A stretch of DNA of 64,000 bases from Cenococcum geophilum 1.58 (taxonomy: Eukaryota; Ascomycota; Dothideomycetes; Gloniales; Gloniaceae). Positions 1 to 64,000 of this stretch are shown here, piece after piece (within the stretch, counting starts at the first letter, position 1; every line of letters starts with the position of its first letter). The notes under the pieces are model-generated. The model worked only from the letters and a program-made list of their open reading frames with translations, had not been told where the DNA came from and searched no databases. The stretch is from assembly GCA_001692895.1 (NCBI GenBank), contig KV748181.1, positions 620,001 through 684,000 on the forward strand, in the 5' to 3' direction. The position numbers were made by a program, and so were the translations under genes.

Positions 1-1380
1 ACTGTAACGGATACGATATAGTTATAATTCTAGTTAACCGTTTTGGCAAGCGCCCGTTCTTAATCCCCTATTATAAGAATATTAATACTAAAGAGGCGGC
101 CCGGCTATATATCTACTACGTCTACCGAATTTGCGGGCCGCAGTTTATATCAGCCTTTTAGAATAAGTTTACCTAAATCCTAGGTATTAAACTAAAGCTT
201 TCTATAGTATACTACTCCTAGACAGACAGCCAGATAGAGATTATAAATCAATATTTAGACTAAAGACTCCGGCCTTTTATTAACTACTTTTAGGATAACT
301 AGGCTAAACTGCTACCCCTTATAGACTATACCCAAGCAACCCTACCCCACAACTCTACCGGATTTGCCCTTATTTAACTAGAGATGGGCTACTTACCCTA
401 TATAAGTTTTGACTAGAAAAGACCAGAAGGACCCCGGACCGTACGCAAGAAACTATCCTATAAGGAGGCCTAGCAGTACGCTAAACGCTTAGAAAAAGCC
501 TAAACGGTAGCCTGTATAAACTTAGGAAAAGCCTAGAAATTAATGGAATAGTAGGCAAATAAGTATAGGCGCGAGCCTAACTTTACCGTAGGCGATATAG
601 TTTAGGTTACAATAAGGAACTAAAAAATAAAACGGCCTAGTCGTAAACTAGACTATTAGATAGTAGGACTATACAAGATTCTTAAGAAGATAGGCAACTT
701 ATACAAAGTAAAGCTCCTAGATTCGATTAAGGTTTACCCTATCTTCTTACCAGATAAGCTATAGAAAGCCGCGAACGACCTATTACCTGGATAAAAGAAC
801 AAACCCCCCCTACCGATTTAAGTTAATGGTGACAACAAATGGGAAATTAAAGAAATACTAGCCTATAAGCTAGTAAGGAGAATGTTAAAGTACCGCATTA
901 GTTGGAAAGGCTATGACCTAAATCCTACCTGGTACCCTATATAGAACTTTATTAGCAGTCCCTATAAGCTTTAAAAATTCTATAACCGTTACCCTAACGA
1001 ACTAGGACCCCTAAAGTACCTAGACGAGTGGATAAAGTACTAGTATAGCGAAGACAATAAGCTACCGGAAGAACACGAAGATAAGAACGCCCTATAGGTG
1101 TAATACAGACACACAAAGCCTAAGGGCAGGCTTTACTAAAGGGGGGGGGGGGTAATGTCACGGCACTGGCAGAAAACGGTAGAACTTGGCTGGCAGAACT
1201 TGGTAGAACTTATAGTTACGTAACTAGAGGACCGTATAAAAAAACCCTACTTTAACCGGCTCTGCTCTTCTTCTCCTTTCCTTTCTCTAGCTTTAGATCC
1301 TCGTTTATAAACAATCCAATCGTATAGACTTACGCGACCCTCTTACCGTACTCGTACCTCGATTGACTAAGTCGCTAATA
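1..1380 (+). mobile_element. A-1: right end of a family-A chromodomain Gypsy (Ty3) LTR element, left part outside window
   Basis: A broken fossil copy. The sequence from the first base matches, base for base apart from transitions, the integrase and chromodomain part of copy A-2 (compare about 7320-8510). It then runs through a G-rich polypurine tract (about 1140-1152) into its right LTR. It ends inside the reverse-transcriptase region of B-1, because the bases just after 1380 continue the RT text seen intact in B-2 near 53595. Many breaks of RIP type. Its left LTR and target duplication are outside the window. Confidence 0.9.
1156..1380 (+). repeat. Right LTR of A-1
   Basis: 225 bp beginning TGTCACGGCACTGG and ending GTCGCTAATA. 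The second half (CTTCTTCTCCTTTCC onwards) aligns with the two A-2 LTRs. The first half differs more, so A-1 and A-2 look like subfamilies. Confidence 0.85.
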
Positions 1381-2810
1381 TATGGTATATTTTAATAATA
1401 TTATCATCTACTTAATAAGTAAGGAAGAGTATAGAGAATATATTAAATAGGTTTTAAAGAGACTATAGGAAGAACAGATGCTAGTAGTAATTAAAAAATA
1501 TAAATTCTTTACCAAAAAGATAGATTTTATTAAATTTATTATTAAACTAGGCTAACTTAGTATAGATTTAAAGAAGATTGAGGCTATAGTGAATTAGTAA
1601 GAACTAGAGAACGTTACGCAGTTAAGATTGTTTTTAGGGTTTTGTAATTACTGCAGAAGGTTTATAGCTTAATAGTTAAAGGATATTAAGCTATTTATAA
1701 GGTTAATAAAGAAAGAAGAACCTTAGGTATAGGGAGAAGAGTAGAGGAAACTATTTAAGGAGGTTAAGGAGTTATTTACTTAAGACCTAATTTTTAAAAT
1801 CTACTAACTAAAACTAGAGATAGTGGTTAAAATAAATATATTAGACTTTGTACTAGGGGCGTGCTTTTTATAAAAATATAAGGATAGATGGCACCTAGTA
1901 GTATACTACAGTTAGAAGATAACACTACTAGAATTAAACTATGACATTTATAACAAGGAGTTATTAGGTATAGTTATAGCACTTTAGGAATAGAGAGCAT
2001 TCTTATAAGGTATAAAGAAGCTATTTATAGTTAAGATAGATTATAAGAACCTAATAGGGTTCCTAATAACAAAAGAACTTAATTAAAGGTAGGTTAAATA
2101 GGCAGAGATACTTATAGAATACTATTTCGAGATTTAGTATATTAAGGGTATAGATAATATACGAGCAGATGCTCTAAGTAGGAAAGCTAAATTATAAAAT
2201 AACGAAAAGCTATTAGGGGCTTTACTGCAAAAAGACACAGACGGATTAATTAGATATAATTATCCGAAAATTATAGTAATAAGAGAAATTAGTTAGACCT
2301 ATAAATTATTAGAGAGTAACTAGTTATAAAAAATCTAAGATATATAGGCAGAAGATCTAGACTTAGAGTAGTACGAAAACTAAGAAGTAACGTATATACT
2401 AAGAAATATTATAAAAAAATTTATTAAGTTATTTTATAAGGGACTAACTTCAGGATATAATAGAGCTATAGGCTTAGTGTTAAGACTCTAAAAGGAGTAT
2501 ATTATTAATAGAATCTAGGGACTAGCGAGATAAGTTATAAAGGAATATTTAAATTGTTAAAGGAATAAACTAGCAAGATATAAGCTATATAGAAGGCTAT
2601 AACCTATTAAAATACTAGAGAGACTATGGGAGGTTATATTATAGGACTTCATCGTAAAGTTGCTAAAATTATGAGATCCTATTACTGGGTAAGATTACGA
2701 CGTAATTTTAGTAATAGTGGATAAGCTAATAAAGTGGGGATACTTTATAGTATATACAGAAGAAATTTTAGCGGAAGATGTCGCTAGAATCTATATTAAA
2801 GAAGTATTTA
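1381..2810 (+). mobile_element. B-1 segment 1: RT end, RNase H and integrase start of a family-B Gypsy element
   Basis: Aligns collinearly with B-2 (about 53595-55021). The order is the back half of reverse transcriptase (to about 1560), RNase H (about 1560-2160) and the start of integrase (about 2200-2810). It is bounded on the left by A-1 and on the right by A-2. It is one of three pieces of the same element (others 8734-9154 and 11818-13443). Broken throughout, with dozens of RIP-type stops. Confidence 0.88.
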
Positions 2811-3033
2811 TATTACGGCGCTGGTGGAAAACGGTGGATTATAGTAGACGTTATGGTAGACGCAGGGTCACGTGAGCTTACGTGACTTAAGGATTGTATA
2901 AAACTTCTAGCGGCGTTACCCTTCTTCTCCTTTCCTTTCTCTAGCTTTGGATTCTCGTTTATAGACTACCAATTATATAGGCTTACGCGTCCCTCTTGCC
3001 GTGCTCGTGCCTTAATTAACTAAGTCGCTAACA
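2811..3033 (+). repeat. Left LTR of A-2
   Basis: 223 bp, matching 8511-8733 with differences almost all transitions. It contains a TATA-like TTGTATAAAA near 2893 and a pyrimidine-rich CTTCTTCTCCTTTCC tract, and ends CGCTAACA. Confidence 0.92.
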
Positions 3034-6000
3034 TTATCTAAAGCTTATTACTACTCTTTCTTTCTAAAAAGGAACTTAAAAACATCTACGGACTATAAAT
3101 AGAATAAGGATATAGAATAGAATAAGGATACTACTAGAACTATAAGAATAGGACAAAACTAAAAGAATATAAATAGAACGCGAAACCTAAGAATAGGACA
3201 CGTACGGACCAGAACCCCTAGAAAATAAACAAACAACCGGAAATTACCTAATACCCCTACTACTATGCCAAGAAATACAGCAGCTGGTAAAGCCGCTGCA
3301 GGACCCGCAAATACCTCTAATAGTAAAATAGTCGCCGTCCCGACCCCCTAGAAAGAGCTTATAGCAACTAATGCCGAAATTAAATGGCTTTAAGAACTGC
3401 TTAAAACTAGAGATACCCCTATACCTAGCGAGGAGTTATCGGATACCTATAGACTTGCTATAGTTCTTAAGGCCCTAGCCTAACGTATAGTATTAACATT
3501 ATTGCGGTCCGCGAAGGTCGCAGACCCCCTATTGCTTATAAATAGAACCAACCCTATATTTAATAACTGGAAGCTTTAATTGCAAGACAAGCTTAAAGTT
3601 AATACAGACTACTTTTCTAATACCCGAGCTAAAAGGGTATACGTCTTTAGCCGTACTAGTAGTGACGTATAGATATACCTACGTCCGCAATACGCCTAAG
3701 ACTTAGCAAACCCCTTCCTCTTAAAAGAAGAGATGATTAACTACCTATCTTCTATTTATAAGGACCCCTTTAAAGTATAAAACGCCCGGCTTGATTATAA
3801 AAGCCTAAATATAAAAACGATAGAGACCTTCTTAGTCTTCTAGACCCGCTTTCTACACCTAGCCGAATAGGCTTAAATCCCCTAGGAAAATCTAATGCTA
3901 GACCTCTTTAATAAGCTTACCCTAGACCTATAGCGCGCTGTACTGCTAGTTTATACTACTATATAGACGCTAAAGGAACTTACGGACTAATGCCTAGCTA
4001 TTAACCAGGGCCTTTATTAAATTAAGGTATAAGCCGAGCGGTATAAGACTAGAAGCTCTACTAACCAAAATATAAGTACTATAAAAACGGGCCGTAGCGC
4101 CCTAGTAAGATCCGTAGCCCCTATAGTACCGGCCGTATAGCCCGCCGCTAATTTAGCAGCTAGCCGTGTAGCTAGTTCTACCGTAGGTCTAGTAAATGCT
4201 CGGCCTATATACAGCAACCCCCGTATATAGGCCCTTAGTAATTAGGAAGCTTGCTTTTCTTACGGCTAGAAGGGCTATATTGTAAAGGATTGCCCGATAA
4301 ACGTAAAAGCGGGCAAGGTTTTATTAATCTAGGAGGATAGCATAGAGTTGGAAAAAGAGGAACCCTAAAGGAAGACTCCTCTCTAGGGTTAAAAGGGATT
4401 AATATATTATATATTAATCTGGGTTAGCTAGTTAGTAGAAGAAGCTGCACTATCCCTTATACTTTATTCTACAATAGATATTAAGTTTTAACCTCTGCTT
4501 TAGCTAACTCTAGAGTAAATGCCTTTGCCTTAATAGACACCTAGTATACTATAAAGCTAACTAATTTTTTAAATGCACCCCTTAAAGAACTGCCTAAACT
4601 AATCCCTATTTACGGGTATAACGGACGGATAGGACTACCTATTACGGCTATCTTGCGTATTTACCTCCGTGTTAATAGACGAAGATAATATAACGTCCCC
4701 TTTCTTATTACGGACCTGGGAAGCTATAATATAATCTTAGGGAGAAAATGGCTAGCTTATTTGGGCTTACAGCTCGACATACAGAGTAGACGGCTTATTT
4801 AGCCTAAAACCCTACCCCTAACCCCTTCTTTTATAAAAGAAATCAGTATTATAATAGAAAACCTTATACGGCCCCAGATTAACACTATTTATTAGGCTAA
4901 TGCCATGCGTAGGGACTAGGCCTTTAAGAAGGATATATAGCTTAATCTATAACGGATCCGTATACTGCGCCACCTACAGACTACCTATATTACGTTACCC
5001 GCACTAAAGGTATAGGAAGTTGGTAGTAACCTAGCTAAGCCCTCTACGGAGAATATGGGCCCTACGCAGCTATAAAGGAAAGCTAGAAATATTGGACGCT
5101 ATACTAAACTAATTAACCAGAAGGACAACTTACGGAAAATGGAACGTGAGCTAAGGAAGACTATAAACCCTATACCGCAAAATACGGCCTAATAAATATT
5201 AGTAAAGAAACCTACGGACCTCCTACCAGTTAATGTCTGCTATATTGGCGCTATAGGGTTCTATTAGAACTTAGTTTAGCCTACTACCGTTGCCTTTATA
5301 ACTAGCTTATACGAAATTAATTAAATAATTAAGGAAAAGAAAAGCAAGCTTAGTAGATAAGAAAGCGAGCTTATAGATAAGGAACTAGTAGATTAAAAAC
5401 TACCCTATTAATACCGGAAATTTAAGGACATATTCTCTAAGGTAGTATCTAATATACTTCCGCCTTACTAACTATACGACCATAAGATTAAGATCGAGCC
5501 AGATAAGGAAAACACCCTTAGCTATAGCCCCCTTCGTTAGCAGTCTGCTGCCAAATTATAGGCTATAAAGTAGTACCTTATTGATAACCTAGGTAAGGGC
5601 TTTATTAAGCCTAGCTAAGCCCCTTTTAACTTGCCTATTCTCTTTGTTAAAAAACCAAATAGAGGACTCCGCTTCTGCATTAACTACTATAAGCTAAATA
5701 ATATAACCCGTAAGGACCGCTATCCGCTACCCCTACTTAATAAAACTTTAGCCCAAATAAGTAGAGCTAAGATCTTTATAAAGCTAGATATCCGCTAGGC
5801 CTTCTACTGGATTAGTATAGACCCTAAATTAGAAGATTTTACTATATTTTAGACCTATTACGGAATATATAAATATAAAGTACTTCCTTTTAGACTAACT
5901 AACGGACTGGCTACGTACTAGCGATATATAAATAATATACTCTTTAACTACCTTAACAACTTCTATACGGCCTACCTAGATAATATTATAATCTACTCTA

Positions 6001-8510
6001 AGAATAAGTTAGAATACGAGGAGCATGTCTATAAAGTCCTACAACGGCTCTATAAGGCCGGCCTCTAGGCCGATATTAAGAAATTGGAATTTAGTATTAA
6101 GCGTATAAAGTACCTAGGTTTTATTATTAGTATAAACGGAATTAAGGCCGACCTAGAGAAAACGGCCGTAATTAACTAGTGGACACCCCTACGGACCGTA
6201 AAGGGGGTATAATTATTTTTAGGTTTCTGTAACTTATACTAACGCTTTATTAAGAACTATAGTAGGATCGCCTAGCCTCTTAACCGCCTTACTAGGAAAG
6301 ACCAGCTATTCTACTTTAACTCCATATATATATAGGCCTTTAATAAACTTAAAAATCGGCTGGTATCAGCTCCCCTACTTACCCACTTTAACTTAAAACG
6401 GCCCTTGATACTAGAAACGGATGCCTTAAACGGCGTAATAGCTGGTGTTTTCTCCTAGAAGTAACTAGACGGAGAATAGCACCCTATTACATACTATTTA
6501 AAGACTACAATAGATGCTAAGCTAAACTACCACATCTATAACAAAGAAATGCTGGCTATTATCTCTAGCTTTTAGCACTAGCGTATATAGCTAGAGGGGA
6601 CCCCTAAGCCTATTAAGGTAGTTTCGGATTATAAGGCCCTAGAATACTTTATAATAACTAAGGCCCTTACGGCCCGATAAGCACGCTAGGCGGATATCCT
6701 ATCTTAGTTTAACTTTTTAATTATATATAGACCAGGCGCTATAAACCGTGCGGATGCTCTTATAAGGCGTGAACAGGACTTAGGTAACTAGGTAGCTGTA
6801 AAGATCTTATTACAGACCTAGACACTACTATAACCAGAGCACCTTAACCCCTAGATATAGGCAGAACTAAATATAGACTTTTTAGGTGCCGAGATGTATC
6901 CTATTAACCCCTTAGGATTTAACTTTATTAATAAATTACTGCAGGTAAACCGTACAACCTCTTCCCTATAGAAGTACCGTAAAAAGGTAAAGAACGTTAC
7001 TAGCCCATAGTCCCTTAAAAATGGATTACTTAAGCATTAGGAACAGTTAGTAGTAGCAGAGGAATAGAACCTACGGACTCGGCTTATTGCTAAAGCATAT
7101 ACCTAGGTCTCTACGGCCTACTCTAGAAAAAATAAGACCCGTAGAATTATTGGCGACCGCTACTACTGGCCCGGAATGGTTATAGATATTAACCGCTATA
7201 TACAGAACTGCGACGACTGCTGTAGGTTTATAATTCCACAAGATAAGACCCTAGGGCTATTAAAGCCACTCTCGATACCAGAACGCCCTTAACAGCATAT
7301 CTTTATAAACTTCTATAAGTTACCTACAGACCGCGATAGATATAATATGGTTATAATTATAGTTAACTGCTTTAGCAAGCGCCTGTTCTTAATTCCCTGT
7401 TATAAGAATATTAATGCTAAAGAGGCGGCCTAACTGTATATCTACTACGTCTACCAAATTTATAGACTACTAGATACTATTATATCCGACTATAGGCCGT
7501 AGTTTATATTAGCCTTTTAAAATAAGTTTACCTAGATCCTAGGTATTAGGCTAAAGCTTTTTATAGTATACTACCCCTAGACAGATAGTTAGACGGAGAT
7601 TATAAATTAATACTTGGACTAGAGACTCCGGCCCTTTATTAACTACTTTTAAAACAACTAGGGCGAACTACTACCTATAATAGACTACGCCCAGGCAACC
7701 CTACCCTATAACTCTACGGGGTTTGCACCTATTTAGCTAGAAATGGGATACTTACCTTATATAAGCTTTAACTGGGAGAGACCAAAAGGACTATAAACTG
7801 TGCGCGAAAAACTATCTTATAAGGAAGCATAGCAGTATACTAGACGCTTGGAAGAAGTATAGGCGGTAGCCTATAAGAACCTAGAAAAGGCCTAGAAATT
7901 AATAAAACAGTAGGCAAATAAGCATAGGCGCGAGCCCGACTTTACCGTAGGCGATAAGGTTTGGGTTACAATAAAGAACTAAAAAATAGAACGGCCTAGC
8001 TGTAAGCTAGACTATAAGATAGCAGGACCGTATAAGATCCTTAATAAAGAAAGCAACTTATATAAGGTTAAACTCCTAGACTTAATTAAAGTCTACCCTA
8101 TTTTCTTACTAGATAAGCTACGGAAAGCTATAAATAACCCACTACCTAGATAAAAGAATGAGCCTCCACTGCAATTTAAGTTAATGGCGACGACGAATAG
8201 GAAGTTAATAAAATACTAGCCTGTAAACTAGTATAAGAAATACTAAAATACCGTATCTAATGGAAAGGTTACGATTTAGACCTAACCTAGTACCCCGCCT
8301 AGAACTTTATAGGTTACCCCTAGAAGCTTAGAGAGTTTTATAACTAATACCCTAATAAGCTAGGACCCTTAAAGTATTTAAACAAGTAGATGGAGTGCTA
8401 GTATAGCAAAGATAATAAGCTACCTGTTAAGTATATAGATAAGAATACCCTATAGACATGATACGGACATACAAAGCCTAAGGGCAGGCTTTTTCGGAGG
8501 GGGGGGGTAA

Positions 8511-8733
8511 TGTTACGGCGCTAGTGGAAAATGGTGAATTATAGTAGACGTTATAGTAGACGTAGGGTCACGTAAGCTTACGTAACTCGAGGATTGTATA
8601 AAAATTCTAGCGGCGTTGCCCTTCTTCTCCTTTCCTTTCTCTAGCTTTGAATCCTCGTTTATAAACTACTAATTATATAGGCTTGCGCGTCCCTCTTGCC
8701 GTGCTCGTGCCTCGATTGACTAAGTCGCTAACA
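8511..8733 (+). repeat. Right LTR of A-2
   Basis: Begins TGTTACGGCG after a run of G (polypurine tract) and ends CGCTAACA. It is followed by ATTCG, the partner of ATTTA left of the element. Confidence 0.92.
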
Positions 8734-9154
8734 ATTCGTAAGATATAGAGTACTAAGTAAAATTATATTGGATAAAGATCTAAGATTTATAGCAGCATTT
8801 TAGGAGGTATTTTTAGCGGAGTAAAGAGTTTAAGTAGTAACTTCTACCGTATATTATCCGCAGATAAACGGTTAAACGGAAAGATTAAATTAGATACTAG
8901 AGCAGTATTTAAAACACTATATTAATTATACGTAGAATAATTAGGTATTACTGTTACTAGTTATATAGTTCGCATACAATATAACACCTTAAGAAGGAAT
9001 AGGAATATTACTATTTAAGGCAAATTACGGATATAAGCCAAGAACATTATTATTACTATATTAAGCGAAGAAAATAAGTAGTATAGCTAAGTAAAGAATG
9101 GACATACTAATAAATCTTTATGTAAACCTTATAGGAACAGTAAAGGTAGTATTA
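8734..9154 (+). mobile_element. B-1 segment 2: middle of integrase
   Basis: Continues the B-1 integrase after A-2; it aligns with B-2 at about 55020-55410. It ends where the TIR element at 9155 is inserted. Broken, part of the same fossil as 1381-2810. Confidence 0.87.
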
Positions 9155-9216
9155 TCAGGAAAATATTCGCAGGCTGGGTTTTAAGTCGACTTTGTTAAGC
9201 GCGTTTCGCGTAATTA

Positions 9217-9425
9217 ACATGCAATTGACCAACTTAATACATTTAAAAGTTAAATGATACGCAGTTAACTAACTTAACAGCTTTTAAAGCTAACTATATA
9301 TTTCTTAATATGTAATTGGCTAACTTAGCAACTTTTAAAGCTAACTGTATATTTCTTAACATGCAATTGGCTAACTTGGCAACTTTTAAAGCTATCTATA
9401 TATTTCTTAATATATAATTAAGGTA
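9217..9425. repeat. Tandem array, about 51-bp unit, 4 copies
   Basis: Units share TTGGCTAACTTRGCAACTTT followed by an AAAGCTAACT-type stretch and a T-rich tail. The last three copies are close and the first is diverged. It lies at the left of the minisatellite-packed element. Confidence 0.8.
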
Positions 9426-9548
9426 AAGTTATATGCTAATTATATAAATAAATTTTTACTATTTTCTTAGCCTATAGTATGCTAGCTTATAATATATATT
9501 AGGATTAAAACAATTTTATATAATCTTATATAGTCTTATATAGTCTTA

Positions 9549-10150
9549 TCACTCGGAGGCTCTGCACGAGGCTCTACACGAAGCTCTGCACGAAGCTCCG
9601 CGACAGAGGCTCCGCACGAGGCTCTGCACGAAGCTCCGCACGAGGCTCTGCACGAGGCTCTGCACGAGGCTCTGCACGAGGCTCTGCACGAGGCTCTGCA
9701 CGAAGCTCTGCACGAGGCTCTGTACGAGGCTCTGCACGAAGCTCTGCACGAAGCTCTGCACGAAGCTCTGCACGAAGCTCTGCACGAAGCTCTGCACGAG
9801 GCTCTGCACGAAGCTCTGCACGAAGCTCTGCACGAGGCTCTGCACGAAGCTCTACGCGAAGCTCTGCGTACAGAGGCTCTGCGCGAGGCTCTGCACGAAG
9901 CTCTACGCGAAGCTCTGCGTACGGAGGCTCTGCGCAAGGCTCTGCACGAAGCTCTGCGCGAAGCTCTGCGCGAAGCTCTGCGTACAGAGGCTCTGCACGA
10001 GGCTCTGCACGAAGCTCTACACGAAGCTCTGCATGAAGCTCTACACGAAGCTCTGCACGAAGCTCTACACGAAGCTCTACGTACAGAGGCTCTGCACGAG
10101 GCTTTGCGCGAAGCTCTGCGTACGGAGGCTTTACACGAAGCTCTGCATCG
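9549..10150. repeat. 12-bp minisatellite, about 50 copies
   Basis: The unit is GAGGCTCTGCAC or GAAGCTCTGCAC, mixed, with interspersed GCGTACG variants. Twelve-base periodicity keeps all six frames open and gives apparent Arg-Ala-Ser-Cys or Glu-Ala-Leu-His repeats; these are not credible proteins. Confidence 0.95.
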
Positions 10151-10274
10151 GGTCCCCGCTAACTATATTTTGATAGCCTACACGTGCCTCTGCCAAGTTA
10201 CCCCCTTTGTAGCCACCTTATTTTTTACCCTTCCTTATATCCTCCCTACCTTAGGAGGCACTGGAACGGCAGCT

Positions 10275-10385
10275 AGTAGAGGACTGTTGCTAGAACCAGA
10301 CGACCGTTGCCAGACTAGACGACCGTCGCCAGAACTAGATAACCGTCCTAGAGCTAGACAACCGTTACCAGAACTAGACGACGAC
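10275..10385. repeat. 20-bp minisatellite, short left block
   Basis: About five copies of a unit close to AGAACCAGACGACCGTYGCC. The same unit forms a long block at 10695-11145. Confidence 0.85.
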
Positions 10386-10599
10386 CTTTTGAATAACTAG
10401 CCAGCGAATACCACGAACGATTTAATTGATTGATCGATTGAATTTAATATCGGCCTATTACCGAATCGAATTAAGGCCTCCTAGGGAGGTACCTTAGGCG
10501 ACTACCGTTCGAATGTACAGCTAGCGACGGCTATAGAGAACGATCTGAATTAATTAGAGCCTTTAATCGGGCCGACCCCTCCCCCGAATTGAATTGATA

Positions 10600-10700
10600 C
10601 TGATATAGGCAGGCAGGCAGCAGGCAGGCAGGTAGGTAGGTTAGGTAGTAGGTAGGTAGAATAAGGTAGGTAGGCAGACAGGTAGGTAGGCAGGTAGGAG
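10600..10700. repeat. GGCA/GGTA tetranucleotide tract
   Basis: Runs of GGCA and GGTA (with occasional slips) between two blocks of the 20-bp array. Confidence 0.85.
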
Positions 10701-11145
10701 AGACCGTCGCTAGAACTAGACCGACCGTCGCCAGAACTAGACGACCGTCGCCAGAACTAGACGACCGTCGTTAGAACCAGACGACCGTTGCCAGAATCAG
10801 ACGACCGTCGCCAGAACCAGAGACCGTCGCCAGAACTAGACCACCACCCTAAAACCAGACGACCGTTGCCAGAACAGACGACCGTCGCCAGAGCCAGACG
10901 ACTGTCGCCAGAGCCAGACAACCGTCGCTAGAGCCAGACGACTGTCGCCAGAGCTAGACGACCGTCGCTAGAACCAGACGACCGTTACCAGAACCAGACG
11001 ACCGTTGCCAGAGCCAGACGACCGTCGCCAGAGCCAGACGACCGTCGCCAGAGCCAGACGACCGTCGCTAGAACCAGACGACCGTCGCCAGAACTAGACG
11101 ACCGTTACCAGAACCAGACGACCGTCGCCAGAGCCAGACGACAAC
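10695..11145. repeat. 20-bp minisatellite, long right block, about 22 copies
   Basis: The unit is AGAACCAGACGACCGTYGCC with AGAGCC variants. Both 20-bp blocks are followed by a matching GCGAAYAC...GATCGATTGAAT spacer (about 10405-10440 and 11155-11190), so block plus spacer was itself duplicated. Confidence 0.92.
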
Positions 11146-11194
11146 GACTGGCCAGCGAACACTATAAACGATTCGATCGATCGATTGAATCAAG

Positions 11195-11510
11195 GTAGCA
11201 CAGACAGGTAGGCACAAACAGGGAGATGCTAACGGGTAGGCAGATGCAGATAGATAGGCAGATGCAGACAGGTAGGCAGATGCAGACAGGTAAGTAGATG
11301 TAGACAGGCAAGCAGATGCAGACAGGTAAGTAGATGCTAATAGGTAAGCAGATGCAGATAGGCAAGTAGATATAGATAGGTAGGTAGATGCTAACGGGTA
11401 GGCAGATATAGACGGGTAGGCAGATATAGACAGGTAGGTAAATGTAAATAGGTAGGCGATGCAGGCAGGTAGGTAGATAGATAGGTAGGTAAGTTAATAG
11501 GTAGATAGGT
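11195..11510. repeat. 18-bp minisatellite, about 17 copies
   Basis: The unit is close to AGGTAGGCAGATGCAGAC, diverging to the right into AGGTAGGTAGAT. The Cys/Leu/Pro-rich open frame on the minus strand here is only a reading of the repeat. Confidence 0.9.
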
Positions 11511-11817
11511 AGAAGAGAACCATCGCTATATTATATTAAATTATCTAAAATAATATAATTTATTTTGCTAGCCTTATAAATAGATTTAAAGTAGCCTTTA
11601 TTTATCTAAAATATACTATTAGTATAAAAGAGGTAGATGGCTCTAAATATAATTATAATTACTAAATGCGCAGGTTGCGCGCAGGCTGCGCGCAGTTTGC
11701 GTGTTAAATAAACTTAATATAGGCTAGTTTATCGAGTTGGTTAATGCCCCTAATGGCCCGCCAACGACGCCAACTTCTAGCAGCTGAGGTCATTTATAAG
11801 GGACAATATTTTCCCGA

Positions 11818-13443
11818 TAATAATAAAGAATAAAAAAGTACTACGACGCTAAGAGATCTAAGGGACTAAATATTAAGGAGGGAGATAAAGTATAGCTACT
11901 ATATAAAAATTTCCAGAGTTAATAACTAAGTAAAAAGTTAAACTATGTTAAACTAGGACCTTTTAAAATTACAGAAAAGATTTTACTGGTTATATTTAAG
12001 TTAAACATACTAGCTAAAATAAAGATNTACCCTATATAGTATATTGCGATACTAAAGCTAGTATACGGGAATATTAAGCCACTAGTTTATAAAGCAGATA
12101 TATATAGAGGATAAGAAGAGGATAAATAGTAAGTTTTAAAGATCGTTAGTTATAAGGATATAGACAATAAAACATAGTATAAAGTAAAGTAGATAGGCTA
12201 TAATAAGACTACCTAGGAGCTACTAGAAAATTTAAAGAATGCTATAAAAAAGGTATAGGAGTATTAGAAGAGAAAAGGTTAGGTAATATTAATAAAGAAG
12301 GATTACTAAAAAAATTAACTACCTAAGGGGGACCTAGAAAGAATGATTGCCGAACTATTTAGAGTTATTTCCTTCTCTATTAGAAGAGAACCTATTTTTT
12401 TATTACTAAGTTCCTATAAACCTTATTCTATAAGTTTTTACTTCTTAGAACGGACCTTTTTATAAACTTTCTTAAGACGGATTAACTAAGCAGATGTAGT
12501 AAGATAAGAATTAAGGGTATGTTGCTAAGCGTTAGCAGCCTCTTTCTTAATATTATAAGAGTAATAAAGTTTAGCAAGGGTAACCAAGAGCTTATTATTA
12601 AGCTTTGTAGTAGTAAACTAAATATAAGACCCTAAGATAAATTACTTAGGGAACTTAGAGACTATTAAGAGTTATAAAACGCGTATATTTAGCGTTAAAG
12701 ATAGAGCGAATATTGTAAGACGATTGGACGTTTACTTTAGTACACTCTAAATAGGAAGAGGGTTGCTAGAACAAGGGACTTGCTAATATAATATAAACTA
12801 ACCCCTTTTTTGCACAATAAGAATATAGAGACGGCATTATCTCACTAAGAAATAATATTGTAGTAATAGTATAAGACCGACGAGCTATAGAGGAAGAAGA
12901 AATTGCTTTAGGTATAATAAGTAAAGATATTAACTAAATTAATTAGACGGATATTATACCTCTAGTAAACAACCTAAAGATACTAGGTATCTTTAAGGAC
13001 GAAGATAAAAAGGAGGGAGATGGTGTTACGGACGCTTTAAGTATAATATTATAACTACTTAGGGAAGAGTTAGAAGAAGCTAGTTGGTTAATACGGGTAT
13101 AGTCTAGGATAAATCCTGTAAAACTATGTAACGAGGAATAGTAAGTAGAGTCACGTAATATAATTTATATAATCTATATAATCTATAAAATCTATTATAG
13201 AGCAAATAGAGTAGGCGGAGTAGATAGAGTAATAACTTTTTTAGGAGTACGGATGTGTATTTAAAGGACTATAGTCCCTACCTAAATAGTTCCTTTTTTG
13301 TAGTAATTCTTAGAATATAATTAAAGTTAATCTATTAGGCAACCACTTTACCAGTTATTATTACGTTATTGACTTTCTATATTACCTACACACCTAGCCT
13401 ATTAACGAGTCTACTGTAGTTCTTGCTATAAGGCTCCGTTACA
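11818..13443 (+). mobile_element. B-1 segment 3: integrase end, chromodomain, 3' leader and right LTR
   Basis: Resumes B-1 after the TIR element and aligns with B-2 from about 55420 to 57031: integrase C-terminal part, chromodomain (about 12110-12300), a long untranslated region and the right LTR. One undetermined base (n) lies at 12027. Broken, many RIP-type breaks. The flanking target duplication cannot be tested because the left end of B-1 is outside the window. Confidence 0.9.
13024..13443 (+). repeat. Right LTR of B-1
   Basis: 420 bp, TGTTACGGACGC to CTCCGTTACA, matching the B-2 LTRs (49031-49451 and 56611-57031) and, reversed, 59204-59628. Confidence 0.92.
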
Positions 13444-14055
13444 CGTTAGCCTTTAATATATACTTCCTTTATACCTCTTACTAGTTAGGGAGATATAATA
13501 TAGGACTTATAATCGCCCCTTATCTACGTTTCCGTAGTAGGCAGGAGCCTATTTCTAAAGGAGAGTGATTGTATAGGCCTGTGCCCTTTTACTACTTCGT
13601 ATAAGCTGCCTATCCACGCTATTACTATATAAGGTAAACTCGAACCCCTAACGCTAGTTAATTGCTATAGCTTAGCGCTCCTATAATAACGGAGTTTTTA
13701 ATAAGCTTAAATATTATAGTCCCTAACTTAACATTATATATCCTCCCCCGTTATTAGGTAAACACTACTACCTCCTAGATAGAGATAGGTAGGTAGTACT
13801 GTATAATATAGAATACTATATTATTCTGGCTGCGTATATACTTATCTCGCTTAGTGTTAAGGCGAAGGTAGAAGTTATACCTTCTTAGTTAGCGTAGCTT
13901 GTTATAAAGGTATAGGGGAGTAAAGGATAATAGATATAAACCTAGTCCTACTAGCTTACCTCTCCCTTTAATTACTTATATTTAATCTTTTTACTAATTG
14001 TTTAACTACTTTTCTCCCATATAGAAACTTAATAAAGACTATTTATAAAACACGT
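13444..14055. other. AT-rich sequence without a recognisable gene
   Basis: No open frame, tandem array or copy of another element in this window was seen here. It carries the same TA-rich RIP-like composition as its surroundings. Confidence 0.5.
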
Positions 14056-14059
14056 ATAT

Positions 14060-15010
14060 AGTTCCTAGAAGGGTAATAAAAAAGAAAGGTTATTAAGGTA
14101 TTGGGTAATATACTCTCTAGGCTTTAGAAAATAAGATAGGATCTAAAATAATTATATTATCTATGTTCTGTACTCTAGCTAAAGTAGTATTTTAGTTCTT
14201 CTACCTATAGTGACCTTATTATTTATCCTTAAAATAATTATTACTATTTATGTCTTTAAACGGGTTTTAAGTAGTATAGATAAATCCTATACGCGGAACC
14301 GTATCTATATACTAGATCTTTATATTATCTTACCATAAACTAATATCTCTATAGCGTTGCTTAACCTTATTTAAGTAACGCTCCTCCTCTTCAGTATTGT
14401 ATTTTATTTATAATATCTTATCTTTATATAAAAACTTCTAGGTTAGTTAATTAGCCCGTCCCTATCGCCCCTACTATAACGCCTTATACTTTTTATAAAT
14501 CTCTTAGAATTTAGGTATTATAAGACCTTCTCTATAATAAACTTTCCACTTACTGGTAGAAAAGTGACTATTAGGCATTTTAAATGCTTTTATAAAGTGG
14601 ATGCGGATAGGTTAGCCTAGTATACTTAGTGACATTCTTTTCTAACTAGCATTTTTATTGGTGCGAGATTGTTTAATAGCACTCTCTCCCTTAGTTATTA
14701 TATAATAGTATATTAGCTTAACTAGATAAGACCTAGCAACCAAATTATTAAACTTAAAAGTGGATTTTTTTCTTCACTTAGGGAGGTCGGGGAATATACG
14801 GTTTAGAAAGGGATTTATCTTCTATATACTATTTGGATTTATTAATATAGAAGAGAGGTATAGTATGGCCTAGATTAGAGGGCTCCCGGATATAATGGAC
14901 TGGAAGGATTTACAGACCCTTAGGCGGCGTAGGGTCACTTAAGGTAAAAGATAAAGGAAGATAAGCTTAATAAGTTTATTAGGTAGGGAGGTTATATATA
15001 TTAGTTGTTT
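14060..15010 (-). pseudogene. Decayed unrecognised protein gene
   Basis: Reading the minus strand, one frame stays coherent for about 300 codons, interrupted by TAA/TAG only. Readable pieces include PLYPGAL and TSLLYQQIQ-like text early on. Later come MPNSHFSTSKWKVYYREGL (about 14560) and NTEEEERYLNKVKQRYRDIS (about 14390), a charged, probably helical stretch. I do not recognise the family. Nothing in the sequence suggests a transposase or a membrane protein. It faces away from the gene starting at 16003, with about 1 kb between them that could have held two promoters. Original start and end are uncertain. Confidence 0.45.
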
Positions 15011-15892
15011 AATTTTTACTTATTTAACCTAAGGTGTAATTGTTTAGATGTCCGTCTTAAGGGGTCTCTTTAATCGGCCTATATAAGGTAATAATTTGGA
15101 GGGAGATATTATAGATAGTATTAATTAAGGATAAGGGAACGGAAATAGTTTTATAATAGGTTGGTAGAAGCTTCTTAAATTTATATTTATAACCCCTAGC
15201 TAAGAAATAGGGTTTGTAACTAAGCCCCTTAAAACACCCCCCCTATAAGTGGCTTTGGAGAGGTATAAATGCTAAGAAGTTTGTAAATATGGCTTATTAG
15301 TTTAACCTACGTATAACGCCTACTTAGGCTTAAAGGTAGTGGTGCCTTAGGCAGTATATTGATTTGGTTAGTTTAGATAAAAGCTATTTCTAGTATAGAG
15401 TCTATAATGTATAACGGCCCGCCTTATCTACTCCTTTACTATAGATAGGGTTCCTACTAGGAAGTATTAGTTCCAAATCCTAGATATATACTTACCTATC
15501 TTACGCCCCTTTTCTTTACCTTGCTATATAAGGCGTATATAAACCCCTAGTCTGAATAGTAAGCTTTATAGCTGCGTTCTGTTTCTCTACAGTAGTTTTT
15601 AGAGGCGAGATTGGCTAGACCCTAACTTTGGAGTATAAATGAGTTATTAGTATTAGCAGATAGCGTTATATACTGTTAGGCCGCGATACACACTACTATA
15701 TGCTAATTAAATTATAGCATTAGTGTTGCCTAGGCGTATATGCTAAGGCTTACGGACTAGGTCCGGAGGCGTAAACGGATCTTACTAACTTTTAAATTAA
15801 AACTGCTGATATAGCAGTACCATCCTATCCTAACTTAACGACAGTATTACTGCTACGCTGTAATGCGTGGAGCATTGTTAGTGGCTTAGACG
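15011..15892. other. Intergenic stretch between two diverging decayed genes
   Basis: No coherent frame found. AT-rich with many short C/T-poor runs; probably the old upstream region of both flanking pseudogenes. Confidence 0.4.
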
Positions 15893-15906
15893 TGTTATAT
15901 ATATAA
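15893..15906 (+). promoter_or_regulatory. TATA box-like site upstream of the 16003 gene
   Basis: TTATATATATAAAGG lies about 100 bases before the ATG at 16003. A pyrimidine-rich stretch (CTTTCTTCTTCTACACTTTTT) follows, as is common in fungal 5' leaders. In RIP-altered AT-rich DNA a TATA string alone is weak evidence; its position is what supports it. Confidence 0.35.
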
Positions 15907-16002
15907 AGGTCTTTATATTTGCTTGCAATTGCTACTCTATAATTACCTACTTTCTTCTTCTACACTTTTTATCTACCTCTTATTTTAGTTTTACTCTATA
16001 GA

Positions 16003-18240
16003 ATGAAGACATAAGGACGGCCTAATGGAGAAACTTAGCCTGGTCCCGGCCCTCTACTTAGTAAAACCCTAGTAAATACTTAGACGGTTAAAGAACAATT
16101 ATATATATCTAAGTTAAGCGCTAAGGAGATGATGCACATTACGGAATGTAAGCATTACTTTGGCGCGGTGCCGCTATTTTTATAGGAGTGTAGGGCCTGG
16201 CTATAGCGCGGTGTTTAAAAATATCCCCATTCCCTTTGGGCCCAATGTGCAGCGATTCTTATATATAGACATCGATGTAGACGGCTATTTGTCCGTATAG
16301 ATACACGAGACTAATAATAGTACTATAGCGACTATAACCTATTACTACCTAAAAGATAGGCTAAGCTACTTAAACTTCTAGGGGAAATCTGAAACGAAAT
16401 TTATAAATACGCATTTCCTCTATTTTTAGGGCTCTTCCCTTAGTAGGGACTTAAAGGGAGTAGTATAGGGCTTCTTGCGGTTAATAAATAGGTCTATAAG
16501 GAAGTTATAAGTCTAATATATGGTATAAAGCCACTTAGACTTAAATATAAGGAAGACGACTTAAGCATTAATGGAAATTTTTATAATTGGGATGGCTAGA
16601 ATTACTACGTTAGGCGCTACTTAGAATAGAGTTGTAACATATTTATGCTTCTCTAATTACTTGGCGGAAATGCGCTTTAATACGTTAATGATATTAAGAT
16701 TTATGTAGATTTTAAAGACTCTAAGGATGCCAAACGCTTAATTTTACTAGACTTTGTTTATGTACTCTATACTAAACAAAGAACCCAGCTAAGGCGTTTT
16801 ACGATAAAGTTTACTATAGCGACGTTAATAGTTGAGGAAGAGGAGGTCAAGTTTTTCCGCTTTCTTTAGGCGCTAAGGGAGGTTCTAGAGTTTAAAGACG
16901 TACGCTTTAAACTTAAGGACCCTCGTTGGCTTAAAGGGGAAGATAGGTAATAGCTCCTTTAGAGAGTATATATAATAAGGGATAGCCTATTACTAGGACG
17001 GAAATGTAAATTTAAGCAATTTTAGGGGTAGTATTAAGGTTTCTTATTATTATAGGAATAAGACTATAGGTTCTAATAAGTAAGGTCTTATTTTATATCT
17101 AGGTTATATCTAACTCTTAGGAGAATAAGGTAATGGCGAGTCTTCTAGCTTAGGTTATACTACGATTATACTTATTGCAGAGGTGTTAGGGTTAGAGTTT
17201 ATACTTATGGACTTAATCTAGCTTTCTCCGCTAAATTGGCGTAAAAGTTTCTTCCGGAGAAGTTTTATCTATTTATTCTTTAGCGCGAACTTATCGAGCC
17301 AAAAGCTCGACTTTTATAGTTAGTTATTAATGTACGCCTTTTATTAGTTTAATAACTGACCTATATATTAACGCATTGCAGCTATATCTTCGACACGTTC
17401 TTAGCTGGTAGTTAAGAGCACTCTTTTAAGCATTTGTAAAGAGCCGAGGTTAAAGTAGTATATACTATGGCCTAGCTATACGCCTTAGCTAATAGGCGAT
17501 TGTAGTTCTAAACCGCCTCTAGGCCGCGAGTTTTAGTTATATATAGTATTTCCTGTATAATATTATGTGATTGGATTTCTATTTAAAGAAGCTAGGCGAT
17601 TATAGAGGATTAGTCTAAGCTAGGAGGTAACAGCTATATAGTACTACTGCTTTAGGCGATCTGTAATAGCCACCTATCTAGAATGGGAAGTGTTAGATTA
17701 TTTTCGGCCGTAGGCTGCGTTGGTATTAGTTTAGATACTGATGATAACGTAGATAGGGAAGGTACTATAGCCGGAATTGGATAAGACCTAGGCTCTAAGG
17801 GAGTATAAACCTTATATACCATTTTAGACATTAAAGTCGATGGCTTTAGGATGCTCTCGCAGGTGTATAATAGTGCTGTAGGTGTTTAAAGAGGCTTAGG
17901 TACCTACTCCTCCCCCTAATATTTAGAGCGCTATAGCGGAATTAGAAGAGGTCGCTTTTATATATAATAATAAGTCTTAGAAATAACCCCCTAGAATATA
18001 GGCGTCTTATTATAATTCTTTCTTAATTTAAGTGCTAGCTCGGGTTTGGAGAGTATAAGTTTAGGAAAATTAGTTATTAGAGATATAACTAAGCTGCCTA
18101 TTATTAGGAGGGTCCTATTTAGGGCCATTAAAAAGCCCTTTAGAGAAGTTGCTATTAAGGAAGTTATTTTATTGCTAGCTATTTATAATCTAGTTTCAAT
18201 TATTGGACCGTTATATACTGGTGCCTAAATTGGGTTTTAG
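16003..18240 (+). pseudogene. Long decayed unrecognised gene
   Basis: From ATG 16003 the frame is coherent for some 340 codons with only TAA/TAG interruptions plus one TGA. Landmarks: SKLSAKEMMHITECKHYFGA near 16110; a Cys/Arg-rich stretch near 16260; KIYVDFKDSKDAKRLILLDF near 16700; an acidic EEEEVKFF segment near 16840. Past about 17050 coherent text continues in other frames, including HILLY- and Leu-rich segments and a Pro-rich PTPPPN near 17910, to about 18240. The protein may have been 700 residues or more, with introns or frameshifts that I cannot place. No family recognised. The dense RIP suggests it is, or was, one of several genomic copies. Confidence 0.45.
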
Positions 18241-18615
18241 GAATCTTATATCCCCAGAGAGGTGTTTTAGTTAGATTTGTCTTCCTAGAGAGGTGTCCTA
18301 GCCAGATTTCTCTCCCTAGACGATTTGTCTCCCTAGAGAGGTATCCTAGTCAGATTTATATCCCTAGAGAGACGTCCCCAGACTTGTCTCTTCGGAGAGG
18401 TATCCTAGTTAGATTTGTATCCCTAGAGATACATTTCCGGACTTATCTCCCCGGAGAGGTGTCCTAGTTAGATTTGTCTCCCTAGAGAGGTATCCTAGCA
18501 AGATTTCTCTCCTTAGACGATTTGTCTTCTTAAAAAGGTGTCCTAGCTAAATTCCTCTCCCTAGGTAAATGTTCTAGTCAGATTTATCTCCCTAGAGAAG
18601 CGTTTTGGAAAGATA
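18235..18615. repeat. Tandem array with unit of about 36 bp
   Basis: About ten imperfect copies built on TCCCTAGAGAGGTGTCCTAG followed by a YAGATTTRTC stretch. Some units are shortened (CTAGACGATTTGTCT). It lies directly after the decayed 16003 gene and may be an extension of its coding end or a 3' minisatellite. Confidence 0.85.
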
Positions 18616-18699
18616 TAAGTAGGTAAAATGCCTAGATATATACTCGCGTACCTAATACCTATTAAAGGTATATTTCTATAATATTTAGTATAGGAGATT

Positions 18700-19620
18700 T
18701 AAGCTCGGAGACCTAAGCTTGTTAAGTTATTTGCTTAATAAGGGCTATAGTTTAAAATAGATTTGCTATTACTTTAAAAGCCATATAGAATTGTTCTCTT
18801 CTTTATATATTTATTAAGCTTATCTACCTCCTCCTTTAGTAAGTCACCTATACGCTTATGTAGGTTAGCGAGCTTCTGTATATATATTGCCTTTCTTTAT
18901 ATTTTCCGAACCTTTTATTTAAGTTCTAATGCTACTAGGCACGACTAGAGACGTATTTACTCATTTATATTAGATTTACTCACTAATTCGTCCGATAATT
19001 TAAGTAATATTAAGTATTTAGTTCGTTTAGAGTGCTTAGCTAGGGTATTAAAGGGCCTAATACTCTTTAGGCTACTATCGCTTAGATTCTTAGTATCTGT
19101 CTTACTTTTAGCTGTTTACTCTTATTTACGAGTTTAAAGGCTATAGCGCGCTCCTTTGGTACTATAATGATAATTAAAACAGGATCCCTTTAGATATCCT
19201 TCTAGGATTATATATTTAGCGAAGGGTTCTCTTTCTTTTTTATAGTCTAGGTAAGCCAGTATACTATTTCTTACTTATTTATAACTATACGCTAAAGCAG
19301 CTTTATAATTCTAGGGCGGAAACAAATTAATCTGATCGCGACCCCAGCGTAATTTAACGCCGTATAGTAGTTCTATTTAGGCTATAGCCTTTATTAGTTT
19401 GGAATTCGCTTAAAGGAGGGCTTACTCTACTTATTTTAATGGCGTTTTAGGTTTATAGGACTCCTAGTTCTTAGTTATAATGTCTAGGTTAATATATATT
19501 GTAAGAAGTTTAACGTAGTTAAGTTATTACAGTAACGTTAAGTGAAGATAAGTATGCTATATTATAGATCTTAGGCGAAGTCCGAGTTCTATAGTTTTAG
19601 TTTTAGGGTATCTAAATGCT
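18700..19620 (-). pseudogene. Decayed fungal gene with a CxNCHY-like segment and a C-terminal coiled coil
   Basis: On the minus strand the text near 19180 reads like GSCFNYHYSTKGARYSL. This recalls the Cys/His-rich 'C-x2-CHY-x4-G-x-RCS' tail of a group of fungal hypothetical proteins; that resemblance is from memory and is not a named family. Beyond it come a Ser/Lys-rich linker, then KLANLHKRIGDLLKEEVDKL near 18830, which is heptad-like and probably a coiled coil, ending near 18700. In-frame TAA/TAG only. A more N-terminal stretch, RWGRDQINLFPP near 19330, is readable in a nearby frame. Function unknown. Confidence 0.45.
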
Positions 19621-19859
19621 AAGGCCGCTAAACTTTATTTTTAGATATTAAAGGGGATACTTTTAGAACCTAGAAGAAATAGACGATAACTTACTACCCT
19701 AGTTAGTACTTTTAATCAAAGCTGCTCCGCACGTCCTATATAGGGTATTATCCCTAAATGCTAAGCTTATAGCTGTTAGGCCTGTATCTATACTAACTTT
19801 TAGAAAGTAAGATAAGCCCTATATTGGTTTAGGACTAGTAAAGCCGAAAATTCCTAATA

Positions 19860-20440
19860 TTATCATTAATAATGCTAAAGAGAAATAGGTAGAAAAAGAA
19901 AACGCTAGCGGCTATAGTATATACTAGGGTAATCTTAGTTATAACCTAGAGTAGAGGTGCGACTAATAGACGTAGAAAAAGGCTAGGGTAGTTATAGTAG
20001 TAAATATAGATTCTAGCCTAAGAATAGAAGCAGTTTTAGATCTAGGACCTTAGACTAAAGTAAAAAAGGAAAAAGTACTAGATTTGGGAACCTAGACGCC
20101 TAGATATAAGAACTGCCTCGTAAATTTTAGTAGATATAATTAGACTTATATAGGCCTTAAAAGTTGCTAAGAATAGTAGATAGTAAGTATACTAGTACTT
20201 TAGAGAGCGTTTATAAATTCTAATATAATGGGAAAACTACCGAAACTTCTACCTACGCGGATATTAGAGGAGACAAAAGGTACTAATTTTTTAAGTATCC
20301 CTTTCTGCTAAAGGAGATGCAATAACGAATGCTAGAGAGCGTTAGATAAGTTAATAGCATTAAAGTTAGAAGGCTGGCGAAGATTATTAAGCCTTTTATG
20401 CTCGGGACCATATAATGCTAAAACGTAGGCGTGTTTTAAC
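19860..20440 (+). pseudogene. Decayed gene fragment with a QQRMLE-type helix
   Basis: A plus-strand frame reads TSTYADIRGDK near 20240, then YPFLLKEMQ and RMLESVR near 20290-20340, then KVRRLAKIIKPFMLGTI to about 20410. The middle resembles the segment of the downstream gene near 22865 (HILLLRKLQQRMLENIR), so the two may be diverged paralogues. Family not recognised; RIP-type stops throughout. Confidence 0.35.
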
Positions 20441-21190
20441 CATTCCTCTCTTTACCTAATGTATCCTCGGGAATCTACGATTGAAAATAACAATCTCTGG
20501 AAATTTAGCTGTATCCTTACCGGTATTATAGAATGGGTTAAACGAATATAAATATTGATATCCCTTATAAATATAAAACGAATATTAGCTAGACTATTAC
20601 TGAGCCCTAAATAAAGAAAAGCATTTTTAAAATTACTCTGGAACTAGATCCTCCTTCCTTTAATAGGCTTTACAGTTACGCCGGTTAATACTCTAATTTA
20701 AGGAGCCTTACCTAATTATCTAAATAGGGACGTATAATATCCCGCAGTTAGTCTCGTAACTTATTGGTTTCTAACACTATAAACGATTAGTAGTATAAAA
20801 ACGATATAATGTATAAGCTCTTACCCGTTACTAGAATTTCCCCTCACTCCTCCGCCTCTTCTTATAGCCTTTTTATATGTTTTTCCTCCCTCTCTTCCCG
20901 GAGTATTATCTTAAGATCTATAGGCCTATTCTGCACGTTAATAAGTTAGCGGGATTTTACCGTATTTACCCCTTTTGTAATCTTCTTAAGATCCGCGAAG
21001 CTATTATCCGAACTAATATATCGACCTACTTTATCCTCCTTTCTTATTATTGTCACCAAATGCGCCCCTTCTAATTTAATATATATTAAGATACTAAGGA
21101 TCTGCTCTATATTAGCGTGCTATAATAATAGTATTAGAATTAGGATACTAATATAAAAAGCGTCGTTCCTTAGAACTTAGTTAATTATAG
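20441..21190 (+). pseudogene. Further decayed coding text, unrecognised
   Basis: One plus-strand frame gives coherent stretches such as KSIFKITLELDPPSFNRLYS (near 20615) and MYKLLPVTRISPHSSASSYS (near 20815). Other frames also stay open for 60 codons here, so the true frame is not certain. It could be the C-terminal part of the preceding fragment. Confidence 0.25.
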
Positions 21191-22461
21191 ATTATACCGC
21201 GATCTCGGTCTCTAAGTATTGTAAGTTTTAACTTAGCGACTTATAATTGGGGCCTTACCTCTAGTCTCTAATTGCTATACTAGATGGACTTAATAGGTGC
21301 GGGACTTGTGAGCATTATACCTATATATTAGCTATTTTAGGTATAGTAGCTATATAACTATACCAGAACCGCTCACTACTATAAAAATAGTCTTATAATT
21401 GCCTACCGGCGCACTAATTCTGTATAGCCTACTAAATAGAGCTAAGCGGGGCAGTAAACTATTAAGGTGGGGCTGTAAACCATTAGGGCTAGGTGTAAGG
21501 CAGCGTAATAATTTCTATATCATGCCTCTATAAGGCTTAATAAACAGATCTAAAGAATCCTACTCTCTATCTAACTAAGACGCTATAGTAAAGGGGTAAC
21601 TTTAAAAGATAGACTAGAAGCTTAATAATAGAATTTAGAGGTTAATATACTGCCCTACTTTGACTTTTAGCGGTCGAGATAGGGTTAATTTAACCTTAAT
21701 AGTATCTTTAAAGTAAGTAATATGGGCTTAAGATCGATGTATAAAGAACCCTTAGAGAAGAAGTGCTAAAAGGAATGCTACTGTAAAGATATAAGTATAG
21801 ATTTGTGGAATAAGTGGTTTTAATTCTAAGTATCGCTAAATAGAATACGTAGAAATAGTCGCCAACGCCTAGTGGATACGGATAAATATTTCATACGAAA
21901 ACTTACAGAGGAAAGGGTTAGAGAGTAGAAGAAGAAGGAATAGTGAAGATCCTCCCTATACGACGTTAGACACGGTTAGTAACTTATTTAAAATTTAAAA
22001 TGGATAAATAGCTTATAATAAGACCCTATAGATTCTCTACCACTTATAAAGGAAAAGGGTTTCGGCTTCCTATTACTGTAAAAACGTGAAAGATTAGAAG
22101 TAAAACCTATATAATCCTACTAAAGTAATAAATTTGTTAATATATGCTTAAAGGAACCTTAAGGATATCTATAAGAAAGCTTAGGTAAGAACCGGTAAAA
22201 TTTAGGACTATATTAATTAATAAGATATTTACGGCTTGTAATTTAGCTGTTAAGATATTTAGAACTTTAAAGCCTATATAGAACGTGTTTACCGCGATAT
22301 AAAACAACTATAAAACGATATCGGCTCGACTCTAGGGGCCAAAGTATCAATAGCGGTGGATTACCCGCGGGTAGGTAAGGTGTTTGGATGCTAGACAAGA
22401 AATAGTCCTTAAAAATGCTTCTATATAAGGACGGCAGTTAACAAGCATTAAAAAAAGGAAG
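21191..22461. other. AT-rich stretch without a recognised gene
   Basis: No coherent long frame on either strand and no copy of another element in this window. Somewhat less altered near its right end, leading into the gene at 22462. Confidence 0.4.
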
Positions 22462-23183
22462 ATGCCACCTGCGGCAACCGTATATAATTGCGTGATTTCT
22501 ATGGCGGTACGGATGACTATTAAGGAGAGGGCAAGAAAATGTGCGGACGAAGCTATTAAAAAGAGCGGAGTATAGGTCTATTTTATATGCAAAGTATAGG
22601 TAAACGTTAAAATAGAAAGGAGTTAGAATGGGGTAGAGTAGGGGGCTAAAACTAGGAATATAGTGAGAATTCCAAAACTGATCTAGGTACTAAAATTAGC
22701 TAGGTGCGAGATATTACTACTCTAGTAGGTACCGAAAGAGATAATCTAGTTCTAAAACACACTTGCGAAATGGAAATTATCTACGAAGATTGAACTAGCT
22801 CGGCGGATACTTATAACCTATACGCGTTCCGACGGTGGCGAAGGATACTAACCCTATAAGCATATCCTTTTGCTAAGGAAGCTACAACAACGGATGCTAG
22901 AGAATATTAGATTATAGTATAGGAAATTAATCTCCAACGTATCTTCGTTAACTTAAATATTAAAGCAGCAGAAGTAGTCTTAAAGAGGAAGCTAACAGCA
23001 TTAGAACTAGCAGGCTAACGACGTAAATTGTTAACGCTAATAGCTCCGTCCTCTTTAACGTATCCATTTATTAGTTCTGTAACAATAGAGCTTAGCGCTT
23101 TAACATACTTAGAAGCGCCGTTAGATATACTAGCATAACAATTTTCCAGGCTTACTATACGCTTTGTTAGTACTAAGATCTAA
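22462..23183 (+). pseudogene. Decayed unrecognised gene, about 230 codons
   Basis: ATG 22462 opens a frame reading MPPAATVYNCVISMAV, then a basic segment TIKERARKCADEAIKKSG. After scattered TAG/TAA comes KWKLSTKIELARRILITYTR (near 22775) and HILLLRKLQQRMLENIR (near 22865). Near 22930 the coherent text moves to another frame (VVLKRKLTALELAG, LIAPSSLTYPFISSVTIELS) up to TAA at 23181-23183, so a frameshift or lost intron lies there. The basic, helical look could suit a nucleic-acid-binding protein, but that is only an impression. It is followed at short distance by two more plus-strand genes. Confidence 0.4.
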
Positions 23184-23260
23184 TATACTAGAGACGTTTA
23201 CTAACTAATTTTTATATCTCCATATAGATAAATAAGGATATTTAAATAAGTAAGCGAGCT

Positions 23261-24240
23261 ATGTTCGAACCCTTTTTCCGTAAAATACGCAAGCCCATTA
23301 AGTATCTGCCATAGTTAGTGCGTTTATTTAAGGTATTGCTACTAGGTGATACCTATCTAAGTATTACAGCCAATCGAATTTTATTAAGGCGGGGATTGCT
23401 AGCATTATAAGAAATGGAATAGGCCATGTATTTAAAAACGATATAGGAAGTTCCCTTAAACCTATATACTTCTAGGGTAGATATAATGTTGGCGTGCTAT
23501 AGCTGCTGCACTTTATAGAGGTTTTCCTTAACACTTGGCCCTTTAAACCTTTTTACTAAGGCAAGCTTTAATAGTGGGTTACTCTGCCGACTTTTTACCG
23601 TGACGGCATTAAATTAGGCCTCTTTGCGTTCAGCCACAGTAATCTAGTCTTTAATACCGAGTCGGAGATCCTAGGATTTCTTATAGTCTGTCTAAGGAGA
23701 ATAGTATTTCGTTCTTTTATATTCGTGTCCTCTGACCCCAGCTTTGGCAGCCCTAACGAGACGTAAATCTCTTAAACAAGTCTTAGGATCCATGGTTTCT
23801 TTATCTAAAGTGTTAAGTCTTTTCCTTCCTAAGGCTTTTATTCTATCACGCTTGGGGATTATATTTTTGCCACTAACGCCATTTAAGTCTACAAATTGAC
23901 GCTTATGCCTACTAAGTGCATTAAAATCAATTTGGGTGTGGCGCTTGTTCTATACGGAACCTATTTTAAGCGGTGTATAACGGAGGTCTAGGTTTGCGGT
24001 CGTTTTTAGTTAGAAGATATATGCGAAGACATGTTAACTTTTATAATTTCCCCTAAGAGGAAATGTAATATATATAGCCGGGTCTATAATTGGTCCGTAA
24101 AAGATATAAATTACGTGACCGTGGTAACAGATTTGGCACCGTAAGCTACGGGAGGATGGATAAAGCAATCCACTCTCCTACTAGTATGGCATATTCCTAA
24201 CAGTTGCCTTAACATGCCTTAGGCACGATTCATCGAATAA
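23261..24240 (+). pseudogene. Decayed unrecognised gene upstream of DUF3723
   Basis: ATG 23261 opens MFEPFFRKIRKPIKYLP and remains coherent to about 23510. The readable frame then changes to LLHFIEVFLNTWPFKPF, YRDGIKLGLFAFSHSNLVF (about 23600), KCIKINLGVALVLYGTYFKR (about 23915), CEDMLTFIISPKRKCNIYSR (about 24020) and VTVVTDLAP, to TAA 24238-24240. Stops are sparse compared with the retroelements. The tail overlaps the proposed DUF3723 start (24186) in another frame. Two exons or one frameshift near 23510 would explain the change. No family recognised. Confidence 0.42.
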
Positions 24241-27200
24241 GAGCGAAAATCGCGGCGGAGAGGATCCTAAAGCTCAGAGGCGCTGCTTAAGTAAAAATTG
24301 AGATGTTGCATTTCCTATATAACCCTAAAAATTCAAGGGATGTGGATAATAAGCACGCTAAGAAACTTACGACGTTATTAAAGGCTAGAAATAAGTAAGA
24401 TATTTTATAATTTCAAAGTTATATTCCTGCTATTATTAATTAGCATTAGCTGGAGGATGCTATTATAGCTTCGGGAATTTCCGCTAAGTAATTACTAAAT
24501 CTACGTAACTGCCCGGAGCTAGATTTTCTAGCCGGTTTCTAATTAAAATATCTCCACGGACAACACCAAATTAAAGCAGCGGCAAATATCCTTCTAGGCA
24601 GCCGCTGGATTGTGGATCTATATCTCGTAGGTAAGACCATTCCCCGTATATAAATGGATTCTTATACATTTAGCTAGATCTTAACGACGACCTAAAAACC
24701 GCACTTGTCGAAGAGTACTCCTTTAAAAAACAACCGGATGACGGCGAAATATACTACAAAATCCGGGAATACCAAATATCTAGGAATCTGTACTTCGAGA
24801 ACCGGTAGTAGGCTTATTTACACGCGATATCCGAATATAAAGCGAGAAACTTAAAGCAGATCCTCCGTCATAGAGATTACATACATGTATTTAATATTTA
24901 GTTAGATATTCCAGCATTAAAATAGGGTATGCGATTAAGTATGTTATATAAAATTTTCGCCACAGGATGCTATGAGGTAAGGGTTTTAACTAGGGTAGTT
25001 TTCCATAGCCACGAAAAAGTATTAAAAAGATTAACTAATACTAACCTAAATCCGTAAATAGGTCGCTAAAATTGGCGGGAACTTCCACGAAGCTGGGATT
25101 TATTTACTTTTAGCCCTTTTCAAGGCTCCCTTGTTAAAATTTAGGGAGGTCTTTGCCAAATGGAGGGTTACTACCCCGCTACGCATACACTAGTTGGGTT
25201 AGTATTAGTTAATCTTTTTTATACTTTCCTATCGTTATAGAAAACTACCTTAGTGCTAACTGCGGGCGTTTCTAATTACTAATCGTGATTAATAGGAAAA
25301 CCTCTGCCACCTCGGGTATATTGAGGAAGTTTAGACTAGGATTCTCCCTAACGTATAAGCGAGGCGGAAGCTAGATAGAACTACTATAAAAGCCATAAAG
25401 CTTACCGCCCTAGGTATATATAGTGCGGACAAGGAACGATTATATGGTTAATTGTGCAGCGGTAAGATTTTTGGTGCTTTTAACAAGCAAGAGCGCGAAG
25501 CTATATGGGCGGAAGTGCTATCTATCTCTATGGACCGCTTAATTATTTCTTTCTATAGCTACTTTAAGGATATTAACTACTTCTAAGGCCCCGTTAAGTG
25601 CGTAAAATCACTTATAGAGTTGTCGCTAAGGGATTTTATATCCTTTGCCCTTTTAAGAGCGTTTAGGGATAAGAATTAGAGAGTTAACTAATATATAGTT
25701 TAGGAATCTAAGACTAGATTCGTACTTAGGCCAGGGGATTTATTAGACGGAGAAGATTTCGCACTTTAATAAATATGGATTATAGCAATGCGCTACTCTA
25801 AAGCGAAATTGGACTGGAAACCCAGCGAGACAACCTTATATGAGATTGCCGCTTACGCCTATCGATTAGGATTTAAGTCCGTGCCAATCCTTAACTTAAT
25901 TTAGCAGTCTGCTGATAGGCAGATTGCTTAAAAGGCCCTACTTAAGGCTCGCAGACCAGACCGCTTTAAATATAACGCTGCCGCCTTTAAAGACTATATA
26001 GAGTAAATAGTTGGATTTTTTTCTATAGCCGAGGCACTAACTGAAGAGGAGGCGAGAGATATAGTTAAGGTTAATAATAATAATAGGCCACCTAAAAGAT
26101 ATGGGATTCTAGGACCGAAGGACCACAAATAGAACAAATTGTCGCTTTTTTTTAGATAAGTTGCACGACACTAATAAGCAACAGTATCCTAAAATAACGT
26201 TTTTCTTCGTCCGCAGATCCGTGTACTTTGCCTTTTTAGGTAAACCGGCCCGTATTATTAATTATAGCATAACTTACGGACAACGATTTCCTAAGTAAGA
26301 GATACTTAAGAGGGAAGCCAAAGAAGAAATGAGGGATTTTACTAAGTAGTAGCGGCCAGCTTAGCTAATAGAGTAAAAAAGGAGGAGACAGAGACAAGCT
26401 AAGCAAGAGAGGAAGAAGTAGAGATAGGCTAAGGAAGAATAGCTAGCTTGGTTAGCTAAAGAGAGGTAGGCTAAAGAAAAACTGCTTACTTAGCTAGTTA
26501 AATAGATGCGGGCTAAGGAGGGACGGCTAGCTTAGCTAACCAAATAGAGGCGAGCTGAAGAAGGACGGCTGGCTTAACTAACTAAACAGAGGCGAGTTAA
26601 GGAAGGACGGCTGGTTTGGCTAGTCGAAGAGAGGTAGACTAAGGAAAATTGGCTTACCCGGCTAGCCGAAGAAAGGAAGAAGCAAAGGTAGGCAGAGAGG
26701 GAGAGAAACTAAATAGTAGAGTAAGAAAGATAGTAGTAAGCTAAAGAGGAGAGACGTAGGTAAACCGAGTAAGATCTATTTAAGGATGACGATATTTAAG
26801 AGACGCATATAAGTAAAGGAAGGAAATATTATATAAAGGCGCAACCTAATAGAGGGTTACTTGCTAGCTTATAAAACCTAAATAAAAAGAGGCTATATAA
26901 AAAGAAACCTAATCTCTTAAAAGGTATAGGTGTTGTATAAAAAGAAAATAACCGTAAACGGATTACCTAGATTAACTTAGGGGAAGTTATAAAACCTATA
27001 AGTTAAGGGTAAGTAGAATTAGGTAAGTAAACCTATACTCTACTAAATAACGCTAATTCCCTAGGTAAAGGCGAGTAGTAGTAGGCCTAGTTAGCGGTGT
27101 AAGATTAGTAATAGCGGCCTGCTTAACTAGCAGACTAAGAATGAAAAAGGCTAGCTAAGGAGGAAAGGTAGTAATAAGCCGAGGAGGTAGAGAGGTAGAG

Positions 27201-28896
27201 GCAAGCTAAGGAGGTAAAGAGGTAGTGGTAAGCTAAGGAGGTGGAGAGATAGAGATAAGCTGAGGAAGAATAAGAGAGGCTAGCTAAGGAAGAGAGACGG
27301 CAACTAGTAGAATAAGAAAGGGAGAAGTAAGTTAAAGAGAAGAGGCAAACTATGTAAGCGCTATTTGACGTAGACGATATCTAGGAGACGCATATAAGTA
27401 AAGGAAGGAAATATCTTACAAAGGTGTAACCTAAAAGAAGGTTACTTGCTAGCCTATAAAACCTAGATAGAAAGAGGCTATATAAAAAGAAACCTAAACC
27501 CTTAAGAGGTATAGGTATTATATAAAAAGAAAACGACCGTAAACGGATTACCTAGATTAACTTAGGGGAAGTTATAGAACTTATAACTTAGGGACGAGTA
27601 GAAGAGGATTAAGTAGAATTAGGTAAGTAAACCTATGCTTTACTAAATAATGCTAAATCTCTAGTAATAGATACCGCCAATTCCACTACTCCCTATTTTA
27701 GCTAACAGGTAAATACCTAAAAAGTCTTTATAAAATTTAAGATCTATAAAAGAGGAGCTTAGAAACCTAAACGTAGTCTCTTAGTTAATCCCTCTAAGCT
27801 ATTAGCGGTAGGGGAGGTAAAGCGACTAGTGATAAAGTATATAAGAAAGCGCGAAGGCATATAGATATACGATATAAATTTCCGTATACTAAACCCTTAG
27901 ATATATTTTAAGGACGTTACGGTAGATAGGATAAACACTATACTTCTAATTCCGGAATCGGAAAGAGACGGTATTGAATTTCCAGTTGCTCTTGGAATAA
28001 GCTCTAAGTTATAAACTAAATTGGTTGCTAATCCCACTAACCTAGTATCTAATTTAGTGGCTAAGTAGGAAGGTAAGCCTAAGCGTAAAAAAAGGGTTAC
28101 TTAAGAATTTAGGTGGGATATTTTAATAGGCCAAATAATAGAGGGTAGAAATTTACTTTATTTTACTCTTTAATTATAACTATCCTTTAAAATAATTTAG
28201 AGGGAGGGTTAGGATAATTAGAGCTTAGTGATATTAGTTTAAAGGAGGCCTATTTAGGCACACTCTCTAGCTAATTACCCCAATTTAGAAGTTAAAAAGA
28301 CTTGGCTTATACTCTTGTTTCCTAAATAGGAACCTATTACTAATAATATAGGGTTTAAGCGTTCGAGATAACTGGTAAAGGCGAAATAGATAGCCGCTAT
28401 ATTAAGAGCAGGATTATATAGATGCAATAATAATTTTATTTTTTAGAGGGGACTAGAATTAGAAATCTTGCTAAAGCGAGAAACCAGATATAAGATATTA
28501 AATTCTTTATTTTATAATCTTAAAGGGAACTAAAGCGATTTAGCCCTTTAATGCTTATAGTAAAATGAAAGCGCTAGTCTTGTTAGGGCCTGTTTTAGGC
28601 TATTAGTGTTAACACTAATACCTTAGGACTAGTTTTAGTACCTAGAGTTTTGCCTACTAAAATAGAACGTCTAATTTTAGTAAGGGATAGGTTTTGCCGT
28701 TTTATTACGCCCGGCTATTAAGCCTAAAGGGCATTAGTATATTATATTATATAATTTATTTCTTCTAGGACCCTATATTTCCTTCTATCTAAACCATATA
28801 CACTTTATATTATTAGCCTAAATTACGCGGCCGTATTAACTAAAAGTTGCTTTTGTTAGTTGTATCTTGACAGTCTCTTCTATAATATTTCTTTAA
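24186..28896 (+). pseudogene. DUF3723 family protein (PF12520), RIP-damaged, about 1,570 codons
   Basis: The text matches my memory of fungal DUF3723 proteins over most of its length. Block 1 (24186 to about 26145) holds a LHGQHQIKAA segment near 24555, which recalls the GxxR motif of ParB/sulfiredoxin-like folds. It continues with RWIVDLYLV, KIREYQISRNLYFE (near 24770), LDIPALK and RLSMLYKIFA (near 24930), GKIFGAFNKQEREAIWAEVL (25460-25520), FKDINYF, and AYRLGFKSV (near 25865). A single frameshift at a T run near 26145 leads to block 2, which opens FFVRRSVYFAFLGKP (26200), then a long Lys/Arg/Glu/Ala/Gln coiled coil (26310-26780). A tail follows with INTILLIPESERDG (27930) and FAVLLRPAIKPKG (28700), to TAA 28894-28896, just before Copia C-1 at 28905. 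Stops are TAA/TAG. Function unknown; DUF3723 genes are common in fungal accessory regions. The ATG choice is the first in frame and not certain. Confidence 0.85.
26330..27680 (+). repeat. Internal tandem duplication in the DUF3723 coiled-coil region, unit about 0.65 kb
   Basis: The block from about 26780 to 27065 (starting GACGATATTTAAGAGACGCA and including a GTAAACGGATTACCTAGATT stretch) recurs at about 27375 to 27665 with transitions and a few short insertions. Each copy is preceded by a Glu/Lys/Arg/Ala-rich coiled-coil stretch (26330-26770 and 27100-27360). The duplication keeps the frame and lengthens the protein by about 200 residues relative to a single-unit form. Confidence 0.85.
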
Positions 28897-28904
28897 TCGG
28901 TTAT

Positions 28905-29082
28905 TGTTGGTATACTCGCTTTATCAACGTGCACGAATATCACTTATAGTGGTACGTATGCGGTGTTAAAGTTGGTAGTTTATTAATTGTAGTTATCTAG
29001 AAGTAAGGGGTTGCTCCAAGGTTAAATCAGCTAGCCTCGCTTCGTGGTCTTATAACTACGTCACATAACTAACGTTCCGACA
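28905..29082 (-). repeat. Left-lying LTR of C-1 (3' LTR by sense)
   Basis: 178 bp, TGTTGGTATACTCGC to GTTCCGACA; the other three family-C LTRs align with it. On the minus strand it begins TGTCGGAACGTT. Confidence 0.9.
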
Positions 29083-29204
29083 CTGGAGCAACTCTAAAAA
29101 GAAGGCTAATCTATACTCTAAAGTTAAGTCTACTTCTAGACTATTCGTAGTATATACGCAATAGCTTCCACACTCCTTTTATAGGTCCGTAATGTAATAA
29201 TATA

Positions 29205-29420
29205 AGTTATATAACTTCCTGCTATCTTCTGCCAGTTATATAACTTCTTACTATCTTCTGCTAGTTATATAACTTCTTACTATCTTCTGCTAGTTATATA
29301 ACTTTCTGCTATCTTCTGCTAGTTATATAACTTTCTACTATCTTCTGCCAGTTATATAACTTTCTGCCATCTTCTGCTAGTTATATAACTTTCTGTTATT
29401 TTCTGCCAGTTATATAACCC
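29205..29420. repeat. 29-bp tandem array next to the C-1 3' LTR
   Basis: About 7 to 8 copies with the core AGTTATATAACTTYCTGCTA followed by TCTTCTGCC. A different array with TTCTGCC cores lies in the same position in C-2 (36866-36950), so this part of the family carries variable minisatellites. Confidence 0.9.
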
Positions 29421-29804
29421 GCAAAACCCCTTCTATTACTCCTTACGTTCTACCTAACCTACAGCCTGTATATCGACTTGGTTTGTGTCGATAGTCGCTA
29501 TAGAGCGACACAAGGCTTCCCCTTGGTTATCGCGTCCGTAGGGTTAGCTTCACCATCGATCTATTTAACCTCTGTAATCTGCTAACGTTTATAGGCTTAT
29601 TATAGGCACATTACATTGATTATTAATTGCTTCTCTTGTGTGGTTCTAAGTCGTATAATATAGTTGTATAGCGACTTAGAATTGGTGCAAAGTATTACGG
29701 ACATTATAAATATTGTGGATATTGCGAATCTTACGGATCTTGCAGATATTAGACACTGCGGGTATTAGACACTAGTGTCTTAGCAGTATAAATAGGTAGG
29801 CGTG

Positions 29805-30015
29805 TGTAAGGTATTATAGGGTAGTCCTATAATACTATCTTAGCTATATTCTAGGAGCTCTTAGGGCTACTAAGGGTAGCCTTTGGCTAGGCCTTAGCCA
29901 CCCCTTATAAGCTCTTTAGGCTTATAGCCTCCTTCCTCCCCTATTAGTTTGTCTCTCTTTCTCCTATATAAGGGTATTGCCTACTCCCTACTATATACCC
30001 AGGCAATACCTTATA
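29805..30015 (+). repeat. Solo LTR-like segment of a different retroelement inside C-1
   Basis: 211 bp starting TGTAAGGTATTATAGGG and ending GCAATACCTTATA, i.e. with inverted TGTAAGGTATT / AATACCTTATA ends typical of an LTR. CCTATATAAGGGTATTGC near 29965 looks like its TATA box. About 100 bp after it (30016-30115, including ATGGGCTTTAAGGC) looks like the start of an internal region, then family-C gag begins. No match elsewhere in the window. Confidence 0.55.
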
Positions 30016-30419
30016 ATTTATTTGTTTAACCTACGCTAATAGAGTTATGGGCTTTAAGGCTAAAGTTTCGGTTGTTCCGGTTATAGTTCCGGCCGTAGTT
30101 TCGGCCTTAATCTTAACTATAATAGCGGCGATCCGTAAAGAAGGTAGTATATACTTCTTAACTAGGGTGTTCCTTTTCCCATATAACAATTAGAGAAGTA
30201 ATACAGTATACTAGCACTCCCTAGCAAGCAGTAACTAAAATTATAGCTACCTCCTTACTGTATTTAGGTCCTTGCCTAGGTCCTTACTCTATACTAAGAA
30301 CGGCTAGTTTAGGTGGTGTATATATATATAGCTGCTGTAATTACTGCGGCTGCTATAGTTGCTGCTCTCTTAACTATAGCAATTGGTTGTAATTAGAGGA
30401 TTAAGGACTAGGAGGGGTA

Positions 30420-30680
30420 GTAGGGGTAGTAAGGGTAGTAGGGGCAGCGGGGGCAGCGATTGGAGTAGCTGGTGGTGTAGCGATCGGGGTAGCTAGTGGT
30501 ATAGCGATTAGGGTAGCTAGTAGTGCAGTAATCGGAGTAGCTAGCGGTGTAGTAATTAGTATAGGTCTAGGGGGGGGTAGTAGGGGTAGTAGGGGCAGCG
30601 GTTGGGGTAGCTGGCGGTAGGGTAGGAGTAGTTGCTAAAGGGAGGGTAGAGGCGGTTAGTGCAGCTTACTAGGGTATAGT
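30420..30680 (-). repeat. Pro/Ala/Thr-coding short repeats in C-1 gag
   Basis: GGGGTAGTAGGGGTAGTAAG and GTAGCTAGTGGTGTAGCGAT-like units repeat several times. Read on the minus strand they code for Pro/Ala/Thr-rich text, the same low-complexity gag segment seen in C-2 (41455-41620). Confidence 0.75.
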
Positions 30681-31424
30681 TATAATAGGTGGTTAAGGTA
30701 TCCTAGGGGTAGGTATCTGCGTTCTAGGCAGTATTATAGCTAGGTTAGTATTGGCAGTACTAGGGTAAAGATACTAGGTAAGAGAAGTACTAGGTAGAAT
30801 AGGAGTACTAGTTACTAGACGAAGGGTAAAGGTAGTTACTACAGGCGATAATTACTAATTCTATGTAGGTGTTTGCGTACTAGACCTAGGTAGTATTGTA
30901 ATTATAGCCGTAGGCTAACCCGATAGACCGTTATAAGTGTAGTTTAGCCTATCTTATAGAGTTATTGTAATTATTGGCTTTACCTCTACAAGGGCCGCGA
31001 TAAGCTCCTTATCCGTCTATTCGTAAGGCTCTTCTTTATTAGCAACGTCCGTTAGCACCTTGCTAAGGGAGTATCTCTTATCTTGCTTAGTAACGTATAC
31101 TCCTCTCTTAACTAGGTAGTTACGGATTCCTATTCTAGTTTTAGATCGTACTCGTTTAAAGTACTCTAGCGTAAAGTCCTTAAAGTCTTCCTAAAACACT
31201 ATCTATAATAAATAGTCTGTAAGGTTGGATCGTGTATATAGGTATATCTTGGTCTCCATATACTCCGTTAGGTCGTTATCCGTAGCCGTCTCCATGTTAA
31301 TTCCGTAGCCGTACTTGGCAATTCTCTCCTTCCAATTAATTTCCATATTGTCGTATGTGTTCTCCACAGCCGTAGAAAGCTGTAGAAAGGTATATTTGTG
31401 TGTTATGGTTCGAAGTCAAGTGGA

Positions 31425-31535
31425 GGTTCTGGAGGTTCGAGTTTGAGGTTGAGGTCGAGGTTTAAGGTCGAGGTCGAGGGTGAGGTCGAGGTCGAGGGTG
31501 AGGTAGAGGTTGAGGTCGAGGTTGAGGTCAAGGTC
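31425..31535. repeat. GAGGTT/GAGGTC hexamer tract in the C-1 leader
   Basis: About 18 hexamers, mostly GAGGTT, GAGGTC and GAGGGT. They give a Leu/Asp-rich minus-strand open frame that is only a reading of the repeat. The sister tract in C-2 is at 42075-42170. Confidence 0.9.
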
Positions 31536-31599
31536 AAGAGATAAGGGTGTAAGGGTGTGTACGTGTCCCCTTGACAAATCTACAGTTTTTGAAGACTGA

Positions 31600-31920
31600 A
31601 GACGATTCTTAGCAAAGATACGATCCTCTAGGCGATCTGACACGTCAACGGTTAAGTTGATACGTGGTTTCAAGCTTCAAGGGTCCTCTAGGCGATCTGA
31701 CGCGTCAACAGTTAAGCTAATGCGTGGTTTCGAGCTTTGAGGATAACGTAGCTCTCTCTGAGTAAAGATACGATTCTCTAGGCGATCTGACGCATCAGCA
31801 AGCTGATACGTGGTCTCGAGCTTCGAGGGTAATGTAGTTTTCTCCTTCAACTGAAATAGGGCGATAGCTCTGCGATCTGACGCGTTAGCAGTTAAGCCAA
31901 TGCGTGGTTTTGAGCTTTGC
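31600..31920. repeat. Leader tandem repeats of C-1, about 4 units
   Basis: Units of roughly 65-100 bp sharing CTCTAGGCGATCTGACGCGT and ATGCGTGGTTTCGAGCTTYG. The same array is in C-2 at 42260-42570. They lie just inside the 5' LTR by sense, a plausible place for packaging or promoter elements; the role is unknown. Confidence 0.85.
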
Positions 31921-31957
31921 TATTGCGTATTTCCTGATCTGTACGTCTACTAATCAG

Positions 31958-32131
31958 TGTTAGTATACTCGCTTTATCAACGTGCACGAATGTCACTTGT
32001 AGTGGTACGTATGCGGTGTTGAAGTTGGTAGTTTATTAATTGTAGTTGTCTAGAAGTAAGGGGTTGCTCTAAGGTCAAATCAGCTAGCCTCGCTTCGTAG
32101 TCTCGTGACCGCGTCACATGACTAATGTTCC
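31958..32131 (-). repeat. Right-lying LTR of C-1 (5' LTR by sense), interrupted
   Basis: TGTTAGTATACTCGC to ATGTTCC, lacking its last four bases, which reappear at 44989-44992 after element D. TAATGTTCC (32123-32131) and TAACGTTCC (44980-44988) are the two copies of D's target. Confidence 0.9.
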
Positions 32132-32153
32132 TTGTTTTAGTATGCTTAGACCA
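32132..32153. repeat. Left terminal inverted repeat of D
   Basis: Starts TTGTTTTAGTATGCTTAG and ends ACCA. It pairs with 44958-44979 with five mismatches, all of C/T or G/A type. Confidence 0.85.
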
Positions 32154-32794
32154 AGAAACTAATAAATATCCGCTGCGCGGATTATTGAATATCCGCAAGC
32201 TAACCTATTTGATTAATCTATCTGTTTCTTAGTCTAAGCCACTTTAGCAAGCTTTTGGAAGCTAAGCCGCTCTATTTATATAAGGCAAACTATTAACTTT
32301 GACGAAATTAATATAAGCAACCGCTACGTTTATTATCCTATAAATACCTACGTTAGAATCGCCTTAATTAGCTCTCTAATTAATAGATTTTCTAGAACTA
32401 ACTGCCAGCTATAGGTGCATCTAAAAGGCGTTAAAGAAACCCCTCTACTTTATCTAGCAGGAGCCAGTCTTCTTAAGCTTTTAATAATAAACTACCCTCT
32501 TTATTAACTAATACCGCTAGAGGATTAAAAGATACAGCGGATATAGTACCTAAGGGCATTAGTAGTCTCGTCCTACCCCTATTATCTCCCCTATTACTAT
32601 TTTTAGCTTAAATACGGTCCTTAATAGCCTACTTACTGCTACTAAACTATATAGATCCCTAAGAGAATAAAGAAGTAGGAGTTAATAAAATACCCATAAT
32701 ACCCGTAATATCCGCAATATCCGCAATATCCGCTAAGAGGATATCCGCTATAGAGAAGGTCTAGGTAATTATTAACTGTTTTAAGTTATAGTAA

Positions 32795-35062
32795 ATGTCT
32801 ATAGAAGACCTAGCGCTTAAATAGATTATAATGGCTGAAGGTTTACGTAAGGCACTAAAGAAGAAAAGAGTAAGAGAGCTCCTTAATAAACTTTTAGAGG
32901 ATACTAATATCCTAAATATCTATGCTAAAGAGATAAAGAAACGCGGTATAGTAGGTATTAGTATTACTCTTACTATCTAGGGAGAGCTTAAAGAGCTAAG
33001 GGAGAAAGAGTTACTATTTAGCGGCTTTAACTAATATGCGGATATTAAGCAGCTTGACCTTAGGCAGTGCTATTAAGCTATAAAGACTTATATACCTATA
33101 CTAGAGCACGTAATTACAGTATATTAAAAGGGTTAATATAAATATTCTTTATATAAAGGCCGTGTAGTTCTAATAGCTTTTACACTTATATTTAGCCTTT
33201 TATAAAACTCCGCAAATTATATCCTATAGCTGTTAGGGATATATCTCTAAGCTAACGGCGTTAAGTATTATGTACTTTCTGTGCTCTATGGGCTTAAATT
33301 AATTAATAGTTATATTACTTTAAATCGGCAGAAGGATCGGGTAACCTAGGAGTTAAGGTTTAGCCTATAATCTTCGCGGTCTAGGCGTATACTAACCTAT
33401 ATATAGGTGAAAATCCGTTTAATAGGTGCCGCTTCTAATATAATTATTATCTATAATAACTTTAACTACCTCTAATAAGTTTAGTATTAAATACTTAGGG
33501 ATACTAGGACGTTTTATTCGCGTATAACTAGTAAGGTTATCTTTAGCGTATATATACCTAATAGTGGGCTTTAATAAAGTATGCTTTATGCGGATATCCT
33601 AATTAAGTTCTTAGATATTATAAAGGCTCTAGGTAATTTATAAGACGAGATATAAAAGTAGATCTTAATAGCTTTAATCTATAAAGCTATTATAGAAGCG
33701 TACCTAGGCCTTAATGTATTACTTAGCAAAAACCTATAGTTTAAATGTCTATATATCCCTACTATTAATATAATACCCGCTGTGTGGACGTTTAGGCTTA
33801 ACCTAGGACCTATTATAACTAGAGAGGCTTCTATATCTAAAACCTATAAGGTACTAGATAATATCTTTCTTTATTAAATAAATCTATAATATACTAATAA
33901 AGTATTTAAGGAGCGACTGTTTCTAATCTATAGTAATTAAAAGACTATAAAGCTTATTTGGTTGTATTGGGGAGAATATATTAAGTTAATATCTGCCTAT
34001 AATAGCTTGTGTTAGGCTTTGCCTATTCTAGCTCTTTAGCACCTAAAGCTAAACTACCTATATATAGTTATACGGTATTACTATAGTGGCGAGTAATTAG
34101 CCTAAGAGTACTTTACGCTATATACTTATATAAACTACCTAGGTTAAAGGAATATCCTAGCTAAGCGTACACTGTTTTATTATATAGAGGAGCTAATTCT
34201 CTATAGTTTTGACACTTATATTATAGCGTTGCTCTATACTTAAATTAAGGGCTCCTATAATACTAAGTCGCCTATAGATATTAAGCGGTACCTTAAGAGT
34301 TTATCTCCGTAATGTTTATTAGTAGTAGTTAAGGATATCCGCATAGTTATTTTTAGTTAAAAAGTTTTTTAGGCGGCTAACTATGCTAGCTAGCCTACGG
34401 AACCGCGGTAAAAGGGTTACCCTAAGTAGGCTAGTAGTATTATATCTTTATAAATACTTTCTAAGCCTGCTAATATAGAGTTTTTAATATATATCCGCTT
34501 CTTATAACTAGTAGAGATATATAAAGTCCTTAAGCACGCTATTAAGCTTGCGAATATTGGCTTACTTAGCCACGTGCTCCCCTACATCTATATCTATTTC
34601 ATAGGTAGTTAGAATAAGAACTATCTATTAGAGATATTATATTTCTTCTAGTTAACTTTAACGGATGCCTATTCCCCTAAGCTCTAGTAAGCTATTTTAG
34701 CAAATAGTTTAGTAAATAACTGTGGCGAATAGAATAGTTACTACTTAATAGATCTTAATAATAAGTTACTTAATAGGGAGCTAAAGCAGCTTATATATAC
34801 TTATAGCAATTTAACGTTTAACCTAGACTTGCTTTTTCGCTAGAGCATCTATATAACTAATTATATAGGGCCACTACGTATAAAGTTTAAGATTATATTT
34901 GGTAAACAGATGCCTACTCAACATACTATTAAATCTACTGTAGTAGATATTTAATTACTTACTAATGCGATTGCCGCAGGCTCTATTATCCACTATTAGG
35001 TATAGTAAGTAAAGATAAAAGCGCCACCTTTATTATAACTAGGTATTAAACGACTTAATTAA
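32795..35062 (+). pseudogene. DUF6589 protein (PF20231), candidate transposase of D, about 755 codons
   Basis: From ATG 32795 (a second in-frame ATG at 32831) a single frame with no frameshift runs to TAA 35060-35062, interrupted by some 35 TAA/TAG. The N-terminus is basic and helical (KALKKKRVRELLNKLLEDTN). Then comes text that I match from memory to fungal DUF6589 proteins: IIIYNNFNYL near 33445, KVIFSVYIPNSGL near 33530, ITREASISKTYKVLDNIF near 33820, LVEIYKVLKHAIKLANIGLL (34505-34565), LSHVLPYIYIYFIGS, LVNNCGE then RELKQLIYTYSNLTFNLDLL (34778-34840), and a His/Thr tail QHTIKST near 34920. DUF6589 has no assigned activity that I know of. Being the main intronless gene of a TIR element, it is the best candidate for the transposase, but I can name no catalytic triad. 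It converges with the helicase gene. Confidence 0.82.
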
Positions 35063-35286
35063 TCTGCCCTTAATAAGTTTAATTGTAACCGACTACCCTG
35101 TCTCGTACCCTGCCAAAACACTACCCTGTCTTACCAGCGTATCACCCCATTTCAGCTATATATTAGTCTCCCCTTTCATTTTATTACCTGCACCTTCCTC
35201 GTGTATATATAGACGCTTTAGAGCTACATTTACAATCAAGTTGCTCGTTTAATTCCCACACTACAAAGCTTACATTAATTTATAGC

Positions 35287-35591
35287 TAGGCGGTAATTTT
35301 TCCGCCGTATTTAATAAGCTTAATCTCTATAATAATAATAATAAGTTAGATAGCTTTATACTACCTACTAATTTTACTTAAACCTAGCTTTAACCTGCGT
35401 ATAAGTTGCTTAATAAGTAATATAAGATATTAGCTATAAGCTATTACTATAACCGTTTAATATCCGCTATAGTTAGTAGCACTAGTACATATTCCTAAGT
35501 AATTAATATTATTAATTAATTAATCTATTTAGTTCCTAGGCTATACTTATAAAAGATATAGGGTAAGAGGGAAAAGGGGGGATTGTCCTAA
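35287..35591 (+). pseudogene. Possible small gene in D
   Basis: A plus-strand frame reads LGGNFSAVFNKLNLYNNNNK, then Tyr/Ser-rich text including SAIVSSTSTYS and KIQGKREKGG, with TAA/TAG breaks, to about 35591. A TATA-like GTATATATAGACGC lies at about 35200. No ATG is evident, and no family is recognised. It could be a third D gene or a chance open stretch. Confidence 0.3.
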
Positions 35592-35869
35592 TAGATATTA
35601 GCTACTATAGTTGTAATATCCGCTTAGCAGATATAAGGTAAACTTACCTAGTATTAGCTAACCCTACCTAATATTAGCCAACCTTGCCTAATATTAGCCT
35701 GCTATATACTAATTAGCGTTACTATTAATTTTTTATAGTGCTCTTTGTATATATTTACCTTTATTTAATTACGCTAACTGCCTTTACGGTACTAATAAAG
35801 ATGTATTTAACTAGCAGTTTGCTAGTGGTATAGATATATCGAACGGTTAGTATAAGGGTAATAATAGAG

Positions 35870-36568
35870 GAGCAGGAGCTAGAGACTTAAGAGTTAGTAA
35901 AGGTATAGGTACATCCTCTTCCTAAGTTATTAGTAAGAGGTTTATAGCTAACTATTAACTAGCCTATAATATATTAACGCTATAGCGAGGCGCTAATTAC
36001 TACGGTGCTAATATTTTAAATCTTTTATCTAAAACCTACGAAGCCTATATAAGAGCTTATAATAAACGCTTATCCGTAATAGCGTGCTACTCTAATGCTT
36101 AGGAAAACCGCTTTAATATCTATATAATTAACCTAGAAGAACCTAAGAGTTGCCCTATTTCTTTCTGTTTATACTTTTATTCCTTATTTACTAAAAGCTT
36201 AATAAGAAATAGAAGCTTCTTACTAAGGATATTAGGATCTCACTTAGGTATTACTTACTTTAATAATGCTATATCTAGAACCTACCCTATATTATAAAGG
36301 CGATAGAGCTGTTTATCTGGTATAATATAATTAACTATAGGCGTTTATAGTATATCCTAATACCTAGCCTCCACCTATTACGTAAACTACTTTTATATAT
36401 TGCTTAATATAGGCTTCTAGTGGGTTTTTATAATATCCGCACTATAGCTAGCGCGGATATTATACTTATAATCCGTAAATATTGCTAGGTTATAGTTATT
36501 ATAATATACGTCTTTATTAACAGTAGACTGTGGGTCTCTATAGTGTATAAGTTATATTATTTGTAAGT
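35870..36568 (-). pseudogene. C-terminal part of the D helicase gene, beyond nested C-2
   Basis: Minus-strand text near 36300-36400 reads AYIKQYIKVVYVIGGG then LGYTINAYSQLYYTRQTALS. It has the look of a Cys-poor remnant of the Zn-binding tail that follows the helicase core in fungal RecQ-like proteins. It continues the frame region of 42789-44560 once C-2 is taken out. Text to about 35870 remains weakly coherent. The end is uncertain. Confidence 0.4.
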
Positions 36569-36573
36569 ATACC

Positions 36574-36747
36574 TGTCGGTATACTCGCTTTATCAACGTG
36601 CATGAATATCACTTATAGTAGTACGTATGCGGTGTTGAAGTTGGTAGTTGTTTTTTTGATGTCTAGAAGTAAGGGGTTGCTCCAAGTTAGATTAGCTAGT
36701 CTTGCCTCGTAGTCCTATAACCACGTCACGTGATTAACGTTCCGACA
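36574..36747 (-). repeat. 3' LTR of C-2 (left-lying)
   Basis: TGTCGGTATACTCGC to GTTCCGACA, 174 bp, near-identical to 42610-42783. The ends TGTCGG/CCGACA are inverted. Confidence 0.93.
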
Positions 36748-36865
36748 CTGGAGCAACTCTAAAAAGAAGGCTAATCTACACTCTAAAGTTAAGTCTACTT
36801 CTAGACTATTTGTAGCGTATACGCAATAGCCGAGCTTTTCCTCAAATTAATACGCAATAGCGATT

Positions 36866-36950
36866 TTCTGCCAAATTCTGCCATATTGCCAAATTCTGCC
36901 GAATTCTGCCATATTGCCGAATTCTGCTAAATTCTGCCGACCCTGCTAAA
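36866..36950. repeat. TTCTGCC minisatellite near the C-2 3' LTR
   Basis: Alternating AAATTCTGCC, GAATTCTGCC and ATATTGCC units, about eight in all. It has the same position as the 29-bp array in C-1. Confidence 0.8.
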
Positions 36951-39900
36951 CCGGAGTTAAATCCGTTCGCTTAACCTAACCTACAGCCTATATATCGACT
37001 TGGTTCGTGTTAATAAGTCGCTGTAGAGTAATATAAGGCTTCTCCTTGGTTATTGCGTCCGTGGGGTTAGTTTCACCATTAATCCATTTAACCTCTGTAA
37101 TCTGCCGACGTTCGTAAGCTTATTATAGGCATATTATATTAATTATTAATTGCTTCTCTTATATGGTTCTAAGTTGTATAAGACAGTTATATAGCGACTT
37201 AGAATCGGTGTAAAGCATAAGCGGGAGGTTAATCTATAGGACCTTGTCTACTGTGGACTTAATAGCGGCGGCGATATTAAAACCGTAAGCTATTCCGTAG
37301 AGTTTAGAAGCCAGAATACTTCTAGTAACTCTTTTACACTTAATTAAGCTCTAATAGATAATATTGGCCTTCTTAGTTACGTTAGCTAGTATAATAATAT
37401 AGCCGATCTGCGAAGAAAGGTCCTTATTATTAGTAAAGAAAGCGTCTATAAAGACTAGGAGCTATAGGGTTTTAGCCTCCAATTTAATAAACTTAAGACC
37501 TTTATATAAATTCTAAATCTGCCAACTTAGGCGCTTATTTAATTTCTTCGCGTCTACCTCCTTGGGGTTAATTACCTAGGTAGTAAAGGATAAGTTAAAT
37601 AAAGCCTCTGGCTAACAAACTGAGGCAATATAGGCTCCCCTGGCGCGTTAAGCGATATACTAGTCCTTTAGTATAAGTAGGCCACGCGTAACTCCCCTAG
37701 AGCTAATGCTGTCTACCGGCGTAGTATTAACCACACTAAGGTTCTTATACTAGCGCCTTTGCGTTAGCGTAATACTCCCGTCTTATATTAGTTAAATAAG
37801 TCCTCCATTAAACTTAATTGGTGTATTAGCGGTTAGTTACTCCCGTTCCTTAGCCATAAATTCAGCCTTATATAGTTCGCTTTATTTAGCCTCTATAAAG
37901 ATCTTATCTACAAGAAATAGCGTATTATCGGTCTATAGGCCAACAATTCTAAAAGGTTTATTACTGTAAAGCAAGCAAGGGTCGTACGTGGACTGGTCCA
38001 TTTGCAGTTAATTAATGTAGTGTAAATAGTAGGTCTTAAACTAGTGGTTTCCAGCTTTAGGCACTCTATAGAGTGGCTTTACAACCTTTAGAATAGAGTC
38101 CTTATTAATTCCCAATTGTTTATTTAACTCGTGTGGTGGTCATACGTAGAACTCGCGGTTTAGGTTCGTAGTAGACTAGACGTAGGCTTATAAGATATCT
38201 CGGAGGTAAAGTCGTGTCTATGGCAGCATAGCAGCGATATAGAGAATCAGCCGCTAACTAACTTGTTAAATTATTAATGACTAAGTAAGGACTAGCTCTT
38301 TCTCTAAATTATTATAGGCCTGTACGACAAGTTATAATTTCTTAAAGGCTTTATTAGTTCCCTTATTCTTAATCTTATTAACAAACCGTGAGTTAAAGAG
38401 TCTGACCCCCTTTGGTATATCGTGTAGCTTAATAATCTTAAAGACGCCTTTCTTAAGTAGGCCTATAACCTCCTTTTATTATAAGGCGCTAAATTAGGTA
38501 TTACCATCGTTCTATAAGTAGATAGCGATATTAGCGATATCTGCAATATTACCCGTAAAGGCACCTGTATCTATTATAGCGTCCGTAATAGCCGTGTCTG
38601 CGACGGCCGTAAGCAATAGGTATTTACAGGGGCGACCTCTGCCTCGCTTTAGCAGTAGCTATAGTTCGGCTTTAGGTAGCGATTAAGGTTTAGCTAGTAA
38701 AGGTACTTGTTTAGCTAATTTAATAGGCTCTTGTGGTTTAACTGGGTCTTATAGGTCCAGTAGGTAAGGTTTCACGACCATAAAGCGGAAGATCGTAGGC
38801 CCCTTTAGTAGCTTTATGGTATAGGTCTTACCGTTAACGGTAAGTAGCGTATATAGCCCATCCTAATAGCTACTTTAGCCAGTATTGCCTTCTCTCCAGA
38901 CTAAGACAGGCGAATTAGGTGGGGGGCCGTAAATGGCGTTAGTTCGTGGTCCGTTTCGCATATTAAGAGCGTCAGCGATCTATTGTTCAGCTTATAGCTT
39001 CTAGATTTCCACCATTGCTTTCTTAATAGCCGCAGCTTGCTATATAACTAAAGGTGATAGCGCGTCTAATTCAACCATTTGGGGGTAGGCTCTAAAGACT
39101 AGGAGTATAGGGACTAGGCCTTCTGGGCCAGCCGTGTTATTAATAGCTTTAAAAGCCATTTATAGGGCCATCTCCTTGCTAATTTTAGGGATTTTAGTCG
39201 TAATAATTTGGTAGGCTTGTTGTAGCGGACCGTAGTAGCGCTCTACCATTCCAATAGAATTGTGTGATTCGACTAGAACTAACTTTATAGTTACTCCTAT
39301 GGTGGCAGCGTAGTGCTTAAACTCCTTACTAATAAAGTTCTTCCTGGCGTCTATAGTGATTAGGTCTAGTAGTTCTAAATAGCTATTAATCTAGCATATC
39401 CGTAGAATGTCCTAAGTATACTTGGCGCTAATATCTCGTAGCTATCTACTAGCTTAAAATCGAGTTACTTTGTTAACTATGTGTAGTAGGGGGGAGCCGC
39501 TAATATATATAATGTCGACGATAATATTATAATTAAAATTGACGTTATCTTATAAGGTAAAGCGAAATCTACCTAGAGATTTACTAAACTTCTAGTAGTA
39601 GTGGCAGAGTCTAGTTAGCTCTTTAATAGCAGATCTATTAGTATTATAGCCGTAGCCAGCCTTATTAAGAAGCTTTTGCAGTTTATTAACTAACGGGTAA
39701 CCAAATCAATGGTGTAGACGTTATAGCTCTATATCAGTTAAGTAGCAAGGGTTTATATTAAAAGACTTAACTAAATAAGACTATAAAGAGAAGCTCTATA
39801 AGAGAAATAGGTGGCCAAATCATCTAACTACTGGCACTCTTTTAGTGCGAGTAATAATAACGTTTTTTAGGTTATTGTATTTAATATGGAGTCTATCTAT

Positions 39901-42074
39901 ATCTACTAAGTAGAGTAGGAAGAGAGTATTTGCTTTAATGATATGGAATTGTACCTTGCCTATAGGGCTGTTAACGTCTATAGTTTTGATAGACATAGAG
40001 GCTCTAATCCCGAATTAGATAGTTACTTAGCCCTTAGTTAATATATTAAGACTTATAGACTTATCTACGGCCTATAGGGCTTAGAATTGGCTATAGCTAG
40101 CTATAGACTTGCGCGAAGCACCTGTATTAATTATAATTCATATAAAGACCGTTAAGGTGTATCGTGACGCTGTGGTTGTGGCCGTATTATAGGCAAATAG
40201 GTTGGTCTCCGTGTAAGGTTCTATGGTAGACTCCGTAGTAAGTTCTAAAGCCGTAAGCAGGTGTGTATAAGCCTTATTAGCTAGCTCTATGCTTATAGAG
40301 GTTGCTTCCTCCGTAGTAAGTGTTCTAAAGGCGGTAATATAGGCAGAACTGTTGTTAGGTTCTCCGGCATCGTTTTTAGAGTCGTTAGCGTCGTATATAT
40401 AGGCTTTAAAGTCTAAGTTATCCTCTTTATCTCTTTCGCAGGCGGCAACGTATTATTTAAAGTAGTTGTTAAAGTTGCCCTTATTACGGCCCTTAATATT
40501 AATAAAACGTCTCTTATAGTCGTCTCTAGACTAATTATGCTCCTCCTCTGTGTGTTTCTATAAACGGCAGTCCTCCTTCTTACAGACGTAGCACTTGGCC
40601 TTTAGTCTGCCGTTAGTTCTGTAGGGGCGATTGCTGCCGTAGTGATTAGTGTTTCGGTCTCGATCCTGGTCATTTTAGTAGTAACGTTAATCCGTAAAAA
40701 AGGCTTAATAAGACGATCTTATTGAGGCCTATAGGGGGTATTCTTTTTCCTATATAATAATAGAGGATTATAGCTTACTGATTAACTGGGAGAGGTCTTC
40801 TAAAGGGTTAGAGACAGCAATACGGCATGCTGGTACTCCTTAGTAAGCAGTTACTAACTTATTTATAAGAATGCGGTTTATATAAAAGTCTAGGTGTAGT
40901 CTATAACGTTACTTTAGCAGTTTATCTATAAGCAGTTGGAAGTTCTAATAGATTAACTTATTAGGGTTCTCGTCCATAACTCCTTAGAGGGTTATGCTAT
41001 TCCATTCCGTAAGGTTCTTGCGGTAGTATTCCGGCCCTTTAAAGAATTATTATATGTAGTTGCAGGCTTTAGTAAAAGGTCTTAACTTAAGGTTGCTGTT
41101 ATAGTAGTGGTCCTAAGTAAGTCCCTTTAGCATACTAGGGAATGCCACTGCGTAGCCTTTTAGTGGTAAGCTAGATCTCTTACAGATGTTATAGAAGATG
41201 GTTAACTTAAAGTTAAAGCTGTTACTAACTCTATTATACTTTTGGTTATCTGTGTAGATCTTTACAATTATAGCTACCTCTTTACTATATTTAGGTCCTT
41301 GCCTAGGTCCTTGCTCTATACTAGGTACGGCTAGTTTAGGTAGTGTATATATGTGTGGCTACTGCGGTTGCTGTAGCTGCTATAGTTGCTGCTCTCTTAG
41401 CCATAGTAGTTGGTTAATAAAAGCGTGGATTTGGTCGTAATTAAAGGATTGAAAACCGGGAGGGGTAGTAGGGGTAGCAGGGGTAGTAATTGGAGTAGCT
41501 GGTGGTATAGCAGCTGGAGTAGTTAGCGGTGCATTAACCGGAGTAGCTGGTGATATAGCAGCTGGAATAGCTGGTGGAGTTAGTAGAGTAGCTAGTAGTG
41601 GGGCTGGAGGTGTAGTAAGCTTGTCTAAGGTTAAATTAAGTTGGTCTTGTAGAGTTATTATAATCATTAGCTTTACCTCTGCAAGGGCCGCGATAAGCTC
41701 CTTATCCGTCCATTTATAAAACTCTTCTTTATTAGTAACATCTATTAGCACCTTGCTAAAAGTGTACCTCTTATCTTACTTAATAACGTATACTCCTCTC
41801 TTAACTAGGTAGTTATAAATTCCCACTCTAGTTTTAGATTGTACTTATTTAAAGAGCTCTAGCGTAAAGTCTTTAAAGTCTTCTTAATATACTGTCTATA
41901 GTAAAAAGTCTATAAGGTTATGCCGTGTATATAGGTGCATCTTGGTCTCTATATACTTCGCTAGATTATTATCCGTAGCCGTCTCTAAGTTAATTCTATA
42001 GCCGTATTTAGCAATTCTTTCCTTCTAGTTAATTTCCATATTATCGTGTCTTTATATATAAGGGTAGTCGTCGT

Positions 42075-42170
42075 TTAGAAGTTAAGGTTAAGGTTAAGGT
42101 TAAGGTTAAGGTTAAGGTTAAGGTTAAGGTTAAGGTTAAGGTTAAGGTTGAGGTTAAGGTCGAGGTTAAG
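42075..42170. repeat. (GGTTAA)n tract in the C-2 leader
   Basis: About 13 perfect GGTTAA hexamers followed by GAGGTT/GAGGTC-type units. Equivalent to the GAGGTT tract of C-1, with the TGA steps read as TAA, as expected from RIP. It superficially resembles a telomeric repeat. Confidence 0.9.
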
Positions 42171-42259
42171 GTCGGGGGTGTAAAGGTGAGAGTGTAAGGG
42201 TATATGCGTGTCCCCTTAACAAATCTACAGTTTTTAAAGACTAAAGACTGAAGACGATT

Positions 42260-42570
42260 CTTAGCAAAGATACGGTCCTCTAGGCGATCTTACGCGTTAG
42301 CAGTTAAGTTAATACGTGGTCTTAAGCTTTAAGGTCCTCTAGGCGATCTAACGCGTTAACAGTTAAGTTAATGCGTGGTCTTAAGCTTTAAGGGGTAACG
42401 TAGCTCTCTCTAAGTAAAGATACGATTCTCTAGGCGATTTTACGCGTTAGTAAGCTAATACGTGGTCTTAAGCTTCGAGTGTAACGTAGCTTTCTCCTTT
42501 AACTGAAATAGGGCGATAGCTCTACAATCTAACGCGTTAGCAGTTAAGCTAATGCGTGGTTTCAAGCTTT
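42260..42570. repeat. Leader tandem repeats of C-2
   Basis: Four units sharing TCTAGGCGATCTWACGCGT and AATRCGTGGTCTTAAGCTT, matching those of C-1 at 31600-31920. Confidence 0.85.
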
Positions 42571-42609
42571 GCTATTGCGTATTTCCTAATCTATACGTCT
42601 ACTAATTAG

Positions 42610-42783
42610 TGTCGGTATACTCGCTTTATTAACGTGCATAAATATCACTTATAGTGGTACGTATGCGGTGTTGAAGTTAGTAGTTATTTTTTTAATGTCT
42701 AGAAGTAAGGGGTTGCTCCAAGTCAGATTAGCTAGTCTCGCCTCGTAGTCCTATGACCACGTCACGTGATTAACGTTCCGACA
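42610..42783 (-). repeat. 5' LTR of C-2 (right-lying)
   Basis: 174 bp, same ends as its partner, followed by ATACC target duplication. Confidence 0.93.
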
Positions 42784-42788
42784 ATACC

Positions 42789-44560
42789 TAATCCTCATTA
42801 ACTAGCCGCTATAGGGTAAATAGTAGTTTACTACGTAACTGTATATTAGTTAACCACTTCTTTAGGCGTAGGGTCGATATAATAAGCTCTTTAGGTAGGC
42901 GTATTATAGAACTACTAGGGCTTAACCTACGCCCGGTTTTTATATCTACTAACTACTTAGTACTAACTAACGCTATAGATAAAGCATTACCCGTAATATC
43001 CGCAGTCTCTACGTTTTATTGCCCGCGGATATTATTATATAGCGCGCTTACGCGAAGATCGCCTATATACTAAGGCTATGTATACTTAGAACCACCTAAT
43101 TTATTGCAAGGACTTTACTAGCGGCTCTTAACTATAAAGATTGCTTCGCCTAAGAGGCCTTCTCCTTGGCCTACCTAGCTAAACCGCTGTGTTAGTATAT
43201 TACAGGATTTATAGCGAGGCATTCTATATTGAATTAAACGGTAGATATCTAGGATATTTACACCGTATGCTACTATATCTAATATAACAAAAATTCAAAT
43301 TTAAGATATTGGGCGCGCGTATTCGGCGTATAAACGGTCTTTATTAATATCCGCAAGCGTTATATAGTAGCTCTATACCGCTTCTCTAGCAATAGTAGTA
43401 TTATAGCCGCGATAGATTAACTAGTTGCAAATAGTATTACAATAGGCAGCTATCTACTCCTTAAAATTAAAGAAAATAATCGTCTTTAGAATTAGCTAAA
43501 GTTAATTAAACTATTAGCGGTATATTTGCTATACGGATATTAAGCAGCTTTTTAATTACTCGCCCTTTTCTTAGTTACTATTACTAGCAGTATATAAATA
43601 CACTAGAGTAGCAGTAATAATAAAGTAAAGAGCTTAAAAGTCCTTCTTCTCTAGCGTAGTTATAACCCTCTATATAATCTTTAGCTCTAGCCAATTAATT
43701 AGGGTTTTAATAACTTGTATATTAGGTTTAAACCTAGCTAGCTTATATACGGTCTAAAATATAGAGGGGTTTAGTGTTGCGGTATATATAAACTAAGGCT
43801 TATTAACTAAGATTAAACGTACTTTAAAGAGTTGTGCGTACGCTATACGGAAAGTCTCTCCTTAATTAGTAAGTAGGTGTACTTTATTAACCACTATAAG
43901 GGTAATATAAGAACGAAATATTGGGTCTATTAGAACCTTATATAGCTTATTACTAACTAAAAGCTCTAGGGAGATAAGGATATATATATAGCTGCCCATA
44001 CGGATATCCTTAATTAGCTTAGCGGATATTGTTTTCCCCTATATATAGACAGGTCGAATATAAGGTAGCTTTATAATCTTTTTTACTTACTCTAACCTAA
44101 TTGCGTTAAGTAGAAGAACAATAATAATAACTGTATTAGGTATAAGATATGGTAGTGCTTATATTATTATACTCTTGTTAAAAGACATCTTAGCTACAAG
44201 TATAAGATCTTACTACTTAAATATTAGCACCCTTAGGGCCTTAAGCTGCTCCGTATAACCGCGGTATAGATATATCTCCGTAATAGCTTTATTTAGCTTG
44301 CTTATTTAAAGCTTATAAAAGCTGCTTATAAGCTAAGGTAGCTTCCTCTGTAGGCTATATAGCTATAAAGACCGCTAGGGATCTATTTTAATATAATCCC
44401 TAGCCTATTGTATACTGCTAGCTTATTAATCTGCTTAACTGGCTTGTAGTTTATAACCTCTTTACCTTATTTACTTTAATAGAGGCATTAGTAAATAGCG
44501 CTTAAAAGTAGTAAAGGGAGAGTAGAGGGTTAGATAAAGGTAGGGAGGACTTAAATATAT
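42789..44560 (-). pseudogene. RecQ-like superfamily 2 DNA helicase gene of D
   Basis: Minus-strand text reads TEQLKALRVLIFKQQDLILV (about 44260-44205; Q-motif side), then VAKMSFNKS (about 44200-44172; Walker A, Lys and Ser kept, preceding Gly now Asn). ALPYLIPNTVIIIVLLLNAI (about 44150) and KLIKDIRMGSYIYILISLE (about 43985) come next. VVNKVHLLTNWGETF-type text (about 43895-43855) is the DExH box altered from DEVH, and TATLNPSIF (about 43790) is motif III. Past about 43500 motifs V/VI of the second RecA lobe are readable in changing frames (IPDI-, RYKSCN-like), so one or more frameshifts lie there. This matches fungal RecQ-like helicases, which unwind DNA in the nucleus; related genes occur near telomeres in several fungi. 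Here it sits inside TIRs, convergent with DUF6589. Start uncertain; C-2 splits off its 3' end (see 35870-36568). Confidence 0.75.
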
Positions 44561-44909
44561 TATAATAGATAGATCTTAATGGGTTTTAATTATTAGATTA
44601 TAGATATAATAGATAGAGAGTAGGTGGTTAAGATTAACGCGTTATTAGTGCAGATATTGCTGATTATTTACTTTAGCAAACCACATTACGGCTATTTTAA
44701 AATTAATATTAGGAATGGGAAGGTGGGGAGACTTTTTACGTAAACCATTTAATTCACTAGAGCTTAGTGTATAATTAATAAATTTTTTAAGCTGCCTAAA
44801 CTCGTCGTAAGAGTAAGAAGTAAATATCTATAATATTAGCTATGCGGATATACTCACGTGTATTATAAACGTCGGCTAAAGTAGCTCAGACTATACAGGG
44901 ACAAATGGC

Positions 44910-44950
44910 CTAAACTAGTTTAGTGCCATCGGGCCGGATTTATCCGGCCT
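44910..44950. promoter_or_regulatory. Two hairpin-forming palindromes near the right end of D
   Basis: CTAAACTAGTTTAG (44910-44923) is a perfect palindrome. GGCCGGAT-TT-ATCCGGCC (44932-44949) has an 8-bp perfect stem and 2-base loop, and sits 8 bases inside the right TIR. Uncommonly, they have no RIP mismatch. They could be transposase-binding or end-processing structures. Confidence 0.6.
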
Positions 44951-44957
44951 CCCTATG

Positions 44958-44979
44958 TGGTCTAAGTATGCTGAGATAA
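44958..44979. repeat. Right terminal inverted repeat of D
   Basis: TGGTCTAAGTATGCTGAG then ATAA, the reverse of 32132-32153 apart from transitions. Followed by TAACGTTCC. Confidence 0.85.
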
Positions 44980-45044
44980 TAACGTTCCGACAGTTATATT
45001 ACTCTTATCGCTATTATACTGCTTACATTAATTAACTTATAGCT

Positions 45045-45413
45045 ATGGCTTTTTATTAAGATTATCACACGAATATAACGGAAGCGACTATTAAGTAGCA
45101 TTTCCTTGACCTCGCGAAAATGCTTAAAAAGGGACACCCTCTACTTATCCAAACGGATAATAATACAATCATTTAATATCCTATGCCTAGTGGGCAGGAT
45201 TTACGGAACGCTCGTTCTATTATTGAGGGGTATATCGTTAACCTTCCTCAATACATAAAGAGCGCCGGATATAGGGAATGGAAAATCGCACAGATTATGT
45301 TAGGTGATAAGAAAGACTTTTGGGTCCTTATGTATTACTATAACGCTTTTAATTCTAATAAAGACGCGAAAGATTACGCTATATTGCCGGAAAATTCGCT
45401 ACAGCAGCTTTAA
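45045..45413 (+). pseudogene. Small unrecognised gene, 122 codons, lightly damaged
   Basis: ATG 45045 leads through MAFY, DYHTNITEATIK and HFLDLAKMLKKGHPLLIQTD to PMPSGQDLRNARSIIEGYIV. It ends KDYAILPENSLQQL with TAA at 45411-45413. Only three in-frame stops (TAA/TAG), all in the first third; from the internal ATG at 45183 it is fully open for 76 codons, so a shortened product is possible. Soluble, mixed charge, no signal peptide or membrane segment. It comes directly after the site where C-1 inserted. Codon and base use are less AT-skewed than in the flanking elements. Function unknown. Confidence 0.5.
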
Positions 45414-45589
45414 TATGTAGACGATAAACTTTAAAATAAATAAATAGTAAATTCTACGTTTTAAAATTCAATATTTAAGATATATTATAATTATTGTAGA
45501 GAATATAGCAAAAGTAAAGTCCTATACACTGTGGCTACATAGTTTTTAAAGTATAGATGACTAAAAAGAACTATATTTAATCGCCTACA

Positions 45590-46960
45590 ATACTTATCCG
45601 GGTAAGGGATTAAGTCGTCCGGTTTAAACCACCTAAGATACTACTTCTTAACGTATTTATTTACTTTCTAGCTTGATAGTAGGTTGCGCTATAGGTTCTA
45701 GTATAGGTTCTAGCGTTAGTAGGATACCCTAATCGCGATTCTATACTAGCTTATATTTGACTAGGGCGCCTAAAACGCGGCAGAGATCGATTAAAGCCTT
45801 AATTAAGTTAATTTAGTATTTAAGCTTTCCTTATATAAGATCGGAAGGATATTTATATAGTAGTTAGGTAACGCGTTTTTGTTTTAAGCTATGCTTAACC
45901 GGTTTTAGTTTCTACTCTGCCTCGCCTAGATTAAGAGTAGATAGGTTAAGTTATCTTCTCGCATCCTCGGTCTCGATTATATTAAAAAACTTAGCCTGTG
46001 TTAGAATCTGCTTAACTTAACTTCTATAAATATATAAAGCCGTAAAAGGAACTATTAGGACTCGCTATTATACCTAGTATAGTTATATATCTTAGAATTA
46101 CTAGGAAACTATTCTATAAGCTAAGTTTCTATAAAGAGCCCCTCTTATAGCGCTTGTAGCTCTTATACAGCGGATTTTAATCCTTAGGATTGAGCGTTAA
46201 AGACTCCTTTTAAACGCATAGCAATAGATAAATTCTCCTTAGATTGCTCTTAGAGTTTTTAGTTTACTTCTTTTAAACGCTTTAGTTCCCTTTTATATAC
46301 TATCGGCGTTCTAGTTCGGCCGATACCTATATTCTTATTTCCTCTATTGCGTGACTTAATAGGGCGTTCTCTTCTTATAGCCGATCGATTAGAGCACTAA
46401 AACTAATCTCTGTTTTGCTAATAGTCGATGCTATAACGCCGTCTAACATACCTAAGGAGTTGGTAGAATTTTCTTATTTAGCTAGAATAGCCTTAAAAGT
46501 CTTTTTAACGCCATTATATAGGTCCTTATATACGCTAATAAAATAATCGCTTATGTTTTTTAAGAATAAGTGTTTTTTCTTAAAAAGAAATCTTTAAGCG
46601 TATAGATTGTCTGGGCTAGGAAGGAGACAAACTTAAGTTAGCTCTATAATAATACCAAGCTTACTTTTTAGGACTTATTAGCTTCCCTAAATATAGGAGC
46701 TGGTTTGTATTATATATATATGTTAATAGTTCCTTACGGCACTTTGTCCTCTACTCTCGTCGTTCTAAATTGCTTACGCGCATTAAAGCTATAGATTAAT
46801 GGGGAATTTGGATTCCTATAGAGACGATTTACGCGATTTCCTCCTTAAAATCCGCGTCGTGTTTCTATAGTTGTTTAGGGTGCCGAAATAGCCTCTCGCT
46901 ATTATTAGGAATATTTTAAGCGCTCAGCTATAACTAGCTATAAAATGCCTATATATAGAG
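45590..46960 (-). pseudogene. Decayed gene with coiled coil, about 450 codons
   Basis: Minus-strand text is coherent over nearly the whole span with TAA/TAG breaks and about two frame changes. It includes KELLTYIYNTNQLLYLGKL (about 46700), KNISDYFISVYKDLYNGVKK (about 46540), and FSALIDRL then EENALLSHAIEEIR (about 46400-46340), a probable coiled coil. Further on are QILTQAKFFNIIETEDARR (about 45995), ALIDLCRVLGALVKYKLV (about 45790) and an Ile/Pro/Glu tail near 45700. No family recognised. Convergent with the small gene at 45045-45413. Confidence 0.45.
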
Positions 46961-47261
46961 TGGGACTAGTTTTAATCACTACCTCTAAGTAATAGATATT
47001 TAAAACTATATACTTTTGTTTATTTATCTAGTTCTATATTTATTACTAGTGACTATATTTTCGCTACTTAGCTAAATTGTAACTACAATATAAAGAGCAC
47101 TTAAAGAGGTGTATAGTGTAAGCTAGATAGCTTATAAAAGCCTTTATAAAATAGAGATAGTAACTTAAGAGAGGTTAGACTGCTAGGGGCTATAAACTTA
47201 GTAATATAATAATTATCCTAGCTAAGTTGATGTAATAGTATAGAGTAAGTTTGGTAATTGT

Positions 47262-47461
47262 TACAGAAGCTTATAGAATTAGTTTCCGCTTTTTTCTATA
47301 TATACCTAGTTTAAAGCTATATAGCCCTTATAGCATTTAGCGTGGGCTAAGCTAGTTTGGCTTTAGTATAGATAGGGGTATAACTAAAAAATATAATAAA
47401 TAAAACCGCTTGGCGCCTAAGTTACTAATTAATACTAGCCCTAATCTTATTACCTTACTTA
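47262..47461 (+). repeat. 200-bp repeat, copy 1 of an inverted pair
   Basis: AGAAGCTTATAGAATTAG through TATATATACCTAGTTTAAAG and CCGCTTGGCGCCTAAG to CCTTACTT matches the reverse of 58233-58433, with mostly transition differences. Probably a short interspersed or MITE-like family; no tRNA-like head or clear TIRs found. Confidence 0.75.
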
Positions 47462-47739
47462 ATAACTTATAGGGCGAACTTACTCCGTCCCTCCTATACA
47501 GAATAATATATAACTTTAATTAAATAATCAAACCAAACTTTATTATAAATCCATTGCTTTATGCCTTACTTTCTTCTATATATTTTCACTATTAATTACT
47601 ATATACAGTGCAAGACCTATATTGGTTTTTAGATTGCTACATTGCAAATAAGCCCTTTGCGAAGTCGAAGGTTAATAAATTAGGCATTTATAAAAATCTA
47701 GAATACTCTGTATAAGATTATTATATGACTTTAAACAGC

Positions 47740-48745
47740 TTATTCCTTTACTGCTCTTATAACTTCCACAGACTTCTGTTTACGAACTTTATATCTTTAG
47801 ATATGCTTAATAAAATAATCCTTTTTAAGCCATTTCTTCCCTACAGAGGGGCAACCTTTAACATTGTATATAAACTTAGGTAATCTAACTACCGCTTTAT
47901 ACATAGAGTTTCTGTGCCAGTTTAAATCACTTTGAAGGCCAAAAGCTTTGTCGCACTCTCCATACCTATATCTTTTTTTATATGTACGATGAAAATATTT
48001 CCTTATTTAAAGTCAGTGGCCTCCTAGTTAAAACGTGATAAGAGATAGTATACCTTAATTGGCCCGCTAGATCGAACGAGTTTTGACAGTATATGCATTT
48101 AAACTTTTTGTTCATCTTTCCAATGGGCGGCTCGGCATTTACTCTTATGCTCTCTTGCGATAAAAAGGATAGAGAAGTAGACGGTCTAAGACTAGACGGC
48201 AGTACGATATTGTCAACACTGGGCTAGTCGAAATTGGTATCTATCTTAGAGGGGAAATTCTAAGTCTTCAATTGATCCTTATTGGAGAAATTCGCATGTT
48301 CTTCAACTGTCGTGTTAGAAACAACTGTGCAATAGCTAGCGTTAACTGTGTATTGGGATTCCTGGCTGATTTGGTTAATCAGGGGTGCAAAAGCCGAAAG
48401 TTAATAAAATACAGGGTTCGGTTCATTTTCCACATCGAAAGGGCTGACGAATTGGATATCGTGATAACCCGATGGACCTGGAGGACCTGGCGGTCCGTCC
48501 CAACCTGGCGCACCTGACGTACTTGGCCGACTTTGATCGCCTAGCGGACCTGGAGGACCTAGCAATCCGTCCTGACCGTCCCGACCTGGCGCACCTGGCG
48601 GACCTCGTGGGCCTCGTTCGCCATGAAGGCCTGGATAACTTGGATCATGTTAAGGTCCCACTGCTCCTCCGGCTTGTCGCGTGGCTTGTTCAAGCCGGCA
48701 ATCTCGTCCAAATCTAATGGGCGCCCACTTCTTCCATGGCGAGCT
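47740..48745 (-). pseudogene. C2H2 zinc-finger protein with a collagen-like Gly-X-Y tract
   Basis: The reading is from right to left. A frame open from about 48760 gives Gly-rich text, then a collagen-like run with triplets [27 protein letters not shown] and later [15 protein letters not shown] (48632-48474). A Ser/Asn/Thr-rich linker follows, then KMNKKFKCIYCQNSFDLAGQ (about 48118-48060; first C2H2 finger), a frame change near 48000, YGECDKAFGLQSDLNWHRNS (about 47965-47905; second finger) and CPSVGKKWLKKDYFIKHI (about 47855-47800; third). It ends VEVIRAVKE, TAA 47740-47742. The finger spacing is that of fungal C2H2 DNA-binding proteins. About five stops and one frameshift; it is much less RIP-altered and richer in GC than its surroundings. 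No convincing ATG, so a first exon may be missing. Its start faces the gene at 48885. Confidence 0.68.
48474..48632 (-). other. Collagen-like Gly-X-Y coding tract
   Basis: About 16 Gly-X-Y triplets in two runs split by SRPSTS. At DNA level it is a degenerate 9-bp-based repeat (GGACCTGGA, GGCGCACCT), which also opens spurious plus-strand frames. Confidence 0.8.
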
Positions 48746-48835
48746 CACATAATTCCTCCCTTCACTTTCTGTGGAAACCTTCTACGCAACTGCAACAAGC
48801 AGGCGGTAGACGAATTTTCGTCTTTTTTTGTCCCG

Positions 48836-48843
48836 TATAAATA
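48836..48843 (+). promoter_or_regulatory. TATA box between divergent genes
   Basis: TATAAATA lies 49 bases before the ATG at 48885, in a stretch with little RIP alteration. Confidence 0.4.
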
Positions 48844-48884
48844 GGAGTAAGACGATTCTAAATATGACGATAAAGAGAAACATT

Positions 48885-49030
48885 ATGTCTAAAATAACTA
48901 ATACTAATGCTAAAGGTAGGTCCATACTGAAAGATATTTAGTATTAAGAGCGGTAGTAAGAAAGCTTCGCAGCAGGGCAGCTTATTAATTCCTTTAAGGA
49001 ATATAATAGCCTATTTAAGATAAGGGTGCA
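48885..49030 (+). pseudogene. Start of an unrecognised gene, cut by B-2
   Basis: ATG 48885 opens MSKITNTNAKGRSILKD, then after TAG/TAA breaks ESFAAGQLINSFKEYNSLFK, running into the B-2 insertion at 49031. Beyond B-2 (57037 on) the frame gives only a few tens of codons. The text has a basic, DNA-binding look but is too short to classify. Confidence 0.35.
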
Positions 49031-49451
49031 TATTACAAACGCTTTAAGTACGATGTTACGACTACTTGGAGAAGAGTTGGAAGAAGCTAGTTGGTTAATA
49101 CAAGTACGGTCTAGGATGGAGCCGATAGAACCATATGACGAGGAATGGTAAGCAAGGTCACGTGATGTGATCTGTGTAATCTGGGTGATCTGTGAGATTT
49201 GCTATAGAGTAAATAGAGTAGATAGAGCAGATAGAGTAATAACTTTCATAGGAGTACGGTTATGTATTTAAGGACCTTTAGTCCCTACCTAGATAGTTCC
49301 TTCCTTATAGTAATTCTTAGAATATAATTAGAGTTAATCTATTAGGCAACTACTCTACTAGTTATTATTACGTTATTAACTTCCTATATTACCTATATAC
49401 CTAGCCTATTAATAGGACCTATTATAGTTCCTACTATAAGGTTCCGTTACA
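49031..49451 (+). repeat. Left LTR of B-2
   Basis: 421 bp, TATTACAAACGC to TTCCGTTACA. Contains GTGATCTGTG-type short repeats and a TATTTAAGGACC region. Confidence 0.93.
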
Positions 49452-52400
49452 CAATTACTACCTAGTTATAGTCTTAGAAGTTAAACAATATACCACTAAA
49501 AGTAGCCACTATGACGCCGTTAACGGCAGCAACTACTTTAAGGTTAAGTGGAGATACAAGTATATAAGATACTAACTCACAACCAGTTACGGTTGGGTAG
49601 TTATAGGAAATCGTTAATAGGTTAAACGAAAATAACTAAATACTTAAAGAAAGACTTAATGGAATCGGAGTAGTAAAGGTTAAGTTACCTTTAATTAAAC
49701 GATTCTTAGGGGAGAGATTGAAGCTTAAAGGATTTCTTATGTAAATGCATTTTAAAGTTATGCAAGAGGGGGCCAAGTTAGCCACGTTAATGGATTAGAT
49801 AGCCTACGCAGGACTATTCTTAATAGAAAGGGCGCTTAAATGGTTTAAACCCTACTTAACGGAAATACAGACTAATAGAATGACTACTACTAATTAAGAG
49901 GTACAATTTGTGTTTTCTAGCTAGGTAGGATTCGCGGAATAATTAATATAGATATTTAGGGACCCGGAAGCAATAATAACAGCAAAAAGGAAGCTTTAGG
50001 ACCTAACACAGCGAACTTTAGCAATTAAGTATACGACATAATTTTAAACGCTTACTATATAGGTTGAATAGAATAATAGGGCGCTTATGGCATAGTATAA
50101 ACAGGGACTTAAAGCTAAAGTCTAGGACGTAATTATTCTGATAAAAGATGCGGATACCCTTAGGGAATTAATAGATTAGGCAATTAAGATTAATAATAGG
50201 ATCTTCCAAAGGGAACAGGCTAAGAGGGGCTAGGATAGAGTTCTATAGTTATATAAGACGCAGAGTACGCAATAACTAAAGCTAAATTAGAAACTATAGT
50301 ATGGCGCAGAGCTAATAGACCTAAGTAGTACTAAAGAAACCCGTAAAAGATAGGGAAAATAACTATAGAAACCTGAAAGTTAAGGATTAAGTGATTATAA
50401 GACTAAGGAGCATAGGCTAAACCAAGGATCTTAGTAGCAGAAGATGTTTAAGCGGACTCTATAGCAAAAGCAATAGTTTAAAGACGGAGCTTATATAAAT
50501 TACGGAAAATAGGGTTATTTTACTAAAGACTATAGAAGTAGTTAGAATTACTATATAGTAAAGGGAACTAGACTAATAGTATGTAATATATACGTATAAA
50601 GGGATAATAGTATACTGCGAGGAATAAAAGAATATTTAATTAGAAGTTTTGCGTTTTATTATAATAACGCATGCTAAATTTATAAAGACGCTAAGTATAG
50701 TATAAGCTATTAGCTATAAAAGCTAGAGTTAAAAGGACTTAAAGGAACTAAAGAGTTAGATAAAGAATAAGATTAACTCTATAAGCTAAATTAAGATAAT
50801 ATAGTAATATACGGATAAGGATTAGTAACAATAATAATAAAGGCAGAGTACTTATTAATTAACAGCAATGAGGACAAAAAGGGAACTAACTAGGGGTATC
50901 TAAACCTTAATAACGCAATAGAAGTAGAGACTAAAACCGCCATAGAGCAAGGTTTAGTAACGGGTATTATAACACCGTTAGATACAACATCCATTGCTTT
51001 ATAAGACGGAAGGAGTAATATTTAGAGACGATTAAGTAAGCAGACGACTGCTAGTGCTAGCTTACCACTTAATAAAGGCAAAAGGCCAAAGGCTTAAGAT
51101 TCTTAAGATAAGATAAAAGACGACTAAGATTCTTAAGATAAAATAAGGCATGCTTAGGGACCTATAACGGATGATAACCAATAGAGCACAGTAATAGCTT
51201 AGTTTAGCAATATACGAATAAGCTTAGGACGAAGTTTCCTAAAGGCATAAAACTCTCAAGACGAGATAAGTAAGATTTAAGATTCTTAAGATAAAATAAG
51301 AATACTAGCAAAGCCTAGTTAGACTAAGGCTAAAGCGCAGCTTAAGAAAGAAGCGAGCTTAGGATTAAAGAATTTAAGGGACTAAGAATTTGGAGTACAA
51401 ATAAGGGCACCTATAGATAGAAAGCAAGAGGCTTTTATAAAGCTTAGAGAATCTACAGCATAAATAGCAATTAGACTAGGAGACAGATACATAGACCTAG
51501 AAGATTTACTAGTAGAATATAGTGTTCGGACTAAAGATTGAAAAGTTAATACTATAATTAAGAAGTAAGAAAACTTTAAGGATCTAGTTATAAGACGCAA
51601 ACTATAAGAAACTATAGATAAGTTTAGAGCAAGAATCCTTATATAGCAAGAAAAGAAACTAAATATAAGAGCTAGTATACTAGGTCGTATGAGGGACAGA
51701 GCACCCGTATAAAGAATTACTAATAGGCCAAAAACAGGCATACTGAGAGCTAAGTGGCTTACTAAATTGGAAAATGAAGAGGATCTAGGGATCTTAACTA
51801 GATTTAAAGAATAATATATAAAGGGCTATTATAATACAGTAATAAGAAGATACTTCCTTACGGATAAACTATATATACTTTAATAGCTGTACTAAAAGTA
51901 GTATAGGTAGAGATATAATAATAAGTGGGAAGACTTCTATATATGGTTAGATAAGAAAGTTATCTAGGATTACCTAATTACGGAAAAAGCAATAAACCAT
52001 ATTAAGGGAGCCTTAATAATAATATTAAAGGATCTAAAGAAATAATTAGAGGACTAGAGAAGCAAGAGACATATTTTGGTACCTATAAATAAGGTTATAA
52101 TATTTAGATTAGTGCGATAAAGGTTTAAACTTAAAAATAAAGATAAGCTAAGAGTTAATCTAAAGCACCTAGCGCACTACACGCTATTATGGATTGCATA
52201 TATAGATAACATATATAAGATGTATAAAAACCTAAAAGGAAAGAATTGGAAATACCCTGTAAGGATATATTAGGCGCTAGATAAGCGATAGTATAGAAAT
52301 GCTAAGTATATATATAGCTGGCATCTAATAGAAGTTTAAGAGTTAGGAGACTTAATACTTTAACTAAGAAGATTCCTTACGGAAGAATGCTTAGATAGAT

Positions 52401-55400
52401 AATAGTGGTGGGAATACCTAGAGAACACGTGTCTATAGTATATTAAGGATAAGAAACGAATAAGGTATTAGCTAAAGAGTAAGCTAAGTGCATTAGGATT
52501 TAGCAGCTAATAGTTAGGAAAAGTAGATGCCTATAGGACTAAAGGGAGCTAGTGGTAGAGCCTTAGACCCTTAAAGGAATTTAAGGATAATACCTAAATT
52601 TATAAATTAAATGGCAAAATTAATAGTTTAAAGCATTGGTAGATAGTGGAGCAATAAGAAACTATATCTTACCAGCAGTAGTAAAACGGATAGGGCTACT
52701 ACACAGATAAAAAAAACACCCTTATCTATTAGTCACAATTTTAGGAGATCTAATAGCCTATAGAGGGGGCATTATTAATCTTAAAATAGGACCTATTTAG
52801 ATAACTATTAAAGGGAGATAAATCGGAATATCTTTTAATATATTACCATTAGGAAATAATAAGGTAGTATTAGGAATACCTTAGTTATAGGAATATAATC
52901 TAAAGATTAATTAGGTTATAGGTTAGGTTAATATTAGAGATACTTAACGCCGTAAGATGCAATAACAAGCTAAGATAGTATGGTACTAAGTAGGGGCGAC
53001 CTACAAAGAAATAGAAAAAGGACTAAGCTATATACTAAAAAGATACCACAAGTATAGCAAAAAATTATAGTTACTAGAAAGTAAAAAGCTGTTAGAGTAT
53101 ATAGCATAGGACTATAAGATAGAATTGGAACTAGGAACGAGTTTAAGGTTCTTTTTAATCTATAAGCTTACCGAAGAAGAAGGGAGAGCACTAAAAGAGT
53201 TTATCTAAGAGAACTTATAAAAGGGATATATTAGACTATCGCAATTATTAGTAGGTTATCTAGTACTGTTCGTACTAAAGAAAAACGGGAAACTTAGACT
53301 ATACATTAACTATAGATAGTTAAATAATATTACTAGGAAGGATAGGTATCCTTTACCCTTAATTAGCGAAATCTAAGATAGGATCGGTAATGCGTAAATC
53401 TTTATAAAGATAGATCTAAGATAGGCGTACTATTAGATTAGAATTAAGGAAGGTAATAAATAGAAGGCAGCCTTTAGGTTAAAGGAAGGACTATATAAGC
53501 CATTAGTAATACAATTCGGACTTATAAATATACCAGCAACGTTCCAGAAATGTATTAATAATATATTAAGAGAATACTTGGATAAATTTATTATAGTATA
53601 CCTTAATGATATTATTATCTACTTAATAAGTAAGGAAGAGCACGGAGAACACGTTAAATGGGTCTTAAAGAGACTACACGAAGAACAAATGCTAGTAGTA
53701 ATTGAGAAATATAAGTTCTTTACTAGGAAGATAGATTTCATTAAATTTATTATTAAACTAGGCTAACTTAGCATAGATCTAAAGAAGATTAAGGCTATAG
53801 TGAATTGGTAAAAACTAGAGAACGTTATATAGTTAAGATTGTTTCTAGGGTTTTGTAATTACTGCAGAAGGTTTATAGCTTAATAGTTAAAGGACATTAA
53901 GCCATTTATAAGGTTAATAAAAAAAGAAAAACCTTAGGTATAGGGAGAAGAGTAAAGGAAACTATTTAAGGAGGTTAAGGAGTTGTTTACTTAGGACCTA
54001 ATCCTTAAAATCTACTAACTAAAGCTAGAGACAGTGGTTAAGACGGATGTATTAGACTTTACACTAGGGGTATACTTCCTATAGAAACATAAAGATAGAT
54101 AGCACCTAGTAGTATACTATAGTTAAAAAATAACACTACTAGAACTAAACTATAACATCTATAATAAGGAGTTATTAGGTATAGTTATAGCGTTATAAAA
54201 ATAGAGAGCATTCTTATAAGGCATAGAAAAACTATTTATAGTTAAGACGGATTATAAAAACCTAACGGGGTTCCTAATGATAAAAGAACTTAATTAAAGA
54301 TAAGTTAGATAGGCAGAAATGCCTATAAAATACTATTTTAAGATTTAGTATACCAAGGGTATAGATAATATACGAGCAAACGCTCTAAGTAGAAAAGCTA
54401 AACTATAAAACGATAAAAAGCTATTAGGGGCTTTACTGCGAAAAAATATAGACGGATTAATTAGGTATAATTATCCAAAAATTATAGTAATAAGAGAAAT
54501 TAGTCAGACCTATAAATTACTAGAGAGTAACTGGTTATAAAAGATCTAAGACGCATAGGCAGAGGATCCGAACTTAGAGTAGTATAAAAACTGAGAAGTA
54601 ATATACGTGCTAAGATATATTGTAAAAGAGTTTATTAAGTTATTCTATAAGGGACTAACTTAAGAACATAATAGAGCTACAGGCTTAGTATTAAGACTTT
54701 AAGAGAAATACATTATTAATGAAATCTGGGGACTAGTAAGATAAGTTACTAAAGAATATTTAGATTGCTAAAGAAATAAACTAACGAGGTATAAGCTATA
54801 TGGAGAGCTATAACCTATTAAAATACTAGAAAGACTATAGGAAGTTATATTATAGGACTTTATTATAAAGTTACTAAAGTTAAAAGATCCTATTACCGGA
54901 TAAGATTATAACGCGATTTTAGTAATAGTAGATAAGCTAATAAAGTAGGGATACTTTATAGTATGTACGGAAGAAATCTTAGCGGAAGATATCGCTAGAA
55001 TCTATATTAAAGAAGTATTTATAAAATATGGAGCACTAAATAAGATTATATCGGATAGGGATCTAAGATTTATAGCAGTATTCTAGGAGGTATTCTTGGC
55101 GGAACAGGGGGTTTAAGTAGCAACTTTTACTATATATTATCCGCAAATAGACGGTTAAATAGAGAGACTAAATTAGATACTAGAACAGTATCTAAGATAT
55201 TATATTAATTATATACAGAATAATTGGGTATTATTGTTACTAGTTATATAGTTCGTATATAATGCAACACTATAAGAAGGAATGGGAACATTACTATTTA
55301 AGGCAAATTATAGATACGAACTAAGGACATTATTATTGCTACGCTAAGTAAAGAATGGAGATATTAATAAATCTTTATACAAACCTTATAAAAACAGCAG

Positions 55401-56610
55401 AGGTGGTATAATAAAGAATGAAAAAGTACTACGACGCTAGGAGATCTAAGGGACTAGATCTTAAGGAGGGGGATAAAGTATAGCTACTATATAAAAATTT
55501 CAAGAGTTAACGACTAAGTAAGAAGTTAGACTACGTTAGACTAGGACCTTTTGAAATTATAAAGAAGATTTCACCAGTTATATTTAAATTAAACCTACTA
55601 GCCAAAATAAAGATCTACCCTATACAGCATATTGTAATGCTAGAGCTAGTATATAGGAATATTAAGCCACCGGTCTATAAGGCAGACACGTATAGAGGAT
55701 AAGAGGAAGACAAATAGTAAGTTTTAAAGATCGTTAGTTATAAGGACATAAACAACAAAATATAGTATAAAGTAAAGTGGATAGGCTATAAAGAAACTAC
55801 CTAGGAACTACTAGAAAATTTAAAGAATGCTATAGGAAAGGTATAGGAGTATTAGAAGAGAAAAGGTTAGGTAGTATTAATAAAGAAGAATCGCTAAAGA
55901 ATAAGCCACCTAAGGGGGACTTAGGAGGACCAGTTACTGAGGTACTTAGAATTATTTCCTTCTCTATTAGAAGAGAATCCGTTTTTTTATCGCCAAGTTC
56001 CTATAAACCTTATTCTATAAGTTTCCACTCCTTAGAACGAACCTTCTTACAAACCTTCTTAAGACGGATTAACTGAGTAGACGCAGCAAGATAAGAATTT
56101 AGAGCATGTTATTAAGTATTAGCAGCCTCTTTTTTAGCGTTACGGAAATAATAAAGTTTAGCAAGCGCTACCGAAAGCTTATCGTCAAGTTTTATAGCAG
56201 TAGATTAAACCTAAGACCCTAGCAGCAATCAATAAGGGCACTTAAAGACTATTTAGAGTAATAGGACACGTATACTTAGCATTAGAGACTAAGCAAATAT
56301 CGCAAGACAATTAAATATTCGCTTTAGTGCACTCCGAATATAAAAAGGGTTGCTAAGATAAAGGACTCGCCAGCGTAACGTAAACTAACCCTTTTTTTAT
56401 ATAACGAGAATATAGAGAAGATATTATCTTACCAAGAGACAATATTATAGCAACGGTATAAGACCAACGAGCTATAGATAAAGAAGGAGATGCTTTAGGT
56501 ATAATAAGTAACAATATTAACCAAATTAATTAAACGGATATTATACCTTTAGTAAACAACTTAGAGATACTAGGTATCTTTAAGGACGAAGATAAGGAGG
56601 AGGGAGATGG

Positions 56611-57031
56611 TATTACGAACGCTTTAAGTACGATGTTATAACTACTTAGAGAAGAGTCGGAAGAAGCTAGTTGGTTAATATAAGTACGGTCTAGGATGGA
56701 GCCGATAGAACTATATAACGAGGAATGGTAAGCAAGGTCACGTGATATAATCTGTGTAATCTGGGTAATCTATAAGATCTACTATAGAGCAAACAGAGCA
56801 GATAAAGCAGATAGAGCAACGACTTTCATAGGAGTATAGTTGTGTATTTAAGGACCTTTAGTCCCTACCTAGATAGTTCCTTCCTTATAGTGATTCTTAG
56901 AATATAATTAGAGTTAATCTATTAGGCAACTACTCCACTAGTTATTATTACGTTATTAACTTTCTGCATCACCTACACACCTAGCCCATTAACAGGACCC
57001 ATCGTAGTTCCTACTACAAGGTTCCGTTACA
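56611..57031 (+). repeat. Right LTR of B-2
   Basis: 421 bp, same length as the left LTR; differences are almost all transitions. Followed by GTGCA. Confidence 0.93.
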
Positions 57032-57108
57032 GTGCATATATACTTTATAGAATTGTGCTTACGTTATTAAGATTGCTATATTATACATTCTACAGGATGT
57101 ATAATGTA

Positions 57109-57236
57109 TACTAGCTGCGGGGCATACTAGCTGTGGGGTATACTAGCTATAGGGCATATTAGCTGTAGGGTATACTAGCTATAGGGCATACTAGCTATAG
57201 GGTATACTAGCTACGGGGCGTACTAGCCGCGTTAGA
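57109..57236. repeat. 16-bp tandem array, 8 copies
   Basis: The unit is ACTAGCTRYGGGGYAT, with differences mainly transitions. It lies just right of B-2 in the interrupted host sequence. Confidence 0.92.
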
Positions 57237-57479
57237 GAAACAACACTAGACTTTAGGGGTAAGATGTATTCGCGCTATAGACATAGCATAAGAAAATACA
57301 CTCTTTAGATAGATATTGCGTCCCATATTTAGCCTAGCGTATATTACCTATTGGCGTTAGAACATGCGGGCATACTTTAACGTCGTATTATAGGTAGGGA
57401 GTTAGATGTATAAAAAGATATAGCTATAGAACTTTTATATTAAAAGTACAAGTTATAGTATACCTAGTGCACGCTGTCT

Positions 57480-58150
57480 ATTAACGCAAAAAGCTCTTTA
57501 AGACTATATTTAGCTTGCTTTAATGCTATTCTTTATTTATACTAGCCTCGCACTTTAGCTTTACCTATACTTTATTTAAAACCCCTTCTAGAACTCTAGA
57601 AATAGTGTTTAGTAAACCATCGCTCTATAAAATAAACTAGAAGTGGTATGTCTAGCTATTATATTTGGCTAGGATCTTGTCGTTAGTATATAATCTCACT
57701 TTTAAAAAGGTATCCTTTACGGTTAAGATGCCTATATAAGCCCCCTGGATTGTTGCTGCATTTATATTAGAAGTACTCGCCTTTTAGGCGATAATAAGTT
57801 TGCGCAATATTTAGCTATTTTCCTTCCCAAAACCACCATGTCTATATTGTTAACAAAAGTATATAAGACGGATGGCTTTCTTACGCTTCCTTGCTAAAAG
57901 AAGATGGGGTTCTTTTTAACCACAATATAAGCGGAATTGGAAAGATTATATCTTGACAAAGGGCGGATATACTTGCTCCCTTTGGGCGGAACTCCCGAAA
58001 TACTAGTTACTAAGGGTTAAGTATTGTTAAATCTGGACGCGATAACCTTTCTAGAGTAGAATTTCTATTTTATAGTCCTAAAATTCAAAGAGCTTCCGAT
58101 ATACGTAATGTAGTGGGTAAGTATAGCTTAAGCGCCTCTCCATGCGATAA
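57480..58150 (-). pseudogene. Decayed unrecognised gene
   Basis: Minus-strand text includes RKRKKAIRLIYFC (about 57880), HGGFGKENS, NINAATIQGAYIGILTVKDT (about 57770-57720) and LKVRLYTNDKILAKYNS, with an upstream piece LSHGEALKLYLPTTLRISEA (about 58130). TAA/TAG breaks and at least one frame change. No family recognised. This may be the remainder of the locus split by B-2, but orientation argues for a separate gene. Confidence 0.35.
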
Positions 58151-58232
58151 GGGAACCGACTAAGGAGAAGCCGATTTTAAAAGCGGCTGTAATGTTACTC
58201 CTAAACAGTTTAGCTTAGGAACGTACGCGATA

Positions 58233-58433
58233 TTTTAAAGTAAGGCAGTAAGATTAGGGCTGGTATTAATTAGTGACTTAGGCGCCGAGCGGTTTTATTT
58301 ATTATATTTTTTAGTTACACCCCTATCTATACTAAAGATAAACTAGCTTAGCCCGCGCTAAATGCTGTAAGGGCTATACAACTTTAAACTAGGTATATAT
58401 AGGAAAAAGTAGAAACCGATTTCGTAAGCTTCT
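58233..58433 (-). repeat. 200-bp repeat, copy 2 of an inverted pair
   Basis: Reverse complement of 47262-47461, about 11 kb away. B-2 lies between the two copies. Confidence 0.75.
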
Positions 58434-58517
58434 ATAAATATATTAATATATATATAGATTCTAAATCGCTTAAAGGTTAAAGTATCTTAAACCTGTTTTA
58501 GAAAATAAGGGCTTTTA

Positions 58518-59071
58518 ACGTCTATTTATACGTGGTGGAAATCCTAGTGTAGTGGAAAGCCTACTATACTTTCTATTACAATAAACTCCATAACGATTGG
58601 GAGCCTTAGAAATTCTCAAAATAAATACTATATACCCTAAATATATATCTTTACATTATATCTTTAAAATTCAGTTTCTACTTAGCCTATAATACTATAA
58701 TTCGCGAAGCAAGCATCCTTTAGCTTTACCTTAGACAGTTTTAAATTAAGTGAAAACCTAATACGCCGCGCCTAAACTCTTGTAAGCTATAGGTAAACAT
58801 TAAAAGGGTATAAGCTAAGCTTAATATCTTGCTACCTAGGCGAATTATACTTTAGTAGTAGTGTAATATATACGTAGATAGACCTAGCGAATATAGTAAA
58901 ACGTAGTGCTATAAGGCTAGTAGACTTTATCTACGCGGAATATTAAGTTTAGACTCTAATAAATAGATTCCGAGAATATCTTCGCCTATTAGTTATTCTT
59001 AACGTTATTATATTAGATGGCGCTGACGGTTTTCCACTACACTAGGATTTCCGCCACGCATAAATAGACGT
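58518..59071. mobile_element. MITE with long terminal inverted repeats and TA target
   Basis: The left end ACGTCTATTTATACGTGG and its continuation GGAAATCCTAGTGTAGTGG recur inverted at the right end (about 59030-59071), some 42 bp with only transitions and one end difference. TA flanks both sides (58516-58517, 59072-59073). 554 bp with no transposase; a TA target and TIR of this kind suit a Tc1/mariner or pogo-type MITE. Confidence 0.8.
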
Positions 59072-59203
59072 TATTACGCTAGGGGGAGGTTAGATGTAAA
59101 TTGGTAACGTTATTAAAGATATTAATGTCACTTTATTAAGTATCTGTTAGTGTTGTTAACTAGTGGTCTCTTAATATTGGGGTCGAAAACTGACTTGGCT
59201 AAG

Positions 59204-59628
59204 TGTAACGGAACCTTGTAGCAAGAACTACGATAGGCTCGTTATTAGGCTAGGTGTGTAGGAAATGCAAGTATAAAAGTCAACAACGTAATAACAACTG
59301 GTGGAGTGGTTGCCTAACAGATTAACTCTAATTATATTCTAAGAATTACTATAAAGAAGGAACTATCTAGGTAGGGACTAAGGGTCCTTAAATACATAAC
59401 CATACTCCTATAAAATCCTTCTTATACGTAATATACGTCTTATATATAAGGTACGTAAGTTCCTCTTGTTCCTCTCGTTTAATATATAGCACATTATATG
59501 ACCTCGGTTACCATTTCTCGTTATATAGTTTTATTGGCTCCATTCCGGACCGTGCCTAAATTAACTAACTAGCTTCTTTCGTCTCTTCTCTAAGTAGTTA
59601 TAATATCGTACTTAAAGCGTCCATAACA
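59204..59628 (-). repeat. 3' LTR of B-3
   Basis: About 425 bp, TGTAACGGAACC to GCGTCCATAACA, i.e. the reverse of the B-1 and B-2 LTRs. Confidence 0.92.
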
Positions 59629-62600
59629 CCATCTCCCTCCTCTTTATCTTCGTCCTTAAAGATTTGAAATATCTCTAAGTCGTTTACTAGAGATATAATG
59701 TCCGTTTAATTAATTTAATTAATATTATTACTTATTATACCTAAAGCAATTTCTTCTTTATACGCCCAACGTCGTGCCCGCACTGTTGCTGCAATACTAT
59801 CTCTTAGTAAGATTATACCGTCTCCATATTCTCGTTGTTTGAAAGAGGGGTTAGTTTATATTGCGTTGGCGAACCCATCTTCGCGATAACCGTTCTCTTA
59901 TACGGAGTGTACTAAAGCGAATATTTATTCGTCCTATAACGTTCGCTTTACTTCTAATGCTAAATATACGCGACCTATTACTCTTAATAGTCGTCTGGTT
60001 CCCTAATTAATTTGTCTTAAGGTCTTATGTTTAATCTACTGCTGCGCGGCTAAATAGTAAACTGTTATAAGCCCTCGCTAAGTTAGAACGTTCCTATAAT
60101 ACGGAATAGAAGGCCCTAGATACTCGAATTACGGCGTCTACTTATCTACTTCGTCTTAAGAAGGTTTATAAGAAGGTTCGTTTTAAGGAGTAGAAACTTA
60201 TAGAATAAGGTCTATAGGAACTAGGTAATAAAAGAACAGATTCTCCTCTAATAGAGAAGGAAACAGATCTAAGTAGTTCGGCAACTGCTCTTCTTAGGTC
60301 CCCTTTAGGTGACTTATTCTTTAGCGATCTTTCTTTATTAATACTGCCTAACTTAATCTCTTCTAATACTCCCGTACCTTTCCTATAGCGTTCTTTAAAT
60401 TCTCTAGTAGCTCCTAGGTAGTCTTAGTATAGCCTATCTACTTAACTTTGTACCATGTTTTGTTGTTGATGTCCTTATAATTAACGATCTTTAATACTTA
60501 CTATTCGTCTTCTTCTTATCCTCTATACGTGTCTGCTTTATAGACTGGTGGCTTAATATTCCTATATACTAGCTCTAGCATTATAATATACTATATAGGG
60601 TAGATTTTTATTTTAGCTAGTAGGTTTAACTTAAATATAACCGGTGAAATCCTTTATATAATTTTGAAAGGTCCTAGTCTAACATAGTCTAATTTCTTGC
60701 TTAGTTGTCGACTCTTGAAATTTTTATATAGTAGCTATACTTTATCTCCCTCCTTAAGATCTGGTCCCTTAGATCTCTTAGTATTATAGTACTTTTTTAT
60801 TCTCTCTTGTACTTTCTTTGCTAATTCTATAAGGTCTATATAAAGATTCATTAATATCTTTATTCTTTCTTTAGCTGTACTATTTATTTTTTTTACTTAC
60901 CGTGGTAACAACGATGTCCTTAGCTCGTACCTATAATTTGCCTTAAATAGTAATATACCTATCCCTTCTTAAGGTGTTGCATTGTATGCGAACTGTGTAA
61001 CTAGTAATAGCGATACCTAATTATTCTGTATATAGTTAATATAATGCCTTAGGTACTGCTCTAACGTCTAATTTAACCTTTCCGTTTAACCGTCTGTCTG
61101 CGGATAATATATAGTAGAAGTTACTACTTGAACTCCTTACTCCGCTAAGAATACTTCCTAGAATGCTGCTATAAATCTTAGATCTCTATCCGATATAATT
61201 TTGCTTAGTGCTCTATATCTTATAAATACTTCTTTAACGTAAATTCTAGCGACATCTTCTACTAAGATTTCTTCTGTGTATGCTATGAAGTATCCCCACT
61301 TTATAAGCTTATCTACTATTACTAAGATCGCGTTGTAATCTTATCCGGTAATAGGGTCTTTTAATTTTAATAACTTAATAATAAAGTCCCATAATATAAC
61401 CTCCTATAGTCTCTCTAGTATTTTAACAGGTTATAGCCCTCTATATGGCTTATGCCTTGTCGGTTTATTCCTTTAGTAATCTAGATATTCCTTTATAACC
61501 TTTCTAGCCATTCTCTAGATTCTATTAATAACGTACTCCTCTTAGAGTCTTAACACTAAGCCCGTAGCTCCATTATGTCCTTAGGTTAGTCCCTTATAAA
61601 AGTCCTCTACAAACTACTCTACTATACTTCTTAGGATATACTTTACTTCTTAATTTTCGTATATATCCGTCTATAAATCTTTTAGCTATGCTTCTAGAAT
61701 TCTTTGTGCCTAAAAGCTTTCTAGTATCTCGTAGACTTTCTCTAGTTCGTTATCTTCTTAAGTTACTGTAATTTTCGGATGATTATACCTAATTAATCCG
61801 TCTATATCTTTTTGTAATAAAGCCCCTAATAGCTTTTCCTTATTTTATAGTTTAGCTTTGCGGCTTAGAGTATCTACCCGTATATTATCTGTACCTTTAG
61901 TATACTAAATCTTAAAATAGTATTCCGTAAGCATCTCTGCCCATCTAACCTGTTTTTAGTTAAGTTCCTTTGTTATTAGGAATCCTATTAGGTTCTTATA
62001 ATCTGTCTTAACTATAAATAGTTTCTCTATACCTTGTAAGAATGCTCTCTATTCCTTTAATACTATAACTATACCTAATAACTCCTTATTATAGATGTTA
62101 TAGTTTAACTCTAGTGGTGTTATCTTCCGACTATAGTATGCCACTAGGTGCTATCTATCTTAATGCCTTTATATAAAGCACGCCCCTAGTATATAGTCTA
62201 ATGCATTTATTTCTATAACCGTTTCTAGTCCTAGTTAATAGATCTTAAGAACTGGCTCCTAGGTGAATAACTCTTTAACTTTTTTAAAGAGTTCTCTTTA
62301 CTCTTCCCCCTATGCCTATAGTTCTTCTTTCTTTGTTAACCGCGTAAATGGCTTAATATCCTTTAACTACTGCGCTATAAACCTTCTATAGTAATTGCAA
62401 AACCCTAAGAACGATCTTAACTGTATAATGTTCTCTAGTTCCTACCAATTTACTATAGCCTCGATCTTTTTTAGATCTATGCTAAGTTAGCCTAGTTTGA
62501 TAATAAATCTAATAAAATTGGTCTTTCTAGTAAAGAACTCGCATTTCTTAATTACTACTAGCATCTATTCTTTTTGTAGTCTCTTTAAAACCTATTTAAC

Positions 62601-64000
62601 GTGTTCCCCGTGTTCTTCCTTAGTTATTAAGTAGATAATAATATCGTTGAGATATACTATAATAAATTTATCTAAGTATTCTCCTAATATATTATTAATA
62701 CGCTTCTGAAACGTTACTAGTGCGTTTATAAGCCTAAATTATATAACTAATAGTTTATATAGTTCTTCCTTTAACCTAAAGGCTGCCTTTTATTTGTTAC
62801 CTTCCTTAATCCTAATCTGATGGTACGCCCATCTTAGATCTATCTTTGTAAAAATTTGCGCATTGCCTATCCTGTCTTAGATTTCGCTAATTAAGGGTAA
62901 AGGATACCTATCCTTCCTAGTAATGCTGTTTAACTATCTATAGTCGATATACAGCCTTAGTTTGCTATTCTTCTTTAGTACGAACAGTACTAGATAACCT
63001 GCTAATAACTACGATGGTCTAATATATCCCTTTCGTAGATTTTCCTAGATAAACTCTTTTAACGCTCTACCCTCTTCTTTAGTAAGCTTATAGATTGGAA
63101 AGAACTTTGGACTTATTCCTAGTTCCAACTCTATTTTATAATCCCATACTATATATTCTAACAGCTTTTCACTTTCCGGTAACCATAGTTTCTTACTATA
63201 CTTATGGTATCTTTTTAGTATATAGCTTAGTCCTTTTTCTATTTCTTCGTAGGTTGCTCCTACTTAGTACCATACCAACTTAGCTTATTATCGCATCTTA
63301 CGGCGTTAAGTATCTCTGATATCGACCTAACCTATAATCCAATTAATCCTTAGATTGTATTCCTATAACTAAGGCATACCTAATACTGCCTTATCCCGTC
63401 CTAATGGTAGGATATTAAAAAACATCTCGATTTGTCTTCCTTTAATAGTTATCTAAATAGGTCCTGTTTTAAGATTGATGATCCCTCCTCTATAGGTTAT
63501 TAGATCTCCTAAAATTATAACTAATAGGTAAGGTTACTCCTTTTATCTATAAGGTAGCCCCATTCTCTTAACTACTGCTAGTAAGATATAGTTTCGCGTT
63601 GCTCCACTATCTATTAGCGCTTCGAACTGCTAATCTTACTAATTAACTTATAAATTTAGATATTGTCCTTAAATTCCTTTAAGGGTCTAAGGCTCTACTA
63701 CTGGCTCCCTCTGGTCCTATAGGCCTTTACTTTTCCTAACTGTTGGCTGCTTAATCCTAGTATACTTAGCTCGCTCTTTAGCTAATACCTAGTTCGCTTT
63801 TTATCTTTAATATGCTATAAATACGTGTTCTTTAGGCATTCCTACCACTATCGTCCGTCTAAGTATTCTTCCGTAAGAAATCTTCCTAGTTAAAGTACTA
63901 AGCTTCCTTCCTCTTAGCTCTCTATTAGATGCTATTTATATATATATTTAGCATTCCTATACTATTGCTTATCCGTTATCTAGTACATCCTTATAAAATA
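59204..64000 (-). mobile_element. B-3: family-B Gypsy element on the minus strand, running out of the window
   Basis: Starts with its 3' LTR (59204-59628) and then mirrors B-2: untranslated region, chromodomain (about 60390-60560), integrase (about 60600-61800), RNase H (about 61850-62450), reverse transcriptase (about 62480-63130), protease (about 63290-63660) and the preceding stretch up to the window edge. Its left LTR by sense is not visible. A broken fossil with many RIP-type breaks. Together with B-2 it forms an inverted pair of the same family 2.2 kb apart. Confidence 0.93.

Follow-up and report, generated by a model that had tools for sequence, protein, structure and literature searches.

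A RIP-killed DNA transposon in Cenococcum geophilum combining a DUF6589 gene, very probably for the transposase, with a RecQ-like helicase gene

Several groups of DNA transposons have target duplications of characteristic length: TTAA in Kolobok, 9-11 bp in Mutator-like elements (MULEs), and 8 bp in hAT (Hermes) and the P element, which are not known to carry a helicase. AcademH, of the Academ superfamily, is said to have been defined in Kojima 2020, Mob DNA 11:15. In the part of the literature that treats them, AcademH elements are given target duplications of 9 or 10 bp and AcademX elements of 3 or 4 bp, a length that the author relates to the helicase and nuclease that AcademH and AcademX encode (PMC10045372). 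AcademH is described from animals and fungi, including Ascomycota (PMC10045372, PMC10799480), and its copy number in Basidiomycota, Ascomycota and Mucoromycota is given as low (PMC10799480). KolobokH, from fungi, is presented as a DNA transposon whose RecQ helicase follows downstream of the transposase domain (PMC9587614). Among the Kyakuja-Dileera-Zisupton (KDZ) transposons, Zisupton has 8-bp and Kyakuja 7-bp duplications, and the accessory gene treated in that account is TET/JBP (PMC12730594). Helitrons are characterized as having neither inverted ends nor target duplications, and the same source describes subtelomeric fungal RecQ-like helicase genes in several AT-rich copies (PMC4522978).

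The stretch analysed here, 64,000 bp of contig C6 (620001-684000) and called the window below, contains an element (Table 1) that is read, with a probability of roughly 0.85, as an autonomous DNA transposon of cut-and-paste type, related in kind to AcademH, in a copy killed by RIP. Placement with AcademH, by anatomy and published description and leaving common descent aside, is most likely. Like AcademH, the element encodes a helicase, in intact copies a single RecQ-like frame of 883 codons with Pfam DEAD and Helicase_C matches; it has terminal inverted repeats; its DDD/E transposase is predicted from fold and conserved D, D and E residues; and its duplication, 9 bp long, is exact in 12 of the 16 end pairs listed outside the window and also in a second family. 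Two further pairs are one transition off and two have no duplication, one of the latter being on contig C30, where the best left-end match differed from the expected one. The first-pass annotation knew of no described class with this pair of genes, a claim that probably falls in view of AcademH, described with a helicase and duplications of 9 or 10 bp, and of KolobokH with its RecQ helicase.

Table 1. Features of the transposon copy and of its insertion site, in window coordinates
Feature	Position	Strand	Remarks
Left 9-bp target site duplication	32123..32131		taatgttcc
Left terminal inverted repeat, 22 bp	32132..32153	+	TTGTTTTAGTATGCTTAGACCA
Dispersed ATATCCGC/GCGGATAT sites	32166..44851		20 in the transposon, 0 in the nested Copia
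RIP-broken DUF6589 (PF20231) gene, predicted DDE transposase	32411..35417	+	
RecQ-like helicase, 3' part, left of the nested Copia	35715..36573	-	low end estimated from intact ORF length
Nested Copia-like retrotransposon, including 5-bp duplication ATACC	36569..42788	-	later insertion, outside the transposon proper
RecQ-like helicase, 5' part	42789..44575	-	
Right terminal inverted repeat, 22 bp	44958..44979	-	TTATCTCAGCATACTTAGACCA
Right 9-bp target site duplication	44980..44988		taacgttcc, then last 4 bp of outer LTR

Other systems were compared as well. KolobokH shares the RecQ helicase, but here the helicase has a separate, convergent gene, and Kolobok and KolobokH were rejected on duplications of 9 bp rather than TTAA. 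The 9-bp duplication falls in the MULE range; the intact protein has DUF6589 as its only Pfam match, and remote homology to the MULE/Transposase_mut domain is conceivable. hAT was rejected on duplication length, 9 bp against 8 bp, and the hAT (Hermes) and P element transposases are 8-11% identical to DUF6589 in the aligned parts. KDZ elements are likewise fungal DNA transposons, some with accessory genes, but the accessory gene is not a helicase, and they were set aside because 9 bp differs from their 7-8 bp; Helitrons were dismissed on the inverted ends and target duplication. Like the subtelomeric RecQ-like genes, the helicase occurs in several AT-rich copies, but here it lies inside a transposon with terminal inverted repeats and its own transposase, and its intact-gene copies stand at contig ends, four of these contigs starting at the same base within the element.

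It is quite unlikely that DUF6589 elements form a separate superfamily outside Academ, an independent lineage that acquired a RecQ-type helicase as KolobokH did. RecQ helicases are reported, in the account of Kolobok, to have been acquired more than once within DNA transposons (PMC9587614), and the tie to AcademH rests on described anatomy rather than on a sequence match between DUF6589 and Academ; moreover, a literature search for DUF6589 by name found no paper, and listings for its accession dealt, by their titles, with other matters. Against this, helicase, 9-bp duplication and fungal occurrence all fit AcademH, and to assume that two lineages arrived at this combination would be less parsimonious. 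On the AcademH reading, the link between the Pfam name DUF6589 and AcademH-like transposons may be new.

The element in the window is a real, well-bounded transposon. Its 22-bp ends are equal at 17 positions, all five differences being transitions, and the flanking 9-mers are one transition apart; a degenerate pattern of the ends, allowing at most one mismatch, matches twice in the window, at the two ends, and never in 100 shuffles. Both LTRs of the nested retrotransposon contain the empty target taacgttcc, 4 bp short of their end (36735-36743 and 42771-42779), so the transposon's site lies within such an LTR. Inverted ends differing by transitions, the duplication and its empty site had all been proposed from the sequence and were borne out. 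The boundaries are also visible elsewhere in the genome: a 401-bp right-end probe has at least 40 other places, with similarity confined to its first 92 bases and, among the matches listed, most alignments stopping at base 80-83, at or just past 44979, while for the left-end probe, with at least 39 other places, 38 of the matches listed begin within 32127-32139 and one at 32153. Without RIP, the left end reads TTGACTCAGCATGCTCAGACCA and the right end, from outside inward, TTGTCTCAGCATGCTCAGACCA.

The transposon's host is a Copia-like element related to the nested one, located at 31.0-32.1 kb, with its LTR end at 44992. The proposed placement in an LTR held, and the label Copia is based on the LTRs, the 5-bp duplication and an RVT_2 match that is weak (E 1.3e-4, short of Pfam's cut-off). 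The body of the nested element spans 36574-42783, with 174-bp LTRs (36574-36747 and 42610-42783) that are 95% alike, and RIP damage is present; its insertion within the helicase gene explains why that gene is in two pieces. The RIP-like dinucleotide mark is strong in the window, TpA/ApT being mostly 1.4-2.1 per kb bin. Relative to intact copies, the right part carries 353 transitions, 343 of them in the RIP direction, and 9 transversions; the left part carries 746 transitions and 28 transversions, in an alignment with 458 gap columns. Around 200 additional bases lie at approximately 35087-35285, towards the 3' end of the transposase gene, in which a limited test for inverted ends found none. 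The nested Copia, the heavy RIP and these additional bases go beyond the first-pass annotation. The window would first have received a Copia, next the transposon, inserted into the LTR of that Copia, and after it a second Copia, which entered the helicase gene; RIP is also part of this history.

Copies were sought in one genome of 177 Mb in 162 contigs. At least 17 left-right end pairs on the same strand lie within 20 kb, the window copy included, and among those listed five measure about 6.42-6.44 kb and six 1.1-1.5 kb. At least 102 DUF6589 matches were obtained (102 of 274 candidates scored), eight of them stop-free, and seven of these eight, among the matches listed, belong to one near-identical family. 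Contigs C41 and C43 contain the left end and a DUF6589 frame of 957 codons (939 aa from the first Met) and end within the helicase gene, while C9, C42, C74 and C149 start at an identical base in the transposase gene, are identical over their first 2,748 bp, reach the right inverted repeat, where the element ends, at 4892, and continue into four different flanks. No single contig spans a whole copy; the intact element of 6,443 bp is therefore a composite, with its left end taken from C41 and its right end from C9. Insertion of these intact copies at telomeres was considered and rejected, since four contigs beginning at the same base run into four different flanks; the common start resembles a break in the assembly more than a telomere. 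Apparently recent, gene-intact copies thus stand in a genome where RIP has wrecked most copies, a set that is new as far as the searches reach, and their existence makes the purpose of the helicase in a cut-and-paste-type transposon testable. Separately, two right ends abut with their outer ends together within 162 bp at C28:1646144-1646305.

The gene on the plus strand does contain the DUF6589 domain that the first-pass annotation had named (Pfam E 7e-26 at 33773-34795, in a translation with X at stops), and over 32411-35086 it is 64% identical to the intact 939-aa protein. In a fold comparison, of the kind that had been suggested, all 26 best rows matched DDE transposases, and the conserved D, D and E correspond to D351, D511 and E787 of the intact protein. 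The fold comparison alone gave matches, a comparison of the DUF6589 profile with PDB sequences having returned nothing convincing; retroviral integrase is absent from the listed VIA-align rows, which excludes nothing. Given this fold, the conserved residues, a helicase as the only other long ORF and the genomic linkage of ends and genes, DUF6589 is very probably the transposase, predicted to be of DDE type, in agreement with the initial proposal. A Pfam family so far without an assigned function thereby gains a likely one, along with candidate catalytic residues.

It is extremely unlikely that DUF6589 and the helicase are passengers of an element moved by another enzyme. Short two-ended copies of about 1.1-1.5 kb exist, which implies that the ends can be mobilised in trans, and many ends have no DUF6589 nearby. 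The intact element, however, has no third frame longer than 133 codons, DUF6589 has a transposase-like fold, and the association of ends, DUF6589 and helicase is maintained across two families in which about half of the DUF6589 residues differ; the passenger account was rejected for want of a third long gene. Nor were identical ends found around a different transposase among the copies examined in this one genome.

Homology searches, each scoring the best approximately 8,000 candidates by common words, gave one match with the broken protein as query, at least 66 in the next search, and at least two homologues, one of them new and from Trametes, with an alignment as query. Matches named by organism include Fusarium, Metarhizium, Stachybotrys, Lactarius and Trametes, and 12 of the 14 so named in the second search are from ascomycetes, which, taken with the RIP-like mark, suggests that the genome is that of a filamentous ascomycete. 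In IMG/VR, 63 pattern matches yielded no confirmed relative.

The convergent RecQ-like helicase gene was equally borne out, running on the minus strand against DUF6589 on the plus strand. The broken protein of the window has no Pfam match, and phmmer relates it to WRN, BLM and RECQ5 in the PDB (best E 2.3e-7). The intact helicase aligns with 44575-42791 up to residue 595 and continues from residue 596 at 36575-36477; its first 629 codons match a RecQ protein in the PDB at 2.5e-20, and it contains the helicase motifs TSFGKS, DEVH, TAT and QRFGRAGRG.

The DUF6589-helicase pair forms a unit that is kept in two diverged families, which supports the earlier view of a DNA transposon carrying its own helicase. 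The genome contains at least 72 helicase matches (70 of 401 candidates scored), of which 42 are paired tail to tail with a DUF6589 match on the other strand within 12 kb (40 different partners), and among the helicase matches listed none has one on the same strand within 12 kb; when the DUF6589 positions are slid by 60-400 kb, the pairs drop to 0-2. Thirty of the helicase matches listed have no DUF6589 partner among the listed matches. Of the ends listed, window included, 14 of the 40 left ones and 16 of the 41 right ones have DUF6589 at its expected position, against 0-2 in slid controls. In the second family, on C75 and C4, the DUF6589 protein shares 52% identity with that of the first family (324 of 622 aligned positions), and the convergent helicase shares 45-51%. 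The C75 left end fits the pattern of the first family at 20 of 22 positions, a count that includes one free position, and the C4 copy (351495-362381, 10,887 bp) is enclosed by the exact 9-bp duplication GATTAGCGC. Between its two genes this family carries additional ORFs, namely short repeated frames and a protein with a cysteine cluster (C4:351495-362381; C75 from 754919). A helicase-free second family, suspected from C75 up to 762400, was dropped when the helicase was found further along. Two inward-facing ends of the second-family type, 791 bp end to end, form a likely short non-autonomous copy at C14:143845-144635. Loci L020 and L030 hold more distant DUF6589 lineages, which share 27-30% identity with the first family.

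The DNA products seen are the ends, the 9-bp duplications, the short two-ended copies and the recent near-identical insertions. In the mechanism proposed for them, the DUF6589 protein would bind the ends and bring them together, and its RNase H-like site (D351, D511, E787) would cut the ends and join them to the target, a 9-bp stagger of the joins giving the 9-bp duplication. More speculatively, and with less to support it, the RecQ-like helicase might act in excision, repair or copying by unwinding the ends or the product of strand transfer.

Dispersed through the whole element, coding regions included, is an 8-bp word, ATATCCGC, which is present in both orientations with an average spacing of about 250 bp and is kept in the diverged families, mostly at different positions (only two are common to both). 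The 6,443-bp intact element has 26 sites on either strand, against a mean of 0.3 and a maximum of 3 in 200 shuffles, in which the highest count for any 8-mer was 6. For the 7-mer TATCCGC, the counts can be set against synonymous-codon shuffles, which preserve protein and codon use: 14 in the transposase gene (mean 1.4, maximum 6 in 1000 shuffles), 8 in the helicase gene (mean 1.3, maximum 5) and 7 in the transposase gene of the second family (mean 0.9, maximum 4). Across 30 DUF6589 loci (118.6 kb), several of which are copies of one family, 370 sites compare with 43 of the reversed word, and 28 of the loci have 1.7-4.2 sites per kb. The two without the word are L020 and L030, whose transposases are the most distant; a search for an alternative word gave one weak, partly tandem candidate, TAGGAGTT, in L020 and none in L030. 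Outside the transposon and the nested Copia, the other 51 kb of the window hold 4 sites; the reversed word occurs three times in the transposon and as often in those 51 kb. Four short copies all retain sites close to the left end, and two of them do so close to the right end.

It is possible, although on the doubtful side, that this word labels the DNA of the element for recognition by the transposase or helicase that it encodes. It would then be a Chi-like or uptake-signal-like word in a eukaryotic transposon, serving for instance helicase loading or the distinction of self from target, and, if bound by an element protein, a type of cis signal that to our knowledge is new among eukaryotic transposons. 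The literature search on the word found nothing apparently related, and it is new as far as the searches reach.

Alternatively, and at somewhat less than even odds, the sites have no function and derive from a minisatellite unit of the host, AATATCCGC, which spreads by expansion or insertion. This is a serious rival because CAATATCCGCA is frequent genome-wide (1,053 occurrences against 384 of the reversed word) and partly arranged in short arrays, spaced by 9 and 18 bp, away from the listed transposons; a short array also lies within the transposase gene (window 32708-32741), and several ATATCCGC sites form small inverted pairs. A minisatellite source is harder to reconcile with the infrequency of the 8-mer in the 177 Mb (15,430 against 26,725 of the reversed word), its absence from the nested Copia and scarcity in the remaining window, and its density in 28 of the 30 loci, above codon-preserving shuffles and at positions that mostly differ between the two families. 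Arrays of the 9-bp unit CAATATCCG stand apart from the listed transposons at C2:541622-541650, C2:5735431-5735486 and C3:1993447-1993502. In the intact element, inverted ATATCCGC pairs such as 3297/3307 and 4114/4133 could form small hairpins.
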